Shown: in pieces, positions 1 through 64,000 of the stretch
Numbering within the stretch: the first letter of the stretch is position 1
Layout: each line of letters starts with the position of its first letter
Source: Bdellovibrio sp. BCCA
GTDB taxonomy: Bacteria; Bdellovibrionota; Bdellovibrionia; Bdellovibrionales; Bdellovibrionaceae
Direction of reading: 5' to 3'
DNA: 64,000 nt
Assembly (NCBI RefSeq): GCF_037996825.1
Contig: NZ_JBBNAC010000001.1
Coordinates: forward strand, 992,001-1,056,000
Program-made: the position numbers and the translations under genes
The notes under the pieces: generated by a model
Seen by the model: only the letters and a program-made list of their open reading frames with translations
The model's database searches: none
What the model was told of the DNA's origin: nothing

Positions 1-18
1 TCTCGTAAAGGAGTACGT

Positions 19-267
19 ATGTCGTCCAAAACCCATTTTCGCCTCTGCCATCGCTGCGGAAGTGTCAATTCAGCTGAGGATGAGCTGGTGACGACTTGTG
101 AATGTTGTGGAAAGCATCTTGCGCCGTTTTATTTTTTCGACGAGAGTAGGGCCATGGGTATAAACCACTCGAATCTTTACTCCAGTGTGAAGGAGGCAAC
201 CGAAACGCTGCTTCCGCACAAGGAGTATCCCCCTGTTTGGGGGTTAACGGCGTATTGGGAGTCGTAG
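19..267 (+). CDS. small zinc-ribbon-like hypothetical protein
   Basis: An 82-residue protein with two cysteine pairs, C10-x2-C13 and C27-x2-C30 (C29 adjacent), spaced like a small zinc ribbon. No catalytic domain is visible and there is no signal peptide, so it should be cytoplasmic. The ATG follows a good AAAGGAG ribosome-binding site six bases upstream. It ends 6 bp before the threonine deaminase gene on the same strand, so the two are probably co-transcribed. The function is unknown; nucleic-acid or protein binding through zinc is the plausible guess. Confidence 0.7.
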   Translation: MSSKTHFRLCHRCGSVNSAEDELVTTCECCGKHLAPFYFFDESRAMGINHSNLYSSVKEATETLLPHKEYPPVWGLTAYWES

Positions 268-273
268 TTCACC

Positions 274-1485
274 ATGAAAGTTACTTTCGCAGATATTCAA
301 AAGGCTCGGGAGCTTATTAAAGATGTTATTTGTCCTACGGAGATGAGCCACTCGCTCAGCGCAAGTAAACTGGTTAACAGTGAAATCTATTTCAAATTTG
401 AAAATACACAGCGCACGGGAAGTTTTAAATTCCGTGGCGCTTACAATAAGATTTCCAATCTGACTCCGGAAGAAAAAGCTCGCGGTGTGGTGGCAAGCTC
501 TGCCGGAAATCACGCCCAGGGCGTGGCCCTCTCTGCGAGTCTGGCAGGCGTTAAAGCCACGATCGTGATGCCAGAGAACGCTTCAATCAGCAAAGCTTCA
601 GCCACTCGCGCTTACGGTGCGAATGTGGTGTTAAAAGGCGAGATCTACGATGAAGCTTACGAATACGCACAAAAATTAGAAAAAGAAAATGGCTACACTT
701 TCGTGCATCCTTACCAAGATCCTTACGTGATCGCAGGACAAGGAACCATCGGTATTGAAATTCTGGAGAAAGTTCCGGATCTTGATACCGTGATCGTACC
801 AATTGGTGGCGGAGGTTTGATCAGCGGAATCGCTCTGGCTGTGAAATCCATCAATCCGAAAGTGCGCGTGATCGGAGTGCAAAGCGATCGTTCTCCGGGA
901 ATGGCGCATCTCTTTAAAAAAGAACCACTAAGTCATATCAAAAGAGCCGCGACGATTGCGGATGGTATTGCGATCAAAAATCCTTCGCAAGTGATGTACG
1001 ATAATTTCATTTCCAAATACGTCGACGAAGTCGTGACGGTGAGTGATGACGAAATCGCAGAAGCGATTGTGTTCTTGATGGAAAGAGCGAAAGCGGTTGT
1101 CGAAGGTTCGGGAGCTGCGGCAATGGCCGCGGCGATGTCAGGTTCGCTCAGTCTGGGCAATAAATGCTGCGTGATTATCAGCGGCGGCAATATCGATTTA
1201 AATATCGTTTCTAAAATCATCGACCGTGGTCAGATCTTGCGCGGACGTCTTTGTGAACTTTCCGTGATCGTGGACGACTTGCCAGGAAACCTAAGCAAGC
1301 TCACGCAGGCAATCGCGGGTCAGAAGGCCAATATTTTAGAAGTTCATCACGACCGTGTTTCTAAAGGATTGTCGTTGCGTGAAACGCGTATCGATTTTGT
1401 TTTAGAGACTTCCAGCATTGAACATGTTGAAAAGATCAAACGTGCCCTTGAAGAAACTGGGGCGAAAATCATTCAAAGCACTTAA
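274..1485 (+). CDS. ilvA: threonine ammonia-lyase with C-terminal ACT domain
   Basis: PLP-dependent deamination of threonine to 2-oxobutanoate, the entry step of isoleucine synthesis. The PLP lysine is K52 in SFKFRGAYN, the phosphate-binding glycine loop GGGGL is at 178-182, and SGGN near 303 is the second cofactor-contact motif. Residues about 325-403 form a single ACT domain beginning RLCELSVIVDDLPGNLS. At 403 residues it fits the one-ACT form of the family, shorter than the two-ACT E. coli IlvA (about 514). Its own RBS is weak, so coupling to the upstream zinc-ribbon gene is likely. Its last 84 bp overlap the 3' end of the convergent solute-binding protein gene. Biosynthetic versus catabolic role cannot be decided from sequence alone. 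Confidence 0.93.
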   Translation: MKVTFADIQKARELIKDVICPTEMSHSLSASKLVNSEIYFKFENTQRTGSFKFRGAYNKISNLTPEEKARGVVASSAGNHAQGVALSASLAGVKATIVMPENASISKASATRAYGANVVLKGEIYDEAYEYAQKLEKENGYTFVHPYQDPYVIAGQGTIGIEILEKVPDLDTVIVPIGGGGLISGIALAVKSINPKVRVIGVQSDRSPGMAHLFKKEPLSHIKRAATIADGIAIKNPSQVMYDNFISKYVDEVVTVSDDEIAEAIVFLMERAKAVVEGSGAAAMAAAMSGSLSLGNKCCVIISGGNIDLNIVSKIIDRGQILRGRLCELSVIVDDLPGNLSKLTQAIAGQKANILEVHHDRVSKGLSLRETRIDFVLETSSIEHVEKIKRALEETGAKIIQST

Positions 1486-1995
1486 AGAGATCGAAGACGG
1501 TTTTTCCCAGTCTTCCAGATTGTATTTTTCTAAAATCCGTCGCAGCTCTCCGCTGCGGCGAAGATCGTCAATGCCCTGATTTAAAATTTTCGCGTAGATC
1601 TTGGATTTCGGATTGTTCGGTGAAAATCCCACATATAAAAACGGTTCTGAGTCTTTCAGATTTGGACGGGCATTTTTCAAGAGGCCCAATGACTTGTTCG
1701 AGAAAATAAAGTCGGGGGCATCATTCTGGTTACTACCCAACAGTGCTTGGGCTTTATTGTTGCGAGTGTCTTTAAGAGCACGAACCCAAGTGCTGATTTT
1801 TACCTCTACTTTGTAACCTTGTTTTTCAAAAACCTGGCGAACGATTTCGACCATATAGCCGGGACGGGCAGAGTCTGGATTGCAGACGTAAGGACATGAA
1901 TAATCCGAGCGAAAAGAAATCGTGTTAGCCCATGTTTGAGTTGAAAATCCCAGAACTGTGGACGTCAAAATCCATGCGAACAAGATGCGTTTCAT
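1402..1995 (-). CDS. periplasmic solute-binding protein, amino-acid type (SBP_bac_3-like)
   Basis: A 197-residue protein with a cleavable signal peptide (cut after about residue 23, QTWA|NT). It starts like family-3 solute-binding proteins: substrate-facing beta strand, then PGYMVEIVRQVFEKQGYKVE, which matches the G(x)DV-E-hA region of amino-acid binders. It is shorter than typical family members (about 240), and no transporter genes are adjacent, so it may be an orphan sensor or binder. The ATG has an AAGGAGAGG RBS. The gene runs 84 bp into the convergent ilvA 3' end; its last 27 residues lie in that overlap. Confidence 0.7.
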   Translation of the reverse strand: MKRILFAWILTSTVLGFSTQTWANTISFRSDYSCPYVCNPDSARPGYMVEIVRQVFEKQGYKVEVKISTWVRALKDTRNNKAQALLGSNQNDAPDFIFSNKSLGLLKNARPNLKDSEPFLYVGFSPNNPKSKIYAKILNQGIDDLRRSGELRRILEKYNLEDWEKPSSISLSALNDFRPSFFKGTFDLFNMFNAGSL

Positions 1996-2091
1996 AAGGG
2001 CCCCTCTCCTTACTTACCTTTATGCAATACTTTGCTCTACGACAAGTTGCACGCGGAAAAGGGCGGCGTTTCGGAGATGTAACCTATATTA

Positions 2092-2676
2092 CTAAAACTG
2101 AATGTTGCGTTCAAAATGGCAGGTGTAACCGCCAGGATTTTTTTGGAGGTAATCCTGATGAAACTCTTCAGCTTTCCAGAATTCTCCAGCGGGGACGATC
2201 TGTGTGACCACAGGAGCTTTCCACGCTCCAGATTTATCAACGCGCGTCTTAACGCGTTCTGCGTCCTCTTTTTGAGTTTGAGAAGTGTAGAAGATAGCAC
2301 TGCGATATTGAGTGCCAACGTCATTGCCTTGGCGGTTCGCCGTTGTGGGATCGTGAATCTTAAAAAAGTGAAGAAGCAGGTCTTCGTATTTTAATTTCTT
2401 CGGATCAAAAACCACTTTCACAGTTTCAGCGTGATTCGTAGTTCCGGTTTTAACGATATTGTACGTGGCGTTTTTAGTGGTGCCGCCCATGTAGCCCACT
2501 TCCACAGCAACGACTCCAGGGATCTTGCGCAAAAGATCTTCCATTCCCCAAAAACAACCACCAGCTAAATAAGCTATTTCTGTTGATTCCACAGAGTCTC
2601 CTTTCTTTGCCGTTTTTGCGTCAGCAAAGAATCCTAAGCCCACTAAAATCGTCACTAGAAACGAAAAGTATTTCAT
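2092..2676 (-). CDS. msrA: peptide-methionine (S)-S-oxide reductase MsrA, exported
   Basis: Repairs methionine-S-sulfoxide in proteins. The signature GCFWG is present with catalytic C41, followed by the family core with VGYMGG, THAETV-type (TNHAETVKVVFDP) and HDPTTANRQGNDVGTQYRSAIFY-type segments. A resolving-cysteine candidate sits near the C-terminus in GYTCHF. The N-terminal 20 residues are hydrophobic and end in FADA, indicating export; a periplasmic MsrA protects envelope proteins from oxidants. It stands alone, 41 bp from the HyuB-like gene on the same strand, with no msrB next to it. Confidence 0.93.
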   Translation of the reverse strand: MKYFSFLVTILVGLGFFADAKTAKKGDSVESTEIAYLAGGCFWGMEDLLRKIPGVVAVEVGYMGGTTKNATYNIVKTGTTNHAETVKVVFDPKKLKYEDLLLHFFKIHDPTTANRQGNDVGTQYRSAIFYTSQTQKEDAERVKTRVDKSGAWKAPVVTQIVPAGEFWKAEEFHQDYLQKNPGGYTCHFERNIQF

Positions 2677-2717
2677 AAAACAATGATAGCACTATTTAGA
2701 AGAGACGGAAAAGTTTT

Positions 2718-4118
2718 CTAGACTTCTTTTCCGTACCCGCCGCCACTGCCAGAGCACAAAGTTACAACGTCCCCTTTAGAAAACTTCTGTTGTCCTAAAA
2801 CGGGAAGAACTTTGTGAGTTCCTTCGTGTTCAATAGAAACTTCGCAAGGGTCTCCGTGAGAGCAGTTTTTCGAAATACGGGGACGATGCAATGTAAGATC
2901 CGTCACCCAAGCCGCCTGAATATCTTCACGGGCTTCGATTTTCAAAATCACACCACGTCCGCCGTTGTGTTTGCCTTTGCCGCCCGTTGAGTGACGAAGA
3001 TCCACGCGTTGAACTTTTACGGGGAAATCTCTTTCCAATTGTTCGATTGAGAAAGACTGCAAGTGCGCGCACTCGCCATCGTGAGAAGCGGAAGCCCCCA
3101 CGCCTCCCGGCAAAGTTAAAAGCATGTGCTTATCTTGATGAAGCAAATCAAAATTCAAAGGACAGTTGCTCGAAAGGGCCTTTTCGCTTTTTTGATGAAT
3201 TTGCGAAAGAGCCAACTCCATCGCCGTTTGCAAAGCTGCGGCTCCGCAAGTCATGCCTTTGTAAGTAGGAGCTGGATATTTTCCAATCAGCCAGCAGCCT
3301 GCAGGTTTCGTGATTTGCAAAACAGAAAAAGATCCTGAATTCGCCAATTGTTCAAACCCGTAGTAACGGCTCAAAGTATAAAAACACACGCCATAAGTTG
3401 CAGACTCTGTCAGAGACACAGTTTTTGCGGCACTTGTTCCACTAAAGTCTAAAGAGACTTTACCATCGTGGATTTCCATATTCAGACGCAGAAGTTCTCC
3501 GCTATCTAAAACAACGTCGACACGTGTTTCACCGGAAGCGCGCTCGCTGATTTTTTGCACGGAAGATTTGCGGCAAAGATCAATGTATTCCTCAATGAGT
3601 TCGCCGGTGATTGTGAAGCCGGTGTATTCAATGGCCTCGTGAAGCGTTTTCGCTTTCACAGTCATATCTTCACATTGGTGTTTCAACCAGGTCACAAAAT
3701 TAGCAGGGCAAGCGGGGTGAGCTTGCATTGCTGATAAAATCATTTCATTGAGCTGATTTTTCTGACGAAGAGGTGTCGGAGGAATACGAAGACCTTCTTC
3801 CTCGACAGATTTTGCAAGTTTGACGGATTTATCCAAAGAGCGACGACTCACCCAAATCAAATCTTCAGAAACGGCCATCACAAAAGTCATGTCACTAAGA
3901 AGGCTGCCACCACTATAAGGATCATTCAAAAGAGCAATGTCACCCTCTTGAAGTTTTAGGTACTTCGTCGCTGTTGTTGCCGCCATGGTCAGTGTGCCGT
4001 AGCTCACAGCTTGTACGCCACGTACGGCAAGCACGTCACCTTCAATCGTCATCAAAGCAGATTCGCCTTGAAGGAAGTCATTTAAAAGCGAATGAAAGAG
4101 TTCAATTTGATAGCTCAT
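2718..4118 (-). CDS. hydantoinase B / oxoprolinase family protein
   Basis: Resembles the HyuB subunit of ATP-dependent N-methylhydantoinase / 5-oxoprolinase. Visible family motifs are NDPYSGGSLLSDMTF near residue 67 (canonical NDPYxGGTHLPDVT), a glycine-rich HSTGGKGKHNGGRG segment near 380, and the terminal GSGGGYG. At 466 residues it is shorter than many HyuB proteins (about 500-600). The start ATG overlaps the stop of the HyuA-like gene by 4 bp, so the two are translationally coupled and probably form one enzyme. The substrate cannot be told from sequence. Confidence 0.82.
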   Translation of the reverse strand: MSYQIELFHSLLNDFLQGESALMTIEGDVLAVRGVQAVSYGTLTMAATTATKYLKLQEGDIALLNDPYSGGSLLSDMTFVMAVSEDLIWVSRRSLDKSVKLAKSVEEEGLRIPPTPLRQKNQLNEMILSAMQAHPACPANFVTWLKHQCEDMTVKAKTLHEAIEYTGFTITGELIEEYIDLCRKSSVQKISERASGETRVDVVLDSGELLRLNMEIHDGKVSLDFSGTSAAKTVSLTESATYGVCFYTLSRYYGFEQLANSGSFSVLQITKPAGCWLIGKYPAPTYKGMTCGAAALQTAMELALSQIHQKSEKALSSNCPLNFDLLHQDKHMLLTLPGGVGASASHDGECAHLQSFSIEQLERDFPVKVQRVDLRHSTGGKGKHNGGRGVILKIEAREDIQAAWVTDLTLHRPRISKNCSHGDPCEVSIEHEGTHKVLPVLGQQKFSKGDVVTLCSGSGGGYGKEV

Positions 4119-5476
4119 AAAGTCTCCTGCAAAGCTTTAAAGCCGCACAAGGCAACAGCTTGAGACTCACTAAAGTCTTCAGCGTGCACTGTGGTGTGAG
4201 GATCTTTTTTGAAAGCATTGGCAAAAACCGAAGCCAAAGGACCTGCGACAATCAGTTTTTTTGTCTGGCGTTGCAGATAAGCTTCCATTGCGAGTCTTTG
4301 CAAAGAAAGGCTTTGCATCTCTTTCGTCAAATGACCTAAATCGCTGTCACGAGTTTGGCTGATTTTAGAAAGTGCAAAAAGAGAATTTTTAAAACGCTGA
4401 ATTCCTTGCGCTGAAAAACGATCTTCAAGGCCTTGCAATTTCGCGAGTTTCGCGTTTTCAGCCCATAAATCCAAAAGACTGGGTTTTTGACCTCGGCCTA
4501 AGAACATAGGACCCGGCTCCCAACCTTCTTGGTGAGAGGCAAAATCAAAACGACCGAAACTGTTTAGTGCAATTCCCAACGTCGGTTGGATTCCCAACTC
4601 TTTACTTTGCAAATGCGGAACTTCCACGGTTCCCCAAGCACTTTGCCATGAAGAACTCCAAGTGTTCGCAGAAATTAAATGAAAACTCTCAAGGCCCAAA
4701 TAAAGAATATCAGCACCGTCTTTAGCGCCAAGTTCAAGGCCTAAAGCTGTCGAAGCGGAAAACAAGCTTCCGATATGTTGATTTTTATCTTCTGAAAAAA
4801 GTTTTCCAGAAGAAGTCAGGAAGTGGATGTCTTTTTCTGCAACAACACCTTCAAGAGCTTTTAGAATCTCTTCTTTGCGTTCAGAAAAAACACCGGAGAT
4901 CGTGGCGTTTAAAGCGTTCTTATTCCAACGAGTGACCTCATGAGGATTGTCGGTTTTTTCAGGAACAAAAACTTCAAGGCCTTTGTTGCTCAAAAACTCT
5001 TGCGCTTGTTTTAAATGAACCGGATTTGTGGAAGAGTGCAAAAAATGCAAACAAACTTTTTTACAATCCATCATCTGTAATTTCGCAGCGATGGCTTCCA
5101 AATCTTCAAGTTTCAACGGCACATCCACTTTGCCGTCGGCAAGCACGCGCTCGTGAACTGAAAAAAGAAGGTCTTTGTTAGTCAGCGTTTCAGATTTTTC
5201 GCAGACATCAAGCCAGTGTTCGAAACCGTCTGTTGTGATATGGGCCACAGCTCCACTGAGGTTGTAGTCTAAGAGCTTTTTTGGCAAGCGCAGGCTGACA
5301 AAGACAGATTGTGGTTTGTTATCCGCATTCTCTGTCACGAATTGTTGAAGCGACTGCTTAAGGTTTTCGCGAGAGAGATAAACTCTCTTTTGGGCAACAG
5401 GTTTGGAGTCCGACACGAGTGCGTATTCGGCGAAAGATTCTCCGACACTCACACCCAACAAGAAGCTCTTTTGCAT
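4115..5476 (-). CDS. divergent hydantoinase A / oxoprolinase-like protein
   Basis: A 453-residue partner of the following HyuB-like gene. The N-terminus MQKSFLLGVSVGESFAEYAL aligns in position with the HyuA ATP-binding start (GVDVGGTFTD), but the canonical second glycine and TFTD are replaced. The C-terminal IVAGPLASVF resembles the acetate-kinase-fold glycine motif. Known family members hydrolyse cyclic amides using ATP; here the ATP site looks degenerate, so activity may be altered or lost. It is read divergently from hisC, with about 95 bp between starts. Confidence 0.65.
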   Translation of the reverse strand: MQKSFLLGVSVGESFAEYALVSDSKPVAQKRVYLSRENLKQSLQQFVTENADNKPQSVFVSLRLPKKLLDYNLSGAVAHITTDGFEHWLDVCEKSETLTNKDLLFSVHERVLADGKVDVPLKLEDLEAIAAKLQMMDCKKVCLHFLHSSTNPVHLKQAQEFLSNKGLEVFVPEKTDNPHEVTRWNKNALNATISGVFSERKEEILKALEGVVAEKDIHFLTSSGKLFSEDKNQHIGSLFSASTALGLELGAKDGADILYLGLESFHLISANTWSSSWQSAWGTVEVPHLQSKELGIQPTLGIALNSFGRFDFASHQEGWEPGPMFLGRGQKPSLLDLWAENAKLAKLQGLEDRFSAQGIQRFKNSLFALSKISQTRDSDLGHLTKEMQSLSLQRLAMEAYLQRQTKKLIVAGPLASVFANAFKKDPHTTVHAEDFSESQAVALCGFKALQETL

Positions 5477-5571
5477 TTTTAAACGCTCTCTATATTGAAA
5501 TTGCTCTGGAATATGTTAAAGCTAGACGAACAGGTATAACAAAATAATCTCTCTAAGAAAAGGATTCTAAA

Positions 5572-6693
5572 GTGAAGATTTCTCCCGAAATTCTGAACCT
5601 GGTTCCCTACAAACCTGGCAAACCGATTTCTGAAACTCAGCGCGAGTACGGATTAACGACCGTCTACAAACTCGCAAGTAATGAAAATCCTTTAGGTCCT
5701 AGCCCGAAAGCGATGGCGGCGGTGAAGCAAGCTTTGGATCATCAGCATCTATATCCAGATCCTTCGCACTATGAACTCTTACAAACTCTGTCGAAGGAAT
5801 GGGGCTTCCCGACAAAACAACTTGCTATTGGTAACGGCAGTGATGAGTTGATTGATTTGTTGACACGCATTTATTGCGAGCCTGGCGACGGCGTTTTGAC
5901 GTCTGTGGCGGCTTTCAACGCCTATGAAGTGAGTGCTCCTGCGAACCGCGCCGTGATCCATAAAATTCCGATGAAAGAAGGCTATCGTTTTGATTTGCCT
6001 GCGATTGCGGATTATTTCTTGGCTCATCCGGAAAAGAAAATTCGTCTGGTCTTCGTATCTAATCCGAACAATCCCACGGGAACTTTTGCTCCTAAAGCGG
6101 AGGTCGAAGCCTTCCTTGAAAAATTGGGAAATCGCGACGATGTGATGGTGATTTTTGATGAAGCTTACAATGAATTCGTGCGCGATCCGGCTTACGCTTC
6201 TGCACAAAAATACATCACGAAATATAAAAATCTGATCGTTCTTCGCACTTTCTCTAAAATCTATGGCCTTGCGGGTTTCCGCTTGGGCGCTATGATTGCG
6301 CCTCCTGAGGTTGTTGAAGTGTTTAACCGGGTGCGCAAACCTTTTAATGTCAACGATTTAGCGCAAGTCGCTGCAAATGCGGCTCTGCAAGATAAAGAAT
6401 TTATTGAGCGTTCGCAGCAGACCTGTTGGAAAGGGCTTGATTACTTCTATAAGAAGTTAGAAGAATTAGGCCTGCCTTACATTCCATCTCAAGGGAATTT
6501 TGTCATGTTTGACACCCTCCGTGACGCCGCCAAGGTGAATGAAGCCTTGTTACGCCGCGGGATTATTATGAGACCTTTGTTAAACTACGGTTTCAAAACG
6601 CATTTGCGTTTGAGTGTAGGGCTCGAGCATGAAAATCAAGCCGCGATGAAAGCCTTGGCTGACGTGCTCAAAGAGATACCTGTGGTATCTTAA
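5572..6693 (+). CDS. hisC: histidinol-phosphate aminotransferase
   Basis: Class I/II PLP aminotransferase converting imidazole-acetol phosphate to histidinol phosphate; HisC-type enzymes may also serve aromatic amino acids. Evidence: N-terminal LASNENPLGPSP (34-45), SNPNNPTG (163-170), DEAY near 196, and PLP lysine K229 in RTFSKIYGLAGFRLGA. At 373 residues it is full length. The start is GTG at 5572 with an AAGGA RBS seven bases upstream. It is followed by cmk and rpsA further on; many proteobacteria group aromatic or serine aminotransferases with aroA-cmk-rpsA, so a role in aromatic amino-acid synthesis is a fair alternative. Confidence 0.9.
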   Translation: MKISPEILNLVPYKPGKPISETQREYGLTTVYKLASNENPLGPSPKAMAAVKQALDHQHLYPDPSHYELLQTLSKEWGFPTKQLAIGNGSDELIDLLTRIYCEPGDGVLTSVAAFNAYEVSAPANRAVIHKIPMKEGYRFDLPAIADYFLAHPEKKIRLVFVSNPNNPTGTFAPKAEVEAFLEKLGNRDDVMVIFDEAYNEFVRDPAYASAQKYITKYKNLIVLRTFSKIYGLAGFRLGAMIAPPEVVEVFNRVRKPFNVNDLAQVAANAALQDKEFIERSQQTCWKGLDYFYKKLEELGLPYIPSQGNFVMFDTLRDAAKVNEALLRRGIIMRPLLNYGFKTHLRLSVGLEHENQAAMKALADVLKEIPVVS

Positions 6694-6758
6694 TCGGCGG
6701 ATGCCGAGGATGTCGGAGCGCCAGAGGCGCGGAGACTGGACTGAGTTATTGGAGAATT

Positions 6759-7412
6759 ATGGGAATGGTTATTACGATTGATGGCCCTGCGGCCTCTGGG
6801 AAATCTTCTGTGAGTAGAGAGCTAGCTCGTCGTTTGGGCTGGAACTGGGTTTCTACAGGTGCCTTCTATCGTGGTTTGGCATTCGCTGCTATTCAATTGG
6901 GTATTGACCTTGATGACGTGAAAGCATTGTCTGAATTGACTCACAATCCAGTTTGGAAGGTGAGCATGCAAGATGCTCGCACAACGGTTTATTTTCAAAA
7001 CCAAGATGTCACAGATTTGATCGCTCACGAAGACGTGGGAAATTTCGCCAGCAAAGTGAGCCATTATCCTGAAGTTCGTAAAGCTCTTTTGGATGCGCAA
7101 AGAAACTGCAGCAACGGTCCGCAAGGCTTGGTTGCTGAAGGCCGCGACTGCGGAACTGTTGTTTTTCCGAAAGCGGAAGCGAAAGTTTATCTCACGGCAA
7201 ACTCTGAACACCGCGCCGCTCGTCGTGCTGCGGAGTTGGGCCTTGATCAAGGTGATATGGTGAAAGCGCAACAACAGCGCGATTTGCAAGATTCTACTCG
7301 CAAAGTGGCTCCGATGGCAGTGCCTGACGACGCTTTGATCGTCGATACAACGGAGCTGAATTTAGACCAAGTGGTTGATAAAGTTGTCGACTACGTTAAA
7401 GGCAAAATTTAG
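6759..7412 (+). CDS. cmk: cytidylate kinase
   Basis: Phosphorylates CMP and dCMP to the diphosphates with ATP. The P-loop GPAASGKSSVS lies at residues 9-19, STGAFYRGLA (canonical STGxxYR) follows at about 32, and the lid region carries AEGRDCGTVVFPKA (canonical GRDIGT.VFP) with the CMP-binding arginine. Length 217 is typical. ATG 6759 is chosen; ATG 6765 is two codons later and also possible. It sits between hisC and a DEAD-box helicase on the same strand; cmk upstream of rpsA is a widespread arrangement, here with intervening genes. Confidence 0.95.
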   Translation: MGMVITIDGPAASGKSSVSRELARRLGWNWVSTGAFYRGLAFAAIQLGIDLDDVKALSELTHNPVWKVSMQDARTTVYFQNQDVTDLIAHEDVGNFASKVSHYPEVRKALLDAQRNCSNGPQGLVAEGRDCGTVVFPKAEAKVYLTANSEHRAARRAAELGLDQGDMVKAQQQRDLQDSTRKVAPMAVPDDALIVDTTELNLDQVVDKVVDYVKGKI

Positions 7413-7437
7413 TTTCATCTAACGTAAGAGGTTTTCC

Positions 7438-8673
7438 TTGAAGTTTGAGAAGTTTCACTTGTCGGAAGACCTATTGCGCAATCTCAATGACAATGGTTTC
7501 TTTCGCACGACAGACATTCAGTACAAAGCGATCCCTTCAATTCTCAAAGGCGAGGATGTTTTAGCCATTGCTCAAACGGGCACAGGTAAAACGGCGGCTT
7601 TCGCGATTCCTATCATCAATCTAATTCACAGCAATAAAAGCAGCAAGCGCGCTGTCGGTATTAAATGTCTTGTGATGGTGCCAACACGTGAGCTCGCGCA
7701 ACAGATTGGCGAAGTCTTTAACAAACTCTCTAAGCACACGAAGGCAAAACCTTTTGCTCTGTATGGTGGGGTAGAGCAAGACGCGCAAATTAAAAAGCTT
7801 CAAGACGGTATTGATATTTTGATTGCGACTCCGGGACGTATGTTTGATTTGATCAGCCAGGGGCACATCAACATCAATCACATCGAGACGCTGGTTCTTG
7901 ATGAAGCCGATCACATGTTGGACTTGGGCTTTATTGAAGATATTGAATCCATCAAACGCAAACTGACTCGTCGTCATCAGACGTTGTTCTTTTCGGCCAC
8001 GATCAATCCGCAAATCAAAAAACTCGCGTTCTCGCAAGTTCGTAGCAATGCCATCCGTATTCAAATTTCTCCGGAAGATCCGGTTTCAAAAAACGTATCG
8101 CATTTTGTGATGTTTATTGAAATGGACGACAAACGTTTCTTCTTAGCTGAATACTTACGTCAAAATCCTGACGGAAAGTTTATCGTGTTTGTGCGCACTC
8201 GTGTGCGTGCTGAGCGTGTGGCAAAAGCGATGGAGCGTGCAGAAATTCCAACGCTCACGATTCATGGTGAAAAAGATCAAACCAATCGCGCCGAAGTGAT
8301 GAAAGCTTTCCGCACAGGCGAATGCAAAGTTTTGATCGCCACTGACTTAAGTGCTCGCGGTATTGATATTCCCGACGTGACTCACGTGATTAATTACGAT
8401 CTTCCTGAAAAGCCAGAAAACTATGTCCACCGTATTGGTCGCACAGGCCGTGGTTTTAACAAGGGCATTGCGGTTTCTTTCTGCAGCCAAGAAGAAAAAC
8501 CTCTTTTGCAGGGCATTGAAGAACTTTTGACTAAAAAAATCGAAGTGATCAAAGTCAGCAAAGTCGACTACGAAATCATCTCATCACAACCAGAAGAAGG
8601 CATGAGTCTTCAAGAGTTGATTGAAAGTGAAGAGAAGCTGATTCAAGCTAAAAAACGTAAGAAGAAGAAATAG
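7438..8673 (+). CDS. DEAD-box ATP-dependent RNA helicase
   Basis: RNA unwinding enzyme with the full motif set: Q motif region FFRTTDIQYKAIP, Walker A AQTGTGKT (45-52), PTRELA (82-87), TPGR, DEAD (155-158), SAT (186-188), ARGIDIP and HRIGRTGRG in the second RecA domain. The basic tail (QAKKRKKKK) ends the 411-residue protein, similar to RhlE/CsdA-like cold-shock or ribosome-biogenesis helicases; the exact subfamily is not resolved. The start is TTG at 7438 with an AAGAGG RBS. It ends 4 bp from the convergent solute-binding protein gene. Confidence 0.95.
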   Translation: MKFEKFHLSEDLLRNLNDNGFFRTTDIQYKAIPSILKGEDVLAIAQTGTGKTAAFAIPIINLIHSNKSSKRAVGIKCLVMVPTRELAQQIGEVFNKLSKHTKAKPFALYGGVEQDAQIKKLQDGIDILIATPGRMFDLISQGHININHIETLVLDEADHMLDLGFIEDIESIKRKLTRRHQTLFFSATINPQIKKLAFSQVRSNAIRIQISPEDPVSKNVSHFVMFIEMDDKRFFLAEYLRQNPDGKFIVFVRTRVRAERVAKAMERAEIPTLTIHGEKDQTNRAEVMKAFRTGECKVLIATDLSARGIDIPDVTHVINYDLPEKPENYVHRIGRTGRGFNKGIAVSFCSQEEKPLLQGIEELLTKKIEVIKVSKVDYEIISSQPEEGMSLQELIESEEKLIQAKKRKKKK

Positions 8674-8677
8674 TTTT

Positions 8678-9433
8678 TTAATCTTCCAGGTGTATTTTTT
8701 TAAGCTTCTTCGCGGCGGCTTCTAATTTTCTTTTTGTCTCTTCTGGCAAACTTTTTTTGCGACAGAGGACCGCTTCGAGTGGTTTTTCATTTTTTAAAGA
8801 GGTCACGAGCTTTTCTTCGTAGTGGGCTTTGTCTTTGGCAAAATTAAAAACTGACGGCAAGGCACAAACTCCCTGAAGACGATTTGATTTTAACATCTCA
8901 ATGGCTTGATCCATGCTGGTGACTTCCGTGAGTCTATCTGGCTTCACATATTGATCGATCAGCTCCGTGCATGTTCCGCGCAGTCGACCAATTCGCACAT
9001 TCTTTTGTTTCAAATCCACAGAGGCCTTAAGGTAAATACGAGGTGAGGCTTCATAGAGTTTGTCTTGGATCTCGTAGTGCTTTTCATACTTCATGCATGA
9101 GACTGAGAAAAAGATCGCCAGATCCGGATTTGAAGTCTCCATGGCGTTTACCAGGCGGGCATGCGGATAAAGATTGTATTCGAAGATCAACCCGGCCTCT
9201 TTCGCGAGCTGAGACAAAATATCGTAGTTGATACCTTTAAGCTGTCCCTTTTCTTCATAAGCAAAGGGCCCGACATCGGAAAGTCCCACCTGCAGAGTTT
9301 GCGCCGTTGCAAAGAGGGGAATCAGCAAAAATAAAAATAAAACAACTGCCATTGAACAATTATTAAATAAGGAGCTACTGCGTTTTGCAAACGGCTTTTT
9401 GGAAACAAACCAAAATGCAATAAATGTTAACAA
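8678..9433 (-). CDS. periplasmic solute-binding protein, amino-acid type (SBP_bac_3-like)
   Basis: A hydrophobic signal sequence (MAVVLFLFLLIPLFATAQ) begins at internal ATG 9352, then LQVGLSDVGPFAYEEKGQLKG, which fits the start of family-3 binding proteins (V.t...pPF.f...g...G.d.D). ATG 9352 is a reasonable alternative start that puts the signal peptide first, but neither it nor 9433 has a clear RBS. A basic tail (KKLKKIHLED) ends the protein. There are no permease or ATPase genes beside it, so a sensory or orphan binding role is possible. It is unrelated at gene-neighbourhood level to the similar protein at 1402-1995. Confidence 0.68.
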   Translation of the reverse strand: MLTFIAFWFVSKKPFAKRSSSLFNNCSMAVVLFLFLLIPLFATAQTLQVGLSDVGPFAYEEKGQLKGINYDILSQLAKEAGLIFEYNLYPHARLVNAMETSNPDLAIFFSVSCMKYEKHYEIQDKLYEASPRIYLKASVDLKQKNVRIGRLRGTCTELIDQYVKPDRLTEVTSMDQAIEMLKSNRLQGVCALPSVFNFAKDKAHYEEKLVTSLKNEKPLEAVLCRKKSLPEETKRKLEAAAKKLKKIHLED

Positions 9434-9461
9434 AGAAGTGTTTTATTCTACAAAGACAGCT

Positions 9462-9965
9462 CTAAGAGATACCGGATGTCTCGATTTGCGGTGGATGAAC
9501 CAGAGTCTGATAGATCACACAATACCGCTCCGTTAGCTCAATCAATCTCAACTTTTTCTCTTCCGGAATATCGTCTTGGATATCAAAGCGCAGTCGGATT
9601 TTCGTAATTCCGACGGGCACATTCTTATCAACTCCCAAAGTACCGCGAAAATCCATATCACCTTCTGCAAAAATTTTCGTGTATTGAAGCTGAATTCCCA
9701 TATTCGTAGCCACCGCATTTAGTGTCACTCCTGCGCAAGCGACTAAGGCTTCCATCAGCATGTCTCCAGAACAGGCCAGAGTCCCGTCTCCTCCCGCAGC
9801 AGGATGTAAACCTGCAGTGACCTGCGCAATGCCGGTGTCGATGCGACAAGAGATATCTTCGCCCAGGGTTCCTGACGTATGAAAACTCACGAGGCTTGCC
9901 TCCTTGTCGGCTTGATAGCGAGTTTTCAGAGGGCGTTGCAGTTCACGTAGTTTTTCGAGTTCCAT
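9462..9965 (-). CDS. OsmC-family peroxide-reducing protein
   Basis: OsmC/Ohr-fold thiol protein of 167 residues. The two conserved cysteines are C77 (MEALVACAGVTLNAVA) and C149 (ERYCVIYQTL), positioned as in the OsmC family that reduces hydroperoxides. The start is set at ATG 9965, which has the RBS AAAGGAAAGGA. An open frame extends 86 codons further upstream, but that part overlaps the preceding gene and has no protein-like character. It lies 28 bp downstream of the alpha-toroid protein gene on the same strand and may be co-transcribed with it. Confidence 0.85.
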   Translation of the reverse strand: MELEKLRELQRPLKTRYQADKEASLVSFHTSGTLGEDISCRIDTGIAQVTAGLHPAAGGDGTLACSGDMLMEALVACAGVTLNAVATNMGIQLQYTKIFAEGDMDFRGTLGVDKNVPVGITKIRLRFDIQDDIPEEKKLRLIELTERYCVIYQTLVHPPQIETSGIS

Positions 9966-9993
9966 AACAATCCTTTCCTTTGTACGGTGCAAT

Positions 9994-11331
9994 TCAATAA
10001 GGTACGGCGTACCACCGATCCGCAAGCAGCAGTGCTTTGATCGCAAGAGCTGTCGTGTAGGCAGTGGATCTCCAAACCACGGGGAAGCGTGCAATAAAAG
10101 TCGCAGCATAGAAAACTTGTCCTGACCAGAAAAGGCGACCGTCGGAATCTCTTTGCGCTTGGGATAAAAGAAAATCCAAACCTCGGCGTACGCGCTCGCG
10201 GTGAAGTTCATTTTTAGGATCACCTAAAATCAACAAAGCATTAAGCGCCCAAGCGGTGGATTGAACATAGTCGGGACGTGCTAAAAAACTATTTCGCCAC
10301 GAACCATCACGATGTTGTTTGGCGATAATAAAATTCAAAGTCCGCTCGCGCGCAGGATCTAGGCACGTGGTTCCGGCTTCAACATTCGAAGCAATGGTGT
10401 AGGGAAGAGCGTAATAACTGGGATAGTACATCCCGCAAAAATAAAACTGCTTATTGCGCACAACGCGATTGATGTGCGCGCAGCTCGCTTGATAACCGGG
10501 ACCCGATGTTTTTCCAGCGTAGGTCAACATCCTTAAAATATTTGCGTTCACGACACAGTCGACGTCATTCACATTAAACGGGATGCGCGTTCCTTTATCA
10601 GGAGCTGCAAAATAATTTCGTGGCATATCCGGATCGTGTTCATCAAAAAGCCACGTCATAAAGGCTCCCGTACGAATATGTCCTTGAGCCGCGTTATAGA
10701 CATGCGGCTTTCGATCAAAATCACGATAGGTAGAAATCGCATCGATCACTTGTGAAGGTAAAACACTCTTCCATTCTGTCGGCAAAAGACCCCGCCGAAA
10801 ACTTTGCATGTAGTGCAGGAAAGTGTAAGTGACCGAAGTCGTGTCGGCATCCGGTGGAATATTCGCAAAACCTTTCCATTGTCTTGCGAGATACATGTAA
10901 CGAGGTCCGCGCACTTTCATTCCACGAAATGTGTAAGGAGGATAAAAGTTAAATAAATTTCCCCAACGATATTTCTCAAGACCTCTTTGTGTTTCTTCGA
11001 GCATCACGGGAATTTGTGAATAGCGGGAATCGTGCGAATAAATTTCTGCTAAGATATTTGCGATGGAGCTAGCGACAAAGGCTGAAGGTTCTTCGAAGGG
11101 CACGCCAAATTTTCCAACTCCGATCGCGCTTGGCACATACGAAGTCACGCGCGCACGCCATTGCCCCGGTTCGTAACCTTCGTCTAAACCGACTTGATAA
11201 TGTTCGATAAATGAGAGGGCCGAACGAATTTCCCGATCATACCGGGGTGTCGGCAGCGCCGATGCTGTCTTTGGAGTAAACCAAAGCAGTCCTCCGAAAA
11301 GGATCCCAAGAAAACTCCACGCCCCCCGCAT
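9994..11331 (-). CDS. secreted protein with terpenoid-cyclase / prenyltransferase-like alpha-toroid repeats
   Basis: A 445-residue protein with a signal peptide (cleavage near SALP at 24-27). Repeating helical segments such as IAKQHRDGSWRNSF and STAWALNALLILGDP resemble the QxxDGSW turns of alpha/alpha-toroid proteins (squalene-cyclase and prenyltransferase fold). The catalytic DxDD of terpene cyclases is not seen, so a non-cyclase role, for example glycan or protein binding in the periplasm, is more likely. It is read divergently from rpsA. Family assignment is from the repeat pattern only. Confidence 0.55.
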   Translation of the reverse strand: MRGAWSFLGILFGGLLWFTPKTASALPTPRYDREIRSALSFIEHYQVGLDEGYEPGQWRARVTSYVPSAIGVGKFGVPFEEPSAFVASSIANILAEIYSHDSRYSQIPVMLEETQRGLEKYRWGNLFNFYPPYTFRGMKVRGPRYMYLARQWKGFANIPPDADTTSVTYTFLHYMQSFRRGLLPTEWKSVLPSQVIDAISTYRDFDRKPHVYNAAQGHIRTGAFMTWLFDEHDPDMPRNYFAAPDKGTRIPFNVNDVDCVVNANILRMLTYAGKTSGPGYQASCAHINRVVRNKQFYFCGMYYPSYYALPYTIASNVEAGTTCLDPARERTLNFIIAKQHRDGSWRNSFLARPDYVQSTAWALNALLILGDPKNELHRERVRRGLDFLLSQAQRDSDGRLFWSGQVFYAATFIARFPVVWRSTAYTTALAIKALLLADRWYAVPY

Positions 11332-11457
11332 ACGTCCTCCTTGTGCTCAGCTCAAATATGTTCGAGATGACAGACGCTTGTCAGGCCCAACATTCCTGCT
11401 CTGCAAGAGTACATAATGCAGGACCACGAAAACCTTGGTGGAGCGCGTAAAACCTTT

Positions 11458-11487
11458 GACTTCCGCCCCCTTAGGTCGCTAAACCAG
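11458..11487 (+). promoter_or_regulatory. tentative promoter upstream of rpsA
   Basis: A good -35 hexamer TTGACT (11458-11463) is followed 18 bases later by the weak -10 TAAACC (11482-11487). This leaves a leader of about 75 bases before the rpsA start. The intergenic stretch 11332-11568 shows nothing else that I can name. The weak -10 keeps confidence low. Confidence 0.3.
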
Positions 11488-11568
11488 TGTTTCGCCCAAA
11501 GAGGTGAAGAAAGGTAACGGGTAGGTTCCAGTGAGGACTTACTACGTGGGAGGTTTTAAAAAAACTAT

Positions 11569-13368
11569 ATGACGAAACAATTAAACAAAGCCGAGTTGGA
11601 GAAACAGAAAGTTCTAGCTTTCTTGGATGCGGAAGACGCAAAGGTTCCAGCAAATCCAGGTCTATTGACATCAAAATCTGAAAAAGGTGATTTCGAAAAC
11701 CTTTTTGAAGCGTCAATGAAAGAGCAAGACTTCAAAGTCGGCGACGTTGTTACTGGTACTGTAGTAGAAGTTCAATCTGACTATGTTCTAGTAGACATCA
11801 ACTACAAGTCTGAAGGTTTGATCGCGATCAATGAATTCCGTATTGTTGACGGCGTTCGTGAAGTGAAAGCTGGAGACAAAGTAGAAGTTCTTATCGACCG
11901 TATCGAAAACGAAAACGGTATGATCGTTCTTTCTAAAGACAAAGCTGACATGCTTCGTGCATGGACTGATATCTCTAAAGCAGCTGAGAACGAAGAAGTT
12001 ATCGAAGGTACTGTTGTTGCTAAAGTTAAAGGCGGCTTGAGCGTTGATATCGGCGTTAAAGCATTCTTGCCTGGATCTCAAATCGATCTACGCCCTGTTC
12101 GCAACATGGACGTTTACCTTGGTAAGAAATTTAAATTCAAAGTTATTAAGTTCAATAAGAAACGTGGCAACATCGTTCTTTCTCGCCGCGCTCTTCTTGA
12201 AGAAGAACGTGACAGTCTCCGTTCACAAACTCTTGACACTATGGCTGAAGGTTCAGTTGTTACTGGTGTTGTTAAAAACATCACTGACTACGGTGCGTTC
12301 ATCGATCTTGGTGGCATGGACGGATTGTTGCACATCACAGATATGTCTTGGGGCCGCGTAAAACATCCTTCAGAAATGTTGAATGTTGGCGACGAAATCC
12401 AAGTTAAAGTTCTTAAGTATGATAAAGAAAAAGAACGCGTATCTTTGGGTATGAAACAGCTTCATGCAGATCCTTGGGAATCTGTGAAGGCTTCTTACCC
12501 TCCAGGCACTAAGCTTAAAGGTAAGGTTGTATCTTTGGCTGAATACGGTGCATTCGTTGAACTTGGCGAAGGTATCGAAGGTTTGATCCACGTTTCTGAA
12601 ATGTCTTGGACAAAACGTGTGAAGCACCCTTCTCAAATCGTTAACGTAGGCGATGAAGTTGAAGTGGTAGTTCTTGAAGTAGACACTGAAAACCGCCGCA
12701 TCAGCTTGGGTATGAAACAGCTTCAAGCAAATCCTTGGGTTGAGATGAAAGAATCTTATCCTCCAGGAACAATCATTGAAGGCGAAGTGAAGTCTGTTAC
12801 TGACTTCGGTATCTTCATCGGCATCGAAGAAGGTATTGACGGTCTAGTTCACATTTCTGACTTCTCTTGGACTAAACGCGTAAATCACCCAAGTGAAATG
12901 TTCACTAAAGGTCAAAAAGTACGCGCGGTTGTTCTAGGTGTTGATATCGAGAACGAAAGATTCTCTTTGGGTATCAAACAACTTGAATCTGATCCTTGGG
13001 CAAACATCGAATCTAAATACGCTATCGGTACACAACACGACGTTAAAGTAACTAAAACAGCTGATTTTGGTGCTTTCGTTGAGCTTGAGTCTGATATCGA
13101 AGGTTTGATCCATATTTCTGAGCTAACAACTGAGAAAATCAACTCTGTAGAAGATTTCATTAAGCCAGGTCAAACGATCAAAGCTGAAGTGATCTCTATC
13201 GACAAAGACGCTCGTAAGATCGGCTTGTCTTCTAAACTTGTTAAACTTCGTGAAGCAAAAGCTGATGTTGACGATTACGTTAAAAAAGCGACTGCAACTT
13301 CTAAGTCCACTTTCGGTGACTTGTTCGCAGATCAATTGAAGAACGTAAAGACAGACGGTAAGCAGTAA
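11569..13368 (+). CDS. rpsA: 30S ribosomal protein S1
   Basis: RNA-binding ribosomal protein that helps load mRNA onto the 30S subunit. Six S1 OB-fold repeats are visible, at roughly 57-124, 144-206, 228-298, 313-385, 400-472 and 487-556. Repeats 3-6 carry the hallmark YGAF.... (D/E)G(L/I)(L/I)H(I/V)S(E/D)MSW. Length 599 is slightly above E. coli S1 (557) because of N- and C-terminal extensions. Codon choice is strongly biased (GGT, CGT, AAC, GAA), as expected for high expression. The RBS is GGGAGG before the ATG. A strong terminator follows. Confidence 0.97.
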   Translation: MTKQLNKAELEKQKVLAFLDAEDAKVPANPGLLTSKSEKGDFENLFEASMKEQDFKVGDVVTGTVVEVQSDYVLVDINYKSEGLIAINEFRIVDGVREVKAGDKVEVLIDRIENENGMIVLSKDKADMLRAWTDISKAAENEEVIEGTVVAKVKGGLSVDIGVKAFLPGSQIDLRPVRNMDVYLGKKFKFKVIKFNKKRGNIVLSRRALLEEERDSLRSQTLDTMAEGSVVTGVVKNITDYGAFIDLGGMDGLLHITDMSWGRVKHPSEMLNVGDEIQVKVLKYDKEKERVSLGMKQLHADPWESVKASYPPGTKLKGKVVSLAEYGAFVELGEGIEGLIHVSEMSWTKRVKHPSQIVNVGDEVEVVVLEVDTENRRISLGMKQLQANPWVEMKESYPPGTIIEGEVKSVTDFGIFIGIEEGIDGLVHISDFSWTKRVNHPSEMFTKGQKVRAVVLGVDIENERFSLGIKQLESDPWANIESKYAIGTQHDVKVTKTADFGAFVELESDIEGLIHISELTTEKINSVEDFIKPGQTIKAEVISIDKDARKIGLSSKLVKLREAKADVDDYVKKATATSKSTFGDLFADQLKNVKTDGKQ

Positions 13369-13439
13369 TTAAGTCAGATTCAGGTCGCCGCAAAGCACCT
13401 GAACTGGACTTCGTGCCGTTGACTGTAAAGTCTTAAAGA

Positions 13440-13464
13440 GGGACCCTAGTGGGGTCCCTTTTTT
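13440..13464 (+). terminator. rho-independent terminator of rpsA
   Basis: Stem GGGACCC (13440-13446) and GGGTCCC (13452-13458) with a five-base loop, followed by six T. It separates rpsA from sppA, which begins 18 bp later with its own RBS, so sppA transcription may depend on read-through. Confidence 0.9.
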
Positions 13465-13482
13465 ATTTGCAGGAGCACGCGT

Positions 13483-14451
13483 ATGCAAGGCAGTTTCTTT
13501 AAAAAACTTGTTATCATTTTTCTCGTTTTTGTCGGTATCGGGGCTTTGCTCAAAATGAGCGGAGATTTCTTCGGTGAATCAGAAAAGAAAGTCACAGCGA
13601 AAAACACCATCCTTCATTTGGATATGAACGGTGTGATCCTCAACGGGAAGAAGTTCCTTAAAAATCTCAAAAAATACAAAGATGAAGATAAGGTGAAAGC
13701 GATCCTTATCACGATCAACTCTCCAGGCGGAGCGGTGGGTCCTTCTCAAGAAATTTACACAGAAATCAAACGCGTTCGTGAAGAACTTAAAAAACCGGTG
13801 ATCTGTGTTTCTACTGGAGTGATGGCGAGTGGCGCTTATTACTCAGCAGTTGCCTGTGACAAAATCGTCGTTGCACCAGGCTCGCTTGTGGGCTCTATTG
13901 GTGTGATCATGGAGTTTGCGAATATCGAAAAGCTTTATGATTGGGCGAAGATCTCTCGGTACTCGATCACCTCTGGAAAGTTTAAAGATTCCGGCGCTGA
14001 GTACAGAGCGATGCGCGAAGATGAAAGAGCTCTTTTCCAAAACATGATCGACGAAGTGTATGCGCAGTTCAAAGGCACGGTAGCAAAAGAACGTAATTTG
14101 AAAGAGGAATTAGTTTCTGAATATGCTGACGGTCGTGTGTTCACGGGTGCAACAGCGGTGAAGCTGGGTTTTGCGGATAAAGAAGGTTTCTATGAAGACG
14201 CTGTGAAGTTGGCAGCGGAAACGGCGAAACTGGGCGACAACTATGACGTGTTTGAAATTCCTAAAAAACGTGTGAGCATTTTTGATCTGGGTGACAGTGA
14301 CCGTGAAGACGACGTGAACAGCATGGCTGAATACGCTGATGTTCTAAAAGGCAAAGCTTTCGGACCGGATGTGGAGGGTGCGATGAAGTTTGTTTTGAGA
14401 TCCAAATTCTTGAACCAACCGATGATGATTTTGCCAGGAACTTGGGAGTAA
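13483..14451 (+). CDS. sppA: signal peptide peptidase SppA, short (S49) form
   Basis: Membrane-bound serine-lysine protease that degrades cleaved signal peptides. One N-terminal membrane segment (about 8-24) anchors a single S49 domain. The nucleophile is S116 in VMASGAYYSA, and K168 in SGKFKDSG lies exactly 52 residues later, the spacing of the B. subtilis S147/K199 dyad. INSPGG at 78-83 is the oxyanion region. At 322 residues this is the half-length, octamer-forming type rather than the 67-kDa E. coli type. RBS AGGAG. The HIT-domain gene follows after 8 bp. Confidence 0.92.
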   Translation: MQGSFFKKLVIIFLVFVGIGALLKMSGDFFGESEKKVTAKNTILHLDMNGVILNGKKFLKNLKKYKDEDKVKAILITINSPGGAVGPSQEIYTEIKRVREELKKPVICVSTGVMASGAYYSAVACDKIVVAPGSLVGSIGVIMEFANIEKLYDWAKISRYSITSGKFKDSGAEYRAMREDERALFQNMIDEVYAQFKGTVAKERNLKEELVSEYADGRVFTGATAVKLGFADKEGFYEDAVKLAAETAKLGDNYDVFEIPKKRVSIFDLGDSDREDDVNSMAEYADVLKGKAFGPDVEGAMKFVLRSKFLNQPMMILPGTWE

Positions 14452-14459
14452 CCTGATTC

Positions 14460-15059
14460 ATGGCAAAAAAAGTCGCAAAGAAAACAAAAAAATCTGCTGC
14501 GAAACGAAAGGCGTCTAAAAAGGCGCCTTTTGCGTCGGGAAAACTGCAAATCGGAAAAGACATTTGGCCGTTAGAGCGCGACGTGCTTTTCCGCCCGGAC
14601 CGCATGAAGTACGTGCGTAAGCTGATCAAACCTGAAGGCTGTGTTTTTTGTCGGGCAGCGCAGGCAGAAGTCTCTTTTGAAACTCTTTGCGTGTATAAGT
14701 CGAAGCACTCAATGGTGGTGCTTAATAAGTTTCCGTACAACAGCGGGCACGTTTTGGTTTTGCCACAACGTCATTGCGGAGATCTTCTAAAACTTTCTGA
14801 GGAAGAATTCCGCGACTTGCAGGACACCATCCGCTTGACGATGAAATCTTTGAACGAAGTTTATGAGCCCGGCGGAATCAATGTGGGTTTGAACCACGGT
14901 GCGGTTGCAGGTGCGGGGATCCCAGAACACTTGCACTATCATTTGATTCCACGTTGGGCCGGGGATCTTAATTTCTTCCCTCTCATTGCTGAGACCAAAG
15001 TCTTGGTTGAAAGTCTGGAGCAGACCTATGAGAAGCTTTGGAGTATTTTAAAAAAATGA
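14460..15059 (+). CDS. HIT-family nucleotide hydrolase or phosphorylase with basic N-terminal tail
   Basis: Histidine-triad protein acting on nucleotide phosphate bonds. The triad HLHYH is at 157-161 in PEHLHYHLIPRW, with the partner region GHVLVLPQRH at 97-106. C61 and C64 (CVFC) match the zinc-binding pair found in HIT proteins related to Ap4A phosphorylase. The first 24 residues are almost all Lys, Ala and Ser (MAKKVAKKTKKSAAKRKASKK), unusual for the family and suggestive of nucleic-acid or membrane-surface binding. The rhomboid gene starts in an ATGA overlap with its stop. Confidence 0.88.
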   Translation: MAKKVAKKTKKSAAKRKASKKAPFASGKLQIGKDIWPLERDVLFRPDRMKYVRKLIKPEGCVFCRAAQAEVSFETLCVYKSKHSMVVLNKFPYNSGHVLVLPQRHCGDLLKLSEEEFRDLQDTIRLTMKSLNEVYEPGGINVGLNHGAVAGAGIPEHLHYHLIPRWAGDLNFFPLIAETKVLVESLEQTYEKLWSILKK

Positions 15060-15802
15060 ACAGAGGCATGACCTTTCAAACAGCACCGCTGACTCCCGCA
15101 GTGAAGTGGTTGCTGATTATCAATGTGGCGATCTGGTTTATCTTCCAAGTAATCATGGAAGGTTTTTTACGTGTTCCTTTTTCTTCGATCTTTGGCCTTT
15201 ATCCTGGCAAAGTTCTTTTTGATTTCCAGATTTGGCAGCTCTTCACGTACATGTTCCTGCACTCGTTGCAGGTGACGCATATTCTTTTCAATATGCTGAT
15301 GCTGTGGTTCTTTGGAGCAGAGCTTGAGCAGCGTTGGGGCACGAAATTCTTCCTCATTTACTATTTTGTTTCTGGCATTGGTGCAGCGATTTTGTACTGC
15401 CTGGGCGTGTGGGCTTATGCTTTGGCGACGAGTTCGCAAACAGGTTTGATTGTTCCGGTCATCGGGGCGTCAGGCGCTATCTTTGGGCTTTTGCTGGCTC
15501 AAGGGATTCTTTTTGGTGAACGTATTGTTTACTTTTTTATGCTCTTCCCGATGAAGACTCGCTATTTCGTGGCTTTGATGGGTTTGGTGCAATTGGCCTC
15601 TATGATGACTTCAAGTGTCAGTGGAGGAGAGGTTGCTTACTTAGCCCATCTTGGGGGCCTTGTTTCCGGCTATATCTGCCTTAAATTCAAGGGCTGGTTT
15701 GACCGTAACGAATGGAAGAAAAAGTCCAAAAACAAGGGCCGCAACCTGCGCCTCGTCGTTGATAACGAAAAGAGCGACAAACCACCAAAATACTGGAACT
15801 AG
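15056..15802 (+). CDS. rhomboid-family intramembrane serine protease
   Basis: Six-helix core rhomboid that cleaves membrane proteins within the bilayer. Catalytic serine S139 lies in VIGASGAIFGLLLAQG and catalytic H198 in YLAHLGGLVSGYI; helix 2 carries HILFNMLMLWFFG (H75, N79), the oxyanion pair. The start is placed at ATG 15056, overlapping the HIT stop as ATGA and preceded by GGAG; an open frame begins six codons upstream. The C-terminal 40 residues are basic and cytoplasmic. A terminator follows at once. Confidence 0.92.
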   Translation: MNRGMTFQTAPLTPAVKWLLIINVAIWFIFQVIMEGFLRVPFSSIFGLYPGKVLFDFQIWQLFTYMFLHSLQVTHILFNMLMLWFFGAELEQRWGTKFFLIYYFVSGIGAAILYCLGVWAYALATSSQTGLIVPVIGASGAIFGLLLAQGILFGERIVYFFMLFPMKTRYFVALMGLVQLASMMTSSVSGGEVAYLAHLGGLVSGYICLKFKGWFDRNEWKKKSKNKGRNLRLVVDNEKSDKPPKYWN

Positions 15803-15805
15803 TGG

Positions 15806-15830
15806 AAAAAGGTACCTGGTACCTTTTTTT
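15806..15830 (+). terminator. rho-independent terminator after the rhomboid gene
   Basis: Self-complementary AAAAAGGTAC (15806-15815) and GTACCTTTTT (15819-15828) around a three-base loop, with a run of seven T. It ends the sppA-HIT-rhomboid transcription unit. Confidence 0.8.
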
Positions 15831-15837
15831 AGGGGGC

Positions 15838-15866
15838 TGGACTCTGCCTTCAATCTACGCTATAAA
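15838..15866 (+). promoter_or_regulatory. sigma-70-type promoter of the 62-residue protein gene
   Basis: TGGACT (15838-15843) and TATAAA (15861-15866) are separated by 17 bases, close to the TTGACA/TATAAT consensus. The start codon lies 29 bp downstream of the -10 box, behind an AGGGAG RBS. Confidence 0.55.
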
Positions 15867-15895
15867 AGGGTCTCGATAGAAACAGGGAGTTTATA

Positions 15896-16084
15896 ATGTC
15901 TTTGGCACAAGCTAATAAAAATTTGAAGTTCGATAAGCGTATGACTGAAAGAAACGTCAACGTAGGTGAAATGTCTAAAGAAGAATTGCAAAAGCACCTT
16001 GAGTCTCTTCCAGATCTTTCTCACAACGTAGAGAAATTCACTATCGACGGTAAGAATTCTTCTTCGACTGAAGAATCTCATTAG
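15896..16084 (+). CDS. 62-residue hydrophilic protein of unknown function
   Basis: A short, strongly charged protein without signal peptide or membrane segment. The middle (MSKEELQKHLESLPDLS) looks helical, and the tail is rich in Ser and Glu. It has its own promoter, RBS and terminator, and codon choice resembles well-expressed genes, so it is a real gene. I do not recognise a family. It stands as a single-gene unit convergent with the secreted-protein operon at 16139-18746. Confidence 0.75.
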   Translation: MSLAQANKNLKFDKRMTERNVNVGEMSKEELQKHLESLPDLSHNVEKFTIDGKNSSSTEESH

Positions 16085-16112
16085 TATTTTTTTGAAATTT
16101 AGAATTTCGAAA

Positions 16113-16145
16113 GCCTCTTCGCAAAACGAAGGGGCTTTTTATTTT
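16113..16145 (+). terminator. rho-independent terminator after the 62-residue protein gene
   Basis: GCCTCTTCG (16113-16121) pairs with CGAAGGGGC (16127-16135), nine pairs with one wobble, followed by a T-rich run. It slightly overlaps the stop region of the convergent gene, for which it can act only weakly because the opposite side is not A-rich enough. Confidence 0.85.
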
Positions 16146-17098
16146 ATATTTAAAGCTTCAGCGATTCTGGCTTTGATGATTTGGCTTTCCGCCTCAGTAG
16201 GAGGCTCGCCCCATTTTTTAATGAAGTCCGCTTCGGCTCCACGATAGGCTTCTTCGAATTGTTCTTGTTTGATTTTTGGAATGGCGGACTCTACGTTTTT
16301 GCGGGTCTCTTGAAGTTGTGTGACGACCTCAGTGACTTGTTGTTTGTGATAATCCTGAAGTTTGTGATAGCCCGTGTGCGCGTTAAAAACCAAAACGATT
16401 CCCAAGAAGGTCGCGCTATAGACTCTTCTAAATGTGTTGTAGGCTTCAATTTTAGATTGAGATTTCAATGCAATTCGCGCTTCTTCTGCGTGTTCTTTGA
16501 ATCCGTCACGGATAATTTTGAACATCAAGTCCGGCGGCACTTCTTGGTTTTTAACTCCAGGTAAAACCATTGGGATGCGCATCCATTCTAAAATGCGACT
16601 ATGTTGAATAGCCCAAATTTTATCCAGGCTTCTGCGGAAAATCCCAGCATCCCTAGGATCATTAATTTCACCCCAGGTTCTAATAAGACCGTCTTGCAAA
16701 AGTTTTTCTTTAATTAACATCACAGTGGAATCTTCAAGACGCGTCTCTTTGTCTTGGCGAATCCAGCGATCCACGGCTTCTTTTTTACCGAATAAAACAG
16801 TACCCAATTCAATGGCGTAGCGCTCAACGGCTTTGTCTGAAACGAAAGTTTGTAAGTCCGTGTCGTTGATTAATTTACGAAGTTTACGTCGGCGCAACCA
16901 TGAAAAGTCTTTGCCGATGTCTTCAATAGAGTGTCCTTGAAGGATGAAGTCATTGTTTTTAGCATCCAGTTGTTGGATGACTTCAAGAACGGTGGGAAGG
17001 AATACAGATTCGCAACGTGGCGCACGAGCCTGAGCGGCCAGAGGACCGCTCAGGGAAAAAAGAATTAAAATGCCAAGTAAACGAATCATCAGTTTCAT
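16139..17098 (-). CDS. secreted protein of unknown function, third gene of the paralogue operon
   Basis: A 319-residue protein with a signal peptide (cleavage near AQARA at 22-26). The mature part is mostly charged helices with a hydrophobic segment near 231-243 (ATFLGIVLVFNAH) that could be a membrane helix, followed by a coiled-coil-like stretch rich in Gln and Glu. No known domain is recognised. It starts 6 bp after the paralogue at 17105-17905 and is surely co-transcribed with both paralogues. The TGA/TAA region overlaps the terminator of the convergent small gene. Confidence 0.7.
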   Translation of the reverse strand: MKLMIRLLGILILFSLSGPLAAQARAPRCESVFLPTVLEVIQQLDAKNNDFILQGHSIEDIGKDFSWLRRRKLRKLINDTDLQTFVSDKAVERYAIELGTVLFGKKEAVDRWIRQDKETRLEDSTVMLIKEKLLQDGLIRTWGEINDPRDAGIFRRSLDKIWAIQHSRILEWMRIPMVLPGVKNQEVPPDLMFKIIRDGFKEHAEEARIALKSQSKIEAYNTFRRVYSATFLGIVLVFNAHTGYHKLQDYHKQQVTEVVTQLQETRKNVESAIPKIKQEQFEEAYRGAEADFIKKWGEPPTEAESQIIKARIAEALNIK

Positions 17099-17104
17099 GA
17101 ATTC

Positions 17105-17905
17105 TTACTCAAGAGCCATCGCCGAAGAGCGCAGAGCTTGACGAGTGTTTTCGATTTCTTTCACAACCAACTCTGCTTCAGAGTCAGAAAGACCGCTGAT
17201 GATTTGTCCGATGTTACCAGCGCTCATCACCAAAGGACCGATCAATGTTGCTCTCGATTCTTTTTGAGTCACGCCGTAAACTGTGATCGCGGCGCCCGCT
17301 GCTTGAGCGATTTGTGCAATCAATTTATTTTTTGAAGTAGAACTTTCGTTTTCAGAGTACTCATTCAAAGTTTTGCGAGCGCCTTGCAAAGATACTTCAA
17401 GATTTTTAAGAAGAGCGGCAGAAGATTTGTCTGTCGTCTGGCTTAAAGCCTCTTTCACTTCTTGCTCGGCCTTCGTCAACTGTTCGTTTAATTTAGTCAC
17501 ATCAGCTTCCGGTTTCACAGCTTGTCCGGCAACACTTAAACCTACAGAGCCTGCAGACATAAGAACACTTGCCGCACCAGCAAGAAGTCCTAAAATTCCA
17601 TCACCACTGCCGCCACGTGCGCGGAATTTGAATGTGGCATAGACAGAAAGTCCCAAGCCCACAGCCGCACCTGCGACAGCGGAACCACTTAAGATGCTTC
17701 CTTTAGAATCACGTTTTTCAATAGCTGTCTTTGTCGCCACAAGAGCTTGATCCAAAGAAAGAAGTTCTGCCTTCAAAGACTGAACATTTTCTTTAGCAGT
17801 TTTGATTTGCTCTTCACCAATACCGGCTGTGCGGTCTTGAGCGAAGGCTCCACTTTGCATGCTGATCATACCAGCAAGAGTCAGACATAAAATTTTCGAT
17901 GACAT
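17105..17905 (-). CDS. secreted Ala/Gly-rich protein, paralogue B of a tandem pair
   Basis: A 266-residue protein with a signal peptide (cleavage at AFAQ|D). After it comes the block DRTAGIGEEQIKTAKEN shared with its neighbour, then two or three Ala/Gly/Ser-rich hydrophobic stretches (about 72-90, 103-127, 193-232) with glycine-zipper-like spacing, separated by charged coiled-coil-like segments. It could form a membrane-inserted or oligomeric periplasmic structure. No family is recognised. RBS AAAGGAG. It lies 37 bp downstream of paralogue A, with near-identical domain order, so it arose by tandem duplication. Confidence 0.72.
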   Translation of the reverse strand: MSSKILCLTLAGMISMQSGAFAQDRTAGIGEEQIKTAKENVQSLKAELLSLDQALVATKTAIEKRDSKGSILSGSAVAGAAVGLGLSVYATFKFRARGGSGDGILGLLAGAASVLMSAGSVGLSVAGQAVKPEADVTKLNEQLTKAEQEVKEALSQTTDKSSAALLKNLEVSLQGARKTLNEYSENESSTSKNKLIAQIAQAAGAAITVYGVTQKESRATLIGPLVMSAGNIGQIISGLSDSEAELVVKEIENTRQALRSSAMALE

Positions 17906-17942
17906 GGGTTTTTCTCCTTTTAAATCATTTGTTTTTTATTAA

Positions 17943-18746
17943 TTATTCAAGAGTGACGGCTGCAGAAATCAGAGCACGGCGAGTGCTTTCGATTTCTTTG
18001 ATAACTTGCTCGGCTTCGGAATCAGAAAAGTTTCCTACGATCTGTCCGAGATTTCCGGCGCTCATGACCAAAGGGCCGATCACGAGAGCACGGGATTCAC
18101 TGCGAGCCATTCCATATACTGTGATAGCCGCTCCGGTGGCTTGAGCGATTTGTGAAATCAATTTGTTTTTACCAATAGAGGAATCTTTTTCTTCATAGCC
18201 CGCAAGTGTTGTGCGGATGGATTGAAGATTTCCTTCGAGCTGTTTTAAGAGGGCAGTTGAAGATTTATCGGTTGTTGAAGCAAGAGCTGCTTGCACTTCA
18301 TTTTCGGCTTTAGTCAGTTTGTCGTTAATGTCTTTGACGTCCACCTTTTGTCTTGTCGCTTGATCCAAAGCACTTGAACCAGCAGACACGCCAGACATCA
18401 CAAGGCCCGTCATAGCAGCCAAGCTTCCTAGAATGGCACCCATTTCTCCGCCACGAGAACGTAGGGAAAATGTGGCGTAGACAGAGAGTCCTAAACCGAT
18501 AGCGGCACCAGCAATCGTCGTTGAATTAAATGGCGATGTTGTGCGATCACGTTTTTCGATGTTTTCTTTAGCCGCGATCAACGCTTGATCTAAAGCCAAC
18601 AGCTCTACTTTGACGGAGCGAATGTTTTCTTTAGCTGTACGGATTTGTTCAGCACCGATGCCGGCCGTGCGATCCGTTTGCGCAAAAGCGACACTTTGCA
18701 GGCCCATCACGCCAGCAAGAGTGAGCGATAGAATTTTAGACGACAT
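17943..18746 (-). CDS. secreted Ala/Gly-rich protein, paralogue A of a tandem pair
   Basis: First gene of a three-gene minus-strand operon. The start is set at ATG 18746, which has the RBS AAAGGAG and gives MSSKILSLTLAGVMGLQSVAFAQ as a clean signal peptide; the frame is open 12 codons further but without an RBS. The mature part matches paralogue B nearly end to end (DRTAGIGAEQIRTAKEN, shared TDKSS(T/A)ALLK and SAGN(L/I)GQI segments). Function unknown. The promoter region upstream holds the large inverted repeat at 18795-18850. Confidence 0.72.
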   Translation of the reverse strand: MSSKILSLTLAGVMGLQSVAFAQTDRTAGIGAEQIRTAKENIRSVKVELLALDQALIAAKENIEKRDRTTSPFNSTTIAGAAIGLGLSVYATFSLRSRGGEMGAILGSLAAMTGLVMSGVSAGSSALDQATRQKVDVKDINDKLTKAENEVQAALASTTDKSSTALLKQLEGNLQSIRTTLAGYEEKDSSIGKNKLISQIAQATGAAITVYGMARSESRALVIGPLVMSAGNLGQIVGNFSDSEAEQVIKEIESTRRALISAAVTLE

Positions 18747-18794
18747 AGGTCTCTCCTTTTGATTTTTTAAAAAAGAGAGCAAGGGATATGCCTT

Positions 18795-18850
18795 TTAAAA
18801 CGAGATATATTTGAATTCAGTGTCTCAGGATGAGACGTCTCCCGTTTTAA
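18795..18850. repeat. nested inverted repeat with GTCTCA-N3-TGAGAC core
   Basis: The outer arms TTAAAACG (18795-18802) and CGTTTTAA (18843-18850) enclose the perfect palindrome GTCTCA gga TGAGAC (18822-18836), which itself overlaps GAGACGTCTC (18832-18841). It sits between the L,D-carboxypeptidase stop and the paralogue operon start. It could end the former, or be an operator for the latter. Related palindromes occur at 24376-24390 and 47867-47881. Confidence 0.6.
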
Positions 18851-18900
18851 GACAAAGCAGGGCACCCAAATGAAAATACTTTGACGAATGTTGCCTTAAA

Positions 18901-19902
18901 TTACTGTTGGCTTTGGTTGGCTTGAGCTGTGAGTGAGTTGTCACGAGCAATAGCAGCTGTGACTTCTTTTTGATTAAATGGCGTCCACTCTTCGCGGATG
19001 ATTTTATAAGTGTTGCCGGACTTTAATGCGTAGATCGTTTTAACACCGTAGTCGACATGTTTATCCGACTCGTATCTTTGCAGTGTCTTCACTAACAACT
19101 GGTCGTTGTGTTGAACAATGTAGGGTTGAGAAAGATGAACCTTGATGAATTCGTATTTGGATTTCAAGTTGGCTTTATGGTTTTTCCAAGAATCGAAGTT
19201 AAAACCCGGGGCTTTAAAGTCTCTATCGTAAAAGCTCATGTACTTTTCGATATCTTGGTTTTCCCAGGCTTGGCGCCAGCCTTCAACAAAAGTGTTCAGT
19301 TCCAGGCGGCGTTTTTCGTGATCTTCTTTCGAAAGATAATTCACGTGATCAAAGATCAAGATCGGTGTTTCGCGAAGCTTGATATAGTCGGCAAGCTTTT
19401 TAATCACCTCATTGCGAACCACGACACAGCCTCTTGAACCGCGAGTCAAAGGCACAGTGTCGGGAATGGCGTGCAGCCAGATGCCGGAACCTGTTTTCTT
19501 TTCTCTTTGGTCAAATAGATTTGGATAGTTTGTCGTGAAGGCCAAAGCTCCATAAAGATTGAAAGGGATTTTTGGTTGAGATAAACGCTGCTCTAAGAAG
19601 TAAATACCTTCCGGAGTTTTGTGATCGTCGCGTTTTGTTTTATTGCCACCGGCTTTACCGATGTCAGCAGGGTACTCTTCCACTTTTTTGATTTTCTCGC
19701 CATTGCGCTCAAAGACGGTGAGCTTACGTTGTTCTTTATCGACAAGAAAAACGTAGCGAGAAAACGCTTCAGTCTCTGAGATTTGTAAAAGGGGAGCTGG
19801 AAGAAGTTCCGTTTCAAGCTGAGAATTAGACGTGACAGCAGGGCCCGCCAGTGTTGGCAGACTTAGCAAAGATAAAGCACAGCCCGTGAGGAAACGTCTC
19901 AT
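18901..19902 (-). CDS. L,D-carboxypeptidase/transpeptidase (YkuD) with NTF2-like domain, Bd1075-like
   Basis: Periplasmic peptidoglycan-editing enzyme. The signal peptide covers about residues 1-19. The YkuD domain (about 48-190) has H144 in LHAIP and catalytic C159 in TRGSRGCVVVRN. Residues about 205-320 (FVEGWRQAWENQDIEKYMSFY) form an NTF2-like domain. This YkuD-NTF2 order is that of Helicobacter Csd6, Campylobacter Pgp2 and Bdellovibrio Bd1075, which trim tetrapeptides and set cell curvature; in Bd1075 the NTF2 part targets the enzyme to one cell face. Orthology to Bd1075 is inferred from architecture and genome type. The gene is read divergently from fliL. Confidence 0.88.
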   Translation of the reverse strand: MRRFLTGCALSLLSLPTLAGPAVTSNSQLETELLPAPLLQISETEAFSRYVFLVDKEQRKLTVFERNGEKIKKVEEYPADIGKAGGNKTKRDDHKTPEGIYFLEQRLSQPKIPFNLYGALAFTTNYPNLFDQREKKTGSGIWLHAIPDTVPLTRGSRGCVVVRNEVIKKLADYIKLRETPILIFDHVNYLSKEDHEKRRLELNTFVEGWRQAWENQDIEKYMSFYDRDFKAPGFNFDSWKNHKANLKSKYEFIKVHLSQPYIVQHNDQLLVKTLQRYESDKHVDYGVKTIYALKSGNTYKIIREEWTPFNQKEVTAAIARDNSLTAQANQSQQ

Positions 19903-20023
19903 ATCTCTATTATGGTCGGAAGTGTCTTATTCTTGTCAAGTACCTGTCCTCGTATGTCTAAAGCTTGGACGTTTTGTCTAAGATTTTTCCTTAATAAATG
20001 TGAAGAAATAGGGTCTTAGATCT

Positions 20024-20050
20024 TAAGACCTAGGCCTGTTTCACCGATAT
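20024..20050 (+). promoter_or_regulatory. sigma-28 (FliA)-type promoter of fliL
   Basis: TAAG (20024-20027), 15 bases, then ACCGATAT (20043-20050), against the FliA consensus TAAA-N15-GCCGATAA. The start codon is 24 bp further, behind GAAGAGG. The -35 also lies in a GGTCTTA-N5-TAAGACC inverted repeat (20012-20030), a possible operator. Confidence 0.55.
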
Positions 20051-20074
20051 CTTTCAATGAAGAGGTAGTTAGAC

Positions 20075-20584
20075 ATGGCTGAAACACAAGAAAAAGCTCC
20101 AGCTCCCAAGCGCAACCTAGGAATGATTCTGCAAATCGCTTTTGCGGTTCTGAATATCGCCGTGATGGGAGCAGGGGGTTACATGGTTTACGCCTCGACG
20201 ATGGGTTGGGAAAATCCCAAAATCACAGAAGAAGATGCTGAGCGCGAATTGGCGTCTACTTCCGATGAAGCCGACCTTTCTCCGCTTGTGTACACAATGG
20301 ATAAGTTCACTGTGAATTTGGGTGGCGAACCCAAGCGCACAATCCGTTTGGAAGTGAATCTGCAAATGCTTGGTAAAGAGGGTTTCGAAGAAGTGATGGA
20401 ACCTGAAAACCGCGCAAAAGCTCGTGACCGCATTGTACGCTTGTTAAATGATAAGTCCTTCGCGGACCTAGACAGCATTCAAGGCAAACTCTTTTTAAAA
20501 GACAAAATCGCTGGCGAAGTGAATGGCATTCTTCATCGCGGCGTTGTGAAGGATGTCTTTTTCTCTGACTTCGTTGTGCAGTAA
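20075..20584 (+). CDS. fliL: flagellar basal-body protein FliL
   Basis: Single-pass inner-membrane protein that associates with the stator ring and supports motor torque. A cytoplasmic basic N-terminus is followed by one membrane helix (about 17-38) and a periplasmic domain with the FliL pattern: LVYTMDKFTVNLGGEPKRTIRLEVNLQ and the terminal VFFSDFVVQ. At 169 residues it is typical. It stands alone rather than in a fliMN operon, so the genome may hold another copy. A FliA-type promoter lies just upstream. Confidence 0.9.
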   Translation: MAETQEKAPAPKRNLGMILQIAFAVLNIAVMGAGGYMVYASTMGWENPKITEEDAERELASTSDEADLSPLVYTMDKFTVNLGGEPKRTIRLEVNLQMLGKEGFEEVMEPENRAKARDRIVRLLNDKSFADLDSIQGKLFLKDKIAGEVNGILHRGVVKDVFFSDFVVQ

Positions 20585-20689
20585 AGCAGTCTTCGCCGAA
20601 CAAAAGTCTTAAATGTCCTCTATTCGTTGAATTCATAGCCTTGGGGTTTCAAACTAAGGTTTATCGCATATTCAACGAAAGAAGCAGCT

Positions 20690-22096
20690 ATGAAGAAACG
20701 TTTTTCGCTTTTGCTTTTAGGACTTTGCTTTTCCGCGACCGTCCTAGCCGTCGAACCCACACCGACACTCCCTAATAAACCCGAAAAAAGTGAAGTGATC
20801 GGAGCCATCAAGGGATGGGCTCAACAAAGTGATCTTAAAATCTCTTTGCCGGTCACAAAGTTTGTTTTGGATAACGGACTCACGGTTCTTCTGCTTGAAG
20901 ACCATGCCGTTCCGATGGTGAGTTATCACACGTGGTATCGCGTAGGTTCCCGTGATGAATACCCTGGTGTCACAGGTGCGGCACATATGCTTGAACATAT
21001 GATGTTTAAGGGCGCAAAAAAATATGACGGCAAAGCGTTTGATCGCATCTTCCACGAAAACGGAATCACAAATAATGCTTTCACGACAAATGACTACACT
21101 GGTTTCTATGAGAATCTTCCAAGTTCAAAACTTGAATTAGTGATGGACATGGAAGTCGACCGCATGAGTTCTTTGTTGATCAGTCCTGAAGATCTTAAGA
21201 GTGAAAAAGAAGTCGTGAAAGAAGAACGTCGTTGGCGCGTGGATAACAACCCAATGGGTCTTTTGCGCGAATTGATGATGGGCACGATGTTCAAAGTGAA
21301 CTCTTACAGATGGCCTGTGATCGGTTACATGAAAGATATTGAAAACTATGACTCTGAAAAATTGCGTTTTTTCTATAACACGTTCTATGTGCCGAACAAT
21401 GCCGTGTTGGTTATCGTCGGTGACTTTAAAACTTCAACAGTAAAAAGTCTGATTGAAAAATACTACGGCAAATTGCCTTCCAAACCATTGCCGGAAGTAA
21501 AACACCCTGCCGAGCCGCCACAAAAAGTTCAGCAGAACGCGACTCTTAAAAAAGACGTGCAAAACAATTCCTTTGTTGTGGCTTTCCAAAGTCCTCGTCA
21601 AGGGGAACCGGATATGTACGCTCTAGATTTAGCTGCCAATATCCTGGGCTATGGTACATCCAGCCGTCTGCATAAGCGCCTGGTTTACCAAAAACAAATT
21701 GCTACATCAGCTTACGCTTATAACTACGCAATGAAAGACGCTGGCGTTTTAGGTGTGGGCGTGAATATGAAACCAGGAGTGGGCACTCAAGAAGCTTTGG
21801 ACATTGTTTATAACGAAATCTGGAAGTTGCGTAATCAAAAAGTCACTGACAAGGAATTGGAAAAAGCTAAAACACAAGTCATGAAAGACCTCGTGGACAG
21901 TCTTAAAACAATGGACGGAAAAGCCCGCGCTTTGGCGGTGAATGAAATCGTGACAGGAACTTATGAAAGCCTTTTCACGGATCTTGAGAAATACCAAGCT
22001 GTCACGGCAGATGAGATCAAAAAAGCGGCGGATAAATATACGCAGCAAACTCAGCGTTCGATCATCACCCTAGAGCCTAAGGCGAAAAAGGAATAG
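20690..22096 (+). CDS. M16 family zinc metallopeptidase, catalytic subunit
   Basis: Exported insulinase/pitrilysin-type protease. The signal peptide ends about residue 20 (VLAV). The inverted zinc motif HMLEH is at 99-103 (H99, E102, H103), and the third ligand glutamate is near 179 in SEKEVVKEERRW. The C-terminal half holds the second, inactive M16 fold. Length 468 is typical of small bacterial M16 subunits that work as dimers. Two bases separate it from the following M16 paralogue, which lacks the zinc site, a known catalytic/non-catalytic pairing. Confidence 0.93.
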   Translation: MKKRFSLLLLGLCFSATVLAVEPTPTLPNKPEKSEVIGAIKGWAQQSDLKISLPVTKFVLDNGLTVLLLEDHAVPMVSYHTWYRVGSRDEYPGVTGAAHMLEHMMFKGAKKYDGKAFDRIFHENGITNNAFTTNDYTGFYENLPSSKLELVMDMEVDRMSSLLISPEDLKSEKEVVKEERRWRVDNNPMGLLRELMMGTMFKVNSYRWPVIGYMKDIENYDSEKLRFFYNTFYVPNNAVLVIVGDFKTSTVKSLIEKYYGKLPSKPLPEVKHPAEPPQKVQQNATLKKDVQNNSFVVAFQSPRQGEPDMYALDLAANILGYGTSSRLHKRLVYQKQIATSAYAYNYAMKDAGVLGVGVNMKPGVGTQEALDIVYNEIWKLRNQKVTDKELEKAKTQVMKDLVDSLKTMDGKARALAVNEIVTGTYESLFTDLEKYQAVTADEIKKAADKYTQQTQRSIITLEPKAKKE

Positions 22097-22098
22097 TT

Positions 22099-23517
22099 AT
22101 GAAGAAGATAACAGTAGCCCTAACCCTTCCTTTGATTTGTGCTTCGTTTGTCGCGTGCTCAAGTTCTTCAAAAAAAGGGGATAAAACTCCTTCTTCGGGA
22201 TATGTGACAAAAGGCAATGGCTCTTTTAAATTGCAGCCTTATAAAGAAATCACTTTAGAAAATGGCCTCAAAGTATTCTACGTTCACGATGCTTCATTGC
22301 CGCGTGTGAGTCTGACACTGATGATGAAAACAGGCTCCATGCAAGAGCCGGCTCAACATCCGGGTTTGAATGCGTTGACAGCGTATCTTCTGGAGCAGGG
22401 AACACAATCTAAAGATGCGATGAAAATTGCTGACGACTTCGGCCAATTGGGCTCTTCTTTAGATATCTCTCCTGGTGCGGATGTAACGACTGTGTACGCC
22501 GATTCTCTCACGACGGGTTCAGAGACACTTTTGGAGTTATTTGCAGACGTCGCGATGAATCCGGCATTTAAAGGCACTGAAATTTCCCGTATTCGCGCGC
22601 AAATGATCGCGGGCTTACAAAAGAAAATCGACAATCCTTCATCGTACGCGGATGATGAGTCGGATAAGTTTGTATTTGGTGATCATCCTTATGGACGTGA
22701 CGTGAATGGAACGATTGAATCTCTTCGCGGCACCAGCAAGCAAGATATCATCAAACACTACCTGACATTCTACCGTCCCAACAATGCGTCTTTGGCTGTT
22801 GTCGGAAGCTTTGATGAAGCTTATGAAAAAAGAATCCAGGATGTTTTTGCTAAGTGGACGAAAAGAACAATTCCGGTTGTGAATGTGGCAACTCCTCCGG
22901 CGTCGGATTCTTTAAAGGTGAAATTGATCGTGAAAAAAGGTTTGCAGCAAACGCAAATCCGTATCTCTGAATTGGGAATTTCACGCAACGATCCTGATTA
23001 CTTGGCACTGCGTTTAGGTAATGAAGTGTTGGGCGGAAGCTTTGCCAGCCGCTTGAATCAAAAAGTTCGCGACGATCTGGGTTTGACGTACTCGATTTAT
23101 TCTTTCTTTGACGTAAGAAAAGAGCGTGGAAGTTTTGACATTTCGACATTTACGAAGAATGAAACGGCTGGAAAGACCTTGGATGAGGCTTTGAAAGTTG
23201 TGACAGATTATTTGAACAACGGAGCGCAAGAGTCTGAAATCACGGCCTCACGCAATCAGCTGATTGGTCAGTTCCCGCGTGCGATTGAGACTGCGGACCG
23301 CTTGGCTTACAATCTTTTGGCTTTGGATTTTTACGGAATTCCGGTGGACTATTTGACGGACTTTAATAAGAACGTCGCAAATCTTCGACTGAAAGATTCC
23401 AACGCGGCTTTCAAAAAGGCCGTTGATCCTAATAAATTCAAAGTGCTGGTTTACGGAAATGAAAACATCATTCCGCAATTTGAAAAATACAAACCAGAAA
23501 TCGTAAAAGCGAAATAA
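22099..23517 (+). CDS. M16 family lipoprotein, non-catalytic partner
   Basis: A 472-residue M16-fold protein with a lipoprotein signal (CASFVAC, lipidated C20). The zinc motif position reads NALTAYLLEQG instead of HxxEH, so it cannot bind the metal. The rest keeps M16 features (YRPNNASLAVVGSF, DDLGLTYSIYSFF with Arg/Tyr for substrate backbone binding). Known bacterial pairs use such a subunit to complete the substrate chamber. The lipid anchor would tether the heterodimer to a membrane. It follows the catalytic subunit by 2 bp. Confidence 0.9.
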   Translation: MKKITVALTLPLICASFVACSSSSKKGDKTPSSGYVTKGNGSFKLQPYKEITLENGLKVFYVHDASLPRVSLTLMMKTGSMQEPAQHPGLNALTAYLLEQGTQSKDAMKIADDFGQLGSSLDISPGADVTTVYADSLTTGSETLLELFADVAMNPAFKGTEISRIRAQMIAGLQKKIDNPSSYADDESDKFVFGDHPYGRDVNGTIESLRGTSKQDIIKHYLTFYRPNNASLAVVGSFDEAYEKRIQDVFAKWTKRTIPVVNVATPPASDSLKVKLIVKKGLQQTQIRISELGISRNDPDYLALRLGNEVLGGSFASRLNQKVRDDLGLTYSIYSFFDVRKERGSFDISTFTKNETAGKTLDEALKVVTDYLNNGAQESEITASRNQLIGQFPRAIETADRLAYNLLALDFYGIPVDYLTDFNKNVANLRLKDSNAAFKKAVDPNKFKVLVYGNENIIPQFEKYKPEIVKAK

Positions 23518-23521
23518 AGAA

Positions 23522-24334
23522 TCACTGACTGAAGTTCTGCGCGTCTTGCAGAACTTCAGGTCCCCACATCACCGTGGACCCCGTCGTAATATAATGCTGA
23601 ACGAATGAAGAAAGATCGCTGGCGCCTTCGTTTTGCCAGTACATCACACAGTTTGTATTTGTGGTGTGTGCACCATGAGCCGTGTCTTGGTGAGGAGTCA
23701 CCATCGGTACACCGTTATTAACAAATCCCAACGCATGACCGATCTCATGCACCATCGTACTTTGCTCGACATATTTGGGAACGGGACCATTGGGATTGTT
23801 ACCTGAGTTTTGAATCACATCCTTAAAGATCGCAATAATAGGTGTGCCGCCAAGGCTCACACCGATCACGCTGGCTGTCGCTCCAGAGCCGGGATTGTAA
23901 TTACCTTTTAAGAAATAAAGGTAGAAGTGGGCTTCGTTGGAGGTGGATTCAGTTTGTCGATACTGTTTGCTTAAATTCAAAATATCAGTGCCAAACCAGC
24001 TTGTACGGTTTTGAGAGGGGATGGCGGTCATTTGATTCAAAGCTCTGGGCACCACAAGAACCGGAGGACTGCTGCGGTATTGAAAAATCGAATTTAAATT
24101 ATCTTCTAAAATCTGCCAGTAGTTCATGCCCGACAAAGTCGTTCCCTCATAGGGCTCCGCTCCCGGTTCATAGTAGACTTCAACGACGACTTTTTGCGTA
24201 GATTTAAAATAAAGATTCGGACTGGAAAAAGGAAAACTTGTAGCGGAATCAGAACTCGAGTTGCTGCAGTTTTGAAAGAGCAAGCAACAGCCCATAAAAA
24301 ACAAAACGAGGGTGGTTCTCCTGAGGGAAGTCAT
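23522..24334 (-). CDS. HExxH metallopeptidase-like lipoprotein
   Basis: A 270-residue protein with a lipoprotein signal (LLFQNC, C23). It carries a zincin motif HEIGHALGFVNNG at 196-208 and a Met-turn-like CVMY at 229-232, as in metzincins. The third metal ligand of the HExxHxxGxxH pattern is replaced by N206; nearby H215 and H220 could substitute. It is probably an outer-membrane or periplasmic protease. It converges on the M16 pair (4 bp gap), and an inverted repeat lies just upstream of its start. Confidence 0.75.
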   Translation of the reverse strand: MTSLRRTTLVLFFMGCCLLFQNCSNSSSDSATSFPFSSPNLYFKSTQKVVVEVYYEPGAEPYEGTTLSGMNYWQILEDNLNSIFQYRSSPPVLVVPRALNQMTAIPSQNRTSWFGTDILNLSKQYRQTESTSNEAHFYLYFLKGNYNPGSGATASVIGVSLGGTPIIAIFKDVIQNSGNNPNGPVPKYVEQSTMVHEIGHALGFVNNGVPMVTPHQDTAHGAHTTNTNCVMYWQNEGASDLSSFVQHYITTGSTVMWGPEVLQDAQNFSQ

Positions 24335-24366
24335 ACAGACTTTTCGGAGAAGCCCCTCGTTTTCTT

Positions 24367-24397
24367 AAGAACAGTGTCTCAGTTTGAAACGGTTCTT
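24367..24397. repeat. nested inverted repeat with GTCTCA-N3-TGAAAC core
   Basis: Outer arms AAGAAC (24367-24372) and GTTCTT (24392-24397) enclose GTCTCA gtt TGAAAC (24376-24390). It lies between two minus-strand genes, overlapping the stop of the upstream one and about 40 bp before the metallopeptidase start. No T-run follows, so it is not a standard terminator. Same core as at 18822 and 47867. Confidence 0.55.
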
Positions 24398-25115
24398 ATT
24401 TTCTTTTCTTACGTGCGCGGAGGAAGATGATCGCACCCAAGGCTGCAAGCAGAAGGGCTCCGCCTAGAAGCATAGCCTTATTGCTCCCTTTGCTTTCCGT
24501 GCCGTCTCCTTGAATCATATCGGCAGGCATTGCCGAGCTGATCGGAGCGCCCAAGGTTTCAGAACCAGGACGGATTGGACCAAGGTCTGGTTTCGCCAAA
24601 AGATTTTTTGAAGCGATCACACGCAAACTCATCACGGCTTTAAAGAAATCTTGGCTGTATTTCGTGTAGTACTGCTTGTGCGCACTGAATGTCACAAGGA
24701 TCGCGATTTTATCTTTGATCGTTGCAAGATAACGAGTGAAGTAGTTAGGAACTTCCGATCCTAAGTGCAAAGAATCCACCCATGTCTGGTCATTGATTTG
24801 CACACTTTTCGCTTTATAAACGATTTTAGACTCTGTCGTGCCGCCACCGCGAAGGTTTACGGAGATCGGAGAGTTTAAGTGAGATTCATAAAGAGCGAAG
24901 GTGTCTGTCGGACCCACTTCTTTCGCTGTAAGAATGATGATGGCTTCTTTGGATTCCTTCGTTTGTTCACTTCGGCAGACCCATTCGGTTTGCTCCAAGT
25001 TGCACTTCCAAGTCTCTGGCATCTCGAATGCGATGTAAGCATTACGAAAGACTTTTGCATGGGCGCTAAAACTGAGTAGAATAACGGCGAGTAACGCGAA
25101 CAAACTATACTTCAT
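24396..25115 (-). CDS. exported protein with C-terminal membrane anchor, unknown function
   Basis: The start is set at ATG 25115 with RBS AAGAGG; this yields a signal peptide (MKYSLFALLAVILLSFSAHA) and a 239-residue protein. The soluble part begins KVFRNAYIAFEMPETWKC. The C-terminus is a classic tail anchor: 18 hydrophobic residues (MLLGGALLLAALGAIIFL) followed by RARKKRK. The two cysteines near the N-terminus (WKCNLEQTEWVC) may form a disulfide. No family is recognised. It is divergent from a LysR gene with overlapping promoters, so it is a likely target of that regulator. Confidence 0.7.
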   Translation of the reverse strand: MKYSLFALLAVILLSFSAHAKVFRNAYIAFEMPETWKCNLEQTEWVCRSEQTKESKEAIIILTAKEVGPTDTFALYESHLNSPISVNLRGGGTTESKIVYKAKSVQINDQTWVDSLHLGSEVPNYFTRYLATIKDKIAILVTFSAHKQYYTKYSQDFFKAVMSLRVIASKNLLAKPDLGPIRPGSETLGAPISSAMPADMIQGDGTESKGSNKAMLLGGALLLAALGAIIFLRARKKRK

Positions 25116-25143
25116 GCGGACCTCTTGCTGGGTTTGTTTATTA

Positions 25144-25172
25144 AGTATAATAACAAAGTTCCTTCGGATCAA
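25144..25172 (-). promoter_or_regulatory. sigma-70-type promoter of the membrane-anchored protein gene
   Basis: On the minus strand TTGATC (25172-25167), 17 bases, TATACT (25149-25144). The -10 box overlaps a TATAAT (25146-25151) read on the plus strand toward the LysR gene, whose -35 is less clear. Such face-to-face promoters are typical of LysR regulators and their targets. Confidence 0.55.
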
Positions 25173-25194
25173 AGAGCAAAAGGAGAAATTTCCG

Positions 25195-26100
25195 GTGAAG
25201 AACCTCTATCAGCTGACCACCTTTGTAACAGTCATCAGTGAGGGCAGCATGACGGCTGCAGCTGATAAGCTTTATCTGACTCAGCCCGCAGTTTCCCAGC
25301 AAATTCGCAATCTGGAGGAAGATCTAGGTGTGGAGCTCTTGGTGCGCGGTGTACGCCAAATTAAAGCGACTCCTCAAGGCGAAGTCCTCTACGAGTACGC
25401 CAAAAAAATTATCAATCTGACACAACAAGCGGAAATCGCGATCAAATCCATCGGCAATCAAATGAAGGGGCAGCTTCGAATTGGGACATTGAACTCACTC
25501 GGTCTTCACTTAATGAGTCCGATTGTGGGTCGACTTATGCGCCACAATCCGGATCTGATGTTGAAGATCGATTACGAACGCGGTGACGAATTGATCAAAG
25601 GTTTTAAAAAAGGTCAGTATGACATCTTGATTCTTCCGGACGCGAAGGTGGAGTTTTCTGCAGAGCTGGAAAACTGCGAACAGAAATTCCTGGTAAAGGA
25701 AGAGATGTGGCTGGTGGGTTCAAGCAAAGATGAAAAAATGCCTCAGCAGATCACGATGAAAGATATCAGTGCCTTCCCATTGGTGAATTTCACGGATGAG
25801 TTTCCAGGATTCAGTGGTCTTGTGAACAGCAAATTGCAGGCTCTGGGTTTACAAGTCGCCTCGATTTTTGAATCAGCCAATGTAGGAACATTAAAGCGCG
25901 TGATCGAAGCGGGCTTAGGTTGGGGATTTTTGCCAGCGCACTCAATCAAAAAACAAGTGCGCTCCGGACGTTTGAACCGCGTCTACGTGAAGGACCTTCA
26001 CTATGAAATCGATCTGATGTTCTATTATAAAAAGAACTCCGACAATAAAGCTTTGGTCGAGATTTTTTATCAAACCATGGCTCAACAGGAGAAAGGTTAG
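25195..26100 (+). CDS. LysR-family transcriptional regulator
   Basis: A 301-residue regulator. The winged helix-turn-helix occupies about residues 3-62, with GSMTAAADKLYLTQPAVSQQ the family signature, and the effector-binding domain follows from about 90. The start is GTG 25195 behind AAAAGGAG; the open frame begins 27 codons earlier but that part is in the promoter region. It is divergent from the exported tail-anchored protein gene. The effector is unknown. Confidence 0.9.
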   Translation: MKNLYQLTTFVTVISEGSMTAAADKLYLTQPAVSQQIRNLEEDLGVELLVRGVRQIKATPQGEVLYEYAKKIINLTQQAEIAIKSIGNQMKGQLRIGTLNSLGLHLMSPIVGRLMRHNPDLMLKIDYERGDELIKGFKKGQYDILILPDAKVEFSAELENCEQKFLVKEEMWLVGSSKDEKMPQQITMKDISAFPLVNFTDEFPGFSGLVNSKLQALGLQVASIFESANVGTLKRVIEAGLGWGFLPAHSIKKQVRSGRLNRVYVKDLHYEIDLMFYYKKNSDNKALVEIFYQTMAQQEKG

Positions 26101-26118
26101 TTTTCATCTGTCTGGACC

Positions 26119-26145
26119 TAACTTAATCACTCCTTCTTCCGAAAA
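26119..26145 (+). promoter_or_regulatory. sigma-28 (FliA)-type promoter of the chemoreceptor gene
   Basis: TAAC (26119-26122), exactly 15 bases, TCCGAAAA (26138-26145), matching TAAA-N15-GCCGATAA at 3 of 4 and 6 of 8 positions. It is 42 bp upstream of the chemoreceptor start, where flagellar-class promoters are expected. Confidence 0.5.
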
Positions 26146-26186
26146 GACACGAGTAGATCTTGTCTTAATGTGAAGAAGGAATGTTA

Positions 26187-28082
26187 ATGAAAAAGTACTA
26201 TTCAATTCAAGTGAAGCTCGCTGTTCCCATTATTCTCATCGCTTTATTGGTGTTGGGAACAATGACGTTCTTGATGGCTCGTAACGGTCACGAGACGGCC
26301 AAAAAAGGGGCGACAGACAAAACAGTGGCAACGGCGCGTGCTTATGCGACTGAAATGCGTTTGGAAGTGGAGCACGGCTTGGACATCGCCCGCAACATGG
26401 CGCACATTCTGGAAGCTTACAAAAAAGTGGGCTACACGGGTCGTGAAAACATCAACGAAGCTCTTCACGAGATTTTAGTTAAAAATAAATTTCTTATTGG
26501 CACATGGACGGGGTGGGAGCCGAATGCGTGGGATGGCAAAGACGCGCAATACGCAAACACCAAAGGCAACGATGCTTCAGGGCGTTTTGTTCCTTACATG
26601 AACTGGGAAGGTGGCAAAGCCTCTTTGACTCCGTTGATTGGTTATACGAATCCCGGTGAAGGCGATTACTATTTAGTTCCCAAAAGCCGTCAAAAAGAAA
26701 CCATGGTTGAGCCCTATCTTTATCCCATTGATGGCGTGCAAGTGTTGATGACATCTGCTGTAGTTCCTATTGTGATTGAAGGAAAATTCTATGGTGTGGC
26801 CGGCGTCGATCTTCCTTTGAAAGAAATCCAAAAGAAGGCGGCTTCGATTAAACCATTTGAGACATCTGAAGCTTTCCTTGTTACAGCAAAGGGAAACTAC
26901 GTTTCTCATCCAGATGAAAAACTGATCACAAAAGAAGCTCAGTATCCATTTGAGGCGGATAAATTTAAAGAAGCCGTTAAAAAAGGTGAAGAGATCCAAA
27001 TCACAGGTATTGATCCAAAAGACAACAATGAATATCTTTATGTTGTAACTCCGTTGGCTGTTGGAAACACTGAGGAGCCGTGGGCCTTGATTGTGCGCAC
27101 ACCAACAAAAACCGTTTTGGCGGAAGCAAATTCAATGGTGTGGACGCAAGTGGTGATCGCATTGACGGGAATCCTTTTCCTTCTTGCGGCCGTGATCCTG
27201 ATTGCTCGTTATATTTCGAAATCGGTCAGTGCCTTGTCTAAGAAATTACAAAGTTCCGGTGATCAAGTGTCTTCGGCAATTCAACAGCTGTCGATTGCTG
27301 GTCAATCGTTGTCTCAATCTTCCAGTGAGTCTGCGGCGTCTTTAGAGGAAACTGTGGCGGCTCTTGAAGAGATGACATCCATGGTGAAAATGAATTCTGA
27401 TAACGCGAAACAAGCAGCCTCTTTGTCGTCAGCGTCTTCTGACGTTGCCGTTCAAGGTGAAAAAGAAATGCAGGAGCTTTTGTCTTCAATGAATGAAATC
27501 TCGGATTCTTCTAAAAAGATCGAAGAGATTATCAACGTGATTGACGATATCGCTTTCCAAACAAATCTTCTGGCATTGAACGCTTCCGTTGAAGCCGCTC
27601 GTGCCGGCGAGCACGGTAAAGGTTTCGCCGTTGTTGCGGAAGCCGTTCGTTCTTTGGCGCAGAGATCCGCATCGGCAGCAAAAGATATCACGGGCCTTAT
27701 CAAAGAATCCGTAGAAAAAATCGAACGCGGCACTATGAAGTCAGCGAAATCCGGCGACATGCTAAAAAATATCGTTCAGTCGGTGAAAAAAGTTTCTGAC
27801 TTGAACAATGAAATTGCCGTGGCCAGTGAAGAGCAATCCACAGGTATTGCACAAATCGGTAAAGCGATGAACCAATTGGATCAATCCGTTCAATCTAATG
27901 CGGCATCTTCGGAAGAAATCGCAGGCACAGCGGATGAGATCAATACTCAGGCGCAAATCATGAAAACAGTTGTGGATGAGTTGAACCTTGTGGTGTACGG
28001 CGACTCTGCTCAAGACCCACACGGTGAAACGGTTCCGTTTCCGACTCGTGAGGTAGAACACGCGGATCGCAAAGCGGCTTAA
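26187..28082 (+). CDS. methyl-accepting chemotaxis protein with Cache sensor
   Basis: Chemoreceptor of 631 residues. Membrane helix 1 (about 10-30), a periplasmic dCache-like domain ([15 protein letters not shown], then [18 protein letters not shown] and VAGVDLPL), membrane helix 2 (about 312-334), then a long coiled coil with the highly conserved hairpin tip [20 protein letters not shown]. Cache domains of this type bind amino acids or organic acids. The start at ATG 26187 is preferred because AAGGA lies six bases upstream; ATG 26181 is too close to it. No CheB/CheR pentapeptide tether is visible at the C-terminus. Confidence 0.95.
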
Positions 28083-28104
28083 GTTATTAAATAAATCTTT
28101 TCTT

Positions 28105-28145
28105 AAAGGCTTGTGCAGATTTGATTTTGCACAAGCCTTTTTTAT
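28105..28145 (+). terminator. rho-independent terminator of the chemoreceptor gene
   Basis: AAAGGCTTGTGCA (28105-28117) pairs with TGCACAAGCCTTT (28128-28140) over a ten-base loop, followed by further T. Strong. Confidence 0.9.
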
Positions 28146-28165
28146 TACCGCTTTACCTTGGAAAT

Positions 28166-28432
28166 CTAGTGACGGCTATCGCGGTCGTTTGAAGGTGGAA
28201 TTTTACTGCAAATGTAACCGCAGTGATGAAAACAAAAATCCTCTTTGCTCCAGCAATATTTTTTTGCGACCACATAACCGCGCGGGCACTGCGGGCGTTC
28301 AAAGCTTGTCGTTGTGATAAGAGGCTCAATCACAGCATTGGCTGGAAGCTGATCCACGGAAGACACCGTGTCCATGGCAAATGCCGAGCTAATTGAAAGT
28401 GTCATGAGAATCATCAAAGCTAATTTCTTCAT
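28166..28432 (-). CDS. small secreted cysteine-rich protein
   Basis: An 88-residue precursor with a signal peptide (ISSAFA|M). The C-terminal 45 residues hold five cysteines in RPQCPRGYVVAKKYC and the following FCFHHCGYIC part. ATG 28432 is chosen for its AAAGGAG RBS. It has no recognised family; a disulfide-stabilised secreted factor is plausible. A second, unrelated small Cys-rich secreted protein is encoded at 30550-30909. Confidence 0.65.
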   Translation of the reverse strand: MKKLALMILMTLSISSAFAMDTVSSVDQLPANAVIEPLITTTSFERPQCPRGYVVAKKYCWSKEDFCFHHCGYICSKIPPSNDRDSRH

Positions 28433-28588
28433 AAGGTCTCCTTTTTTTTTGGAGATTAGAAAGGGCAAGGAGGGTTTTCCATTTCTTTTGGGAATCCCTG
28501 CGACAAAACAAGAAGGTCATTGCAAGTATCCGAAAGGCAGTGGTAATCAGTTTTAAAACCATGTCATGAACTTTCAAAGAGAGGACTT

Positions 28589-29038
28589 ATGAAAACGTGT
28601 TTGATGATTCTTGTTTCAATGCTGGCGACTTCTTCGGCTTTCGCAGCTTCGGACTCTGTCGGCGTTTTCTATCGTCCGGAAAAAGTAAATGTTCTTATCA
28701 ATGAAAATCACAATCGCTCGATGCGCTTGGTAGAGATGATGGAAGTTTTGGGCCTCGGCGGCAAAGCGACTTTGATATCTCCGGACGGAAGTATCAAAAT
28801 GGATTGTGGCGTCGGCGAAGAAGGTTCAGGTTGTACATTTAGATTTCTACCTTCAGCTCACGTGACGATTGGTCATAAAAATGTTGAAGTCGTCGTGACG
28901 GCGGAAGACTTAAAACTGCCACAAGCTCCCAATTTTGAAATGGTTTTTGAAAGCTCTATGGCAGATCGTTTTGTGATGCAAGTTTCTGACGGGAAAGTTT
29001 ATTTCTTCGCCAATAAACGGGGCGGGGAAAAGAACTAA
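28589..29038 (+). CDS. secreted protein of unknown function
   Basis: A 149-residue precursor with a signal peptide (SSAFAA). The mature part is beta-rich, with two cysteines (MDCGVGEEGSGC) about nine residues apart. RBS GAGAGGA. Its stop overlaps the stop of the convergent ppsR by 4 bp. No family recognised. Confidence 0.7.
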   Translation: MKTCLMILVSMLATSSAFAASDSVGVFYRPEKVNVLINENHNRSMRLVEMMEVLGLGGKATLISPDGSIKMDCGVGEEGSGCTFRFLPSAHVTIGHKNVEVVVTAEDLKLPQAPNFEMVFESSMADRFVMQVSDGKVYFFANKRGGEKN

Positions 29039-29883
29039 AAGATCACGCTGTCAGGCAATCCCAGGCGAGCGGCGATAATACGAACAATCTCGCTCGCATT
29101 TTCTTCTAGCGCACGCTCGGTGACGTTGAATACGGGCCAGCGGCGATTCTGCTTGAAGATTTTTTCCGCATATTCAATTTCTTTGGCGATATGAGCCATG
29201 GAAGCGTATTCGCCTCCAGGGTCTTGACCAAATTTTTCAAGACGGCTTTTGCGAATTCTTTGCAAGGAATCCATATCGATAATCAAACCGACAATGCGAC
29301 GCTGATCGATCTTAAATAATTCTTCTGGCAGGGGTGTATCCAAAACCAAAGGAACGTTGGCGACCTTCCAGCCTTTGTGGCTTAAGAAAATCGACAAAGG
29401 AGTTTTACTTGTGCGGGAAATGCCCACTAACACGATGTCAGCTTTATCCAGTTCGGCGAAAGTTTTTCCGTCATCGTGTTTCACGGTGTATTCAATCGCT
29501 TCAATGCGTTTGAAATATCTTTCATCAACTGCACGAAGAGCACCGACATGAGATTCAGAGTGCTCGCCAAAGAACACATCCAATGTACTCAAAAGAGGAC
29601 CCAGCAAATCAAAATAAGGAATGCCTTTTCCAGATGCCATTTCGCGAATCTTATTGCGAAGCTGCTGGCTGGCTACCGTATAAGCAAGCATTCCACGGCG
29701 CTCAAAACATTCTTCAATCACAGCTTCGGCTTGAGTCTCTGTGCGCACGTTCTTACAGCGAATCATATTGATGTCTTTAGTAGAATACTGAACCAAGGCG
29801 GCACGAATCATCGTCGCAGCTGTTTCGCCTGTACTGTCAGAAAGAATATAAATCGTGTAGGTTTTGTTTTCGTTCTCGCTCAT
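29035..29883 (-). CDS. ppsR: pyruvate phosphate dikinase / PEP synthase regulatory protein
   Basis: Bifunctional ADP-dependent serine/threonine kinase and Pi-dependent phosphorylase (DUF299 family) that switches PEP synthase or pyruvate phosphate dikinase off and on. It opens with YILSDSTGETA, the family hallmark, and carries the P-loop-like GISRTSKT at 154-161. At 282 residues it is full length. It overlaps the upstream minus-strand gene by one base and is translationally coupled to it. The target enzyme is not in this window. Confidence 0.93.
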   Translation of the reverse strand: MSENENKTYTIYILSDSTGETAATMIRAALVQYSTKDINMIRCKNVRTETQAEAVIEECFERRGMLAYTVASQQLRNKIREMASGKGIPYFDLLGPLLSTLDVFFGEHSESHVGALRAVDERYFKRIEAIEYTVKHDDGKTFAELDKADIVLVGISRTSKTPLSIFLSHKGWKVANVPLVLDTPLPEELFKIDQRRIVGLIIDMDSLQRIRKSRLEKFGQDPGGEYASMAHIAKEIEYAEKIFKQNRRWPVFNVTERALEENASEIVRIIAARLGLPDSVIF

Positions 29884-30440
29884 TAGTCAGCAAATCCATT
29901 GATAAGGGAACGGCGCACGTTTTCGATATGTTCCTTGAGCCACAAGTCTGCCATGCCGGAAAATAAAATAAACGCAAAGTCGGGGCTTGCTTTAATCACA
30001 AGGCATGTCGTTTTGTGATCCGGATCAAGGTGTTGCAACTGCAGTTTTTCAAGCATCGAGCGTGAATCCGTTTTTAGTACTGACATCAAAGTCATGTCGG
30101 GAAGTTTCACAACAGTTTTACCGTTGTTCTTTAAAAGCTGGCTCACACCTTTATGGAAATAAGCTTGTGCTCTCCATTGGCTGTCGTGATTTTCCAATAA
30201 AACTCCCGCATCAAACATCATCGCCAAGCGAGAAAACACAACAATCGCGCGATCGATATGATCTTCTGGTAAACCTTGAGACAAACCACGAACCAAAGAG
30301 ACATCACGAGAGGCTTCAAAGCTGGCTTGATTGCGTTCTGTCTCTTCCACTTTATTTTCAAAATCGTTGTCCAAGAAAGACTCAAAACGTCTTTGCAATT
30401 TTGTGAATTTTGAAACTAAAGATTGAGATAATTTTTCCAT
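29883..30440 (-). CDS. cytoplasmic protein of unknown function, coupled to ppsR
   Basis: A 185-residue protein without signal peptide. The N-terminal third is charged and helical (KLQRRFESFLDNDFENKVEETERN); the rest could be a GAF/PAS-like sensory fold (AIVVFSRLAMMFDAGVLLEN ... DHKTTCLVIKASPDFAFILFS), but no motif proves it. It ends in a one-base overlap with the ppsR start, so a shared role in carbon-flux control is a guess from context. Confidence 0.7.
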   Translation of the reverse strand: MEKLSQSLVSKFTKLQRRFESFLDNDFENKVEETERNQASFEASRDVSLVRGLSQGLPEDHIDRAIVVFSRLAMMFDAGVLLENHDSQWRAQAYFHKGVSQLLKNNGKTVVKLPDMTLMSVLKTDSRSMLEKLQLQHLDPDHKTTCLVIKASPDFAFILFSGMADLWLKEHIENVRRSLINGFAD

Positions 30441-30549
30441 GCACGTTCCCCTTAAGTTTTATTCTGAGGAGAAGTGGCGGTTTAATCAAGCAAGACAGTG
30501 AGCTATTGACGACCTAGACGAAATTCCAGGCCGCCGTGATTAGAAAATT

Positions 30550-30909
30550 TTAGTAGCAATAGTAAACCCAGTATTTGGTGTATCCGGATTTGGAAGTCGC
30601 ACTACAGTAAACGCGATATCCCGGAGTGACTTCTGAATAACAGCGATAACCACGTGACCAACAAGAGATGCGATAACCACCGGGACATGTTGTCCAAGCT
30701 CGGCACGTGTAAGTTTGAGTGCCTGGTTGTGAGTCAGGATTCGGAGTCAAAAGTCTTTCTGCAAAATCCGGCAACGTCATCGTTTCGTCAGAGAAAACGT
30801 TCGGCAGTGAGCCCTGTCCTCCTTCGGTCGACTGTTCACCCTGGGCCTGGGCGCTGTTTGTGATCAGACAAAAGACAAAGGAAGCAAAAAGTAGAGATAG
30901 AGTTTTCAT
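30550..30909 (-). CDS. small secreted cysteine-rich protein
   Basis: A 119-residue precursor. The start is ATG 30909, with RBS GGGAGGG; the signal peptide ends at SAQAQ. The C-terminal 50 residues contain six cysteines in a Tyr- and Trp-rich setting (CRAWTTCPGGYRISC, RGYRC, YC, YYCY), consistent with three disulfides. No family recognised. A sigma-70-type promoter lies upstream. Confidence 0.68.
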   Translation of the reverse strand: MKTLSLLFASFVFCLITNSAQAQGEQSTEGGQGSLPNVFSDETMTLPDFAERLLTPNPDSQPGTQTYTCRAWTTCPGGYRISCWSRGYRCYSEVTPGYRVYCSATSKSGYTKYWVYYCY

Positions 30910-30956
30910 AGTCCCTCCCGATTTTTTCACGTGTCGAGCGTTATGCTCTTAACAAG

Positions 30957-30985
30957 ATTTTAAAAACCCGGGAAGAGCAAGTAAA
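30957..30985 (-). promoter_or_regulatory. sigma-70-type promoter of the Cys-rich protein gene
   Basis: On the minus strand TTTACT (30985-30980), 17 bases, TAAAAT (30962-30957). The start codon is 48 bp downstream of the -10 box. Confidence 0.45.
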
Positions 30986-31035
30986 CGCGACCATTGGGAC
31001 TGGATGATAAAATACAGCGGAGGATTTAAATGCTA

Positions 31036-31488
31036 CTAATCAAGAACTACGGTGAAGTCTTGCACTTCGTGATGGGTTTTCCACGCCAGTTGTAAGTTTC
31101 CTGTACTTTGTCCAGGCGGAAGAAAAACACGCATTGTTGGCTCTTTCAACTTTTGCCAAATCTCGAAAGCCTGAGATGTCCACGCAGACAAGTCACCTTG
31201 CCATGGCAAAATCACAACCCACTTATTGGGAAGCAACTCCGAAGAAGCGATCATCAAAGGAGCTGTGTCTTTGGTTCTTAAAGATTTTTTTTCAAGCTCG
31301 GTCTCTGCCAAAACTTCTTTGAGATAAGAGGGGAGAGCGTGCGTGCGATGACGGGACGATTTGCAGATTTGGAAATTCAAATACCAATCAAGCTTGGCAG
31401 TCCACTGCGACTTTTCCAAGTCAGGCACGATCCATAGGTCAGAACCGGGATTCAGAGCGCTGGCTTGGGAAAGCACGCTTATGGCCAT
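31036..31488 (-). CDS. protein of unknown function coupled to nusB
   Basis: A 150-residue protein whose ATG overlaps the nusB stop as TAATG, so it is translated by coupling. The N-terminus (MAISVLSQASALNPGSDL) is only weakly hydrophobic and not a clear signal peptide. Contains two Trp-rich segments (KWVVILPWQGDLSAW). No family is recognised. Last gene of the nrdR-nusB unit. Confidence 0.65.
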   Translation of the reverse strand: MAISVLSQASALNPGSDLWIVPDLEKSQWTAKLDWYLNFQICKSSRHRTHALPSYLKEVLAETELEKKSLRTKDTAPLMIASSELLPNKWVVILPWQGDLSAWTSQAFEIWQKLKEPTMRVFLPPGQSTGNLQLAWKTHHEVQDFTVVLD

Positions 31489-31895
31489 TAGTGCACCTTG
31501 CTCACTTGATCAAGAAGACCATTTACGAAACTTGCAGACTCTGTCGTTCCGTATTTTTTCGCGATCTCAACGGCTTCGTTGATCGCGATGTTTTCTTTAA
31601 TAGGATCTTTGGCGAATTTCATTTCGTAAACAGCGATGCGCAAGATATTGCGATCGATCGTCGCCATACGCTCCACTTTCCAGTGAGCACTCGACGCTTG
31701 GATTTTAGAATCTACAGCGGCTTTATTGGATTGCACGCCTGTGACCAAAAGATCGGCGTAGTCGATCACTTCTGGATCAACACTTTGCTCAAAAACATCG
31801 AGGAATGTTTGGTAGCTGATCTGAGGTGCGAACTCAGTTTGAAAGAGGATTTGGAGTGCGAGTTCGCGGGCTTGTCGTCTTGCTGTCAGTTTCAT
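31488..31895 (-). CDS. nusB: transcription antitermination factor NusB
   Basis: Binds boxA RNA with S10 in rRNA antitermination. The 135-residue helical protein starts RRQARELALQILFQTEF (NusB: R..ARe.alq.Ly) and ends with the conserved NEAVEIAKKYGTTESASFVNGLLD. The first 62 bp lie inside the 3' end of nrdR in another frame. The nrdR-nusB order is common among proteobacteria, often with ribH/ribE, which are absent here. Confidence 0.95.
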   Translation of the reverse strand: MKLTARRQARELALQILFQTEFAPQISYQTFLDVFEQSVDPEVIDYADLLVTGVQSNKAAVDSKIQASSAHWKVERMATIDRNILRIAVYEMKFAKDPIKENIAINEAVEIAKKYGTTESASFVNGLLDQVSKVH

Positions 31896-32415
31896 TTGGT
31901 TTCTTTTCGTTTTCTACAAAGTTCATCGCTGTGAGACTTAATTGTGGATTATTTGCATCGACAAAATCAAGCAGTTCAGCGTCTTCCAGTGTCTCCACAA
32001 ACTCTTGGACGTCTTTGAAGGTGCGGTACACGCTCGCAAAGCGGATGTAAGCCACGTCGTCGAGTTGTTTTAATTCCGCCATCACTTTTTTGCCGATAAG
32101 ACGAGATGAAATTTCACTCTCACCACGGTTCACAACCCAGGAAGAGATTCTTTCAACCACGGCATCAATCTGTGCCAAGCTCACAGGACGTTTTTGGCAG
32201 GCAGCTTGAAGACCCTTTAAGATTTTCTCTTTGCTAAAAGGTTCGCGGCGTCCGTCTTTTTTAATGATGAACGGGAAGGCGAGCATGATCGTCTCGACTG
32301 TCGAAAAACGAGCTTTGCACTCAAGACATTCACGACGGCGGCGGATGCTGCCATCTTTCTGCACTCGAGTATCTAAAACTCTGTCGTCTGCATGTCCACA
32401 AAAGGGGCATTTCAT
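31834..32415 (-). CDS. nrdR: transcriptional repressor NrdR
   Basis: ATP/dATP-sensing zinc repressor of ribonucleotide reductase genes. Zinc ribbon C3, C6, C30, C33 (MKCPFCG ... CLECKARFSTVE) and an ATP-cone from about 46 (PFIIKKDGRREPFSKEKILKGLQAAC). The start is ATG 32415; an upstream extension of the frame has no support. At 193 residues it has a tail of about 30-40 residues beyond the usual 150-160, rich in Asn, Thr and Pro, which covers the overlap with nusB. Confidence 0.93.
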   Translation of the reverse strand: MKCPFCGHADDRVLDTRVQKDGSIRRRRECLECKARFSTVETIMLAFPFIIKKDGRREPFSKEKILKGLQAACQKRPVSLAQIDAVVERISSWVVNRGESEISSRLIGKKVMAELKQLDDVAYIRFASVYRTFKDVQEFVETLEDAELLDFVDANNPQLSLTAMNFVENEKKPNETDSKTTSPRTRTPNPLSN

Positions 32416-32558
32416 AGTCTTTGGTCCCGTCCTAAAAGCTGCCTGGAGATTAGGGATGCGGCCCTTGGGAGTCAACGTGTCCAGGTCTAATAACCATACG
32501 CGTCATTAGACTTACATAGCGGGCTAAAAACTGGATAGAATAGGGAGCAGAAAATGAG

Positions 32559-33194
32559 GTGCGTGTGAAGACTTTTCTATCATTGATTTTGCCCTTGCTG
32601 ATGGGCTCCGCTGCTTTAGCACAAGAGTCACAACCTGTGGTCGGCCGTGACGCTGCCGCTCGTTACTTTCAAAAACGCGATCCCGCGCAAAGTTACCAGG
32701 CGGGAAATCCCGGGCCCACGGATCACTTTTTAGCTCTGCATTTTGGTCGTTACATGTCCTCACAATCTTACGACTGGGGTAAAAACGGTCAGCAAGACGA
32801 TGTCGGTGGAAACACTTTTGGAGTCACTTACCGTGTGGGTGAATGGCAAAACTCGATGGATCTCAATTTGCGCATCGACTATGCGGAATTTGATTTGCCG
32901 GGAGAAAATCCTTCGAAACTTTCTTTCATGCCTCTCCTCACATTTCCCGATGCGGGCTCGCGCTTTCCGTTATATTTTGGCGCAGGTGTCGGACTGGGAG
33001 TTTTTTTCAAACAAACCAACAGCAAATCCGCTCTGTCGCTCGACTACCAGTTGGTATTAGGTGCACGGTTCTTTGATATTTTTGAAAACACTGGATTCTT
33101 CATTGAAGCTGGTTTAAAAAACCACATTCATCTGCTCTCTTCCGGGCAATTTAACGGCACCTTCTTATCAGGTGGATTGGTATTTACATTTTGA
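32559..33194 (+). CDS. outer-membrane beta-barrel-like protein
   Basis: A 211-residue precursor with a signal peptide (GSAALAQ). Alternating hydrophobic beta strands and a terminal aromatic (GGLVFTF) suggest a small outer-membrane barrel. The start is GTG at 32559, or the GTG two codons later (32565), which has GAGG better spaced. It overlaps the TTG start of the methyltransferase gene by 4 bp. Confidence 0.65.
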   Translation: MRVKTFLSLILPLLMGSAALAQESQPVVGRDAAARYFQKRDPAQSYQAGNPGPTDHFLALHFGRYMSSQSYDWGKNGQQDDVGGNTFGVTYRVGEWQNSMDLNLRIDYAEFDLPGENPSKLSFMPLLTFPDAGSRFPLYFGAGVGLGVFFKQTNSKSALSLDYQLVLGARFFDIFENTGFFIEAGLKNHIHLLSSGQFNGTFLSGGLVFTF

Positions 33195-34378
33195 AGATTC
33201 ATAAGCATCTCGTAGAAACTATTATTGGCGCCCTTGACGAAGTTTTTGAACAGGGGCAGTACGCAGACAAAGTTATTCAGCGCAATCTCAAAGCGCAAAA
33301 ACAATGGGGCTCTCGCGACAGAAGATTTTTTGCAGAGTCCGTCTACGAGATCGTCCGTTGGGAACGTCTTCTCAGTTATCTTGCTGATGACAACGACTTC
33401 TGGAAAATCTGGGGAGCTTATTGGGTTCGCCAAGGTCACGAGCTTCCTGACTGGGAAGAGCTTGACGGCCTTTCCGCGAAAGACGTGCAAACTCGCATGA
33501 AAGACATTCCGTCCTTCGCGATTGCGCAGTCTATTCCTGATTGGATGGAGCAGCGTTTAGCGCAAGAGTTGGGTCCTGATTACAAAGACGTGGTTCGCGC
33601 TTTGAATCAGCCTGCGGAAGTTTTTCTTCGTACGAATATTTTAAAAACAACTCCGGATGAATTGTTAAAGACTCTCGCTGAAGCAGGAATTTCTGCTGTG
33701 AAAGTGTCTCCGGATTTGCCTCATGCTTTGAAACTCACTGAACGCAAAAACGTATTCATCACAGAGCCTTTCAAGAAAGGTCTTTTTGAAGTTCAAGATG
33801 CGGCTTCGCAAATGGTGGTTCCATTGTTGGATGTGCAGCCAGGCCATCGCGTAGTCGATGCGTGTGCCGGCGCAGGTGGCAAGAGTTTGCACATGGCTTC
33901 ACTCATGAAGAACAAGGGAAAGATTATTTCCTTGGATATTCACGAGTGGAAATTGCAAGAATTGAAAGTTCGCGCACGCCGCGACGGTGTGGACGTGATT
34001 GAAACGCGTGTGATTGATTCCAGCAAAGTGATCAAGCGTTTGTACGATACCGCAGATCGTGTATTGCTTGATGTTCCTTGTTCAGGAATGGGTGTTCTTC
34101 GTCGCAATCCGGATTCAAAGTGGAAACTTTCTAATGACGAAATTGCGCGTCTTCATGACTTGCAGTACGAAATTTTAACGAGCTATTGCGATATCACGAA
34201 AAAAGGCGGGCAGTTGGTTTACGCCACTTGCAGCCTTCTTCCGAGTGAAAATGAAAAACAGATCGAAAGATTCTTGGCGGAACACGGGGAGCGTTGGACT
34301 CTGGTAAAACAGATTCACCTTCGTCCAGACAAAGAAGGCTTCGACGGTTTTTATGCCGCTCTTTTAAAGCGAAACTAG
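33191..34378 (+). CDS. RsmB/NOP-family RNA m5C methyltransferase
   Basis: SAM-dependent cytosine-5 RNA methyltransferase. Motif I VVDACAGAGGKS (221-232), motif IV DVPCSGMG with C297, and motif VI YATCS with catalytic C347. The N-terminal 200 residues include a NusB-like helical region (IQRNLKAQKQWGSRDRRFFAESVYEIVR). TTG start at 33191, overlapping the previous stop as TTGA, indicating coupling. Target (16S rRNA C967, as for RsmB, or another site) is not certain. Length 395. Confidence 0.9.
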   Translation: MKIHKHLVETIIGALDEVFEQGQYADKVIQRNLKAQKQWGSRDRRFFAESVYEIVRWERLLSYLADDNDFWKIWGAYWVRQGHELPDWEELDGLSAKDVQTRMKDIPSFAIAQSIPDWMEQRLAQELGPDYKDVVRALNQPAEVFLRTNILKTTPDELLKTLAEAGISAVKVSPDLPHALKLTERKNVFITEPFKKGLFEVQDAASQMVVPLLDVQPGHRVVDACAGAGGKSLHMASLMKNKGKIISLDIHEWKLQELKVRARRDGVDVIETRVIDSSKVIKRLYDTADRVLLDVPCSGMGVLRRNPDSKWKLSNDEIARLHDLQYEILTSYCDITKKGGQLVYATCSLLPSENEKQIERFLAEHGERWTLVKQIHLRPDKEGFDGFYAALLKRN

Positions 34379-34425
34379 ACCTTCCCGGACTGAGACATTT
34401 TCGTGAGTGCGCCGATAAAGATCCT

Positions 34426-34977
34426 GTGAAGAATTTATTTGCCGTACTTATTATTATTCTTATGACATCACATGCTCGTGCCGGTCTTCTTTTGGAGGTC
34501 GGCGGAACTTATCTCTCTGACACTCTTTCAACGTCGGCGACAAAAACCTCTTCGAAATATTTTTATAATGTCGGCGTGGCCTTCAGTCTCAATAAAAATT
34601 TTTGGGGTGGATGGAATTACTCTGGCATTTCACACACAGATAAAGATACGACAACAGAAACATTTTCTTCAACGGACACTGGTCCTTATGTGAAGTGGCA
34701 GTTTGGAAAAAACGAATTATATAACTTGAGTGCCGCGTACAATATTTTAAGCCGGGCCACGTTTTCTGACGGAACATCCACAGAAACTTGGCAGGGAACC
34801 AGTATGTGGTTTCAGTTCGGCGTCTCTCCAGAAGTAAGGCCAGGCCTGCGTATTGGGGCTTCTCTGAACTACTTTCTTGCAAGTTATACAAAGAAGACTG
34901 TTTCTAATGTCGAGTCGAACGCCTCTAATTCCAAGTCTTGGATATTCCCGATGTTATCGGTATCTAAAGAGTGGTGA
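34426..34977 (+). CDS. outer-membrane beta-barrel-like protein
   Basis: The start is placed at GTG 34426, which gives MKNLFAVLIIILMTSHARAG as a signal peptide and a 183-residue precursor; the open frame extends upstream only through the methyltransferase 3' end. The mature part alternates polar and hydrophobic residues, ends in a terminal Trp (SVSKEW), and has repeated YxVGVxF-type strands, as in porin-like barrels. The RBS is weak. Confidence 0.6.
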   Translation: MKNLFAVLIIILMTSHARAGLLLEVGGTYLSDTLSTSATKTSSKYFYNVGVAFSLNKNFWGGWNYSGISHTDKDTTTETFSSTDTGPYVKWQFGKNELYNLSAAYNILSRATFSDGTSTETWQGTSMWFQFGVSPEVRPGLRIGASLNYFLASYTKKTVSNVESNASNSKSWIFPMLSVSKEW

Positions 34978-35020
34978 CACAAAGCGCCGCAAAAAAGACT
35001 AAAAATCCTCTGTTTTTTGT

Positions 35021-35049
35021 TTGAAACCCCTTAGACCCCTTGATAGAAC
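35021..35049 (+). promoter_or_regulatory. sigma-70-type promoter of the secreted protein gene at 35077
   Basis: TTGAAA (35021-35026), 17 bases, TAGAAC (35044-35049), with the ATG 28 bp downstream behind AAGGGGG. Confidence 0.45.
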
Positions 35050-35076
35050 CCACGGGCAATAAACAAGGGGGTCCTC

Positions 35077-35817
35077 ATGATTCGTTCTCTAGTAGCTATG
35101 GCTTTGACTTTGGGAATGGCTTCTTCTGCATTCGCAATCGATAAAGCATACTTCGAAATCAAAAAAGTAAAAGTAACTGACGTGACTGAGCAATACGCTC
35201 AATCTGAACTTTTCGCGAAACCAATCAACGGTTTGAACGCGGATTGCAACTCTTCTCAAATGCCTTTGGCGCCAAAATTCACTGGCGACAAAACTTTGGG
35301 TTCTGTAAATCCACTTGATGCTGTTGAGTTGATCGTAGATCAAATCATCAACATCGGTAAAAAGATCTTCAACGTAATCAACGCAGGTCGCCCTGTTGTT
35401 AACATCAAAATTGACACTGCAAACGCACTTCCAAAAGGTTTGACTTGCTGGTCTGATCTTTCTGGTTGGAGCATGCCTCAATCTAAAGTTTACAACGTTC
35501 AATACGAAAACGGTTTCGGTATGACAGTTGTAGATTACTCTTACCGTGTAACTTACACTGCCGGTGGTTCTGCTGACGGCGTTGGTAAATACATCACAAA
35601 CGCAACTTTCCAACCTGCGAACGTATCTGTAGGCTGGGGCTTCCAATTGGATGCAACTGCTGTGATCCCTTCTGTATTCAACACAGGTTCAAAACGTGAT
35701 CCTGTAGCGGGAATGCAAATGAACATGGAGTGGAAAGTCACTTCTCCAATGTCTCATGAGCAATCTACTGAGTCTTACTTCGTAAGCGGCGAAAACAAGC
35801 TAATCCAGTTGGATTAG
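35077..35817 (+). CDS. probably abundant secreted protein of unknown function
   Basis: A 246-residue precursor with signal peptide (SSAFAI). The mature part contains two cysteines (LNADCNSSQMP, LTCWSDLSGW), likely a disulfide, and beta-rich segments. Codon choice is markedly optimised (GGT, AAC, GTT, CGT) and resembles rpsA more than its neighbours, so strong expression is expected. The RBS AAGGGGG is also strong. No family recognised; an envelope or periplasmic structural protein is possible. Confidence 0.72.
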   Translation: MIRSLVAMALTLGMASSAFAIDKAYFEIKKVKVTDVTEQYAQSELFAKPINGLNADCNSSQMPLAPKFTGDKTLGSVNPLDAVELIVDQIINIGKKIFNVINAGRPVVNIKIDTANALPKGLTCWSDLSGWSMPQSKVYNVQYENGFGMTVVDYSYRVTYTAGGSADGVGKYITNATFQPANVSVGWGFQLDATAVIPSVFNTGSKRDPVAGMQMNMEWKVTSPMSHEQSTESYFVSGENKLIQLD

Positions 35818-35834
35818 TCTGCGCTTTAGGAATC

Positions 35835-36593
35835 TTAGAAGAATATTTTGATTCCTGACCTAATCCCTGCGCGATCGGTGACTGTGTCATCCGTCGCAGC
35901 AGGGATCTTATTTTTCTGGCTCTCCTTGTACCAGTTACCGAAAATGCGAATGGCTTTAAAGTCTATAAAAAGCCCCGCCTCGGTGATATTTCCCGACACA
36001 TCTCCTAATTCATCCGTGGAGGTGGGAAGGAAATAACGGTATTTACCTTCAAGACCGAAATACTTTGTTAAATACACTTGCAGGGACGCCTGACCGAACT
36101 GCTGTGTCAGCTTTCCAGTCGCAGCATCCCGTGTGCGTTGGCCATAGTGAATGGTGAACGACGTATTCTGAATCGAATTTCCTAAAAGACGAATGTTCAG
36201 CATTCCTGCAAGGTCGTTGAAATGCTCATCCGTGTTGTTTTCATACTCCGCTGTCACGCCTACAAACTGTGCGTAGGCAGAAAGTTCTCCGGCAAAAGAA
36301 GTGTGCGAGCTGCTGCTGTCGGGATTTTTCACTTCGGTTTTATAGGAGTTGTAAGTTCCGCCGAGTGAGAACTCAAAAGGTGAGGGCGAGTTCATAGAAA
36401 GCCACATATCCATCATGCGGTTTCTGTTTTTCATTTCAAGCCACTCGGAAAGAGACCAGCGTCCTGCCTCACGGTTGGCCGCTCGTTTAGTGAAGTCGAT
36501 ACCACTTCCCCAGCGACTGCCACTTTGAGCGAAGGAGGGTGTCGTTGAAAACGCGATAATGCACAGTAGAAGCAAAGATGAAAACCTAGACAT
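35835..36593 (-). CDS. outer-membrane beta-barrel-like protein
   Basis: A 252-residue precursor with signal peptide (PSFAQ). Repeated amphipathic strands and a C-terminal phenylalanine (SGIKIFF) mark a candidate outer-membrane barrel. Convergent with the abundant secreted protein gene, divergent from lgt. No family named. Confidence 0.65.
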   Translation of the reverse strand: MSRFSSLLLLCIIAFSTTPSFAQSGSRWGSGIDFTKRAANREAGRWSLSEWLEMKNRNRMMDMWLSMNSPSPFEFSLGGTYNSYKTEVKNPDSSSSHTSFAGELSAYAQFVGVTAEYENNTDEHFNDLAGMLNIRLLGNSIQNTSFTIHYGQRTRDAATGKLTQQFGQASLQVYLTKYFGLEGKYRYFLPTSTDELGDVSGNITEAGLFIDFKAIRIFGNWYKESQKNKIPAATDDTVTDRAGIRSGIKIFF

Positions 36594-36641
36594 GTCCCTA
36601 TTTTCTCGCTTTTATTAGGTGGCGTCTAAATATTCCCGTTT

Positions 36642-36650
36642 TGATATACT
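36642..36650 (+). promoter_or_regulatory. extended -10 promoter of lgt
   Basis: TG-A-TATACT (TG at 36642-36643, -10 at 36645-36650) without a good -35, an extended -10 type. The GTG start of lgt is 26 bp downstream. Confidence 0.4.
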
Positions 36651-36676
36651 GTTAACGTCTCAAAAAAGGATACGTT

Positions 36677-37735
36677 GTGGTTCATGATTTCGATCCGTTT
36701 GCTCTAAGAATTTCCGGCGATTTTGGAATTCGTTGGTATGGCCTGTCTTACATGATGGGTTTTATCTGTGCTTATTTGCTGATTACTTGGTTGGCAAAAA
36801 GACAAAGAGCAGGCCTCACACCACAAATGGTCGGCGATTTTATCACGTATGCGGCGATCGGTACTTTGGTGGGCGGTCGTTTGGGCTACGTGATTTTCTA
36901 TGGTCCGGATCTTTTCATGAAATTTAAATCCACATTTCCGTACTGGGGAGTGTTGGCGGTGAACGAAGGCGGTATGGCGAGCCACGGAGGCATGATCGGG
37001 ATCGTGCTAGCGTGCTTGTTGTATGCTCGTAAATATTCTGTGAACTCTTTGTATCTTTTGGATCTTGTCGCAGTTTCTGGACCGATCGGTGTTTTCTTTG
37101 GTCGTATTGCCAACTTCATCAACGGAGAACTTGTGGGACGTCCTTGTGATTCGACGTTCCCTTTGGCTGTGAAATTCCCGCAAGATATTTTGCAGTGGCC
37201 ATCACAAGATATGACAAAATTAACGGAGCTTGTGCCTGTTGTTGAAAAAGTCGGCGTGAACCGTGAACAATGGTTGGAGCTTGTTGATAAATTCCGTTTC
37301 GATATGGTTTCGCGCGATCAGGTTTATTCGATCATGAATAAAGTGATTGAAGGAATTCAAAACGGCAACACGGCAGCAAAAGAAGCGATTGCTCCGCTGT
37401 TGACACCTCGTTATCCGTCACAGCTTTTCGCGGCGTTGGGTGAAGGCCTTTTCTTATTCTTGATTCTTTTCTTGTTGTGGAGAAAACCACGCAAGCCAGG
37501 ATTTATCGCAGCGACGTTTGTTTTGCTCTATGCGATCGTTCGCGTCGGTGATGAACACTTCCGTATGCCAGATGCACACATCGGCTTCCAATGGTTGGGC
37601 CTGACTCGTGGACAGTGGCTTTCAATCGCGATGTTTGCCGTCGGTTTAATTTTGATGTTTGTATGGACTCGTGCGAGTTCACTCAAGATCTCAGGTTGGG
37701 GAAAAGGACAATCCGTTAAGCTGTATCGCAAATAA
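36677..37735 (+). CDS. lgt: prolipoprotein diacylglyceryl transferase
   Basis: Inner-membrane enzyme that transfers diacylglycerol from phosphatidylglycerol to the lipobox cysteine. The signature GRIANFINGELVGRP (canonical GRxGNFxNxE) is near residue 140, and the N-terminal IRWYGLSYMMGF matches the family. Seven or so membrane helices. At 352 residues it is about 60-80 residues longer than E. coli Lgt (291): an extra soluble insert (WPSQDMTKLTELVPVVEK and following) separates the signature from the catalytic-side RYPSQLFAALGEG. The start is GTG with RBS AAAAGGA. Relevant to the several lipoproteins in this window. Confidence 0.93.
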   Translation: MVHDFDPFALRISGDFGIRWYGLSYMMGFICAYLLITWLAKRQRAGLTPQMVGDFITYAAIGTLVGGRLGYVIFYGPDLFMKFKSTFPYWGVLAVNEGGMASHGGMIGIVLACLLYARKYSVNSLYLLDLVAVSGPIGVFFGRIANFINGELVGRPCDSTFPLAVKFPQDILQWPSQDMTKLTELVPVVEKVGVNREQWLELVDKFRFDMVSRDQVYSIMNKVIEGIQNGNTAAKEAIAPLLTPRYPSQLFAALGEGLFLFLILFLLWRKPRKPGFIAATFVLLYAIVRVGDEHFRMPDAHIGFQWLGLTRGQWLSIAMFAVGLILMFVWTRASSLKISGWGKGQSVKLYRK

Positions 37736-37751
37736 ATCTTAACGACGATAC

Positions 37752-37991
37752 GCGAGGAAGAGAGAGTGGGCCTACGGCACTAAAAACTCTCGGACAGTGT
37801 TGAGGGCTCCTGCCCTCAAGCCTACGGCCTCCGCGAAAAATGGCCATCATGGCCATTTTTCCCTCGCGCTTTGAGGGAGCTTTGCTGGCTCCCTTTTTTT
37901 ATTTTTTTAGTCTTCTGATTGCTACTGCTGTTCTTTCTTGGCGCTGTGGAACTCGGTTTTTAGTGCCGTAGGCCCACTCTCTCTTCCTCGC
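37752..37991. repeat. 240-bp element bounded by perfect 36-bp inverted repeats
   Basis: Left arm 37752-37787 and right arm 37956-37991 are exact reverse complements (36/36), for example GTGGGCCTACGGCAC on the left and GTGCCGTAGGCCCAC on the right. Between them are three further hairpins: TTGAGGGC/GCCCTCAA (37800-37819), AAAAATGGCC/GGCCATTTTT (37836-37860) and GGGAGC/GCTCCC plus T-run (37875-37900). No ORF with coding character is inside. It fills the gap between lgt and the papain-like protease gene. It could be a miniature transposable element, a structured RNA, or a composite terminator. Confidence 0.8.
37875..37900 (+). terminator. rho-independent terminator inside the inverted-repeat element
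   Basis: GGGAGC (37875-37880) and GCTCCC (37888-37893) with a seven-base loop and seven T. On the plus strand it can end lgt transcription or an RNA starting in the element. Confidence 0.75.
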
Positions 37992-38072
37992 TAACGTGGT
38001 TGATTTTTTTTGGATAGCAGTGCTGCGTTTTTGCGTTGCTGTTTATCCAGAAGGATTTGAAATCTTTGATGC

Positions 38073-38101
38073 AAAAAAATAAGGGCTCTATAGTAGAGCC
38101 C
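38073..38101 (-). terminator. rho-independent terminator of the papain-like protease gene
   Basis: On the minus strand GGGCTCTA (38101-38094) and TAGAGCCC (38090-38083) form an eight-pair stem with a three-base loop, followed by TTATTTTTTT. The 80 bp between it and the right arm of the element hold nothing clear. Confidence 0.85.
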
Positions 38102-38124
38102 CTATTTTTGTTCTTTCGGAGATT

Positions 38125-39975
38125 TTACTGCCACATTCCTGTGATTGGGAATGATCTTGGTGATTCATTTCCTGCGGCGTCGACGGCTGACACTTGGTAT
38201 GTGTGGTTCACACCTTTGGAAATATTGCCGTCCGTGTATGTCAACGATGTCGTTGTCGCGATACGAACGTTGTTTCTATAGATGTAGTATTTTGCAACTC
38301 CCACATTGTCTGTAGCGCCTTTCCAGTTCAAAACAACTCGGGCTCTTCTGTTTCTTTGATAAGTTTCAAGATTTGCCGTGAAGTAGTTTGGAGCTGTTGG
38401 GGCAATCGTATCCGACGGACTTGGAGTGGGTGTCGGTGTCGGTGTAGGTGTAGGAGTTGGCGCTGGTGTTGTTCCTGCGACCAATGTTTTTGTTGTCGCG
38501 TCTACTGCCATAGGAACGCCCGGCGCTGACATCAATGTATTTCCAACGCTGGCGTTAATCACGTTAAACGCTGAAGTCGTCAATGCAGAACCTGCAGCAC
38601 TGTCCTTCATGTTTAGATAAAACTTCTGTGTGCTCACATCAGAACCAGCCAATGAAGAAATATCAAAGTAGAAAGTGCCGGATTTTTCCACTGTCGTTCC
38701 GTCAAACGCATAACCACCACCGCGATTGACGAAGGCTGATGGAGTCCACGTCATAGAAGGACTTGTTGCTGTGTTCGAAGAAGATCCGAATTGCAACGAA
38801 GCTTGCGAACGCAAGGCGTGGGACATATTCACTTCTGCCAAAAGTTTTGGTGTGTAAGGAGTGTATGTTGTATAGAACGCAGTTCCACTTTGTGTCAGTT
38901 GCACACGGCCTGCGGGAGCAAAGCCCGGCACTGTTGATGTCGCTCTAAGAGCATCGTAGGAAACCCAGGAGTAACCTTGGTTTTTCCAAGTGTTACCAAA
39001 AGAGTTGGCGAATTTAAAGGCGCCGACTTCTTGAGCTTCCACAACTCCATTGCCATTGATGTCTGTCCAGATCGTGTCATCATATCCCACGATCGTGATT
39101 GCGTGACCTGCGACTGTGCCATTCATATAAGTGGCGATCGCTTGCCCTACGAAAGGATTTGAGCCGACATTCGGGTTGGCTTGCACGGTTCTGTAAACCC
39201 AACTGTTGATGTAAGTTCCCACCACAACAACGTGACCATTCGCAAGCATTTGTTTTACGTTCGCAATTCCGGCGTCCGTGTTGATGCTTGTGTAGCTCAT
39301 GGTTTTCATGCGTGAGTTAATCGCACGTTTCCAGTGCTCTGATGTCATATCCCAACCGAGGTAATTACCGTCGTAAGGGAAGTCTGTTAGTAAAGCGGCT
39401 CCGTGTTTTTCTAAGACAGAAAACGCATCAGAGAAATAAGATCCATTATCAACCCCACCGTTGATCATGTTGTAAGTCCACTTCGGTGAATAAACGCGAG
39501 CGCGAGCTGTCTTGTTGTCGCAACCCAAAGTCAAACACACTTCGTGGCTCATAAGATAGTAAGTCGTGGCCCAAGCGACACAAGAACCCTGGGCGCCTTG
39601 ATTGGCAATCGCTGGGAATGAAGGCAGCACAGAGTTGTCGACTTGCGCAGGCGCAGATCCCAAAGCTGTGGTCTCGGGTGCTGTATTCGTGTTTTTAGCG
39701 CCATTTTGAGCGTCATCAAATTCCATCTCTGGAGCAGACGTATCTGTAACCAGAGGAGCCTGGCCTTTTTGACGGCGTTCTTTGTTTACGCGCTCTAAGC
39801 CCAGGCGGTTCGGATGAACTTTTTTAATTTTTCGTTTGTGAAGTTTTTGTGATTCTTCTTGGGTCATCTCCTTAAGACCCGGTCGATCGAAGCTCGGCTG
39901 AGCCAATGCATGAGAAACGTACAGACTTAATGTCAGAGCGATCGCGGCTCTGCCAGGTTTTAAATAATTTCTCAT
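38125..39975 (-). CDS. secreted papain-like (C1) cysteine protease with Ca-binding loop and FN3 domain
   Basis: A 616-residue exported protein (signal ends at HALAQ). A propeptide-like, basic region is followed by the protease domain: Q126 and catalytic C132 in NQGAQGSCVAW, H291 in AGHAITIVGYDD, N324 in FKFANSFGNTW, the full C1 set. A DxNxNGxxxxxE calcium loop (305-316) is inserted just after the catalytic His. A beta-rich domain follows, then a (TP)n linker around 505-530 and a C-terminal fibronectin III domain. Probably secreted for prey digestion or surface display; that role is inference. Confidence 0.88.
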   Translation of the reverse strand: MRNYLKPGRAAIALTLSLYVSHALAQPSFDRPGLKEMTQEESQKLHKRKIKKVHPNRLGLERVNKERRQKGQAPLVTDTSAPEMEFDDAQNGAKNTNTAPETTALGSAPAQVDNSVLPSFPAIANQGAQGSCVAWATTYYLMSHEVCLTLGCDNKTARARVYSPKWTYNMINGGVDNGSYFSDAFSVLEKHGAALLTDFPYDGNYLGWDMTSEHWKRAINSRMKTMSYTSINTDAGIANVKQMLANGHVVVVGTYINSWVYRTVQANPNVGSNPFVGQAIATYMNGTVAGHAITIVGYDDTIWTDINGNGVVEAQEVGAFKFANSFGNTWKNQGYSWVSYDALRATSTVPGFAPAGRVQLTQSGTAFYTTYTPYTPKLLAEVNMSHALRSQASLQFGSSSNTATSPSMTWTPSAFVNRGGGYAFDGTTVEKSGTFYFDISSLAGSDVSTQKFYLNMKDSAAGSALTTSAFNVINASVGNTLMSAPGVPMAVDATTKTLVAGTTPAPTPTPTPTPTPTPSPSDTIAPTAPNYFTANLETYQRNRRARVVLNWKGATDNVGVAKYYIYRNNVRIATTTSLTYTDGNISKGVNHTYQVSAVDAAGNESPRSFPITGMWQ

Positions 39976-39994
39976 TCAGTTTTCTCCCTGAAAA

Positions 39995-40023
39995 AAGTTT
40001 GTTCCATGTTAAGGAGCAAACTT
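39995..40023. promoter_or_regulatory. inverted repeat in the leader of the papain-like protease gene
   Basis: AAGTTTGTTCC (39995-40005) and GGAGCAAACTT (40013-40023) pair with one G-U, loop of seven, 20 bp upstream of the start and next to the RBS. It could be an operator or an mRNA hairpin. The rest of 39976-40111 shows nothing else. Confidence 0.45.
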
Positions 40024-40111
40024 GAATTTTCCCTAGAAAAAACACGCGATGAAATCCGAATGCGAGGAGATAATAGAGAGCTTAAGATCAAAAGCTCGAC
40101 ACTAAAAAATA

Positions 40112-40148
40112 AAATAAAAAAGGCGCTGAAGAAACAGCGCCTTTTTTT
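40112..40148 (-). terminator. rho-independent terminator of hisS
   Basis: GGCGCTG (40122-40128) and CAGCGCC (40135-40141), loop of six. On the minus strand the stem is followed by TTTTTTATTTTATT, and on the plus strand by seven T. Confidence 0.85.
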
Positions 40149-40180
40149 ACGGATCTTAGTCCAAATTTTTTACACTAAAT

Positions 40181-41431
40181 TTAAATTTTAAATTCAAAAG
40201 TTTTCAGAGCCTCACGAGTGATTTCTGTTTGTTCACCCGTTGCGAAGTTTTTAATTGTGACCGTTTTATTTGCCACTTCATTGCCACCTAAAATCAAAGC
40301 GTAGTTCGCGCCGACTTTGTTCGCTTTCTGCATTTTCTTTCCCATCTTGCCTGATAAGAAATTTTCCGCCTTCAAACCACGCGCGCGAATTTCGTAAGCG
40401 ACTTTTACGCCCTCTTCTTCGCCTTGGTCGTCAGCTCCAACCACCGCAATCAAAACTTCTTTTTTAACCGCGAGTTCTTTTGGAGTTAAATCCGCCAAAC
40501 GATCAATACCCGCAGCCCAACCTACACCTGGAGTTCTTGGGCCGCCCATAGTTTCAATCAAACCGTCGTAGCGTCCACCAGCAAGCACAGTGCCTTGGGC
40601 GCCGAGCTTCGATGTCGTGAATTCAAAAACGGTGTGGCAGTAGTAATCAAGGCCACGCACCAAGTGATCATTCAACTTGTACGGGATGCCGAGCTTCTCA
40701 ATACCTTCCAAAACTTTTTTAAAGAAAGTTTGTGAAGTTTCGTTTAAATACTGTTCAAGTTTGGGCGCATTCGCATTGAGTTTTTTGTCGCCTTCATCTT
40801 TGGAATCTAAAATACGCAAAGGATTTTTCTCTAAACGCATTTTGCTATCCGCAGACAGTTGATCTTGGTGAGCTGTGAAGTATTTTACCAAAGCCTCGCG
40901 ATAAGCTGCGCGACTTTCAACGTCGCCTAAAGTGTTGATCTCAAGCGTGCACTCCGCAGAGATTCCGATTTTTTGTAAGATATCCCACGCAAGTGCGATG
41001 CATTCCACGTCGGCAAGCGGGGACTCATAACCTAAACACTCTGCGCCCAATTGGTAAAATTGGCGATATCGTCCTTTTTGTGGTCGCTCATATCGAAACA
41101 TCGGACCTGAATAATAAAACTTTAATGGAAGGTTCTGCATCATACCTTCAGAGATAAAAGCGCGCGCCACACCCGCTGTTCCCTCAGGTCTTAATGTGAG
41201 ACTTTCTCCGCCACGATCTGTAAAATCATAAGTCTCTTTATTCACAACATCGGACGTTTCGCCCAAAGTGCGATGAAAAACGTCAGAAAATTCAAAAATC
41301 GGAGTTTCAATTTCTCCGTAACCGTACAAAAGGGACTTCTCATAGGCTGATTCTTCGACAAAACGGAAAAGAAGACTGTCCTCTGGAAGTAGATCGCGTG
41401 TGCCACGAACTCTTTGAATTTTATTGCTCAT
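40181..41431 (-). CDS. hisS: histidyl-tRNA synthetase
   Basis: Class II aminoacyl-tRNA synthetase. N-terminal [14 protein letters not shown], motif 2 [20 protein letters not shown], the histidine-specific loop ([14 protein letters not shown]) and motif 3 [12 protein letters not shown] are visible, followed by the anticodon-binding domain. Length 416 is normal. It is a single-gene unit ended by its own terminator. Confidence 0.96.
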
Positions 41432-41545
41432 ATCTCGGCCTCATTCTCTGACTAGAATTTCCTTTATAACAGAGGGAAGGGCGGTGCGCAAAGCTATTGC
41501 ATTTAGTTAAGGTGCAGTTTCTAATAAGAACTGGGGTAAGGCATA

Positions 41546-41995
41546 ATGAAAAAGTGGGTTCTCGCAGGCGTATTTATATTAGCGGCCGTTACTGGCGCGG
41601 TGATCTATCAAACCATGGGTTCGCGTGGTGCCGCCTTGTCTGGTGTCGAGGTGGACTGGCGCTTGCTTGGAGAAATGGACTATATCACAGGCAAATCTTC
41701 TTCTGAGCTGCAGGCTTTGAATGGTAAGCCCGTTAAAATTCCTGGTTTTATGGTGCCTCTTGAAGACAACTCCCGCGATGTGGTGGAGTTTTTGCTCGTA
41801 CCAAGCCCGCAAGCTTGTATTCACGTTCCGCCTCCGCCACCGAATCAAATGGTCTATGTGAAAATGAAAAAAGGCACAGATGTGGCGGTGGGACCTATCT
41901 GGGTTTACGGGACTTTGAATTTAGTTACAAAAAAATCCATGTACGGAGATGCGTCGTTCGAGCTCGTTGGTGAAGCTGTTGAGCCGTACAAATGA
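41546..41995 (+). CDS. DUF3299 protein, ZrgD-like (zinc uptake operon)
   Basis: A 149-residue protein with an N-terminal membrane segment (6-24), then the DUF3299 signature: KPVKIPGFMVPLE, then LLVPSPQACIHVPPPPPNQMV. In Vibrio, DUF3299, DUF2796 and an ABC transporter form the Zur-regulated Zrg zinc-uptake system. Here it is first in the operon, 23 bp before the DUF2796 gene. No obvious Zur box is seen in the 114 bp upstream. Confidence 0.78.
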   Translation: MKKWVLAGVFILAAVTGAVIYQTMGSRGAALSGVEVDWRLLGEMDYITGKSSSELQALNGKPVKIPGFMVPLEDNSRDVVEFLLVPSPQACIHVPPPPPNQMVYVKMKKGTDVAVGPIWVYGTLNLVTKKSMYGDASFELVGEAVEPYK

Positions 41996-42018
41996 TCTGC
42001 TAACAAGGAGGAGGTCCT

Positions 42019-42501
42019 ATGTTAAAAGTTCTTATGTTCTCAGCATTGGTTTTTGCAGCTCGCGAACAAGGTGCCCACGTTCATGGCGCCGGTAAAGTCA
42101 GTATGGGGTTTGACGGCAAAAAGGGAAAAATCGAAATGGAAATTCCCGCCGACACTCTTTTCGGCTTCGAACACGAAGCCCGCTCTAAGCAAGATAAACA
42201 GAAAAAAGAAGAAGCGCTGAAAAAACTGGAAGATAAAATTTCGGAGATGATCGTTTTTGATTCCTCATTGAAGTGTGAAATCAAAAAAGAGATCTTTGAG
42301 GTGAACCAGGAAAAAAATCATGCGGACGTAGATGCTGAATTTTCTGTCACTTGTCAGGCTCCTGTGGCGGGCAGTTCCGTTTCTTTCCATTTTTCGAAAG
42401 TATTTTCGCGTTTAAAGAAAGTTCAAGTAGACGTGATTGCTGATGGAGTGCAAAAGTCAGCACAAGTACTGAAGAATGGAGACAGTCTTGACCTCAAGTA
42501 A
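42019..42501 (+). CDS. DUF2796 protein, ZrgA-like periplasmic zinc-binding protein
   Basis: A 160-residue protein with a short hydrophobic leader and the family start AHVHGAGKVSMGFDGKKG, then FGFEHEA. Typical ZrgA proteins have a His-rich loop; here it is replaced by a Lys/Glu-rich stretch (ARSKQDKQKKEEALKK). Two cysteines (LKCEIK, VTCQAP) are kept. RBS AAGGAGGAGG is very strong. The ABC ATPase gene overlaps its 3' end by up to 26 bp. Confidence 0.78.
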   Translation: MLKVLMFSALVFAAREQGAHVHGAGKVSMGFDGKKGKIEMEIPADTLFGFEHEARSKQDKQKKEEALKKLEDKISEMIVFDSSLKCEIKKEIFEVNQEKNHADVDAEFSVTCQAPVAGSSVSFHFSKVFSRLKKVQVDVIADGVQKSAQVLKNGDSLDLK

Positions 42502-43180
42502 CATCCTGATTGAGATCCGCGACCTGCAATACACTTACGAAGGTCAAACGACTCCTACTTTGCGCATTCCTGAATTCTCAGTGGTGCGTGGTGAGGAGTT
42601 GTTTCTTTATGGACCGAGCGGCACTGGTAAAACAACTTTGTTAGAAATGCTTTCGGGCGTTTTAAAACCCAGCCAGGGCAGCTTGAAAATTTTAGGTTGC
42701 GATTTCGTTCAGATGAGCGCGGCAGAAAGAGACGTTTTCCGTGCCGAGCACATGGGTTACGTTTTCCAGAATTTCAATTTGATTCCATATTTGACTGTTC
42801 AAGAAAATATTGAACTTCCCTTGCACTTAAGTGCCGCTCGTCGCGCGCGCTTAGGCAGTGTTGATACTGAAATGGTGATCCGTGCTCTGTGTGGGAACTT
42901 AGGTATCGGTGATTTGCTTGGAAAAAAAGTCGGGGAATTGAGTGTCGGCCAACAGCAACGTGTGGCTGTGGCTCGCGCGCTTTTAGGAAAACCTGATCTT
43001 CTTTTGGCTGACGAGCCCACATCCGCTTTGGATGCCGATCACCGCGAGAGATTTTTAAAACTGATGTTTGAGTTGTCAGAGCTTTATGGCACAACCGTGG
43101 TGTTTGTGTCCCATGACCGCAGCATAGAAAAACTTTTTACTCGTTCCATCTCGTTGGACTCCATTAACAAGGTTGTGTGA
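42476..43180 (+). CDS. ABC transporter ATPase, ZrgB/LolD-like
   Basis: Nucleotide-binding subunit with Walker A GPSGTGKTT, the signature LSVGQQQRVAVARAL, Walker B LLLADEP and the H-loop VFVSHD. Similar to LolD/MacB ATPases. ATG 42476 has no RBS; TTG 42488, with GGAG six bases upstream, is a good alternative and would shorten the overlap with the preceding gene. It ends in TGATG overlap with the permease. Confidence 0.9.
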   Translation: METVLTSSNILIEIRDLQYTYEGQTTPTLRIPEFSVVRGEELFLYGPSGTGKTTLLEMLSGVLKPSQGSLKILGCDFVQMSAAERDVFRAEHMGYVFQNFNLIPYLTVQENIELPLHLSAARRARLGSVDTEMVIRALCGNLGIGDLLGKKVGELSVGQQQRVAVARALLGKPDLLLADEPTSALDADHRERFLKLMFELSELYGTTVVFVSHDRSIEKLFTRSISLDSINKVV

Positions 43181-44445
43181 TGGTTTTCTTAAAATTAGCT
43201 ATCAAGTCATTGAAGAATCGTGCGTTTGCTACCACTTTGACTGTGATCTCTATCGCACTCAGCGTGTCTTTGCTTTTATCGGTTGAGCGCGCCAAGCGTG
43301 CCGCGGAAGAAGGTTTCACGCAAACAATCAGTAAAACAGATTTGATTGTGGGCGCGCGCAGTGGACCGTTGCAATTGATTCTCTATACCGTTTTCAATAT
43401 GGGAAATGCCACTCACAATATTTCCTATGAAACTTATCAGGACGTAAAAAAGAATCCGGCCATTGATTGGACGATTCCGTATTCTTTAGGTGACGGCCAT
43501 CGTGGCTTCCGCGTTGTTGGAACGAACGAAGATTTCTTTAAGCACTATCACTATCGTGGCGATCAAAAAATCGAACTTGAGCACGGTATTGAGTTCCATG
43601 ATTTGTGGGATGTGGTGATTGGCGCTGATGTCGCCCGCAAATTAAATTATAAATTAGGGGATCGCATCGTTGTCGCGCATGGAGTGACAAAAGGTGAGGG
43701 CATTCAGAATCACGAAGACAAGCCTTTTGTTGTTTCTGGAATTATGAAACCCACAGGAACTCCGCTGGACCGCGCTGTCTATATGTCATTAGAGGGCATG
43801 GAAGCTTTGCACGTGGATTGGCAGGAGGGAGCAGCTCCAACAGCTGACAAAATGATTCCTCGTGAACAGCTTAGCAAAGAGAAATTGAAAGTTCATTCAA
43901 TCACGGCGTTCTTTGTCGGCGCTAAATCCCGCATCGAAACTTTGAAACTGCAACGTGAAATCAATAACTATAAAGAAGAACCCCTTCTCGCAATCATTCC
44001 CGGTGTGACTTTGAGTGAACTCTGGAACGGGCTTTCTTATGTGGAAGGCGTGTTGAGAATGATTTCATGGATGGTTGTTGTCGTGGGCTTGATGGCGATG
44101 TTGATTTCATTAACGACGACATTGAATGAACGCCGTCGTGAAATGGCTATCCTTCGCGCGGTGGGGGCGCAGTCTTCGCAAATCGTCGGTCTGTTGGTTT
44201 TTGAATCTGCTCTGTTGACCGCTTTAGGGGTGGCACTTGGAGTGGTGTTATCCGTGGGACTTGTCGCTATTCTAAAACCGTGGATTGAAACAGAGTTCGG
44301 TCTTTACCTTGTTGGACCGTGGTTCACACAGCGCGAACTTCTTTACATGGTTATCACCCTGATCGGCGGAACTTTAATCGGTTTGATCCCGGCTCTTAGG
44401 GCACAGAACTTGGCTCTCAAAGACGGCTTGAGTGTGAAGCTCTAG
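43180..44445 (+). CDS. ABC transporter permease, FtsX/MacB type (ZrgC-like)
   Basis: A 421-residue permease with one N-terminal membrane helix, a large periplasmic domain, and three C-terminal helices (about 285-305, 340-365, 385-405), the FtsX/MacB layout. ATG 43180 overlaps the ATPase stop as TGATG, with AAGG upstream; GTG 43177 is the alternative. It completes the four-gene Zrg-like operon. The ZrgE component is not recognised nearby. Confidence 0.88.
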   Translation: MVFLKLAIKSLKNRAFATTLTVISIALSVSLLLSVERAKRAAEEGFTQTISKTDLIVGARSGPLQLILYTVFNMGNATHNISYETYQDVKKNPAIDWTIPYSLGDGHRGFRVVGTNEDFFKHYHYRGDQKIELEHGIEFHDLWDVVIGADVARKLNYKLGDRIVVAHGVTKGEGIQNHEDKPFVVSGIMKPTGTPLDRAVYMSLEGMEALHVDWQEGAAPTADKMIPREQLSKEKLKVHSITAFFVGAKSRIETLKLQREINNYKEEPLLAIIPGVTLSELWNGLSYVEGVLRMISWMVVVVGLMAMLISLTTTLNERRREMAILRAVGAQSSQIVGLLVFESALLTALGVALGVVLSVGLVAILKPWIETEFGLYLVGPWFTQRELLYMVITLIGGTLIGLIPALRAQNLALKDGLSVKL

Positions 44446-44452
44446 GGCTTCA

Positions 44453-47400
44453 CTAACGCAAGCCGAGTTCCGCGGCGCTAAATTCTATTTCGTAAACTCC
44501 GACGGTCGCACCGGCGTTTGTGGTTCCCGTAAGATAGAAAGTTGTCGACCCGGCTGGGCAGTTGTAAAGTGTTTGAATTGTCGACATGTGATTGCCCACG
44601 GCTCCTGCATCATTCGTAGTATTAGAGACTCCTCGAATAACCGTTCCCGAGGCAGAGCCGACTCGAATATAAAACGATGTTCCGTTCCAGCCCACGCTAC
44701 TCAAATTTGAGGCACTAAAATTCGCAAAAATAAGAATGGGACCGCCATTACAGGTCATTGTAAATGAGGCAATCGTGCCTGCAGAGGTAAAGCTTGTATT
44801 TCCAGGATTATTCTTTGACCAAGAGTTGCTTGATTTGAAATTTCCATTAACGTCCAACTTTGCAGTCGGCGCTGCTGTTCCGACACCCACGTTTCCGTCA
44901 GCGCGAACGGCCAGGCGGCTCGTGCCATTAGAGCGCGCATTGATCACATACGAAGCCGTATCCGTTGCTGCCGTATAAACTTGAAGTCCGTTTGAAGCAG
45001 CGGCTGTGCCGGAATTAAAAAAGATTCCAGAATAACCCGTTGTCGCCGTCTGCCAACTTAATCCTCCCGGCGCAATTCCGTTTCCGTTAACACTGGCGAT
45101 GGTGCCTGTGTCGCCTAAGTTGATGGCGGTGTTTGCCAGTTGACCTGCGGGATTTGTTGTTCCGATACCCACGTATCCCGTATTTAAAACCACTAAAGGA
45201 GTGATAAGCGTATTATCGCCTTTATTCAGAACTACTTTCATCGCACCAGGTGTAGAGCCCGCACTCCAGTTTGTAGCAGAAACGAAAGAGAGATAACCTG
45301 TTGTTGCGCGGTCTGTGGAAGTTGTTCCGTAGTAAGCGCTGCCTCCGAATGCTGCAATTTCGTCATTGGCCAGAACCGGAGCATATGTCCCGACACTGGT
45401 TCCACGACTTTTGATCGACCAGTGGCCTGCCGCTGCAGAAGCATTTTCAAAGCGAGTTAAATACAAACTGCTGGAACTCCAGTCCGTTCCTGTTACGTGC
45501 ATCCTTACTTCAGGCGCATTATTGCCGACACCGATAGACCCATTCGTCGCAATCATTAAATCAGGAATTTGATTTGAGTTGTGAGTAAAAAGAGCAATCG
45601 CACGCGGAACAGTATTGACGGAACGCGAATACATCCACGACCAATTATTCGTCGTATCGTAACCAAAAGTCATTCCGTTATTGGAGGCGTCTTCAAATGT
45701 GGTCATGCCATAATCAGCTTGTCCATTTGCAGTGCCAGTCACTTGAAAGTTGGAAGTTGGTGACGTCGTTCCGATTCCCACTTTGCCATTACTTGTAATC
45801 GTCATGCGGGAAGCATTGTTCGTTTCAAAATTTAGGTTGAAGGAATCATTCAAACCCAGCGTGGCATTGGCGCCAAAACTATTTCCACCATTAGCAAAAA
45901 CTCCGGAAGAGGAGTAGTTGGTACAACCCATCACTCCGGCACCGTCGAAAGTTACAAGTTCTCCGACGCCGCAGTTGAAAGTTGTTAACGCGTTTCCCGT
46001 TCCATTGGAAACAATCAATCTGTTTGCAGCGAATGACGTAGCTCCTGTACCACCTTTAGTTGTAGGAACAGCAGATGGGAAGTTTGCTGGATCTGCGCTG
46101 ATCGTGCCAGAGGAAACTGCGATACCCGCTCCAACTTGCACGGCCCCTTTGGCCGATGTTGTTGCGTCGTTAATTGAAATCGCTGGAGTTGTTGAACCTG
46201 TCGCGACAACGATCGGAGCTGTTCCAGTAACATTTGTCACGGTTCCACCAGAAGAAGTGTCCGTATCATTCGCACATTCCCAGCGAGAATTTGCAGCGAT
46301 CCACTTTAAGACTTGGCCGTCAGTACAAGCGACGTTGTTAGGTTTATAAGTTAAATATTTTGTCACGGCACTATTGATGTCGCCGTAATCTAAAGTGACA
46401 GCACCCGTTTTTGTAGCAACGGAGGTCACAGGAAAAGCAATTGCAGAATTTGAAGCCGCTGTCAAACGACCTTGAGCATCGACGGTGAAAGTGCCAACTT
46501 GTGTTGTAGAACCATATGAGCCTGCGGTCACAGCAGTATTTGCTAATGAAATAGTTCCTGTCGAAGTGATGGGGCCACCGCTTAAGCCCGTACCTGTTGC
46601 TACATTCGTAACTGTACCACCAGCATTATTATCAGAAGCCGGGGCCCACTTCGTTCCATCGTATTTTAAGACTTGGCCAGAAGTTAATCCGGTCGTGTCA
46701 ACATCAACGCCTTTAATCTTGTTAACGGAAACAGCGCCAATAGTTCCGCTCACATCACCTGCAACAGAAACATTGATCGCCTGACATTGAAAAGATCCAG
46801 AAACAGAATTCCAATAAGGAGTTTGGTGAGCGGCACAATTCGCACTTCCCACGGCTGAATTAAAAGCGGCGACAGTGTGATAACCACTCAGTGTTGATGT
46901 CAAATTCGTGACGTCACTGATTGCAATCGCAGAGCTTCCCCATTGAGAGCCGTCAAATTTTAGAAAGTGGCCAGTCGTTGGAGCGGTATTGGAAACCGCC
47001 ACTCCTTGAAGTTTCGCAACAGCGGGATTCGGATAAGTCCCAGACAGATCTCCACCAGCAGTTCCTGTCGGTGGACGTGAATTTGTAAAACGAGAGTCAT
47101 CGCCCGCAGCGACTGTTCCGGTCGTCGTACCCACATTCAGTGTCAGTTGTGGAGTCGATGTTGGATTAGTCACACTCAAATAAGCATTTGCCGAACTCAC
47201 TGTTGTTACGGTTCCACCGCTGGCTCCTGTTACCGGAGCGCAAACCATCGCCGTTCCATTCCAACTTAAAAATTCGTTGGCGGCACAAGTTGGAACTCCT
47301 GTTTTCAAAACGAAATCATTTTCAGTTTTCGTACCGAGTTTTGCAGCAGAAGCCGCATAAGCAGAATAAGGAACCGTGCGAATTTCATTATCAGGACTGA

Positions 47401-47827
47401 TCACCTTCCAACCAGTACCGTCATGAAATTGAACTCGTAAGAGGCGAGCATGACCTTCTGTCGGCGTATATGAACTAACGACGTTGTTATTAGGATCAGC
47501 GCAGTCCTGTGTTTGACTATTATCAAAAACACTCAATAAAGTTTTTGTCGGAGAAGGGGGAAACAGTTTTGTTCCGGTGCCAATAGGCACGTCAAAAATT
47601 CCGTGGCTATTGGTCATATCGATACCGCTTTTTTGTTCACGATAGATAACGCACGTGCCATTGTTACTCGTAATTTCAAACAGAAAACTGACGTTATTGT
47701 ATTCTAAAGGAGAACCGTCGGTTTTAACGATGCGACCTTGATAGGTCAAAAAATTAGGTGCTGCTTCCATTGAAACAGAAAAAAAGAAGGCCAATAAAAA
47801 CAAGTACGTACAAAGAGGGCTCTTCAT
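44453..47827 (-). CDS. large secreted fibre protein with phage-tail-like repeats (mosaic adhesive trimer candidate)
   Basis: A 1124-residue protein with a signal peptide (VSMEAAP). Residues 25-160 form an N-terminal domain (LTYQGRIVKTDGSPL). The shaft is built of repeats seen in phage tail fibres: GGDLSGTYPNP at 258-268, GTGLSGGPITSTGTISL, TFTVDAQGRLTAASNS, several VGIGTTSP-type turns. The last 120 residues (from about 1000) carry a distinct beta-rich tip with two cysteines. In Bdellovibrio, mosaic adhesive trimer proteins with this plan bind prey surfaces; assignment to that group is inference. A palindrome lies just upstream. Confidence 0.82.
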   Translation of the reverse strand: MKSPLCTYLFLLAFFFSVSMEAAPNFLTYQGRIVKTDGSPLEYNNVSFLFEITSNNGTCVIYREQKSGIDMTNSHGIFDVPIGTGTKLFPPSPTKTLLSVFDNSQTQDCADPNNNVVSSYTPTEGHARLLRVQFHDGTGWKVISPDNEIRTVPYSAYAASAAKLGTKTENDFVLKTGVPTCAANEFLSWNGTAMVCAPVTGASGGTVTTVSSANAYLSVTNPTSTPQLTLNVGTTTGTVAAGDDSRFTNSRPPTGTAGGDLSGTYPNPAVAKLQGVAVSNTAPTTGHFLKFDGSQWGSSAIAISDVTNLTSTLSGYHTVAAFNSAVGSANCAAHQTPYWNSVSGSFQCQAINVSVAGDVSGTIGAVSVNKIKGVDVDTTGLTSGQVLKYDGTKWAPASDNNAGGTVTNVATGTGLSGGPITSTGTISLANTAVTAGSYGSTTQVGTFTVDAQGRLTAASNSAIAFPVTSVATKTGAVTLDYGDINSAVTKYLTYKPNNVACTDGQVLKWIAANSRWECANDTDTSSGGTVTNVTGTAPIVVATGSTTPAISINDATTSAKGAVQVGAGIAVSSGTISADPANFPSAVPTTKGGTGATSFAANRLIVSNGTGNALTTFNCGVGELVTFDGAGVMGCTNYSSSGVFANGGNSFGANATLGLNDSFNLNFETNNASRMTITSNGKVGIGTTSPTSNFQVTGTANGQADYGMTTFEDASNNGMTFGYDTTNNWSWMYSRSVNTVPRAIALFTHNSNQIPDLMIATNGSIGVGNNAPEVRMHVTGTDWSSSSLYLTRFENASAAAGHWSIKSRGTSVGTYAPVLANDEIAAFGGSAYYGTTSTDRATTGYLSFVSATNWSAGSTPGAMKVVLNKGDNTLITPLVVLNTGYVGIGTTNPAGQLANTAINLGDTGTIASVNGNGIAPGGLSWQTATTGYSGIFFNSGTAAASNGLQVYTAATDTASYVINARSNGTSRLAVRADGNVGVGTAAPTAKLDVNGNFKSSNSWSKNNPGNTSFTSAGTIASFTMTCNGGPILIFANFSASNLSSVGWNGTSFYIRVGSASGTVIRGVSNTTNDAGAVGNHMSTIQTLYNCPAGSTTFYLTGTTNAGATVGVYEIEFSAAELGLR

Positions 47828-47854
47828 ACATTCTTTATCGGAAATTTAACAAGG

Positions 47855-47881
47855 AAACTGAAGACGTTCTCAGTTTGAGAC
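47855..47881. repeat. palindrome TTCTCA-N3-TGAGAC upstream of the fibre gene
   Basis: TTCTCA gtt TGAGAC (47867-47881), the same core as at 18822 and 24376, plus AAACTG (47855-47860) and CAGTTT (47871-47876) as a second possible stem. It lies 40 bp upstream of the fibre start, just after the slyX stop. Confidence 0.5.
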
Positions 47882-47883
47882 GA

Positions 47884-48087
47884 CTAATAGTGCGGTGGCT
47901 TTTCTCCAGGACCACGAACGTCGTCTCCGTCGCCTAGACCTTGCAGACGTTTCGTCAGGGCTTGCAAGAGGCCTTCCAGTTTATCAATTGTTTGCTGTTG
48001 TTGATAAAGAACTTGGTTGAGTTCCTCAAGAAGGAATTCCTGATGGGCAATTTTGGTTTCAAGATCAATAAAGCGTTGTTCAGACAT
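47884..48087 (-). CDS. slyX: SlyX-family coiled-coil protein
   Basis: A 67-residue protein: RFIDLETKIAHQEFLLEELN then VLYQQQQTIDKLEGLLQALTKRL, the SlyX pattern (LE.KlafqE.tieeLn). A Pro/Gly-rich tail ends in HY, as in other SlyX proteins. Function is unknown; it forms a short coiled coil. It is 26 bp downstream of the JmjC-like cupin gene. Confidence 0.88.
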   Translation of the reverse strand: MSEQRFIDLETKIAHQEFLLEELNQVLYQQQQTIDKLEGLLQALTKRLQGLGDGDDVRGPGEKPPHY

Positions 48088-48113
48088 GCGCTGCTTTTCC
48101 CACTTTTTAGGCT

Positions 48114-48806
48114 CTAATACAAGTGTAAATTCTGCTCGGGTTGAAGCACTTCCGCGGTGTGGACTCCAATAGAAAGATGGATGGAGTCGGTCATAGCCTG
48201 CGCCTTATGCCAATAACCTGCTGGAATATAAAGCCAGTCTCCAGCCTTAAGCCAACAGCGAATTTCAGGAGCCGGAGGTTCCCTTAAAAAATATTCCCGC
48301 TGCGAAGCTTTACGGTCTAGCGGACGGGGAGTCGTGGTGTTTTTGCGCAGGCGAAATTCTTTTTCTCCAAAAGTTTGAATCACGAAAACCTCGTCTAAAT
48401 CATAGTGCCATTCAAAGCCCTCTTGTTGCGCAGGCGTACAGTAGACTTGTAAATCTATCGGGCATTGAAAGAAGGACTGAAAATCCTGGGCAATCATTTG
48501 TGTTATGGGATGAGCCTGTTCCGCATGACGAATCAAAAGAGTGCGCTTGTTTTTAAACCCATGAAGAAACTGCTCTTTGCTTAAAGTACCCGTATTCAAA
48601 GATGAATCCTCGGGAAGTTTTCCCTGCATCGGAAGCCAGCAATCACTGTGACGATTTTCTAAAATTTCTTGCAGCATAAACCACGAGATGCAGTTTTTCA
48701 TGAAGAGCGCTTTTTCGGGAGCAGCAAAGGGACGCTCTTTAGCAATGTACTCCTGGGAAAACATAGAAAAAGGAATGGGGGAAAGAAGTTCTTCCAGAAT
48801 CGACAT
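48114..48806 (-). CDS. JmjC/cupin-type Fe(II)/2-oxoglutarate oxygenase-like protein
   Basis: A 230-residue protein with the double-stranded beta-helix metal triad: H134 and D136 in EWHYDLDEVFVIQTFGEKEF and H200 in YIPAGYWHKA. The pattern is that of ribosomal-oxygenase-like cupins (YcfD group), though it is shorter than YcfD (373) and lacks its C-terminal domain. The substrate is unknown. Probable operon with slyX. Confidence 0.8.
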   Translation of the reverse strand: MSILEELLSPIPFSMFSQEYIAKERPFAAPEKALFMKNCISWFMLQEILENRHSDCWLPMQGKLPEDSSLNTGTLSKEQFLHGFKNKRTLLIRHAEQAHPITQMIAQDFQSFFQCPIDLQVYCTPAQQEGFEWHYDLDEVFVIQTFGEKEFRLRKNTTTPRPLDRKASQREYFLREPPAPEIRCWLKAGDWLYIPAGYWHKAQAMTDSIHLSIGVHTAEVLQPEQNLHLY

Positions 48807-48872
48807 AAGTGACTCCTTAAAAAAACTTCTTACCTTGCTCCTAAATAAACGAACAAATTAATCTTAGGAAAA

Positions 48873-50699
48873 TTACGCAGCTTTCACTTTCACCTTGTCA
48901 GCTGCTTCCGCTTCGTAGTCGGAATAAGGTGTGCTGACTTCTACCATAGTGCCATCCGCAGCGCGATAACCGCGAACCTTGAACATCTTTAATGCTTCAG
49001 AGCGGCCTTTCACTTCGGCGGCACCGGCAAGTTCTGTTTTGAAATCTCCACCGATTTTTTCAATGACGGTATCGGAAATCAAAAGATCTGCACCGAACGC
49101 TTTTGTTGAAGCTTCAATACGTGATGCTGTATTGACCGTGTTTCCAATGACAGTGTACTCCATGCGCTCGTCAGAACCGATTGTTCCTGAAATTGCGGCT
49201 CCGGCATGAAGACCCATACCGATATTGATCGCAGGTTGGCCACGGGAAATACGCAGTTCATTGAGGCCCTCAAGAGCTTTCCTCATTTCAAGGCAAGCAC
49301 GAACGGCATTGTGAGCGTCGCGCTCAGAACCTTTCGGTGCGCCCCATACGGCCATAATCGCATCCCCGATAAATTTATCAACGACCCCGCCATGAGCATT
49401 GATGATTTTAACCATCACACCAAAGTACTCATTGAGCATCTCAACGACTTCTTCTGGAGAGCGTTTTTCTGAAAACGCCGTAAAGCCACGAATGTCCGAG
49501 AAGAAGACGACGACTTCTTTTGATTGACCGCCGACACCGATGTCTTTGCTGATCAAGTCTTCAGCGACAGAAGAGCCGTGGAATTTTGAGAAAAGATTTT
49601 TTACTTTATCACGCTCTTTCAGACCTTCCGTCATGTGATCAAACGCTTCTGCCAAGTCACCCACTTCATCGTGAGATCGGACTTGCGCACGGGCCTTCAC
49701 ATCGAAGTTCCCTTTAGAAACCAAGTTGATCATGTCCGCCAATTTTTCAATCGGGGAGGTGAGTGTCATAGAGAAAAGGAAGATAAAGAAGATCGCCATG
49801 GAGATCGCAGATCCGGCAACAAAGATCGCTCGACGTTTCACCTCATGGGACACTTCCAGGATTGTTTCTTCAGAGGTTTGTGAAATCAACGTCGCCCCAA
49901 AAGATGTTTTTACAGACGCGCCAAAATAGTTTTTATCAAAATCAGGATCAACGAATTTCGTTTGATACTGAGGCGACTTTTGCGCCAAAGCCTTTTGCAC
50001 AAAAGGATTTTTTGCTAAGTTCAGTCTTGCCATGGCCTTTTGTTCATCTTTATGCGCTAAAAGTTCACCGTAACGATCCACAAGATACTGCGTTCTCTCT
50101 GAAGGATCCGTGAATGGTTTTTCAAGTGGAGCTAAAGCAATATCTGCCAAAGCAATATGCGTGATTTTTCCTTGAGCGTCGCGTACCAGTGGGATACCGA
50201 TCGTAATCATCGCCGGAGCTTTTGGATAGGAAGCATTTTTAAGTTCCACACTTCCTTGCGCAACCGAACGCAAAGGAAACTTCTGCCACGAGCGCACATG
50301 AATAATATAAGTGCTGGAAAGACCGTAAGGCTTAAGCACTTCGTCTTTTACTTTACGCGCGACAGTTTCAACGGAGCTTCCATCCAATTTTAAAACTTCA
50401 AGAGCGATAAAATTTTTATCTTTCGTAAAACTAAAATCAAAGTCGTCACCTGTGGCTGTTTCCGCCGCAGTTCCCTTCATTAAAAGAGACGCGCTGACGC
50501 GAGTTTTTTCCACCAAAGAACCAATGATGTTTTCAACTTCCTTCGCCTTAGCTGCCGCAGATTCCAAGTTCGCGATATCGACTTGCTCAGAAGATTTCTT
50601 TTCAAAGAAGTCTGAAGAGATCCAAGTGATCGTTCCGGTTGCCGCGACCAGAATCAGAATCGTTACTGTGATGAGTTTTGTTGAAATAGGTATTCTCAT
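48873..50699 (-). CDS. membrane adenylate/guanylate cyclase (class III) with sensor and HAMP
   Basis: Makes cyclic AMP or GMP. Membrane helix 1 (about 9-28), a large periplasmic sensor region, helix 2 (near 295-317), HAMP (SPIEKLADMINLVSKGNFDVK), then the class III catalytic domain: FSDIRGFTAFS with a metal Asp, VDKFIGDAIMAVWGAP, and GNTVNTASRIE with the conserved Asn/Arg transition-state pair. Start ATG 50699 with GGAG upstream; the frame begins 11 codons earlier inside the preceding gene. It is third in the FecR/FN3/cyclase operon, 13 bp after the FN3 gene. Confidence 0.92.
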   Translation of the reverse strand: MRIPISTKLITVTILILVAATGTITWISSDFFEKKSSEQVDIANLESAAAKAKEVENIIGSLVEKTRVSASLLMKGTAAETATGDDFDFSFTKDKNFIALEVLKLDGSSVETVARKVKDEVLKPYGLSSTYIIHVRSWQKFPLRSVAQGSVELKNASYPKAPAMITIGIPLVRDAQGKITHIALADIALAPLEKPFTDPSERTQYLVDRYGELLAHKDEQKAMARLNLAKNPFVQKALAQKSPQYQTKFVDPDFDKNYFGASVKTSFGATLISQTSEETILEVSHEVKRRAIFVAGSAISMAIFFIFLFSMTLTSPIEKLADMINLVSKGNFDVKARAQVRSHDEVGDLAEAFDHMTEGLKERDKVKNLFSKFHGSSVAEDLISKDIGVGGQSKEVVVFFSDIRGFTAFSEKRSPEEVVEMLNEYFGVMVKIINAHGGVVDKFIGDAIMAVWGAPKGSERDAHNAVRACLEMRKALEGLNELRISRGQPAINIGMGLHAGAAISGTIGSDERMEYTVIGNTVNTASRIEASTKAFGADLLISDTVIEKIGGDFKTELAGAAEVKGRSEALKMFKVRGYRAADGTMVEVSTPYSDYEAEAADKVKVKAA

Positions 50700-50712
50700 A
50701 ACAATCTCCAGG

Positions 50713-52335
50713 CTAGAAAGCCCACTCCGCAAAAATGTTTAGATAGTTTCCGACGATAGTGGACTCGTTCACGTCGCCATCCACGGCAAAGTTGTCAGAG
50801 CGAGGCACGGCATTGTAAGACATTTTGTCTTCGCGACGGGCATAACCGACAAGGCCTGTGAAAGTCGGAGTGAAACGATAACTTCCTAAAAATCCAAATT
50901 GAGTTGAAAGCGCCGGACGAAGTGGTTCTCCGTTAGGTGTGCTAATTTTCAACAACGACATGTACAAGTGTGCGTTAATTTGTAATCCCAGTTTTGGCGT
51001 GAGTGAGTACCAATACTCTGCGCCTACATGCGGCCCCGCCGACGTGATTTTTAAATCTTGAGATTGCCCCGAGAAAGGGTCACCGACGGTTTCAGGAAGT
51101 TCCTTGTAGTAAGGCCCCATTTGGAAACGCACTTCGCCGCGGTCTCCTATGGTCTGTCTATAAACGGCGTTGACCTCTGCCGAAGCAAAGGTCTGAGTTT
51201 TTCCGTTAAATGTGAAACCGCTTAAATCTATAATACTTAAAAATCCCCACGGCGTGTTTGGATTAAACCATCCTAAGCCCATCCGGCCTGTTCCGCCCAT
51301 CGCACTGTAGGCGACCGCCGAGTTTTTTTCTGGATTGCTTCCTCTAAACTGCATTTCGGTTATCAGATAACTAGCAACAGCATACCAGCCCGTCACACGG
51401 TCGATGGATTTTCTAACAAGAGCCGTGTATTCCGCCGCAGGAGAGCGATCACCATGACGAACAGAAAAACTTTGTTTTGCCAGAGGAGAGCTAGGACGCA
51501 TATCTGATTTTGCGCGAACAGCTACCTGGTATTTTCCGCCAGGCCATGTTTCATCAAAAGGCAAAGTGTCTTCTTGAGTGTTCTCAATGACTTTAAACTT
51601 TTCCCATTTTTTGGCTTTTTCATTGAGTTTCAAAACATAAACATCATAGCGAGAAGCATAATCCGGACGAGTCCATTTGATTTCGCGCACGAATTCGCTT
51701 TCAGGTTTTTCAATCTTAGGATTTTCAATGCCTTTACCTAAAACGGAGAATTGCCCGACCGATGTCGCGTCACTTTGAATGCCATCTTTATTAGCGGCCG
51801 AAACTTTCCATGTGTAGTTCATTGCTACCGGAAGTTCGACTTTGATATGCGTGTCGTTCAAAGTTTCTGAAACTTGCGTTTTGCCGTCTTCCGAAGTCAA
51901 AGTGAATTGATATTGGTCAGCACCGCCCACCGGGGCCCATTGGAAATCCATTTTCACTTTGTCAGATTCTTTGGAAACAATACGTGAACGGGAAGCCGGG
52001 GATTTTAAGACGGCTGTTTCAAGACCGACGTTGAATTCGCTCGCCGGACTCCATTCACCAGGAACGCCACGATAATCGCGCGAACGCAATTTCATCATGT
52101 ATTTTCCCGGAGCCAAACGACCATTCCAGGCAGCATCTTTCACTTTGAAAGTAAAAGTTTTGCCTTTGCCATCTTCTTTATCGTCTTCTTTACTTTGTGA
52201 AAGTTCGATCTCGTAGGATTTAGCGCCTTCAATGGCTTCCCACTCAAAGTTCACCAAACGGCGAAACGGCGCCGCCCAGACCGCTGCGGTCCAGAATGTG
52301 AAAATAAGAATGAAAAGCGAAGCGCTCAATCGCAT
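50713..52335 (-). CDS. exported protein with FN3-like modules and C-terminal beta-barrel
   Basis: A 540-residue protein with a signal peptide (AVWAAP). The first 300 residues contain repeated FN3-like modules (FEWEAIEGAKSYEIELSQ, FQWAPVGGADQYQFTL, IKWTRPDYASRYDVYV). The C-terminal 230 residues alternate in beta-barrel fashion and end in NIFAEWAF, an outer-membrane insertion signal. The ATG overlaps the FecR gene stop as TGATG. It links a periplasmic binding part to the outer membrane. No direct homologue recognised. Confidence 0.75.
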   Translation of the reverse strand: MRLSASLFILIFTFWTAAVWAAPFRRLVNFEWEAIEGAKSYEIELSQSKEDDKEDGKGKTFTFKVKDAAWNGRLAPGKYMMKLRSRDYRGVPGEWSPASEFNVGLETAVLKSPASRSRIVSKESDKVKMDFQWAPVGGADQYQFTLTSEDGKTQVSETLNDTHIKVELPVAMNYTWKVSAANKDGIQSDATSVGQFSVLGKGIENPKIEKPESEFVREIKWTRPDYASRYDVYVLKLNEKAKKWEKFKVIENTQEDTLPFDETWPGGKYQVAVRAKSDMRPSSPLAKQSFSVRHGDRSPAAEYTALVRKSIDRVTGWYAVASYLITEMQFRGSNPEKNSAVAYSAMGGTGRMGLGWFNPNTPWGFLSIIDLSGFTFNGKTQTFASAEVNAVYRQTIGDRGEVRFQMGPYYKELPETVGDPFSGQSQDLKITSAGPHVGAEYWYSLTPKLGLQINAHLYMSLLKISTPNGEPLRPALSTQFGFLGSYRFTPTFTGLVGYARREDKMSYNAVPRSDNFAVDGDVNESTIVGNYLNIFAEWAF

Positions 52336-54143
52336 CAATTTACCTTAATCTTCTTTAAAGTCGGCGCGCGAACATTGGATTTATCCGGCACAAGAAGTTT
52401 GCGCACGGGCCCCGGTTCACTCGAACGACCATAAGAGTCCGTTGCCGACACTTGAACTTCGTATTCGCCCGGCAAAAGATTTTTTAATGCTGTCGTGTTA
52501 TTCGTATACTTACTTCGTTTTAATTGTTTTCCGTCTTTGCTGATCGTGAGCCAATACTCTTTAGCTCCTTCGATCTTAGACCACTCCAACTGAGATCGTC
52601 CGTCCATCGAAGCTTGCAATTGACCTTCGGCAGGAACGAAATCCGGTGCTTGCAGCAATGGCAATGGAGCCACCGTCAAAGTTTGTGACGTTGTTGTGCC
52701 AAGAACTTGACCGTCTTTATTTAACGCTTCAATCGAAGCGATGTAGCGACCTGGTTTTGTCACAGGTGTCGTGAGTTTCGTGTCTTTCACTTCAACACTG
52801 GAAGCCGTTGTCGGATCTGCGTTTTCTTCCATGAGCTTCACGCGCCACAAAGACACTTGATCTGCTTTATCCACTTTCCAACTCAAACCCAAACGAGGAG
52901 ACTCAACATAGTATTGAGTGACCTGAGTTTCAGGAATCGTGAAATTCACTTGCACTGGAACAAGTGGAGGTGGTTCCAGTTTAACTTGTTCCGCTGGTTT
53001 GACAGCGAACTTTTGCACCTTACCCAAAACGGGTTTGTCGGAGTCTGTATAATAAGAACTCATGCGCCAGTAATAAGTGCCAGGTTTTAACGCGGGAACG
53101 ACGAAACTTTCTTCTTTCGAGAAACTTTGCGACGTCACTTTGTTTTTTAAGTTAGCGTCACTCCAAACTTCCAAAGTGGTTTGACGAGTGTCGTCTCCTT
53201 TTTGCCATTTAAAGGTCATATCAAAAGGTGTTGTTGTCGCTGGGATCTCTGCATCTGCCGTCGGAAAGACAACTGTCGGAGCATAACGGGCGACAACTTC
53301 TGTTTTATAGATCGGACTTTCAGCGACCACTTTCCCTTCTTTGGATGTCGCTACAAGTTTCCAGTAATGACGTCCGAAGGGAAGTGACGCCATTGTTTGA
53401 TTTTGATTCAAAGGAGCTTTCACAAACTCTTTGAGAAGTTTACGACTGGGTCCCACCCACAACGACACTTGTGTGTTAGAAGGAAATCCCTGCCATTGGA
53501 AAGGAATTGGTTGCAAAGACTCTGCATCCATCGCGATAGGTTTTGCAGGGGATGGAGTCAAAATACGAATTTCAGAAGACGTTGAAGTCAGGTCTTTGCT
53601 TTGACCGTCGTTGCCTTTAATAGAAGCTTTACCTTCCAAGACTTGGACATCGACAGAATTACCGCGGCCTTTTGATAACGAAGCGGAAGCTTGCGAGAGA
53701 TCGACTTTTCCATTCGCCGAATTTAAGACAAGGCCCGGAGCACCAGCTTCCGCGCCACCGGCTTTCGCATTGACGAACAAACTACCTTCCATCAAATCGA
53801 GAGCGATTTCGCCTTCGGATTTTTTAATCACGATAAGAGACTCTGGTTCCAAATCCAAATAACGATCTGAATCGACAAATTGAATACGCACTTCACCGCG
53901 CTCACTCGTACGAATGGCTTCACCGTTGTACAAAGGCTCACCCGTATTGACGAGTTGCCACAACAAGCGCGAAGCAGGACGACGTTGAATATCCTCAACA
54001 ACTTTGCCAACATACGCCAAAGGTTTTTCATTTCCGTGAGATGAAATTCGATGATCGGAGGATTGATACCAATACCAGGTCACAGCAAAAACAGATGACG
54101 AGCTAAGTGCTGCGATAAGCAATCGTTTCCACTGTTTTTTCAT
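52335..54143 (-). CDS. FecR-domain protein with FN3-like repeats
   Basis: A 602-residue protein with an N-terminal membrane segment (about 8-25, probably uncleaved). Residues about 40-180 are a FecR domain (GEVRIQFVDSDRYLDLEPES, GEIALDLMEGSLFVNAKAGG). Four or more FN3-like modules follow (PFQWQGFPSNTQVSLWVG, FDMTFKWQKGDDTRQ, LEWSKIEGAKEYWLTIS). FecR normally senses outer-membrane signals for a sigma factor, but no sigma gene is here. Instead it leads the operon with an outer-membrane FN3 protein and an adenylate cyclase. RBS TGAGGAGG. Confidence 0.82.
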   Translation of the reverse strand: MKKQWKRLLIAALSSSSVFAVTWYWYQSSDHRISSHGNEKPLAYVGKVVEDIQRRPASRLLWQLVNTGEPLYNGEAIRTSERGEVRIQFVDSDRYLDLEPESLIVIKKSEGEIALDLMEGSLFVNAKAGGAEAGAPGLVLNSANGKVDLSQASASLSKGRGNSVDVQVLEGKASIKGNDGQSKDLTSTSSEIRILTPSPAKPIAMDAESLQPIPFQWQGFPSNTQVSLWVGPSRKLLKEFVKAPLNQNQTMASLPFGRHYWKLVATSKEGKVVAESPIYKTEVVARYAPTVVFPTADAEIPATTTPFDMTFKWQKGDDTRQTTLEVWSDANLKNKVTSQSFSKEESFVVPALKPGTYYWRMSSYYTDSDKPVLGKVQKFAVKPAEQVKLEPPPLVPVQVNFTIPETQVTQYYVESPRLGLSWKVDKADQVSLWRVKLMEENADPTTASSVEVKDTKLTTPVTKPGRYIASIEALNKDGQVLGTTTSQTLTVAPLPLLQAPDFVPAEGQLQASMDGRSQLEWSKIEGAKEYWLTISKDGKQLKRSKYTNNTTALKNLLPGEYEVQVSATDSYGRSSEPGPVRKLLVPDKSNVRAPTLKKIKVN

Positions 54144-54258
54144 CAATTCCTCCTCATGGTTTTTTCGGAGAAAATGTCGGGATATTTAATAGCGCTTAAG
54201 TCCAGGTCCGAGAGATTGTGGAAGATTTGTTCGGGCAGATGGTCTAGAGTCTTGCGAT

Positions 54259-54735
54259 ATGGACAATAACAAGAACTACATTACGCCCGAAGGTCTAGCA
54301 AAATTGAAAGCCGAGTACCATGAACTGATGCACGTGGAAAGACCGAAGCTTGTTGAGGTGGTTGCGTGGGCTGCGAGTAATGGCGATCGTTCTGAAAACG
54401 CAGATTATCAATACGGCAAACGTCGTTTGCGTGAAATTGATCGTCGCGTGCATTTTCTCACAAAAAGAATTGAAGACGCTGAAATAGTGGACCCTAAAAC
54501 CATGCAAGGGAGCACTGTTCTTTTTAGTGCGACCGTGACTTTGGCGAATGAAGATGGCATTGAGGTGACTTATCAAATTGTAGGTGAGGATGAGTTCGAT
54601 CCTAAACTCGGAAAGATTTCCTGGAAGTCTCCGGTGGCCAAAGCGCTTTTAGGAAAAAAGCTCGGAGATGAGGTTCGAATAGTCAAACCCGCCGGTGAAG
54701 AGTTCGTAACTATCGAGAATGTCGAGTATAAGTAA
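54259..54735 (+). CDS. greB: transcription elongation factor GreB
   Basis: Rescues backtracked RNA polymerase by stimulating transcript cleavage. The coiled-coil domain carries DRSENADYQYGKRRLREIDRRVHFL, the GreB version of the GreA/GreB signature with the acidic tip. The C-terminal FKBP-like domain ends VTIENVEYK. Length 158 is normal. Single-gene unit divergent from the FecR operon. Confidence 0.94.
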   Translation: MDNNKNYITPEGLAKLKAEYHELMHVERPKLVEVVAWAASNGDRSENADYQYGKRRLREIDRRVHFLTKRIEDAEIVDPKTMQGSTVLFSATVTLANEDGIEVTYQIVGEDEFDPKLGKISWKSPVAKALLGKKLGDEVRIVKPAGEEFVTIENVEYK

Positions 54736-54823
54736 AATTTTCAGATTCTGTTAGGGTTCCGCCGGTTTTTATACATTTTTTGAAACTCGTTATGCATTAG
54801 AGATTGTATTTGTCCGCATTATT

Positions 54824-54849
54824 GAGGAGACTCCTCCGCAATGGAGGGG
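54824..54849 (+). promoter_or_regulatory. RBS-sequestering hairpin in the leader of the DUF3465 gene
   Basis: CTCCTCC (54831-54837) can pair with GGAGGGG (54843-54849), seven pairs, one a G-U, over a five-base loop; this buries the GGAGG RBS (54843-54847), which is seven bases from the ATG. An upstream GAGGAG (54824-54829) can instead pair with part of CTCCTC, a possible anti-sequestering arm. This has the form of a translational switch. No ligand domain is recognised upstream. Confidence 0.55.
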
Positions 54850-54854
54850 GATCC

Positions 54855-55367
54855 ATGAAATTTGTTGCGAATTACGCACTAGCATTTTTAGCATTCACTG
54901 TTGTTTTTTCTTCTTTCAATTCTGCCGAGGCAAAACGCCGCAATCGCAAAGACCAAATCGAAAATTCAGATCAAAGTTCCAAGGAAGATTCTTCTTCTCA
55001 AGGGTCTCAAGCGGTCGATAACGGTGCAAATGATTCTGATATTGTTCGGGCTGTTAACGATCAACGCCGTGTAAACTTTGTTGAGGGCGGTGGCATGGTT
55101 GTGACGAAAGTTTTGCCTGACGACAACAATGGTTTAAAGCATCAAAAATGGGTTGTTCGTCTTTCTAATGGAAAGACCATGCAGGCTGTGTATAATTCAG
55201 ACATGTGCCCTCGCGTACCGATCAAAGTAGGTGACGTGGTTGCGATGGGTGGAATGTTCCTTTGGACGAACACGGGAGCGCTTCTTCACTGGTTGCATCA
55301 CGATCCTCGTGGCAATCGTCCAGACGGATACGTCTACGTCAACGGGAAGTACTATTGCAAAGATTAG
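54855..55367 (+). CDS. DUF3465 exported protein
   Basis: A 170-residue precursor; the start ATG 54855 gives a clean signal peptide (ending NSAEA). After a Ser/Gln/Asp-rich linker (QIENSDQSSKEDSSSQG) comes the DUF3465 core: VTKVLPDDNNGLKHQKWVVR then LSNGKTMQAVYNSD, VPIKVGDVVAMGG and LLHWLHHDPRG. This family is thought to be a small periplasmic OB-like domain; its function is unknown. The YheT hydrolase gene starts within its last 13 bp. Confidence 0.82.
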   Translation: MKFVANYALAFLAFTVVFSSFNSAEAKRRNRKDQIENSDQSSKEDSSSQGSQAVDNGANDSDIVRAVNDQRRVNFVEGGGMVVTKVLPDDNNGLKHQKWVVRLSNGKTMQAVYNSDMCPRVPIKVGDVVAMGGMFLWTNTGALLHWLHHDPRGNRPDGYVYVNGKYYCKD

Positions 55368-56332
55368 AACTGAATCCATGTAAAGCACCTTTCTGGGCCG
55401 ATAGCGGTCACAGTCAGACTTTATGGGCTCACTTCTTAAAATCTCCTGAACTCACACATTTAGGAAATAATTTTGAAGTCGATCTTCCTGACGGGGATCG
55501 ACTTTCTTGTTTTTATCTTCCGGGTTCTTCAAATCTCGTGATCAGTCTTTATCATGGCCTTTCTGGTGACGTTCACGCCGATTATATGCAAAGAACTGCT
55601 TTGCTTTGTCAGAAGATGGGCCACACGGTGGTGCTGGTAAATCACCGCGGGGCAGGACCGGGTTCACCGGCAGCGAAACACCCTTATCATTCAGGGCGTG
55701 CTGAGGATATTTCAAAAGTTTTAGAAAAGTTAAGAACGATGTTTCCGAATAAGAAACAGATCACAGTGGGTTATTCCATGAGCGGAAACATTGTGCTGTG
55801 TTTGTTGGGCGGTTATCGCGGCAGCGTAAAACCCGATGGTGCTGTCACTATCAATGGTCCTTTGAATTTGCTGCGAGGATCACAACTTTTAAAAACCGGA
55901 TTTAACCGCGTGTATGATATGCGTTTTGTTTTGCGTCTTCGTAAAACCATTGAGGATAAATATCGCCAAGGTTTGATTTCCGAGCGCTACAACATTCCGC
56001 CTTGGTCTACAGTGTGGGATATGGATCAAATCTACACGGCACCGGCTTCAGGATTTAGAGACCGTGAAGATTACTACCACAGTTGTTCTTCCATCCACTA
56101 TCTTTCTCAGATTGACGTGCCAACTTATGTGCTAACGTCGCATGACGATCCGTTTGTTTCAGTTCACGATTATTTAAAAGCGCCGTTTTCAAAAACCACG
56201 CAAGTGCACATCGAACCGCGCGGAGGGCACCTTGGTTATTTGACAGGAAAACCAACGGTTCTAGGCTCGACACGTTGGATGGATTATTATCTGTTTGAAG
56301 CTTTTAAAGCTTTAGAAAATACTTTGTCTTAA
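55355..56332 (+). CDS. YheT-family alpha/beta hydrolase
   Basis: Serine hydrolase fold. The family start PFWADSGHSQTLWAHF matches YheT (PxWxxxxHxQT). The nucleophile elbow GYSMSG holds S141; SHDDPFVS and PRGGHLGYL carry the acid and catalytic His. Start TTG 55355, with GGGAAG upstream, gives 325 residues; the ATG-type frame opening at 55262 would overlap the previous gene by over 100 bp. Substrate unknown. Its last 21 bp overlap the convergent glycosyltransferase gene. Confidence 0.85.
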   Translation: MQRLELNPCKAPFWADSGHSQTLWAHFLKSPELTHLGNNFEVDLPDGDRLSCFYLPGSSNLVISLYHGLSGDVHADYMQRTALLCQKMGHTVVLVNHRGAGPGSPAAKHPYHSGRAEDISKVLEKLRTMFPNKKQITVGYSMSGNIVLCLLGGYRGSVKPDGAVTINGPLNLLRGSQLLKTGFNRVYDMRFVLRLRKTIEDKYRQGLISERYNIPPWSTVWDMDQIYTAPASGFRDREDYYHSCSSIHYLSQIDVPTYVLTSHDDPFVSVHDYLKAPFSKTTQVHIEPRGGHLGYLTGKPTVLGSTRWMDYYLFEAFKALENTLS

Positions 56333-57034
56333 GAGATGCCAACGTTCCCGCCAGTAAGAGTAAGACGCGGACGTCTTTCCTGAGTCATAAATCGGAATTT
56401 CTGTTTTCTTTAAACCCGCTTTGGCGATTTGTTTTTGCAGGTGGAGATGGAAGTACCAACCTTTGAGAGCGGCCGGGAAATTATTCACTCGCAACCAGGC
56501 TTCTTTTTTAAGCCCACCGATTTCACAAAGAGGATCGGCGACATGTTTTTCACGCTCATGCAAAATTCCGTTAAAGAGTCTTTCAAGACGGTGACGGCGC
56601 GAGTTTGAAGTTAAAAACGGACTGTCTTTTTTGCTCAGCCTTTGCCCCCAGCATATATCCAGCGTGGGCTCGCTCATCAGGTTCTGCAAAATTTTAAAAA
56701 GATCTCCCAGTGGAGTTGCAGTTGCTGGATCGGCAAGGATCAGATAATTTCCAGTGGCTTTATTCAAGCCTTGGCGCAGGCTTTCGGCGCGACCGAGATG
56801 CCGTGTGTTTTGCAAAAGCACGATCTGCTCTCGCTCACCGGATTCTTTTTGCGCTTGCTCGAGCTGTTGGGCACATTCCGACGCTTTTTTTTCAGTGACC
56901 GCAACAAGCTCATAGTGCAGCGGAAACTTTTGAAAAAAGCTGCGCAGATCTTGCAGAAAAGGGCCGATAATAGCGGCGTCTTTATCCAAATAGATCACGA
57001 ATGAACAATGCGGGGTTGACACAGAGGATTCCAT
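56312..57034 (-). CDS. glycosyltransferase family 2-like protein
   Basis: A 240-residue GT-A-fold protein: CSFVIYLDKDAAIIGPFLQDL, then NTRHLGRAESLRQGLNKATG followed by YLILADPATATPLGDL, the dolichyl-phosphate mannose synthase-like order. The usual DxD is replaced by DPA, so metal binding may differ. ATG 57034 is taken; ATG 57061 is open too and would run 10 bp into the start of the divergent gene. Neither has a good RBS. Probably works with the divergent GT-C protein on a lipid-linked sugar. Confidence 0.7.
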   Translation of the reverse strand: MESSVSTPHCSFVIYLDKDAAIIGPFLQDLRSFFQKFPLHYELVAVTEKKASECAQQLEQAQKESGEREQIVLLQNTRHLGRAESLRQGLNKATGNYLILADPATATPLGDLFKILQNLMSEPTLDICWGQRLSKKDSPFLTSNSRRHRLERLFNGILHEREKHVADPLCEIGGLKKEAWLRVNNFPAALKGWYFHLHLQKQIAKAGLKKTEIPIYDSGKTSASYSYWRERWHLLRQSIF

Positions 57035-57051
57035 CTTTACGATAGGTAACA

Positions 57052-58533
57052 ATGAAATCATCTAAGGTCACGCATTTCTCATGGATTCTTTTGTGGTTCG
57101 CCTTGCTTTTCCTGGCAATGGTCACACGCTTTTACGACCTGGCAAACAAGCCTATCCATTTTGATGAAAGCATTAACGGATGGTTTGTGATGCAGATGCA
57201 ATCTGTGGGGTATTACAAATACGATCCGAACAATTATCATGGCCCTTTGTATTTTTATATTTTGCAGTTTTTTGAATTTCTCTGGGGACGCAGTCTTGAA
57301 GTTTTGCGAGCAGTGCCAGCGTTTTTCAGTTTTTTAAGCGTGATGGTTTTTTCTTTTGGTATTTTGTCGTCAAAGCCAGCGCAACGCTGGATGATGTTTT
57401 TTATTTTTGTCAGTCCGGCATTTTTATTCTTCGGTCGCTCAGGCATTCACGAAATGCCTTTTGTGTTTTTTCAAATTCTTTTTGCGTTGGGTTTCTTGCG
57501 CTGGTTTGAAAATGCCGACGACAAGGCCCTAGGATTGATGCTTGTCGGTCTTTGGGGCATGAGCACGCTTAAAGAGACTTTTGTTATCACGCTTTTTGGT
57601 TTTGCCTTAGCATTTTTGTCTTTAGGGTCTCAACAATGGCGGGCCTATTTAGACCGAAATAAATTGAAACAAGCGTGGACACCGCGTTTGACGGTGCTGA
57701 GTGCTGTTTTAGCTCTTTTATTCGTCCAGCTCTTTACGGGCTTTTTTAAAAACCCGTCAGGTCTTGTGGATTTTGTGAAAGCGTTTTTACCTTGGGCTAA
57801 GACGGGTGTTGAAGGTAAGGGACACGAAAAAGTTTTTACGTACTGGTTGCAAGTTTTTTGGGAAGCAGAACCGTTGATTCTTCTCGGAGTGGGAGTCGCT
57901 TTGTGGGGAGTGTTTTCAAAAACTAAAGCTCTTCGTGCCATGAGCGTGTTTTCACTTTCACAGCTTTTCATTTACTCCGTCATTCCTTACAAGACGGTAT
58001 GGTGTGTGTTGTCTTTGGTGTGGGGATTTTACTTCGTTCTTGCTTTTGCTCTTATTGAAGTGAAGCACCTGCGTTGGTTTGTCCTGCTTTTGTCAGTTGT
58101 AGGGATGAGAAGTGCTTACACCTCAGTGTATCAACATCCAATTTGGATGGAGCATCCGTATGTGTATGTGAACTCCACGCAGGATCTGACGACACTCTAT
58201 AAAACGATCATGGATCAGGCTAAGACGCATCCTGAAATACTTCAGGGCCCTGTGCAAATCGGAATGAAAGAGCAGTGGCCTTGGCCGTGGCTTTTGCGTT
58301 CTTTTAAAAATTTTGATTACAATCTGTGTTCAAAGAATTTAAATGAAAACGCCTTGATTTATTTTTGTGATTTGTCAGCCGCGTATGAGGTTGACCACGC
58401 TGTGAATGAGCCTTATTGGAAGCTCACGGTGATATTGCGACAGTCCCGAGAAGCTTCGCTGATTTATTTAAAAAAATCAGCCTTTCCGGAGGCGCTCTTT
58501 AAGGGAGCGGAAACTGTGGGTGAAGAGGAGTAG
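57052..58533 (+). CDS. GT-C-fold membrane glycosyltransferase, TIGR03663/Agl23-like
   Basis: A 493-residue integral membrane protein with about ten helices. The first loop carries FDESINGWFVMQMQ and KYDPNNYHGPLYFYILQFF, the HFDE..YDP.YHGP signature of TIGR03663 proteins, related to PMT/ArnT-type transferases that use polyprenyl-phosphate sugars. Head-to-head with the GT2 gene (17 bp between starts). The slt gene follows after 2 bp. Confidence 0.82.
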   Translation: MKSSKVTHFSWILLWFALLFLAMVTRFYDLANKPIHFDESINGWFVMQMQSVGYYKYDPNNYHGPLYFYILQFFEFLWGRSLEVLRAVPAFFSFLSVMVFSFGILSSKPAQRWMMFFIFVSPAFLFFGRSGIHEMPFVFFQILFALGFLRWFENADDKALGLMLVGLWGMSTLKETFVITLFGFALAFLSLGSQQWRAYLDRNKLKQAWTPRLTVLSAVLALLFVQLFTGFFKNPSGLVDFVKAFLPWAKTGVEGKGHEKVFTYWLQVFWEAEPLILLGVGVALWGVFSKTKALRAMSVFSLSQLFIYSVIPYKTVWCVLSLVWGFYFVLAFALIEVKHLRWFVLLLSVVGMRSAYTSVYQHPIWMEHPYVYVNSTQDLTTLYKTIMDQAKTHPEILQGPVQIGMKEQWPWPWLLRSFKNFDYNLCSKNLNENALIYFCDLSAAYEVDHAVNEPYWKLTVILRQSREASLIYLKKSAFPEALFKGAETVGEEE

Positions 58534-58535
58534 AA

Positions 58536-60755
58536 ATGAAAAAAACGGTGACAACACTAACAGTTTTTTTTGCGGCTTCTGCGGGAGCTCAAGTGCAAAA
58601 AGTCGATTTAAAAAAAGACCTTTCTGCTGCTCACATTGTGGATCTTTATCAAATCACCGGGAAGAAAAATAAAACTCTTTCGCCTTTGTCACAGCTCAAA
58701 GACTATGAAATTCATTTGAAGTGGCAAGAGTGTATTGTGCTGGCTCCAAAAGTTTTTGCGAATCAGAAGGAATTGCGTGGTTGGGTTGGACAAACGTGGC
58801 TTCACTGTCTAGAGCAAGGACAAAAGAAAAAGACTGACCTTGCGGCAATGGAAAAAGCTTTGTCGACTTTAAGCACTCACAAAGATCTTTTTAAAGAAGG
58901 TCCTTGGGCTGATGATTTAGCAAGCCGTTGGGTTTCTTTGCGCTTAGATCAACTAGAAGCGCAAGTGCAAAAGAAAGAATCCAAAGCCGCGAATGCTTTG
59001 GGTGAATTACTTAACGAGCCCTTTAAATTAAGCAAAGAACAAAAATCACGCATTTATCAAGCCTTGGGTGATTTGGCTTTGGCAAAAGTGAATTATCATG
59101 AGGCGCAGTTCTTGTATGAAGAAGCGCAAGATCAAAAAGATTCTAAGTATCTTCAAGAAAAGTTAGAATTCCTAGCAAAGGCCCGCGGCGAAAGCATTTC
59201 TCCGAAAGTCGCTATTGAAACTCCGGAACTCGGGGAAGAAGTTAAAATCGAAGAACGTCTTCGTCAGTCTTTAAAGCAAAATGATTCTGTGGCGGCTTTA
59301 AAAGACGCGATCACGGTTTTAAATCAGTATCCGGGAAGCAGAAGTGCCCGACGTTTGAAAGATAAACCTTTGGAAATCTACAATTCACTGGCAGAAAAAT
59401 TGGCGAAGGTCAAAGCGCTGAACGAAATGGAAGAAGCCGATAGCAGTCGATTGTTGGATTGGGCGCAGAACCTGCACCGTCGCGGCGATTATGCGGGTGC
59501 AATGTCTTTAGCTCAAGCGGCGGCAGAAAAAAGTCCGATGTCTCCACAGATTCCCAGTGCTTTGTGGATTGCGGGGCGCTGTGCTCACTTTTTAGGTCAG
59601 TATGACCGGGCATTAGAGCATTTTCAAAAATTGATCACTTACAATAACGGTTCAGATGAAGCGGCAGAAGCTCTTTTCCGTTCCAGTTTGATTTACTATC
59701 GCAAAAAAGATTTTTCAACGGCATCGGCCCTGCTGGAGCGTCTTTTACTACAGGGACGTGATCGTTATGATCTCAATGCGCAGTACTGGTTGATTCGCTC
59801 ACTGCAGGAAACAAATCCGGAGCGCGCAAAACAGACAGCCGCAGCATTGATCGAAAAGTATCCGTTCTCTTATTATGGTTTGCGCCTTCGTGCGGAATCA
59901 CAGGACGGAAAACTCTCTTGGCCAGATCTGAAAGACAAACCGCCAAAGTTGCAGACAGAATTTTATCTTGCGGGAAATCAGAAAAAATCATGGCAGCGTT
60001 TTAAAAAACTTTCGGATGCAGGTTGGGTGAGTGAAGCCCAGTCGGAACTTTCGGCGCTTCCACCTATCAAAGACGCGACGGTGAAAGTGTCTTTGGCTGA
60101 AAAAATGTCTGAGCGTCAGCAATACATGACAGCGATTCGTTTGATCAATGATGCTTTGGAAACAGATCCGAGTTTGCGCCGAGAGCAATTTGTGAAGCTT
60201 GGGTATCCTGAAGTTTTTGGTTCTTTGTATCAAGCTGAGGCGGAACGCTACGGTGTGCATGCTTCTCTGTTGCGAAGTCTCACTCGTCAAGAGAGTGCGT
60301 TTAATTTGCGCGCGGTCTCTACATCGAATGCTTTAGGGTTGATGCAAATGATTCCGCCGACAGCGCAGGAAGTGTCGAAAAAATTAGGACTCAAAATCGA
60401 ATTGCCGGATGATATGTTCCGCCCTGAAGTGAATATTCCGATGGGTTCGTTTTATATTTCCCAGATGTTAGGCCAGTTCGAAAACAACGTGCCTTTCGCT
60501 CTAGCTGCATATAACGCAGGACCCTATCGTTTGCAGGCGTGGTTTGATGGAAGAGCTGAGGTCAGCGAATTAATGGCGAAACCCAGCAGCGCTCCTCGAG
60601 ACGAAGTGTGGTTTGATGAACTTCCATGGACAGAGACAAGCTTTTACGTGAAAGCGATCTTGCGCAACGTTTTGCTCTATCGTCTAGCGGAAGAGAGCAG
60701 TTTCACTCTAAAACCCGTCTTATGGCAGGATTTGCTGAATAAAAAGGCAAAATAA
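58536..60755 (+). CDS. slt: soluble lytic transglycosylase, Slt70-like
   Basis: Periplasmic enzyme that cleaves the MurNAc-GlcNAc bond with 1,6-anhydro product. Signal peptide (ASAGAQ), then about 520 residues of TPR-like helical repeats (superhelical U-domain), then the SLT domain: catalytic E586 in LTRQESAFN, ALGLMQMIPPTA and NAGPYRLQAWFDG. Length 739 versus 645 in E. coli. RBS GAAGAGGAG. Two bases after the GT-C gene; mltD follows after 69 bp. Confidence 0.93.
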   Translation: MKKTVTTLTVFFAASAGAQVQKVDLKKDLSAAHIVDLYQITGKKNKTLSPLSQLKDYEIHLKWQECIVLAPKVFANQKELRGWVGQTWLHCLEQGQKKKTDLAAMEKALSTLSTHKDLFKEGPWADDLASRWVSLRLDQLEAQVQKKESKAANALGELLNEPFKLSKEQKSRIYQALGDLALAKVNYHEAQFLYEEAQDQKDSKYLQEKLEFLAKARGESISPKVAIETPELGEEVKIEERLRQSLKQNDSVAALKDAITVLNQYPGSRSARRLKDKPLEIYNSLAEKLAKVKALNEMEEADSSRLLDWAQNLHRRGDYAGAMSLAQAAAEKSPMSPQIPSALWIAGRCAHFLGQYDRALEHFQKLITYNNGSDEAAEALFRSSLIYYRKKDFSTASALLERLLLQGRDRYDLNAQYWLIRSLQETNPERAKQTAAALIEKYPFSYYGLRLRAESQDGKLSWPDLKDKPPKLQTEFYLAGNQKKSWQRFKKLSDAGWVSEAQSELSALPPIKDATVKVSLAEKMSERQQYMTAIRLINDALETDPSLRREQFVKLGYPEVFGSLYQAEAERYGVHASLLRSLTRQESAFNLRAVSTSNALGLMQMIPPTAQEVSKKLGLKIELPDDMFRPEVNIPMGSFYISQMLGQFENNVPFALAAYNAGPYRLQAWFDGRAEVSELMAKPSSAPRDEVWFDELPWTETSFYVKAILRNVLLYRLAEESSFTLKPVLWQDLLNKKAK

Positions 60756-60824
60756 GGGAGATGTTTTATTGAAAAACTCCTCGGGGCACTGTAGCCTGAA
60801 ATCTGTGTCGGAGGAGAGGGACTC

Positions 60825-62399
60825 ATGAGGAGACTTTTTACATTGAGTTTGGTCCTGGCCTTTGTGGCGGGATGTGCGCACAAGAACGTAAGCACAACAG
60901 CAGCCGGAGGTTCAGAAGGAGCCAATGCTGAAACGGAAATCAAGGACATCAGTTCCTTCCGTTTGTCAGACCCCGAAGGGCCCAAAGTGGTCGATCAAGA
61001 ATTGGAATCAATTCCTACGGAAGTGAATCCTCTTGTTGAAAAATGGATTGCTTATTTCCAAGGCCGCGGTCGTCCGCATATGGAAAGATATTTAGCACGT
61101 TCCACTCGTTACGAAAAACTGATGAAAAAAGTTTTGCGTGACAACGGACTTCCTGAAGATCTTTTCTACATCGCATTGATCGAATCTGGTTTTAGTTCCC
61201 AAGCAACATCGCATGCAGCGGCTGTCGGTTACTGGCAGTTTATTCGCGGCACAGGAAAACGTTATGGTCTAGAGATCAGCCCGTTCGTCGATGAACGTCG
61301 TGACCCTGTTTTTGCCACTCAAGCAGCGGCAGAATACTTCAAAGGTCTTTATAGCGTTTTCGGTTCCTGGTATTTGGCGATGGCTTCTTACAACGTGGGT
61401 GAAAACCGTGTGAAGCGCGAAGTGATGAATCACTACACACGCGACTTCTGGGAACTCGCTCGTAAAAAACGTTTGCCAAAAGAAACTATCAATTACGTTC
61501 CTAAATTCATCGCAGCGAAAATGATCGGTAAAGATCCAGCGAAATATGGATTTGACGATATCGATTATCTTCCACCGATTGAGTTCGATCACATCTCTTT
61601 AAAACAACCTGTGAACCTTCGTTCCATGGCTGAAAAGTTGAACTTAAACTATGAGGACTTCAAAGCCCTCAATCCGAAGTTCAAAGGGGAAGTGGCAACG
61701 GTTAAAGGTGAAGAGCTGATCTTGCGTGTCCCACCGGGAACAACGGAAGCGGCTATCGTGGCAGCGAATGAAAGCGTTGTCGCTAACGTGCAGTTCATCG
61801 CCGACTCTGGTGACACTCAAGCATACCGTATCCGTCGCGGTGATACTTTGAGTACGGTGGCTCGCAAGTACCGCACGACTGTTGCGTACCTTCGTGACCT
61901 GAATGATATTCCTCGCCGCAAGCCATTGCGCGTGGGTATGAGAATCTACGTTCCAGATCGCACGCCGATCAAAGACCGTACTTCTGTCAATCGTTCTATC
62001 GTAGCGAAAAAATCAAACTCGGATTCAGGCCTTCAAAAGGTGAGTGCTGTGATGAGCGAAGATGGACGTTACTACATCGTTCAGTCTGGTGACTCTTTGT
62101 TCACAATCGCGCGCAAGTATTCAACAAGTGTTTCTGAGCTTCAACGTTTGAACAGCATCAAGCGTGGCCGCACATTGAAAGTCGGAATGAAATTGCGTGT
62201 GCCAACTCCTGACAGTTCTTCTGTTCGTGAAGTGGCGAAAGCAAAAGTTCACGTTGTTAAAAGAGGCGAAAATCTTTCTGTGATCGCCGCGAAATACAAT
62301 GTATCGATGTCAGACATTAAGCAAAAAAACAAAATCCGCAATCCAGCTTCGTTAGTTGTCGGATCACGCATCGTAATTCCTTCTGAATCTGCACAATAA
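60825..62399 (+). CDS. mltD: membrane-bound lytic transglycosylase D with LysM repeats
   Basis: Lipoprotein (FVAGC, C17). The SLT domain has catalytic E120 in IALIESGFSSQATSH, then VGYWQFIRGTGKRYGL and MASYNVGENRV. Three LysM peptidoglycan-binding modules are clear (334-377, 417-460, 476-519), with a degenerate one near 260-303. E. coli MltD has two. At 524 residues it is typical. It has its own RBS and ends at a strong terminator. Confidence 0.94.
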   Translation: MRRLFTLSLVLAFVAGCAHKNVSTTAAGGSEGANAETEIKDISSFRLSDPEGPKVVDQELESIPTEVNPLVEKWIAYFQGRGRPHMERYLARSTRYEKLMKKVLRDNGLPEDLFYIALIESGFSSQATSHAAAVGYWQFIRGTGKRYGLEISPFVDERRDPVFATQAAAEYFKGLYSVFGSWYLAMASYNVGENRVKREVMNHYTRDFWELARKKRLPKETINYVPKFIAAKMIGKDPAKYGFDDIDYLPPIEFDHISLKQPVNLRSMAEKLNLNYEDFKALNPKFKGEVATVKGEELILRVPPGTTEAAIVAANESVVANVQFIADSGDTQAYRIRRGDTLSTVARKYRTTVAYLRDLNDIPRRKPLRVGMRIYVPDRTPIKDRTSVNRSIVAKKSNSDSGLQKVSAVMSEDGRYYIVQSGDSLFTIARKYSTSVSELQRLNSIKRGRTLKVGMKLRVPTPDSSSVREVAKAKVHVVKRGENLSVIAAKYNVSMSDIKQKNKIRNPASLVVGSRIVIPSESAQ

Positions 62400-62422
62400 A
62401 TAAAAAGTGCCAGAATAAAAAA

Positions 62423-62447
62423 GGGACTCAACAGAGTCCCTTTTTTT
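62423..62447. terminator. bidirectional rho-independent terminator between mltD and the VWA gene
   Basis: GGGACTC (62423-62429) and GAGTCCC (62434-62440), loop AACA, with seven T after it on the plus strand and an A-rich run before it, so it can serve both converging genes. Confidence 0.88.
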
Positions 62448-62468
62448 GTCTTTATAGGCCTATCGAAA

Positions 62469-64000
62469 TTAGAAAATCACCACTTTAATACTGTCTGAAG
62501 CCGACAGTTTAATGTTCTTAAAGTTGATTTTGCCATCGTGAACTTCGTAAACATTCGATTTCAATTTCACGATAGTTCCGTCCGCATGAGAAAGAATCAC
62601 GTCACGGATTTGTTGATCCTCCGGAATCGTCAAATCAAACTCTTGAGACACATACGTCGAAGCCGCTGCAATTTCCTCAAAGGCGTCTGTGAAAGTGTCA
62701 TCGCCCGGGCAGATCGAGTAGGTTTTAATATTAAACGGTGAAAGTTCAGAAAGTCTTACCAATGAGTCCCCATAAGACTGACCTTGGTTAAGAGCGCAAG
62801 ACTGACCTTTGATATTTGTGACAATGGACATGAAGAAGTTACTTCCCATTTTCGAAGCGGATAAATCTTTTAGGAAGGATTCCGCCACTGTCGCGCCACT
62901 GTTTAAATAGTATTGTGCACGGTTCACGGCACCAACGAAATACTGAGTGTTCGAGCGGCAAGCTTGAGTGCCCGCAACGCCCGTATAAACCAGTGCCAGA
63001 TATTGCATCATGTTCGCACTGCCGCGGTAAGGATTCACACAGTAGTCGACAGCATTTTCGCTAGCTGTAGAAGTGGAGAAACCATAACCGTAGTTTTTGT
63101 ATTTGCAGCTCGCCACGTGCGCCGAATTAAAGAAAACTTTGGTATTCACAATTAGCGATGTGGTGCCAACACGGGCGGCAACGGACTTGCTGATAGCATT
63201 GGCATCTTCCGTCGCACAATTTTGGCCTTCCATACTTTCGACGCCACGGATGACCGAACCAACACGGTCTGTGAAGGTGAGGGCTTGCACCGCCGATTTC
63301 ACGCCGTCTCTTTCTGTGTAACCTTCGCCGGCAATTTCGTATTCAACCATTGTGCGACTGTAAGTATAAGAGCGGAACGTTGTTAACGTGTTAACGGTTT
63401 CTTTCTTACAGTGGTTAGCAACAGCGTAGTTGTCTTCGTCTGTTAAAAGAAACACCACGGTTTTTTCGTTTTCACTTAATTTCGCCGGAGTTTGTGAAAG
63501 GAACTGAATCACGCTGCACAGGCCGGATTCCTGATCAATGCCGCCGATGCCTACGCCTTTGATGGCTGATCTAATTTTGTTAAGAACAGTTTGTCTGGCT
63601 GTTTCAGAGTCCGTGGGATTTAAGACAAAATTAGTTGGGTTCAACGTGCCGAAGTTCAACTTCGCGACTTGATTTTCTGGTGCTCCTGTCAACTCAGCCG
63701 TTGTTTTGACGTAGGTCTCAACACCGTTGTTGACCATGCCGTAACCCGCAATGGTATTGGAGATATAGCTTGAAGTCGTCAAAAGATGAACAGTGACTTT
63801 TTTGCTGGAAAGACTTGTCAAAAGTTTCTCAGCTTTTTCCGCCAAAGCTTCTTGCGATTGTTTCATTGTCGCCGAGTTGTCGATCACAAGGACCAATTGA
63901 GTTGAAGGATATTCTTTAGATTCTTCAGGTTTTAAACTCACGACCTGAGCGTTCGGAGGCAAATCACCGTAAATGTTGTAAGCGGAATTTGCGTCGATAG
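62469..64000 (-). CDS. von Willebrand factor A-domain protein, N-terminus beyond window
   Basis: The frame stays open to the window edge, so the N-terminus is missing; the TTG at 63962 is not the true start. A VWA domain begins QLVLVIDNSATMKQS, with the MIDAS metal site DNSAT, and continues VVFLLTDEDNYA. At least eight cysteines in the middle suggest disulfides and an exported protein. It resembles VWA lipoproteins of this group that are surface- or periplasm-located; the partner is unknown. Confidence 0.8.
   Translation of the reverse strand, partial: IDANSAYNIYGDLPPNAQVVSLKPEESKEYPSTQLVLVIDNSATMKQSQEALAEKAEKLLTSLSSKKVTVHLLTTSSYISNTIAGYGMVNNGVETYVKTTAELTGAPENQVAKLNFGTLNPTNFVLNPTDSETARQTVLNKIRSAIKGVGIGGIDQESGLCSVIQFLSQTPAKLSENEKTVVFLLTDEDNYAVANHCKKETVNTLTTFRSYTYSRTMVEYEIAGEGYTERDGVKSAVQALTFTDRVGSVIRGVESMEGQNCATEDANAISKSVAARVGTTSLIVNTKVFFNSAHVASCKYKNYGYGFSTSTASENAVDYCVNPYRGSANMMQYLALVYTGVAGTQACRSNTQYFVGAVNRAQYYLNSGATVAESFLKDLSASKMGSNFFMSIVTNIKGQSCALNQGQSYGDSLVRLSELSPFNIKTYSICPGDDTFTDAFEEIAAASTYVSQEFDLTIPEDQQIRDVILSHADGTIVKLKSNVYEVHDGKINFKNIKLSASDSIKVVIF

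Follow-up and report, generated by a model that had tools for sequence, protein, structure and literature searches.

A palindrome beside lgt in Bdellovibrio is one copy of a dispersed hairpin element with a constant core and locus-specific, covarying arms

The palindrome at positions 37752–37991 of the window (the whole 64,000-nucleotide stretch of Bdellovibrio sp. BCCA DNA analysed here) is one copy of a dispersed family of hairpin elements. The constant part of the family is the internal loop CTCRGACAGTCCTCGC / GCTGYGGAACTYG with a variable tip: the core consists of two strands forming an asymmetric internal loop under this tip, and the arms that enclose it are locus-specific. The arms covary, they change in concert between close species, one of them holds the 3′ end of a tRNA gene at certain loci, and their mismatches are asymmetric between the strands. 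The hairpin element is apparently undescribed so far; a literature search on Bdellovibrio palindromes and sRNAs, on palindromic structured RNAs and on the core sequence, which reached a minority of the subscription journals, returned no description.

In the window, the arms at 37752–37787 and 37956–37991 are exact reverse complements, as originally predicted (36 nt, 100% complementary, 168 nt between them), and form the sole perfect inverted repeat of at least 14 nt with a spacer of at most 400 in the 64 kb. This is far beyond chance, again in line with the prediction: in 20 first-order Markov copies of the window, the longest perfect inverted repeat with a spacer up to 400 measured 14 nt. The stop codon of the ORF at 36677–37735, which the prediction named lgt, lies 16 bp before the element, and the element's interior holds no convincing ORF. 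On the plus strand, the order begins with arm X (37752–37787), identified by its gene-proximal side across the family and by the tRNA 3′ end that it holds in tRNA-linked copies; by the copying model described below, it would be host sequence downstream of lgt. The first half of core strand 1, TCTCGGACAGT (37788–37798), is conserved in all family members and is followed by a 63-bp second dispersed repeat (37799–37861) and by the remainder of core strand 1, CCTCGCGC (37862–37869), where the covariance-model match starts. A variable apical domain (37870–37939), the length of which varies among copies, leads to core strand 2, GGCGCTGTGGAACTCG (37940–37955), likewise conserved in all members, and to arm X′ (37956–37991), by the same model an inverted copy of X. 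The RNA fold z is −14.3 for the plus strand with flanks and −12.3 for the minus strand. The latter is apparently the folding strand, to judge from this value and from the mismatch asymmetry, and carries the whole element as 5′-X′-CGAGTTCCACAGC...GCGAGG-(insert)-ACTGTCCGAGA-X-3′.

The 63-bp insert splits the core between ACAGT and CCTCGC and makes the window copy unusual. It is a second dispersed small repeat, GTTGAGGGCTCCTGCCCTCAA...GAAAAATGGCCATCATGGCCATTTTT, with two hairpins and with copies elsewhere in the same genome and in related ones. The repeat sits at the identical core point in the elements linked to ahcY in two further genomes (G007 and G023), reaches up to about 10 partial matches in one genome (G018), and also occurs alone, some copies being without the core; the loci noted are the window site, L005, L008, L050, L051, L053 and L054. 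All three predicted inner hairpins are present, at about 37802–37817 (GAGGGCTCCTGCCCTC), at 37835–37861 (GAAAAATGGCCAT/ATGGCCATTTTTC) and at 37873–37895, the last with a T-run and a canonical terminator shape. The first two are part of the second repeat, and the terminator shape is part of the variable apical domain. Two more hairpins lie 3′ of the element, one at 38013–38051 (GGATAGCAG...TTGCTGTTTATCC) and one of terminator shape at 38083–38101 (GGGCTCTATAGTAGAGCCC, with a T-rich tail).

A DNA search of the same genome recovers element positions 111–209 with 91% identity at 1245819, after an adenosylhomocysteinase-like gene, and yields short partial matches only at other places. When the matched places are read, they prove to be core copies flanked by long inverted arms that differ at each locus, a pattern hidden from sequence search alone. 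The absence of further copies and of covariation was to count against the original prediction; copies were found in this genome and in relatives, and the arms covary, as set out below. The core measures mostly about 50–53, 64–68 or 97–103 nt in Bdellovibrio and about 28–38 nt elsewhere and in shrunken copies, its conservation being partly built in by the search patterns. A coding role of the long apical domain was rejected, the lengths of 97–103 nt not running in threes and several copies containing stops. Two pairs of elements in opposite orientation, about 100–300 bp apart, were also observed (L197, G019 C1:914027–914468; L205, G006 C1:3425994–3426439).

A covariance model of arms and core matches 23 of the 24 genomes of the genus, with 2–21 copies in each. 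Across the order it matches 44 of 141 genomes and 20 of 66 genera; of the matches outside the genus, three proved real on reading: one is in G035, and the two in G038 have 39–43-bp arms and a 35-nt core. Within the window, the model gives one chance-level match and one match to this element, whose arms it misses owing to the insert. An exact short-core scan of GTDB genomes returns at least 119 stretches. Among the 80 matches listed, most are from Coriobacteriia (Adlercreutzia, Gordonibacter, Olsenella, Collinsella and others), and the other groups are Bdellovibrionales, Omnitrophota, one Planctomycetota MAG, Dormibacterota and other Actinomycetota; names of MAG contigs are record titles, and lone MAG copies could be misbinned. 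Nearly all of these listed matches have locus-specific pairing arms, usually of 15–45 bp, and a few are weak. An exact-core scan of viral contigs gave no match. Strict scans against Rfam 15 reported only tRNAs at threshold and permissive scans reported chance hairpin families, with no matching family in either.

The arms pair at nearly every locus. Among 50 distinct elements, the median arm is 33.5 bp long with 1.5 mismatches, and the pairing score is at least 13 in 50/50 and at least 20 in 49/50; mixed pairs, made from arms of different elements, reach 8 at the 95th percentile. For 35 elements placed in register over 29 columns, 93.9% of the cells pair. Each of the 29 columns has changed on both sides, nearly all contain the four Watson-Crick types, and hardly any change is confined to one side. 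The covariation score of these 35 elements is 1.214, compared with 0.220 for shuffled arms and 0.32 for the best of the slid partners. Since the elements were collected through the core and not through the arms, these statistics are not circular. A covarying helix, as expected of a structured RNA, is present in the arms, and templated copying would yield an equal signal.

The few mismatches in the arms are distributed unequally. A-C on the plus strand (G-U on the minus strand) outnumbers G-T on the plus strand by 52:19 in Bdellovibrio and by 90:8 in the multi-phylum set, and by 31:7 once three positions of clustering are left out; orthologous loci contribute more than one element to these figures. 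The asymmetry points to the minus strand as the folding one, and its folding appears to matter, be it in RNA or in single-stranded DNA. Copies of the shortest class have GC-GAA-GC or GC-GCA-GC as their minus-strand tip. Loops of this type are very stable in DNA too, so the tip is compatible with either form.

The origin of the arms is best seen beside tRNA genes. Copies lie at tRNA-Leu(TAA) in 12 Bdellovibrio genomes and in another genus (G035), at tRNA-Leu(GAG), and, in another family, at tRNA-Arg(CCT). In these copies, arm X starts inside the tRNA, at the ...GCACCA or GGACACCA end, and continues through the trailer, while arm X′ is the inverted repeat of the tRNA 3′ end and the trailer. A tRNA end is not shaped to suit an element, and X′ is therefore best read as a copy; the three kinds of tRNA site constitute the strongest evidence on how the arms originate. 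The tRNA-Leu(TAA) of the same genome as the window (L422, G000, C1:1699510–1699605) represents a half site, in which only the trailer equals arm X of G017, without core or X′. In G015, a second X′-like remnant lies outside the present X′. At two further loci after tRNA-Leu(TAA) (L420 and L421, in G001 and G019), there are N between the arms, from either an assembly gap due to the hairpin or a withheld stretch.

Outside the tRNA sites, X also lies next to genes. With ORFs called mechanically and orthologues included, an ORF is found within 30 bp of X in 19 of 40 elements and within 30 bp of X′ in 2 of 40, and X often begins 3–17 bp past a stop codon. There are two candidate empty sites. The first, in G006 (L277), has an intact lipoprotein-like gene and no element; in G002 and G023 (L186 and L229), an element lies near the start of the lipoprotein-like gene, with an apparently open frame running through it. 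The second, in G002 (L271), shows an X-like hairpin but neither core nor X′; because about 90 bp of the right flank is missing as well, a deletion is possible. No target site duplication is evident at the two sites, the junctions of which have diverged. A search of the same genome with the lgt arms only found no donor for them.

Between three close species (G002, G006 and G023), the flanks of orthologous elements are 82–99% identical, and the arms are either nearly unchanged or both changed together, with less change in the core and the flanks. In gapped alignments of the arm pairs, 22 comparisons show 0.7 one-sided and 0.2 two-sided changes each, and the other 18 show about 5–12 two-sided changes plus symmetric indels with only about 2–3 one-sided changes; these comparisons, drawn from three species, are not independent of one another. 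More one-sided steps would be expected from slow compensatory drift, whereas copying from arm to arm explains the pattern directly. X has changed as well at the loci with changed arms, possibly through recombination with a divergent copy or through error-prone recopying. The original prediction took the perfect arm identity to mean recent insertion or selection on pairing; the pairing has indeed been kept for long, but that choice omits the option favoured here, concerted copying between the arms.

We put the chance that the arms are templated on the host flank by fold-back copying at the core at about even. The element would own only the short core, and the long arms would not be its own. X would be host DNA beside a gene, often just after the stop codon or comprising a tRNA 3′ end and trailer. 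The plus-strand 3′ end, ...GGAACTCG, would snap back on AGTCC through a self-priming pair between GGAACT, at the end of the second core strand, and AGTCC of the first strand, and would be extended by copying X, giving X-core-X′. Recopying now and then would keep the arms matched and let both change together, and selection at the core would act on the minus strand in its folded form, whether RNA or single-stranded DNA. The copying step by fold-back priming, a mobility of the element and a factor binding its core are all inferred from these patterns. That the whole is a small mobile element of a new kind, the own sequence of which is a fold-back core and the hairpin of which is built from adjacent host DNA with an arm rewritten occasionally, is a tentative reading that falls somewhat short of an even chance. 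Against the copying model stands the change in X, which is faster than a host flank should show. Moreover, the strand asymmetry and the invariance of the core over phyla show selection on the folded strand, which could by itself maintain the pairing.

A search for an enzyme linked to the element turned up no polymerase, nuclease or transposase; the model would need no more than host polymerases at work on a nicked or broken hairpin. Reverse-transcriptase-driven retrotransposition was rejected as the present mechanism, RVT_1 occurring in 4 of the 24 genomes and the element in 23. Stand-alone Y1 (RAYT-like) transposase genes are common in Bdellovibrio, with up to 12 per genome.

The main rival to fold-back copying is the long structured RNA with paired ends that was among the original suggestions, now placed on the minus strand. 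It would be an ancient RNA, 5′-X′-CGAGUUCCGCAGC-tip-GCGAGGACUGUCYGAG-X-3′, of which a protein or ligand would bind the internal loop, while the stems drift by compensatory mutation and copies spread by duplication; from the sequences, this has perhaps a one-in-three chance. The almost invariant core across phyla, the orthologous positions kept across species and the preference for minus-strand G-U over A-C, which persists without the clustered positions, all agree with it. G-U pairs are nevertheless rare (6 of 953 paired cells on the plus strand, about 2% on the minus strand), the copies have no uniform orientation relative to the neighbouring genes, and the two-sided changes come in bursts with few one-sided ones. 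The tRNA 3′ ends within X need copying rather than drift. In addition, none of the elements of G006, taken as HD100, coincides with the 8 attack-phase sRNAs reported for that strain in a study that covers the attack phase and not the growth phase (PMC3627812). The bursts of symmetric change fit another account, in which the palindromes are inherited vertically with no mobility or dedicated mechanism, ordinary template switching during replication matches the arms, and the core is kept for some other reason. Most copies do lie at orthologous sites in G002, G006 and G023, but this account, which we regard as improbable, leaves unexplained the 2–21 copies per genome beside unrelated genes with one core, as well as the spread over phyla.

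The remaining explanations fare worse. In a MITE or a REP/RAYT-type repeat, the terminal repeats would be recognised by a transposase, and both a miniature inverted-repeat transposon and a REP-like mosaic had been suggested for the window palindrome. The copies are dispersed, and Y1 transposase genes (PF01797) are present in 21 of the 24 genomes. The arms, however, are the would-be ends and differ in each copy, which contradicts classical MITEs: they are not terminal repeats. A tie to a RAYT transposase is unsupported, since neither the core nor the inserted repeat lies within about 1.5 kb of any of 30 Y1 loci. This class of explanation is very unlikely. An oversized transcription terminator or 3′-UTR stabiliser would suit the frequent position of X just past a stop codon and the terminator shape inside the window copy. 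A T-run follows the outer arm in only 1 of 79 multi-phylum copies and 3 of 52 Bdellovibrio copies, however, many copies are found between divergent genes or ahead of a start codon, and the short classes are without the inner terminator; such a role for the element is scarcely credible.

Several known systems share part of this organisation. REP/BIME sequences with RAYT (Y1) are likewise short, dispersed, intergenic palindromes in many copies, forming hairpins with mispaired bases, but their stems are conserved among copies and linked to RAYT, whereas those of the hairpin element are locus-specific with no linkage found. MITEs, ERIC, Correia and Rickettsia palindromic elements are also small, non-coding and dispersed, and sometimes lie in frame inside genes, as the hairpin element apparently does at L186 and L229; their copies share the ends or the whole sequence, and those of the hairpin element share the internal loop only. 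Structured RNA candidates of the Rfam type and riboswitch-like motifs similarly combine a conserved internal loop, covarying stems and a wide distribution, and differ from the element in its lack of an Rfam 15 match, its host-gene copies in the stem and its near absence of G-U. The integron attC site resembles the element in that a single strand folds, its stem varies and few of its bases are conserved. The attC boxes lie at the base of the hairpin and belong to cassettes, while the hairpin element has its conserved bases inside and a host-like outer stem. Correction of quasi-palindromes by template switching also rewrites one arm to match the other, and is to our knowledge known as an accidental mutation at single palindromes and not as a dispersed family with a constant core. 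What would be new is that the element owns only its internal loop, while all the kinds compared own their ends or their stem; this novelty depends on the copying model and is about as probable as not.

In conclusion, if the copying model is true, a tiny element makes long perfect hairpins from host sequence instead of carrying ends of its own. With no arms shared between any two copies, its insertion signature would escape repeat finders and transposon classifiers. As the element occurs in human gut Coriobacteriia and in predatory bacteria, the model is testable in cultivable strains. Even under the structured-RNA explanation, the family would represent a folded element conserved over multiple phyla, present in 2–21 copies per genome in Bdellovibrio and absent from Rfam 15.
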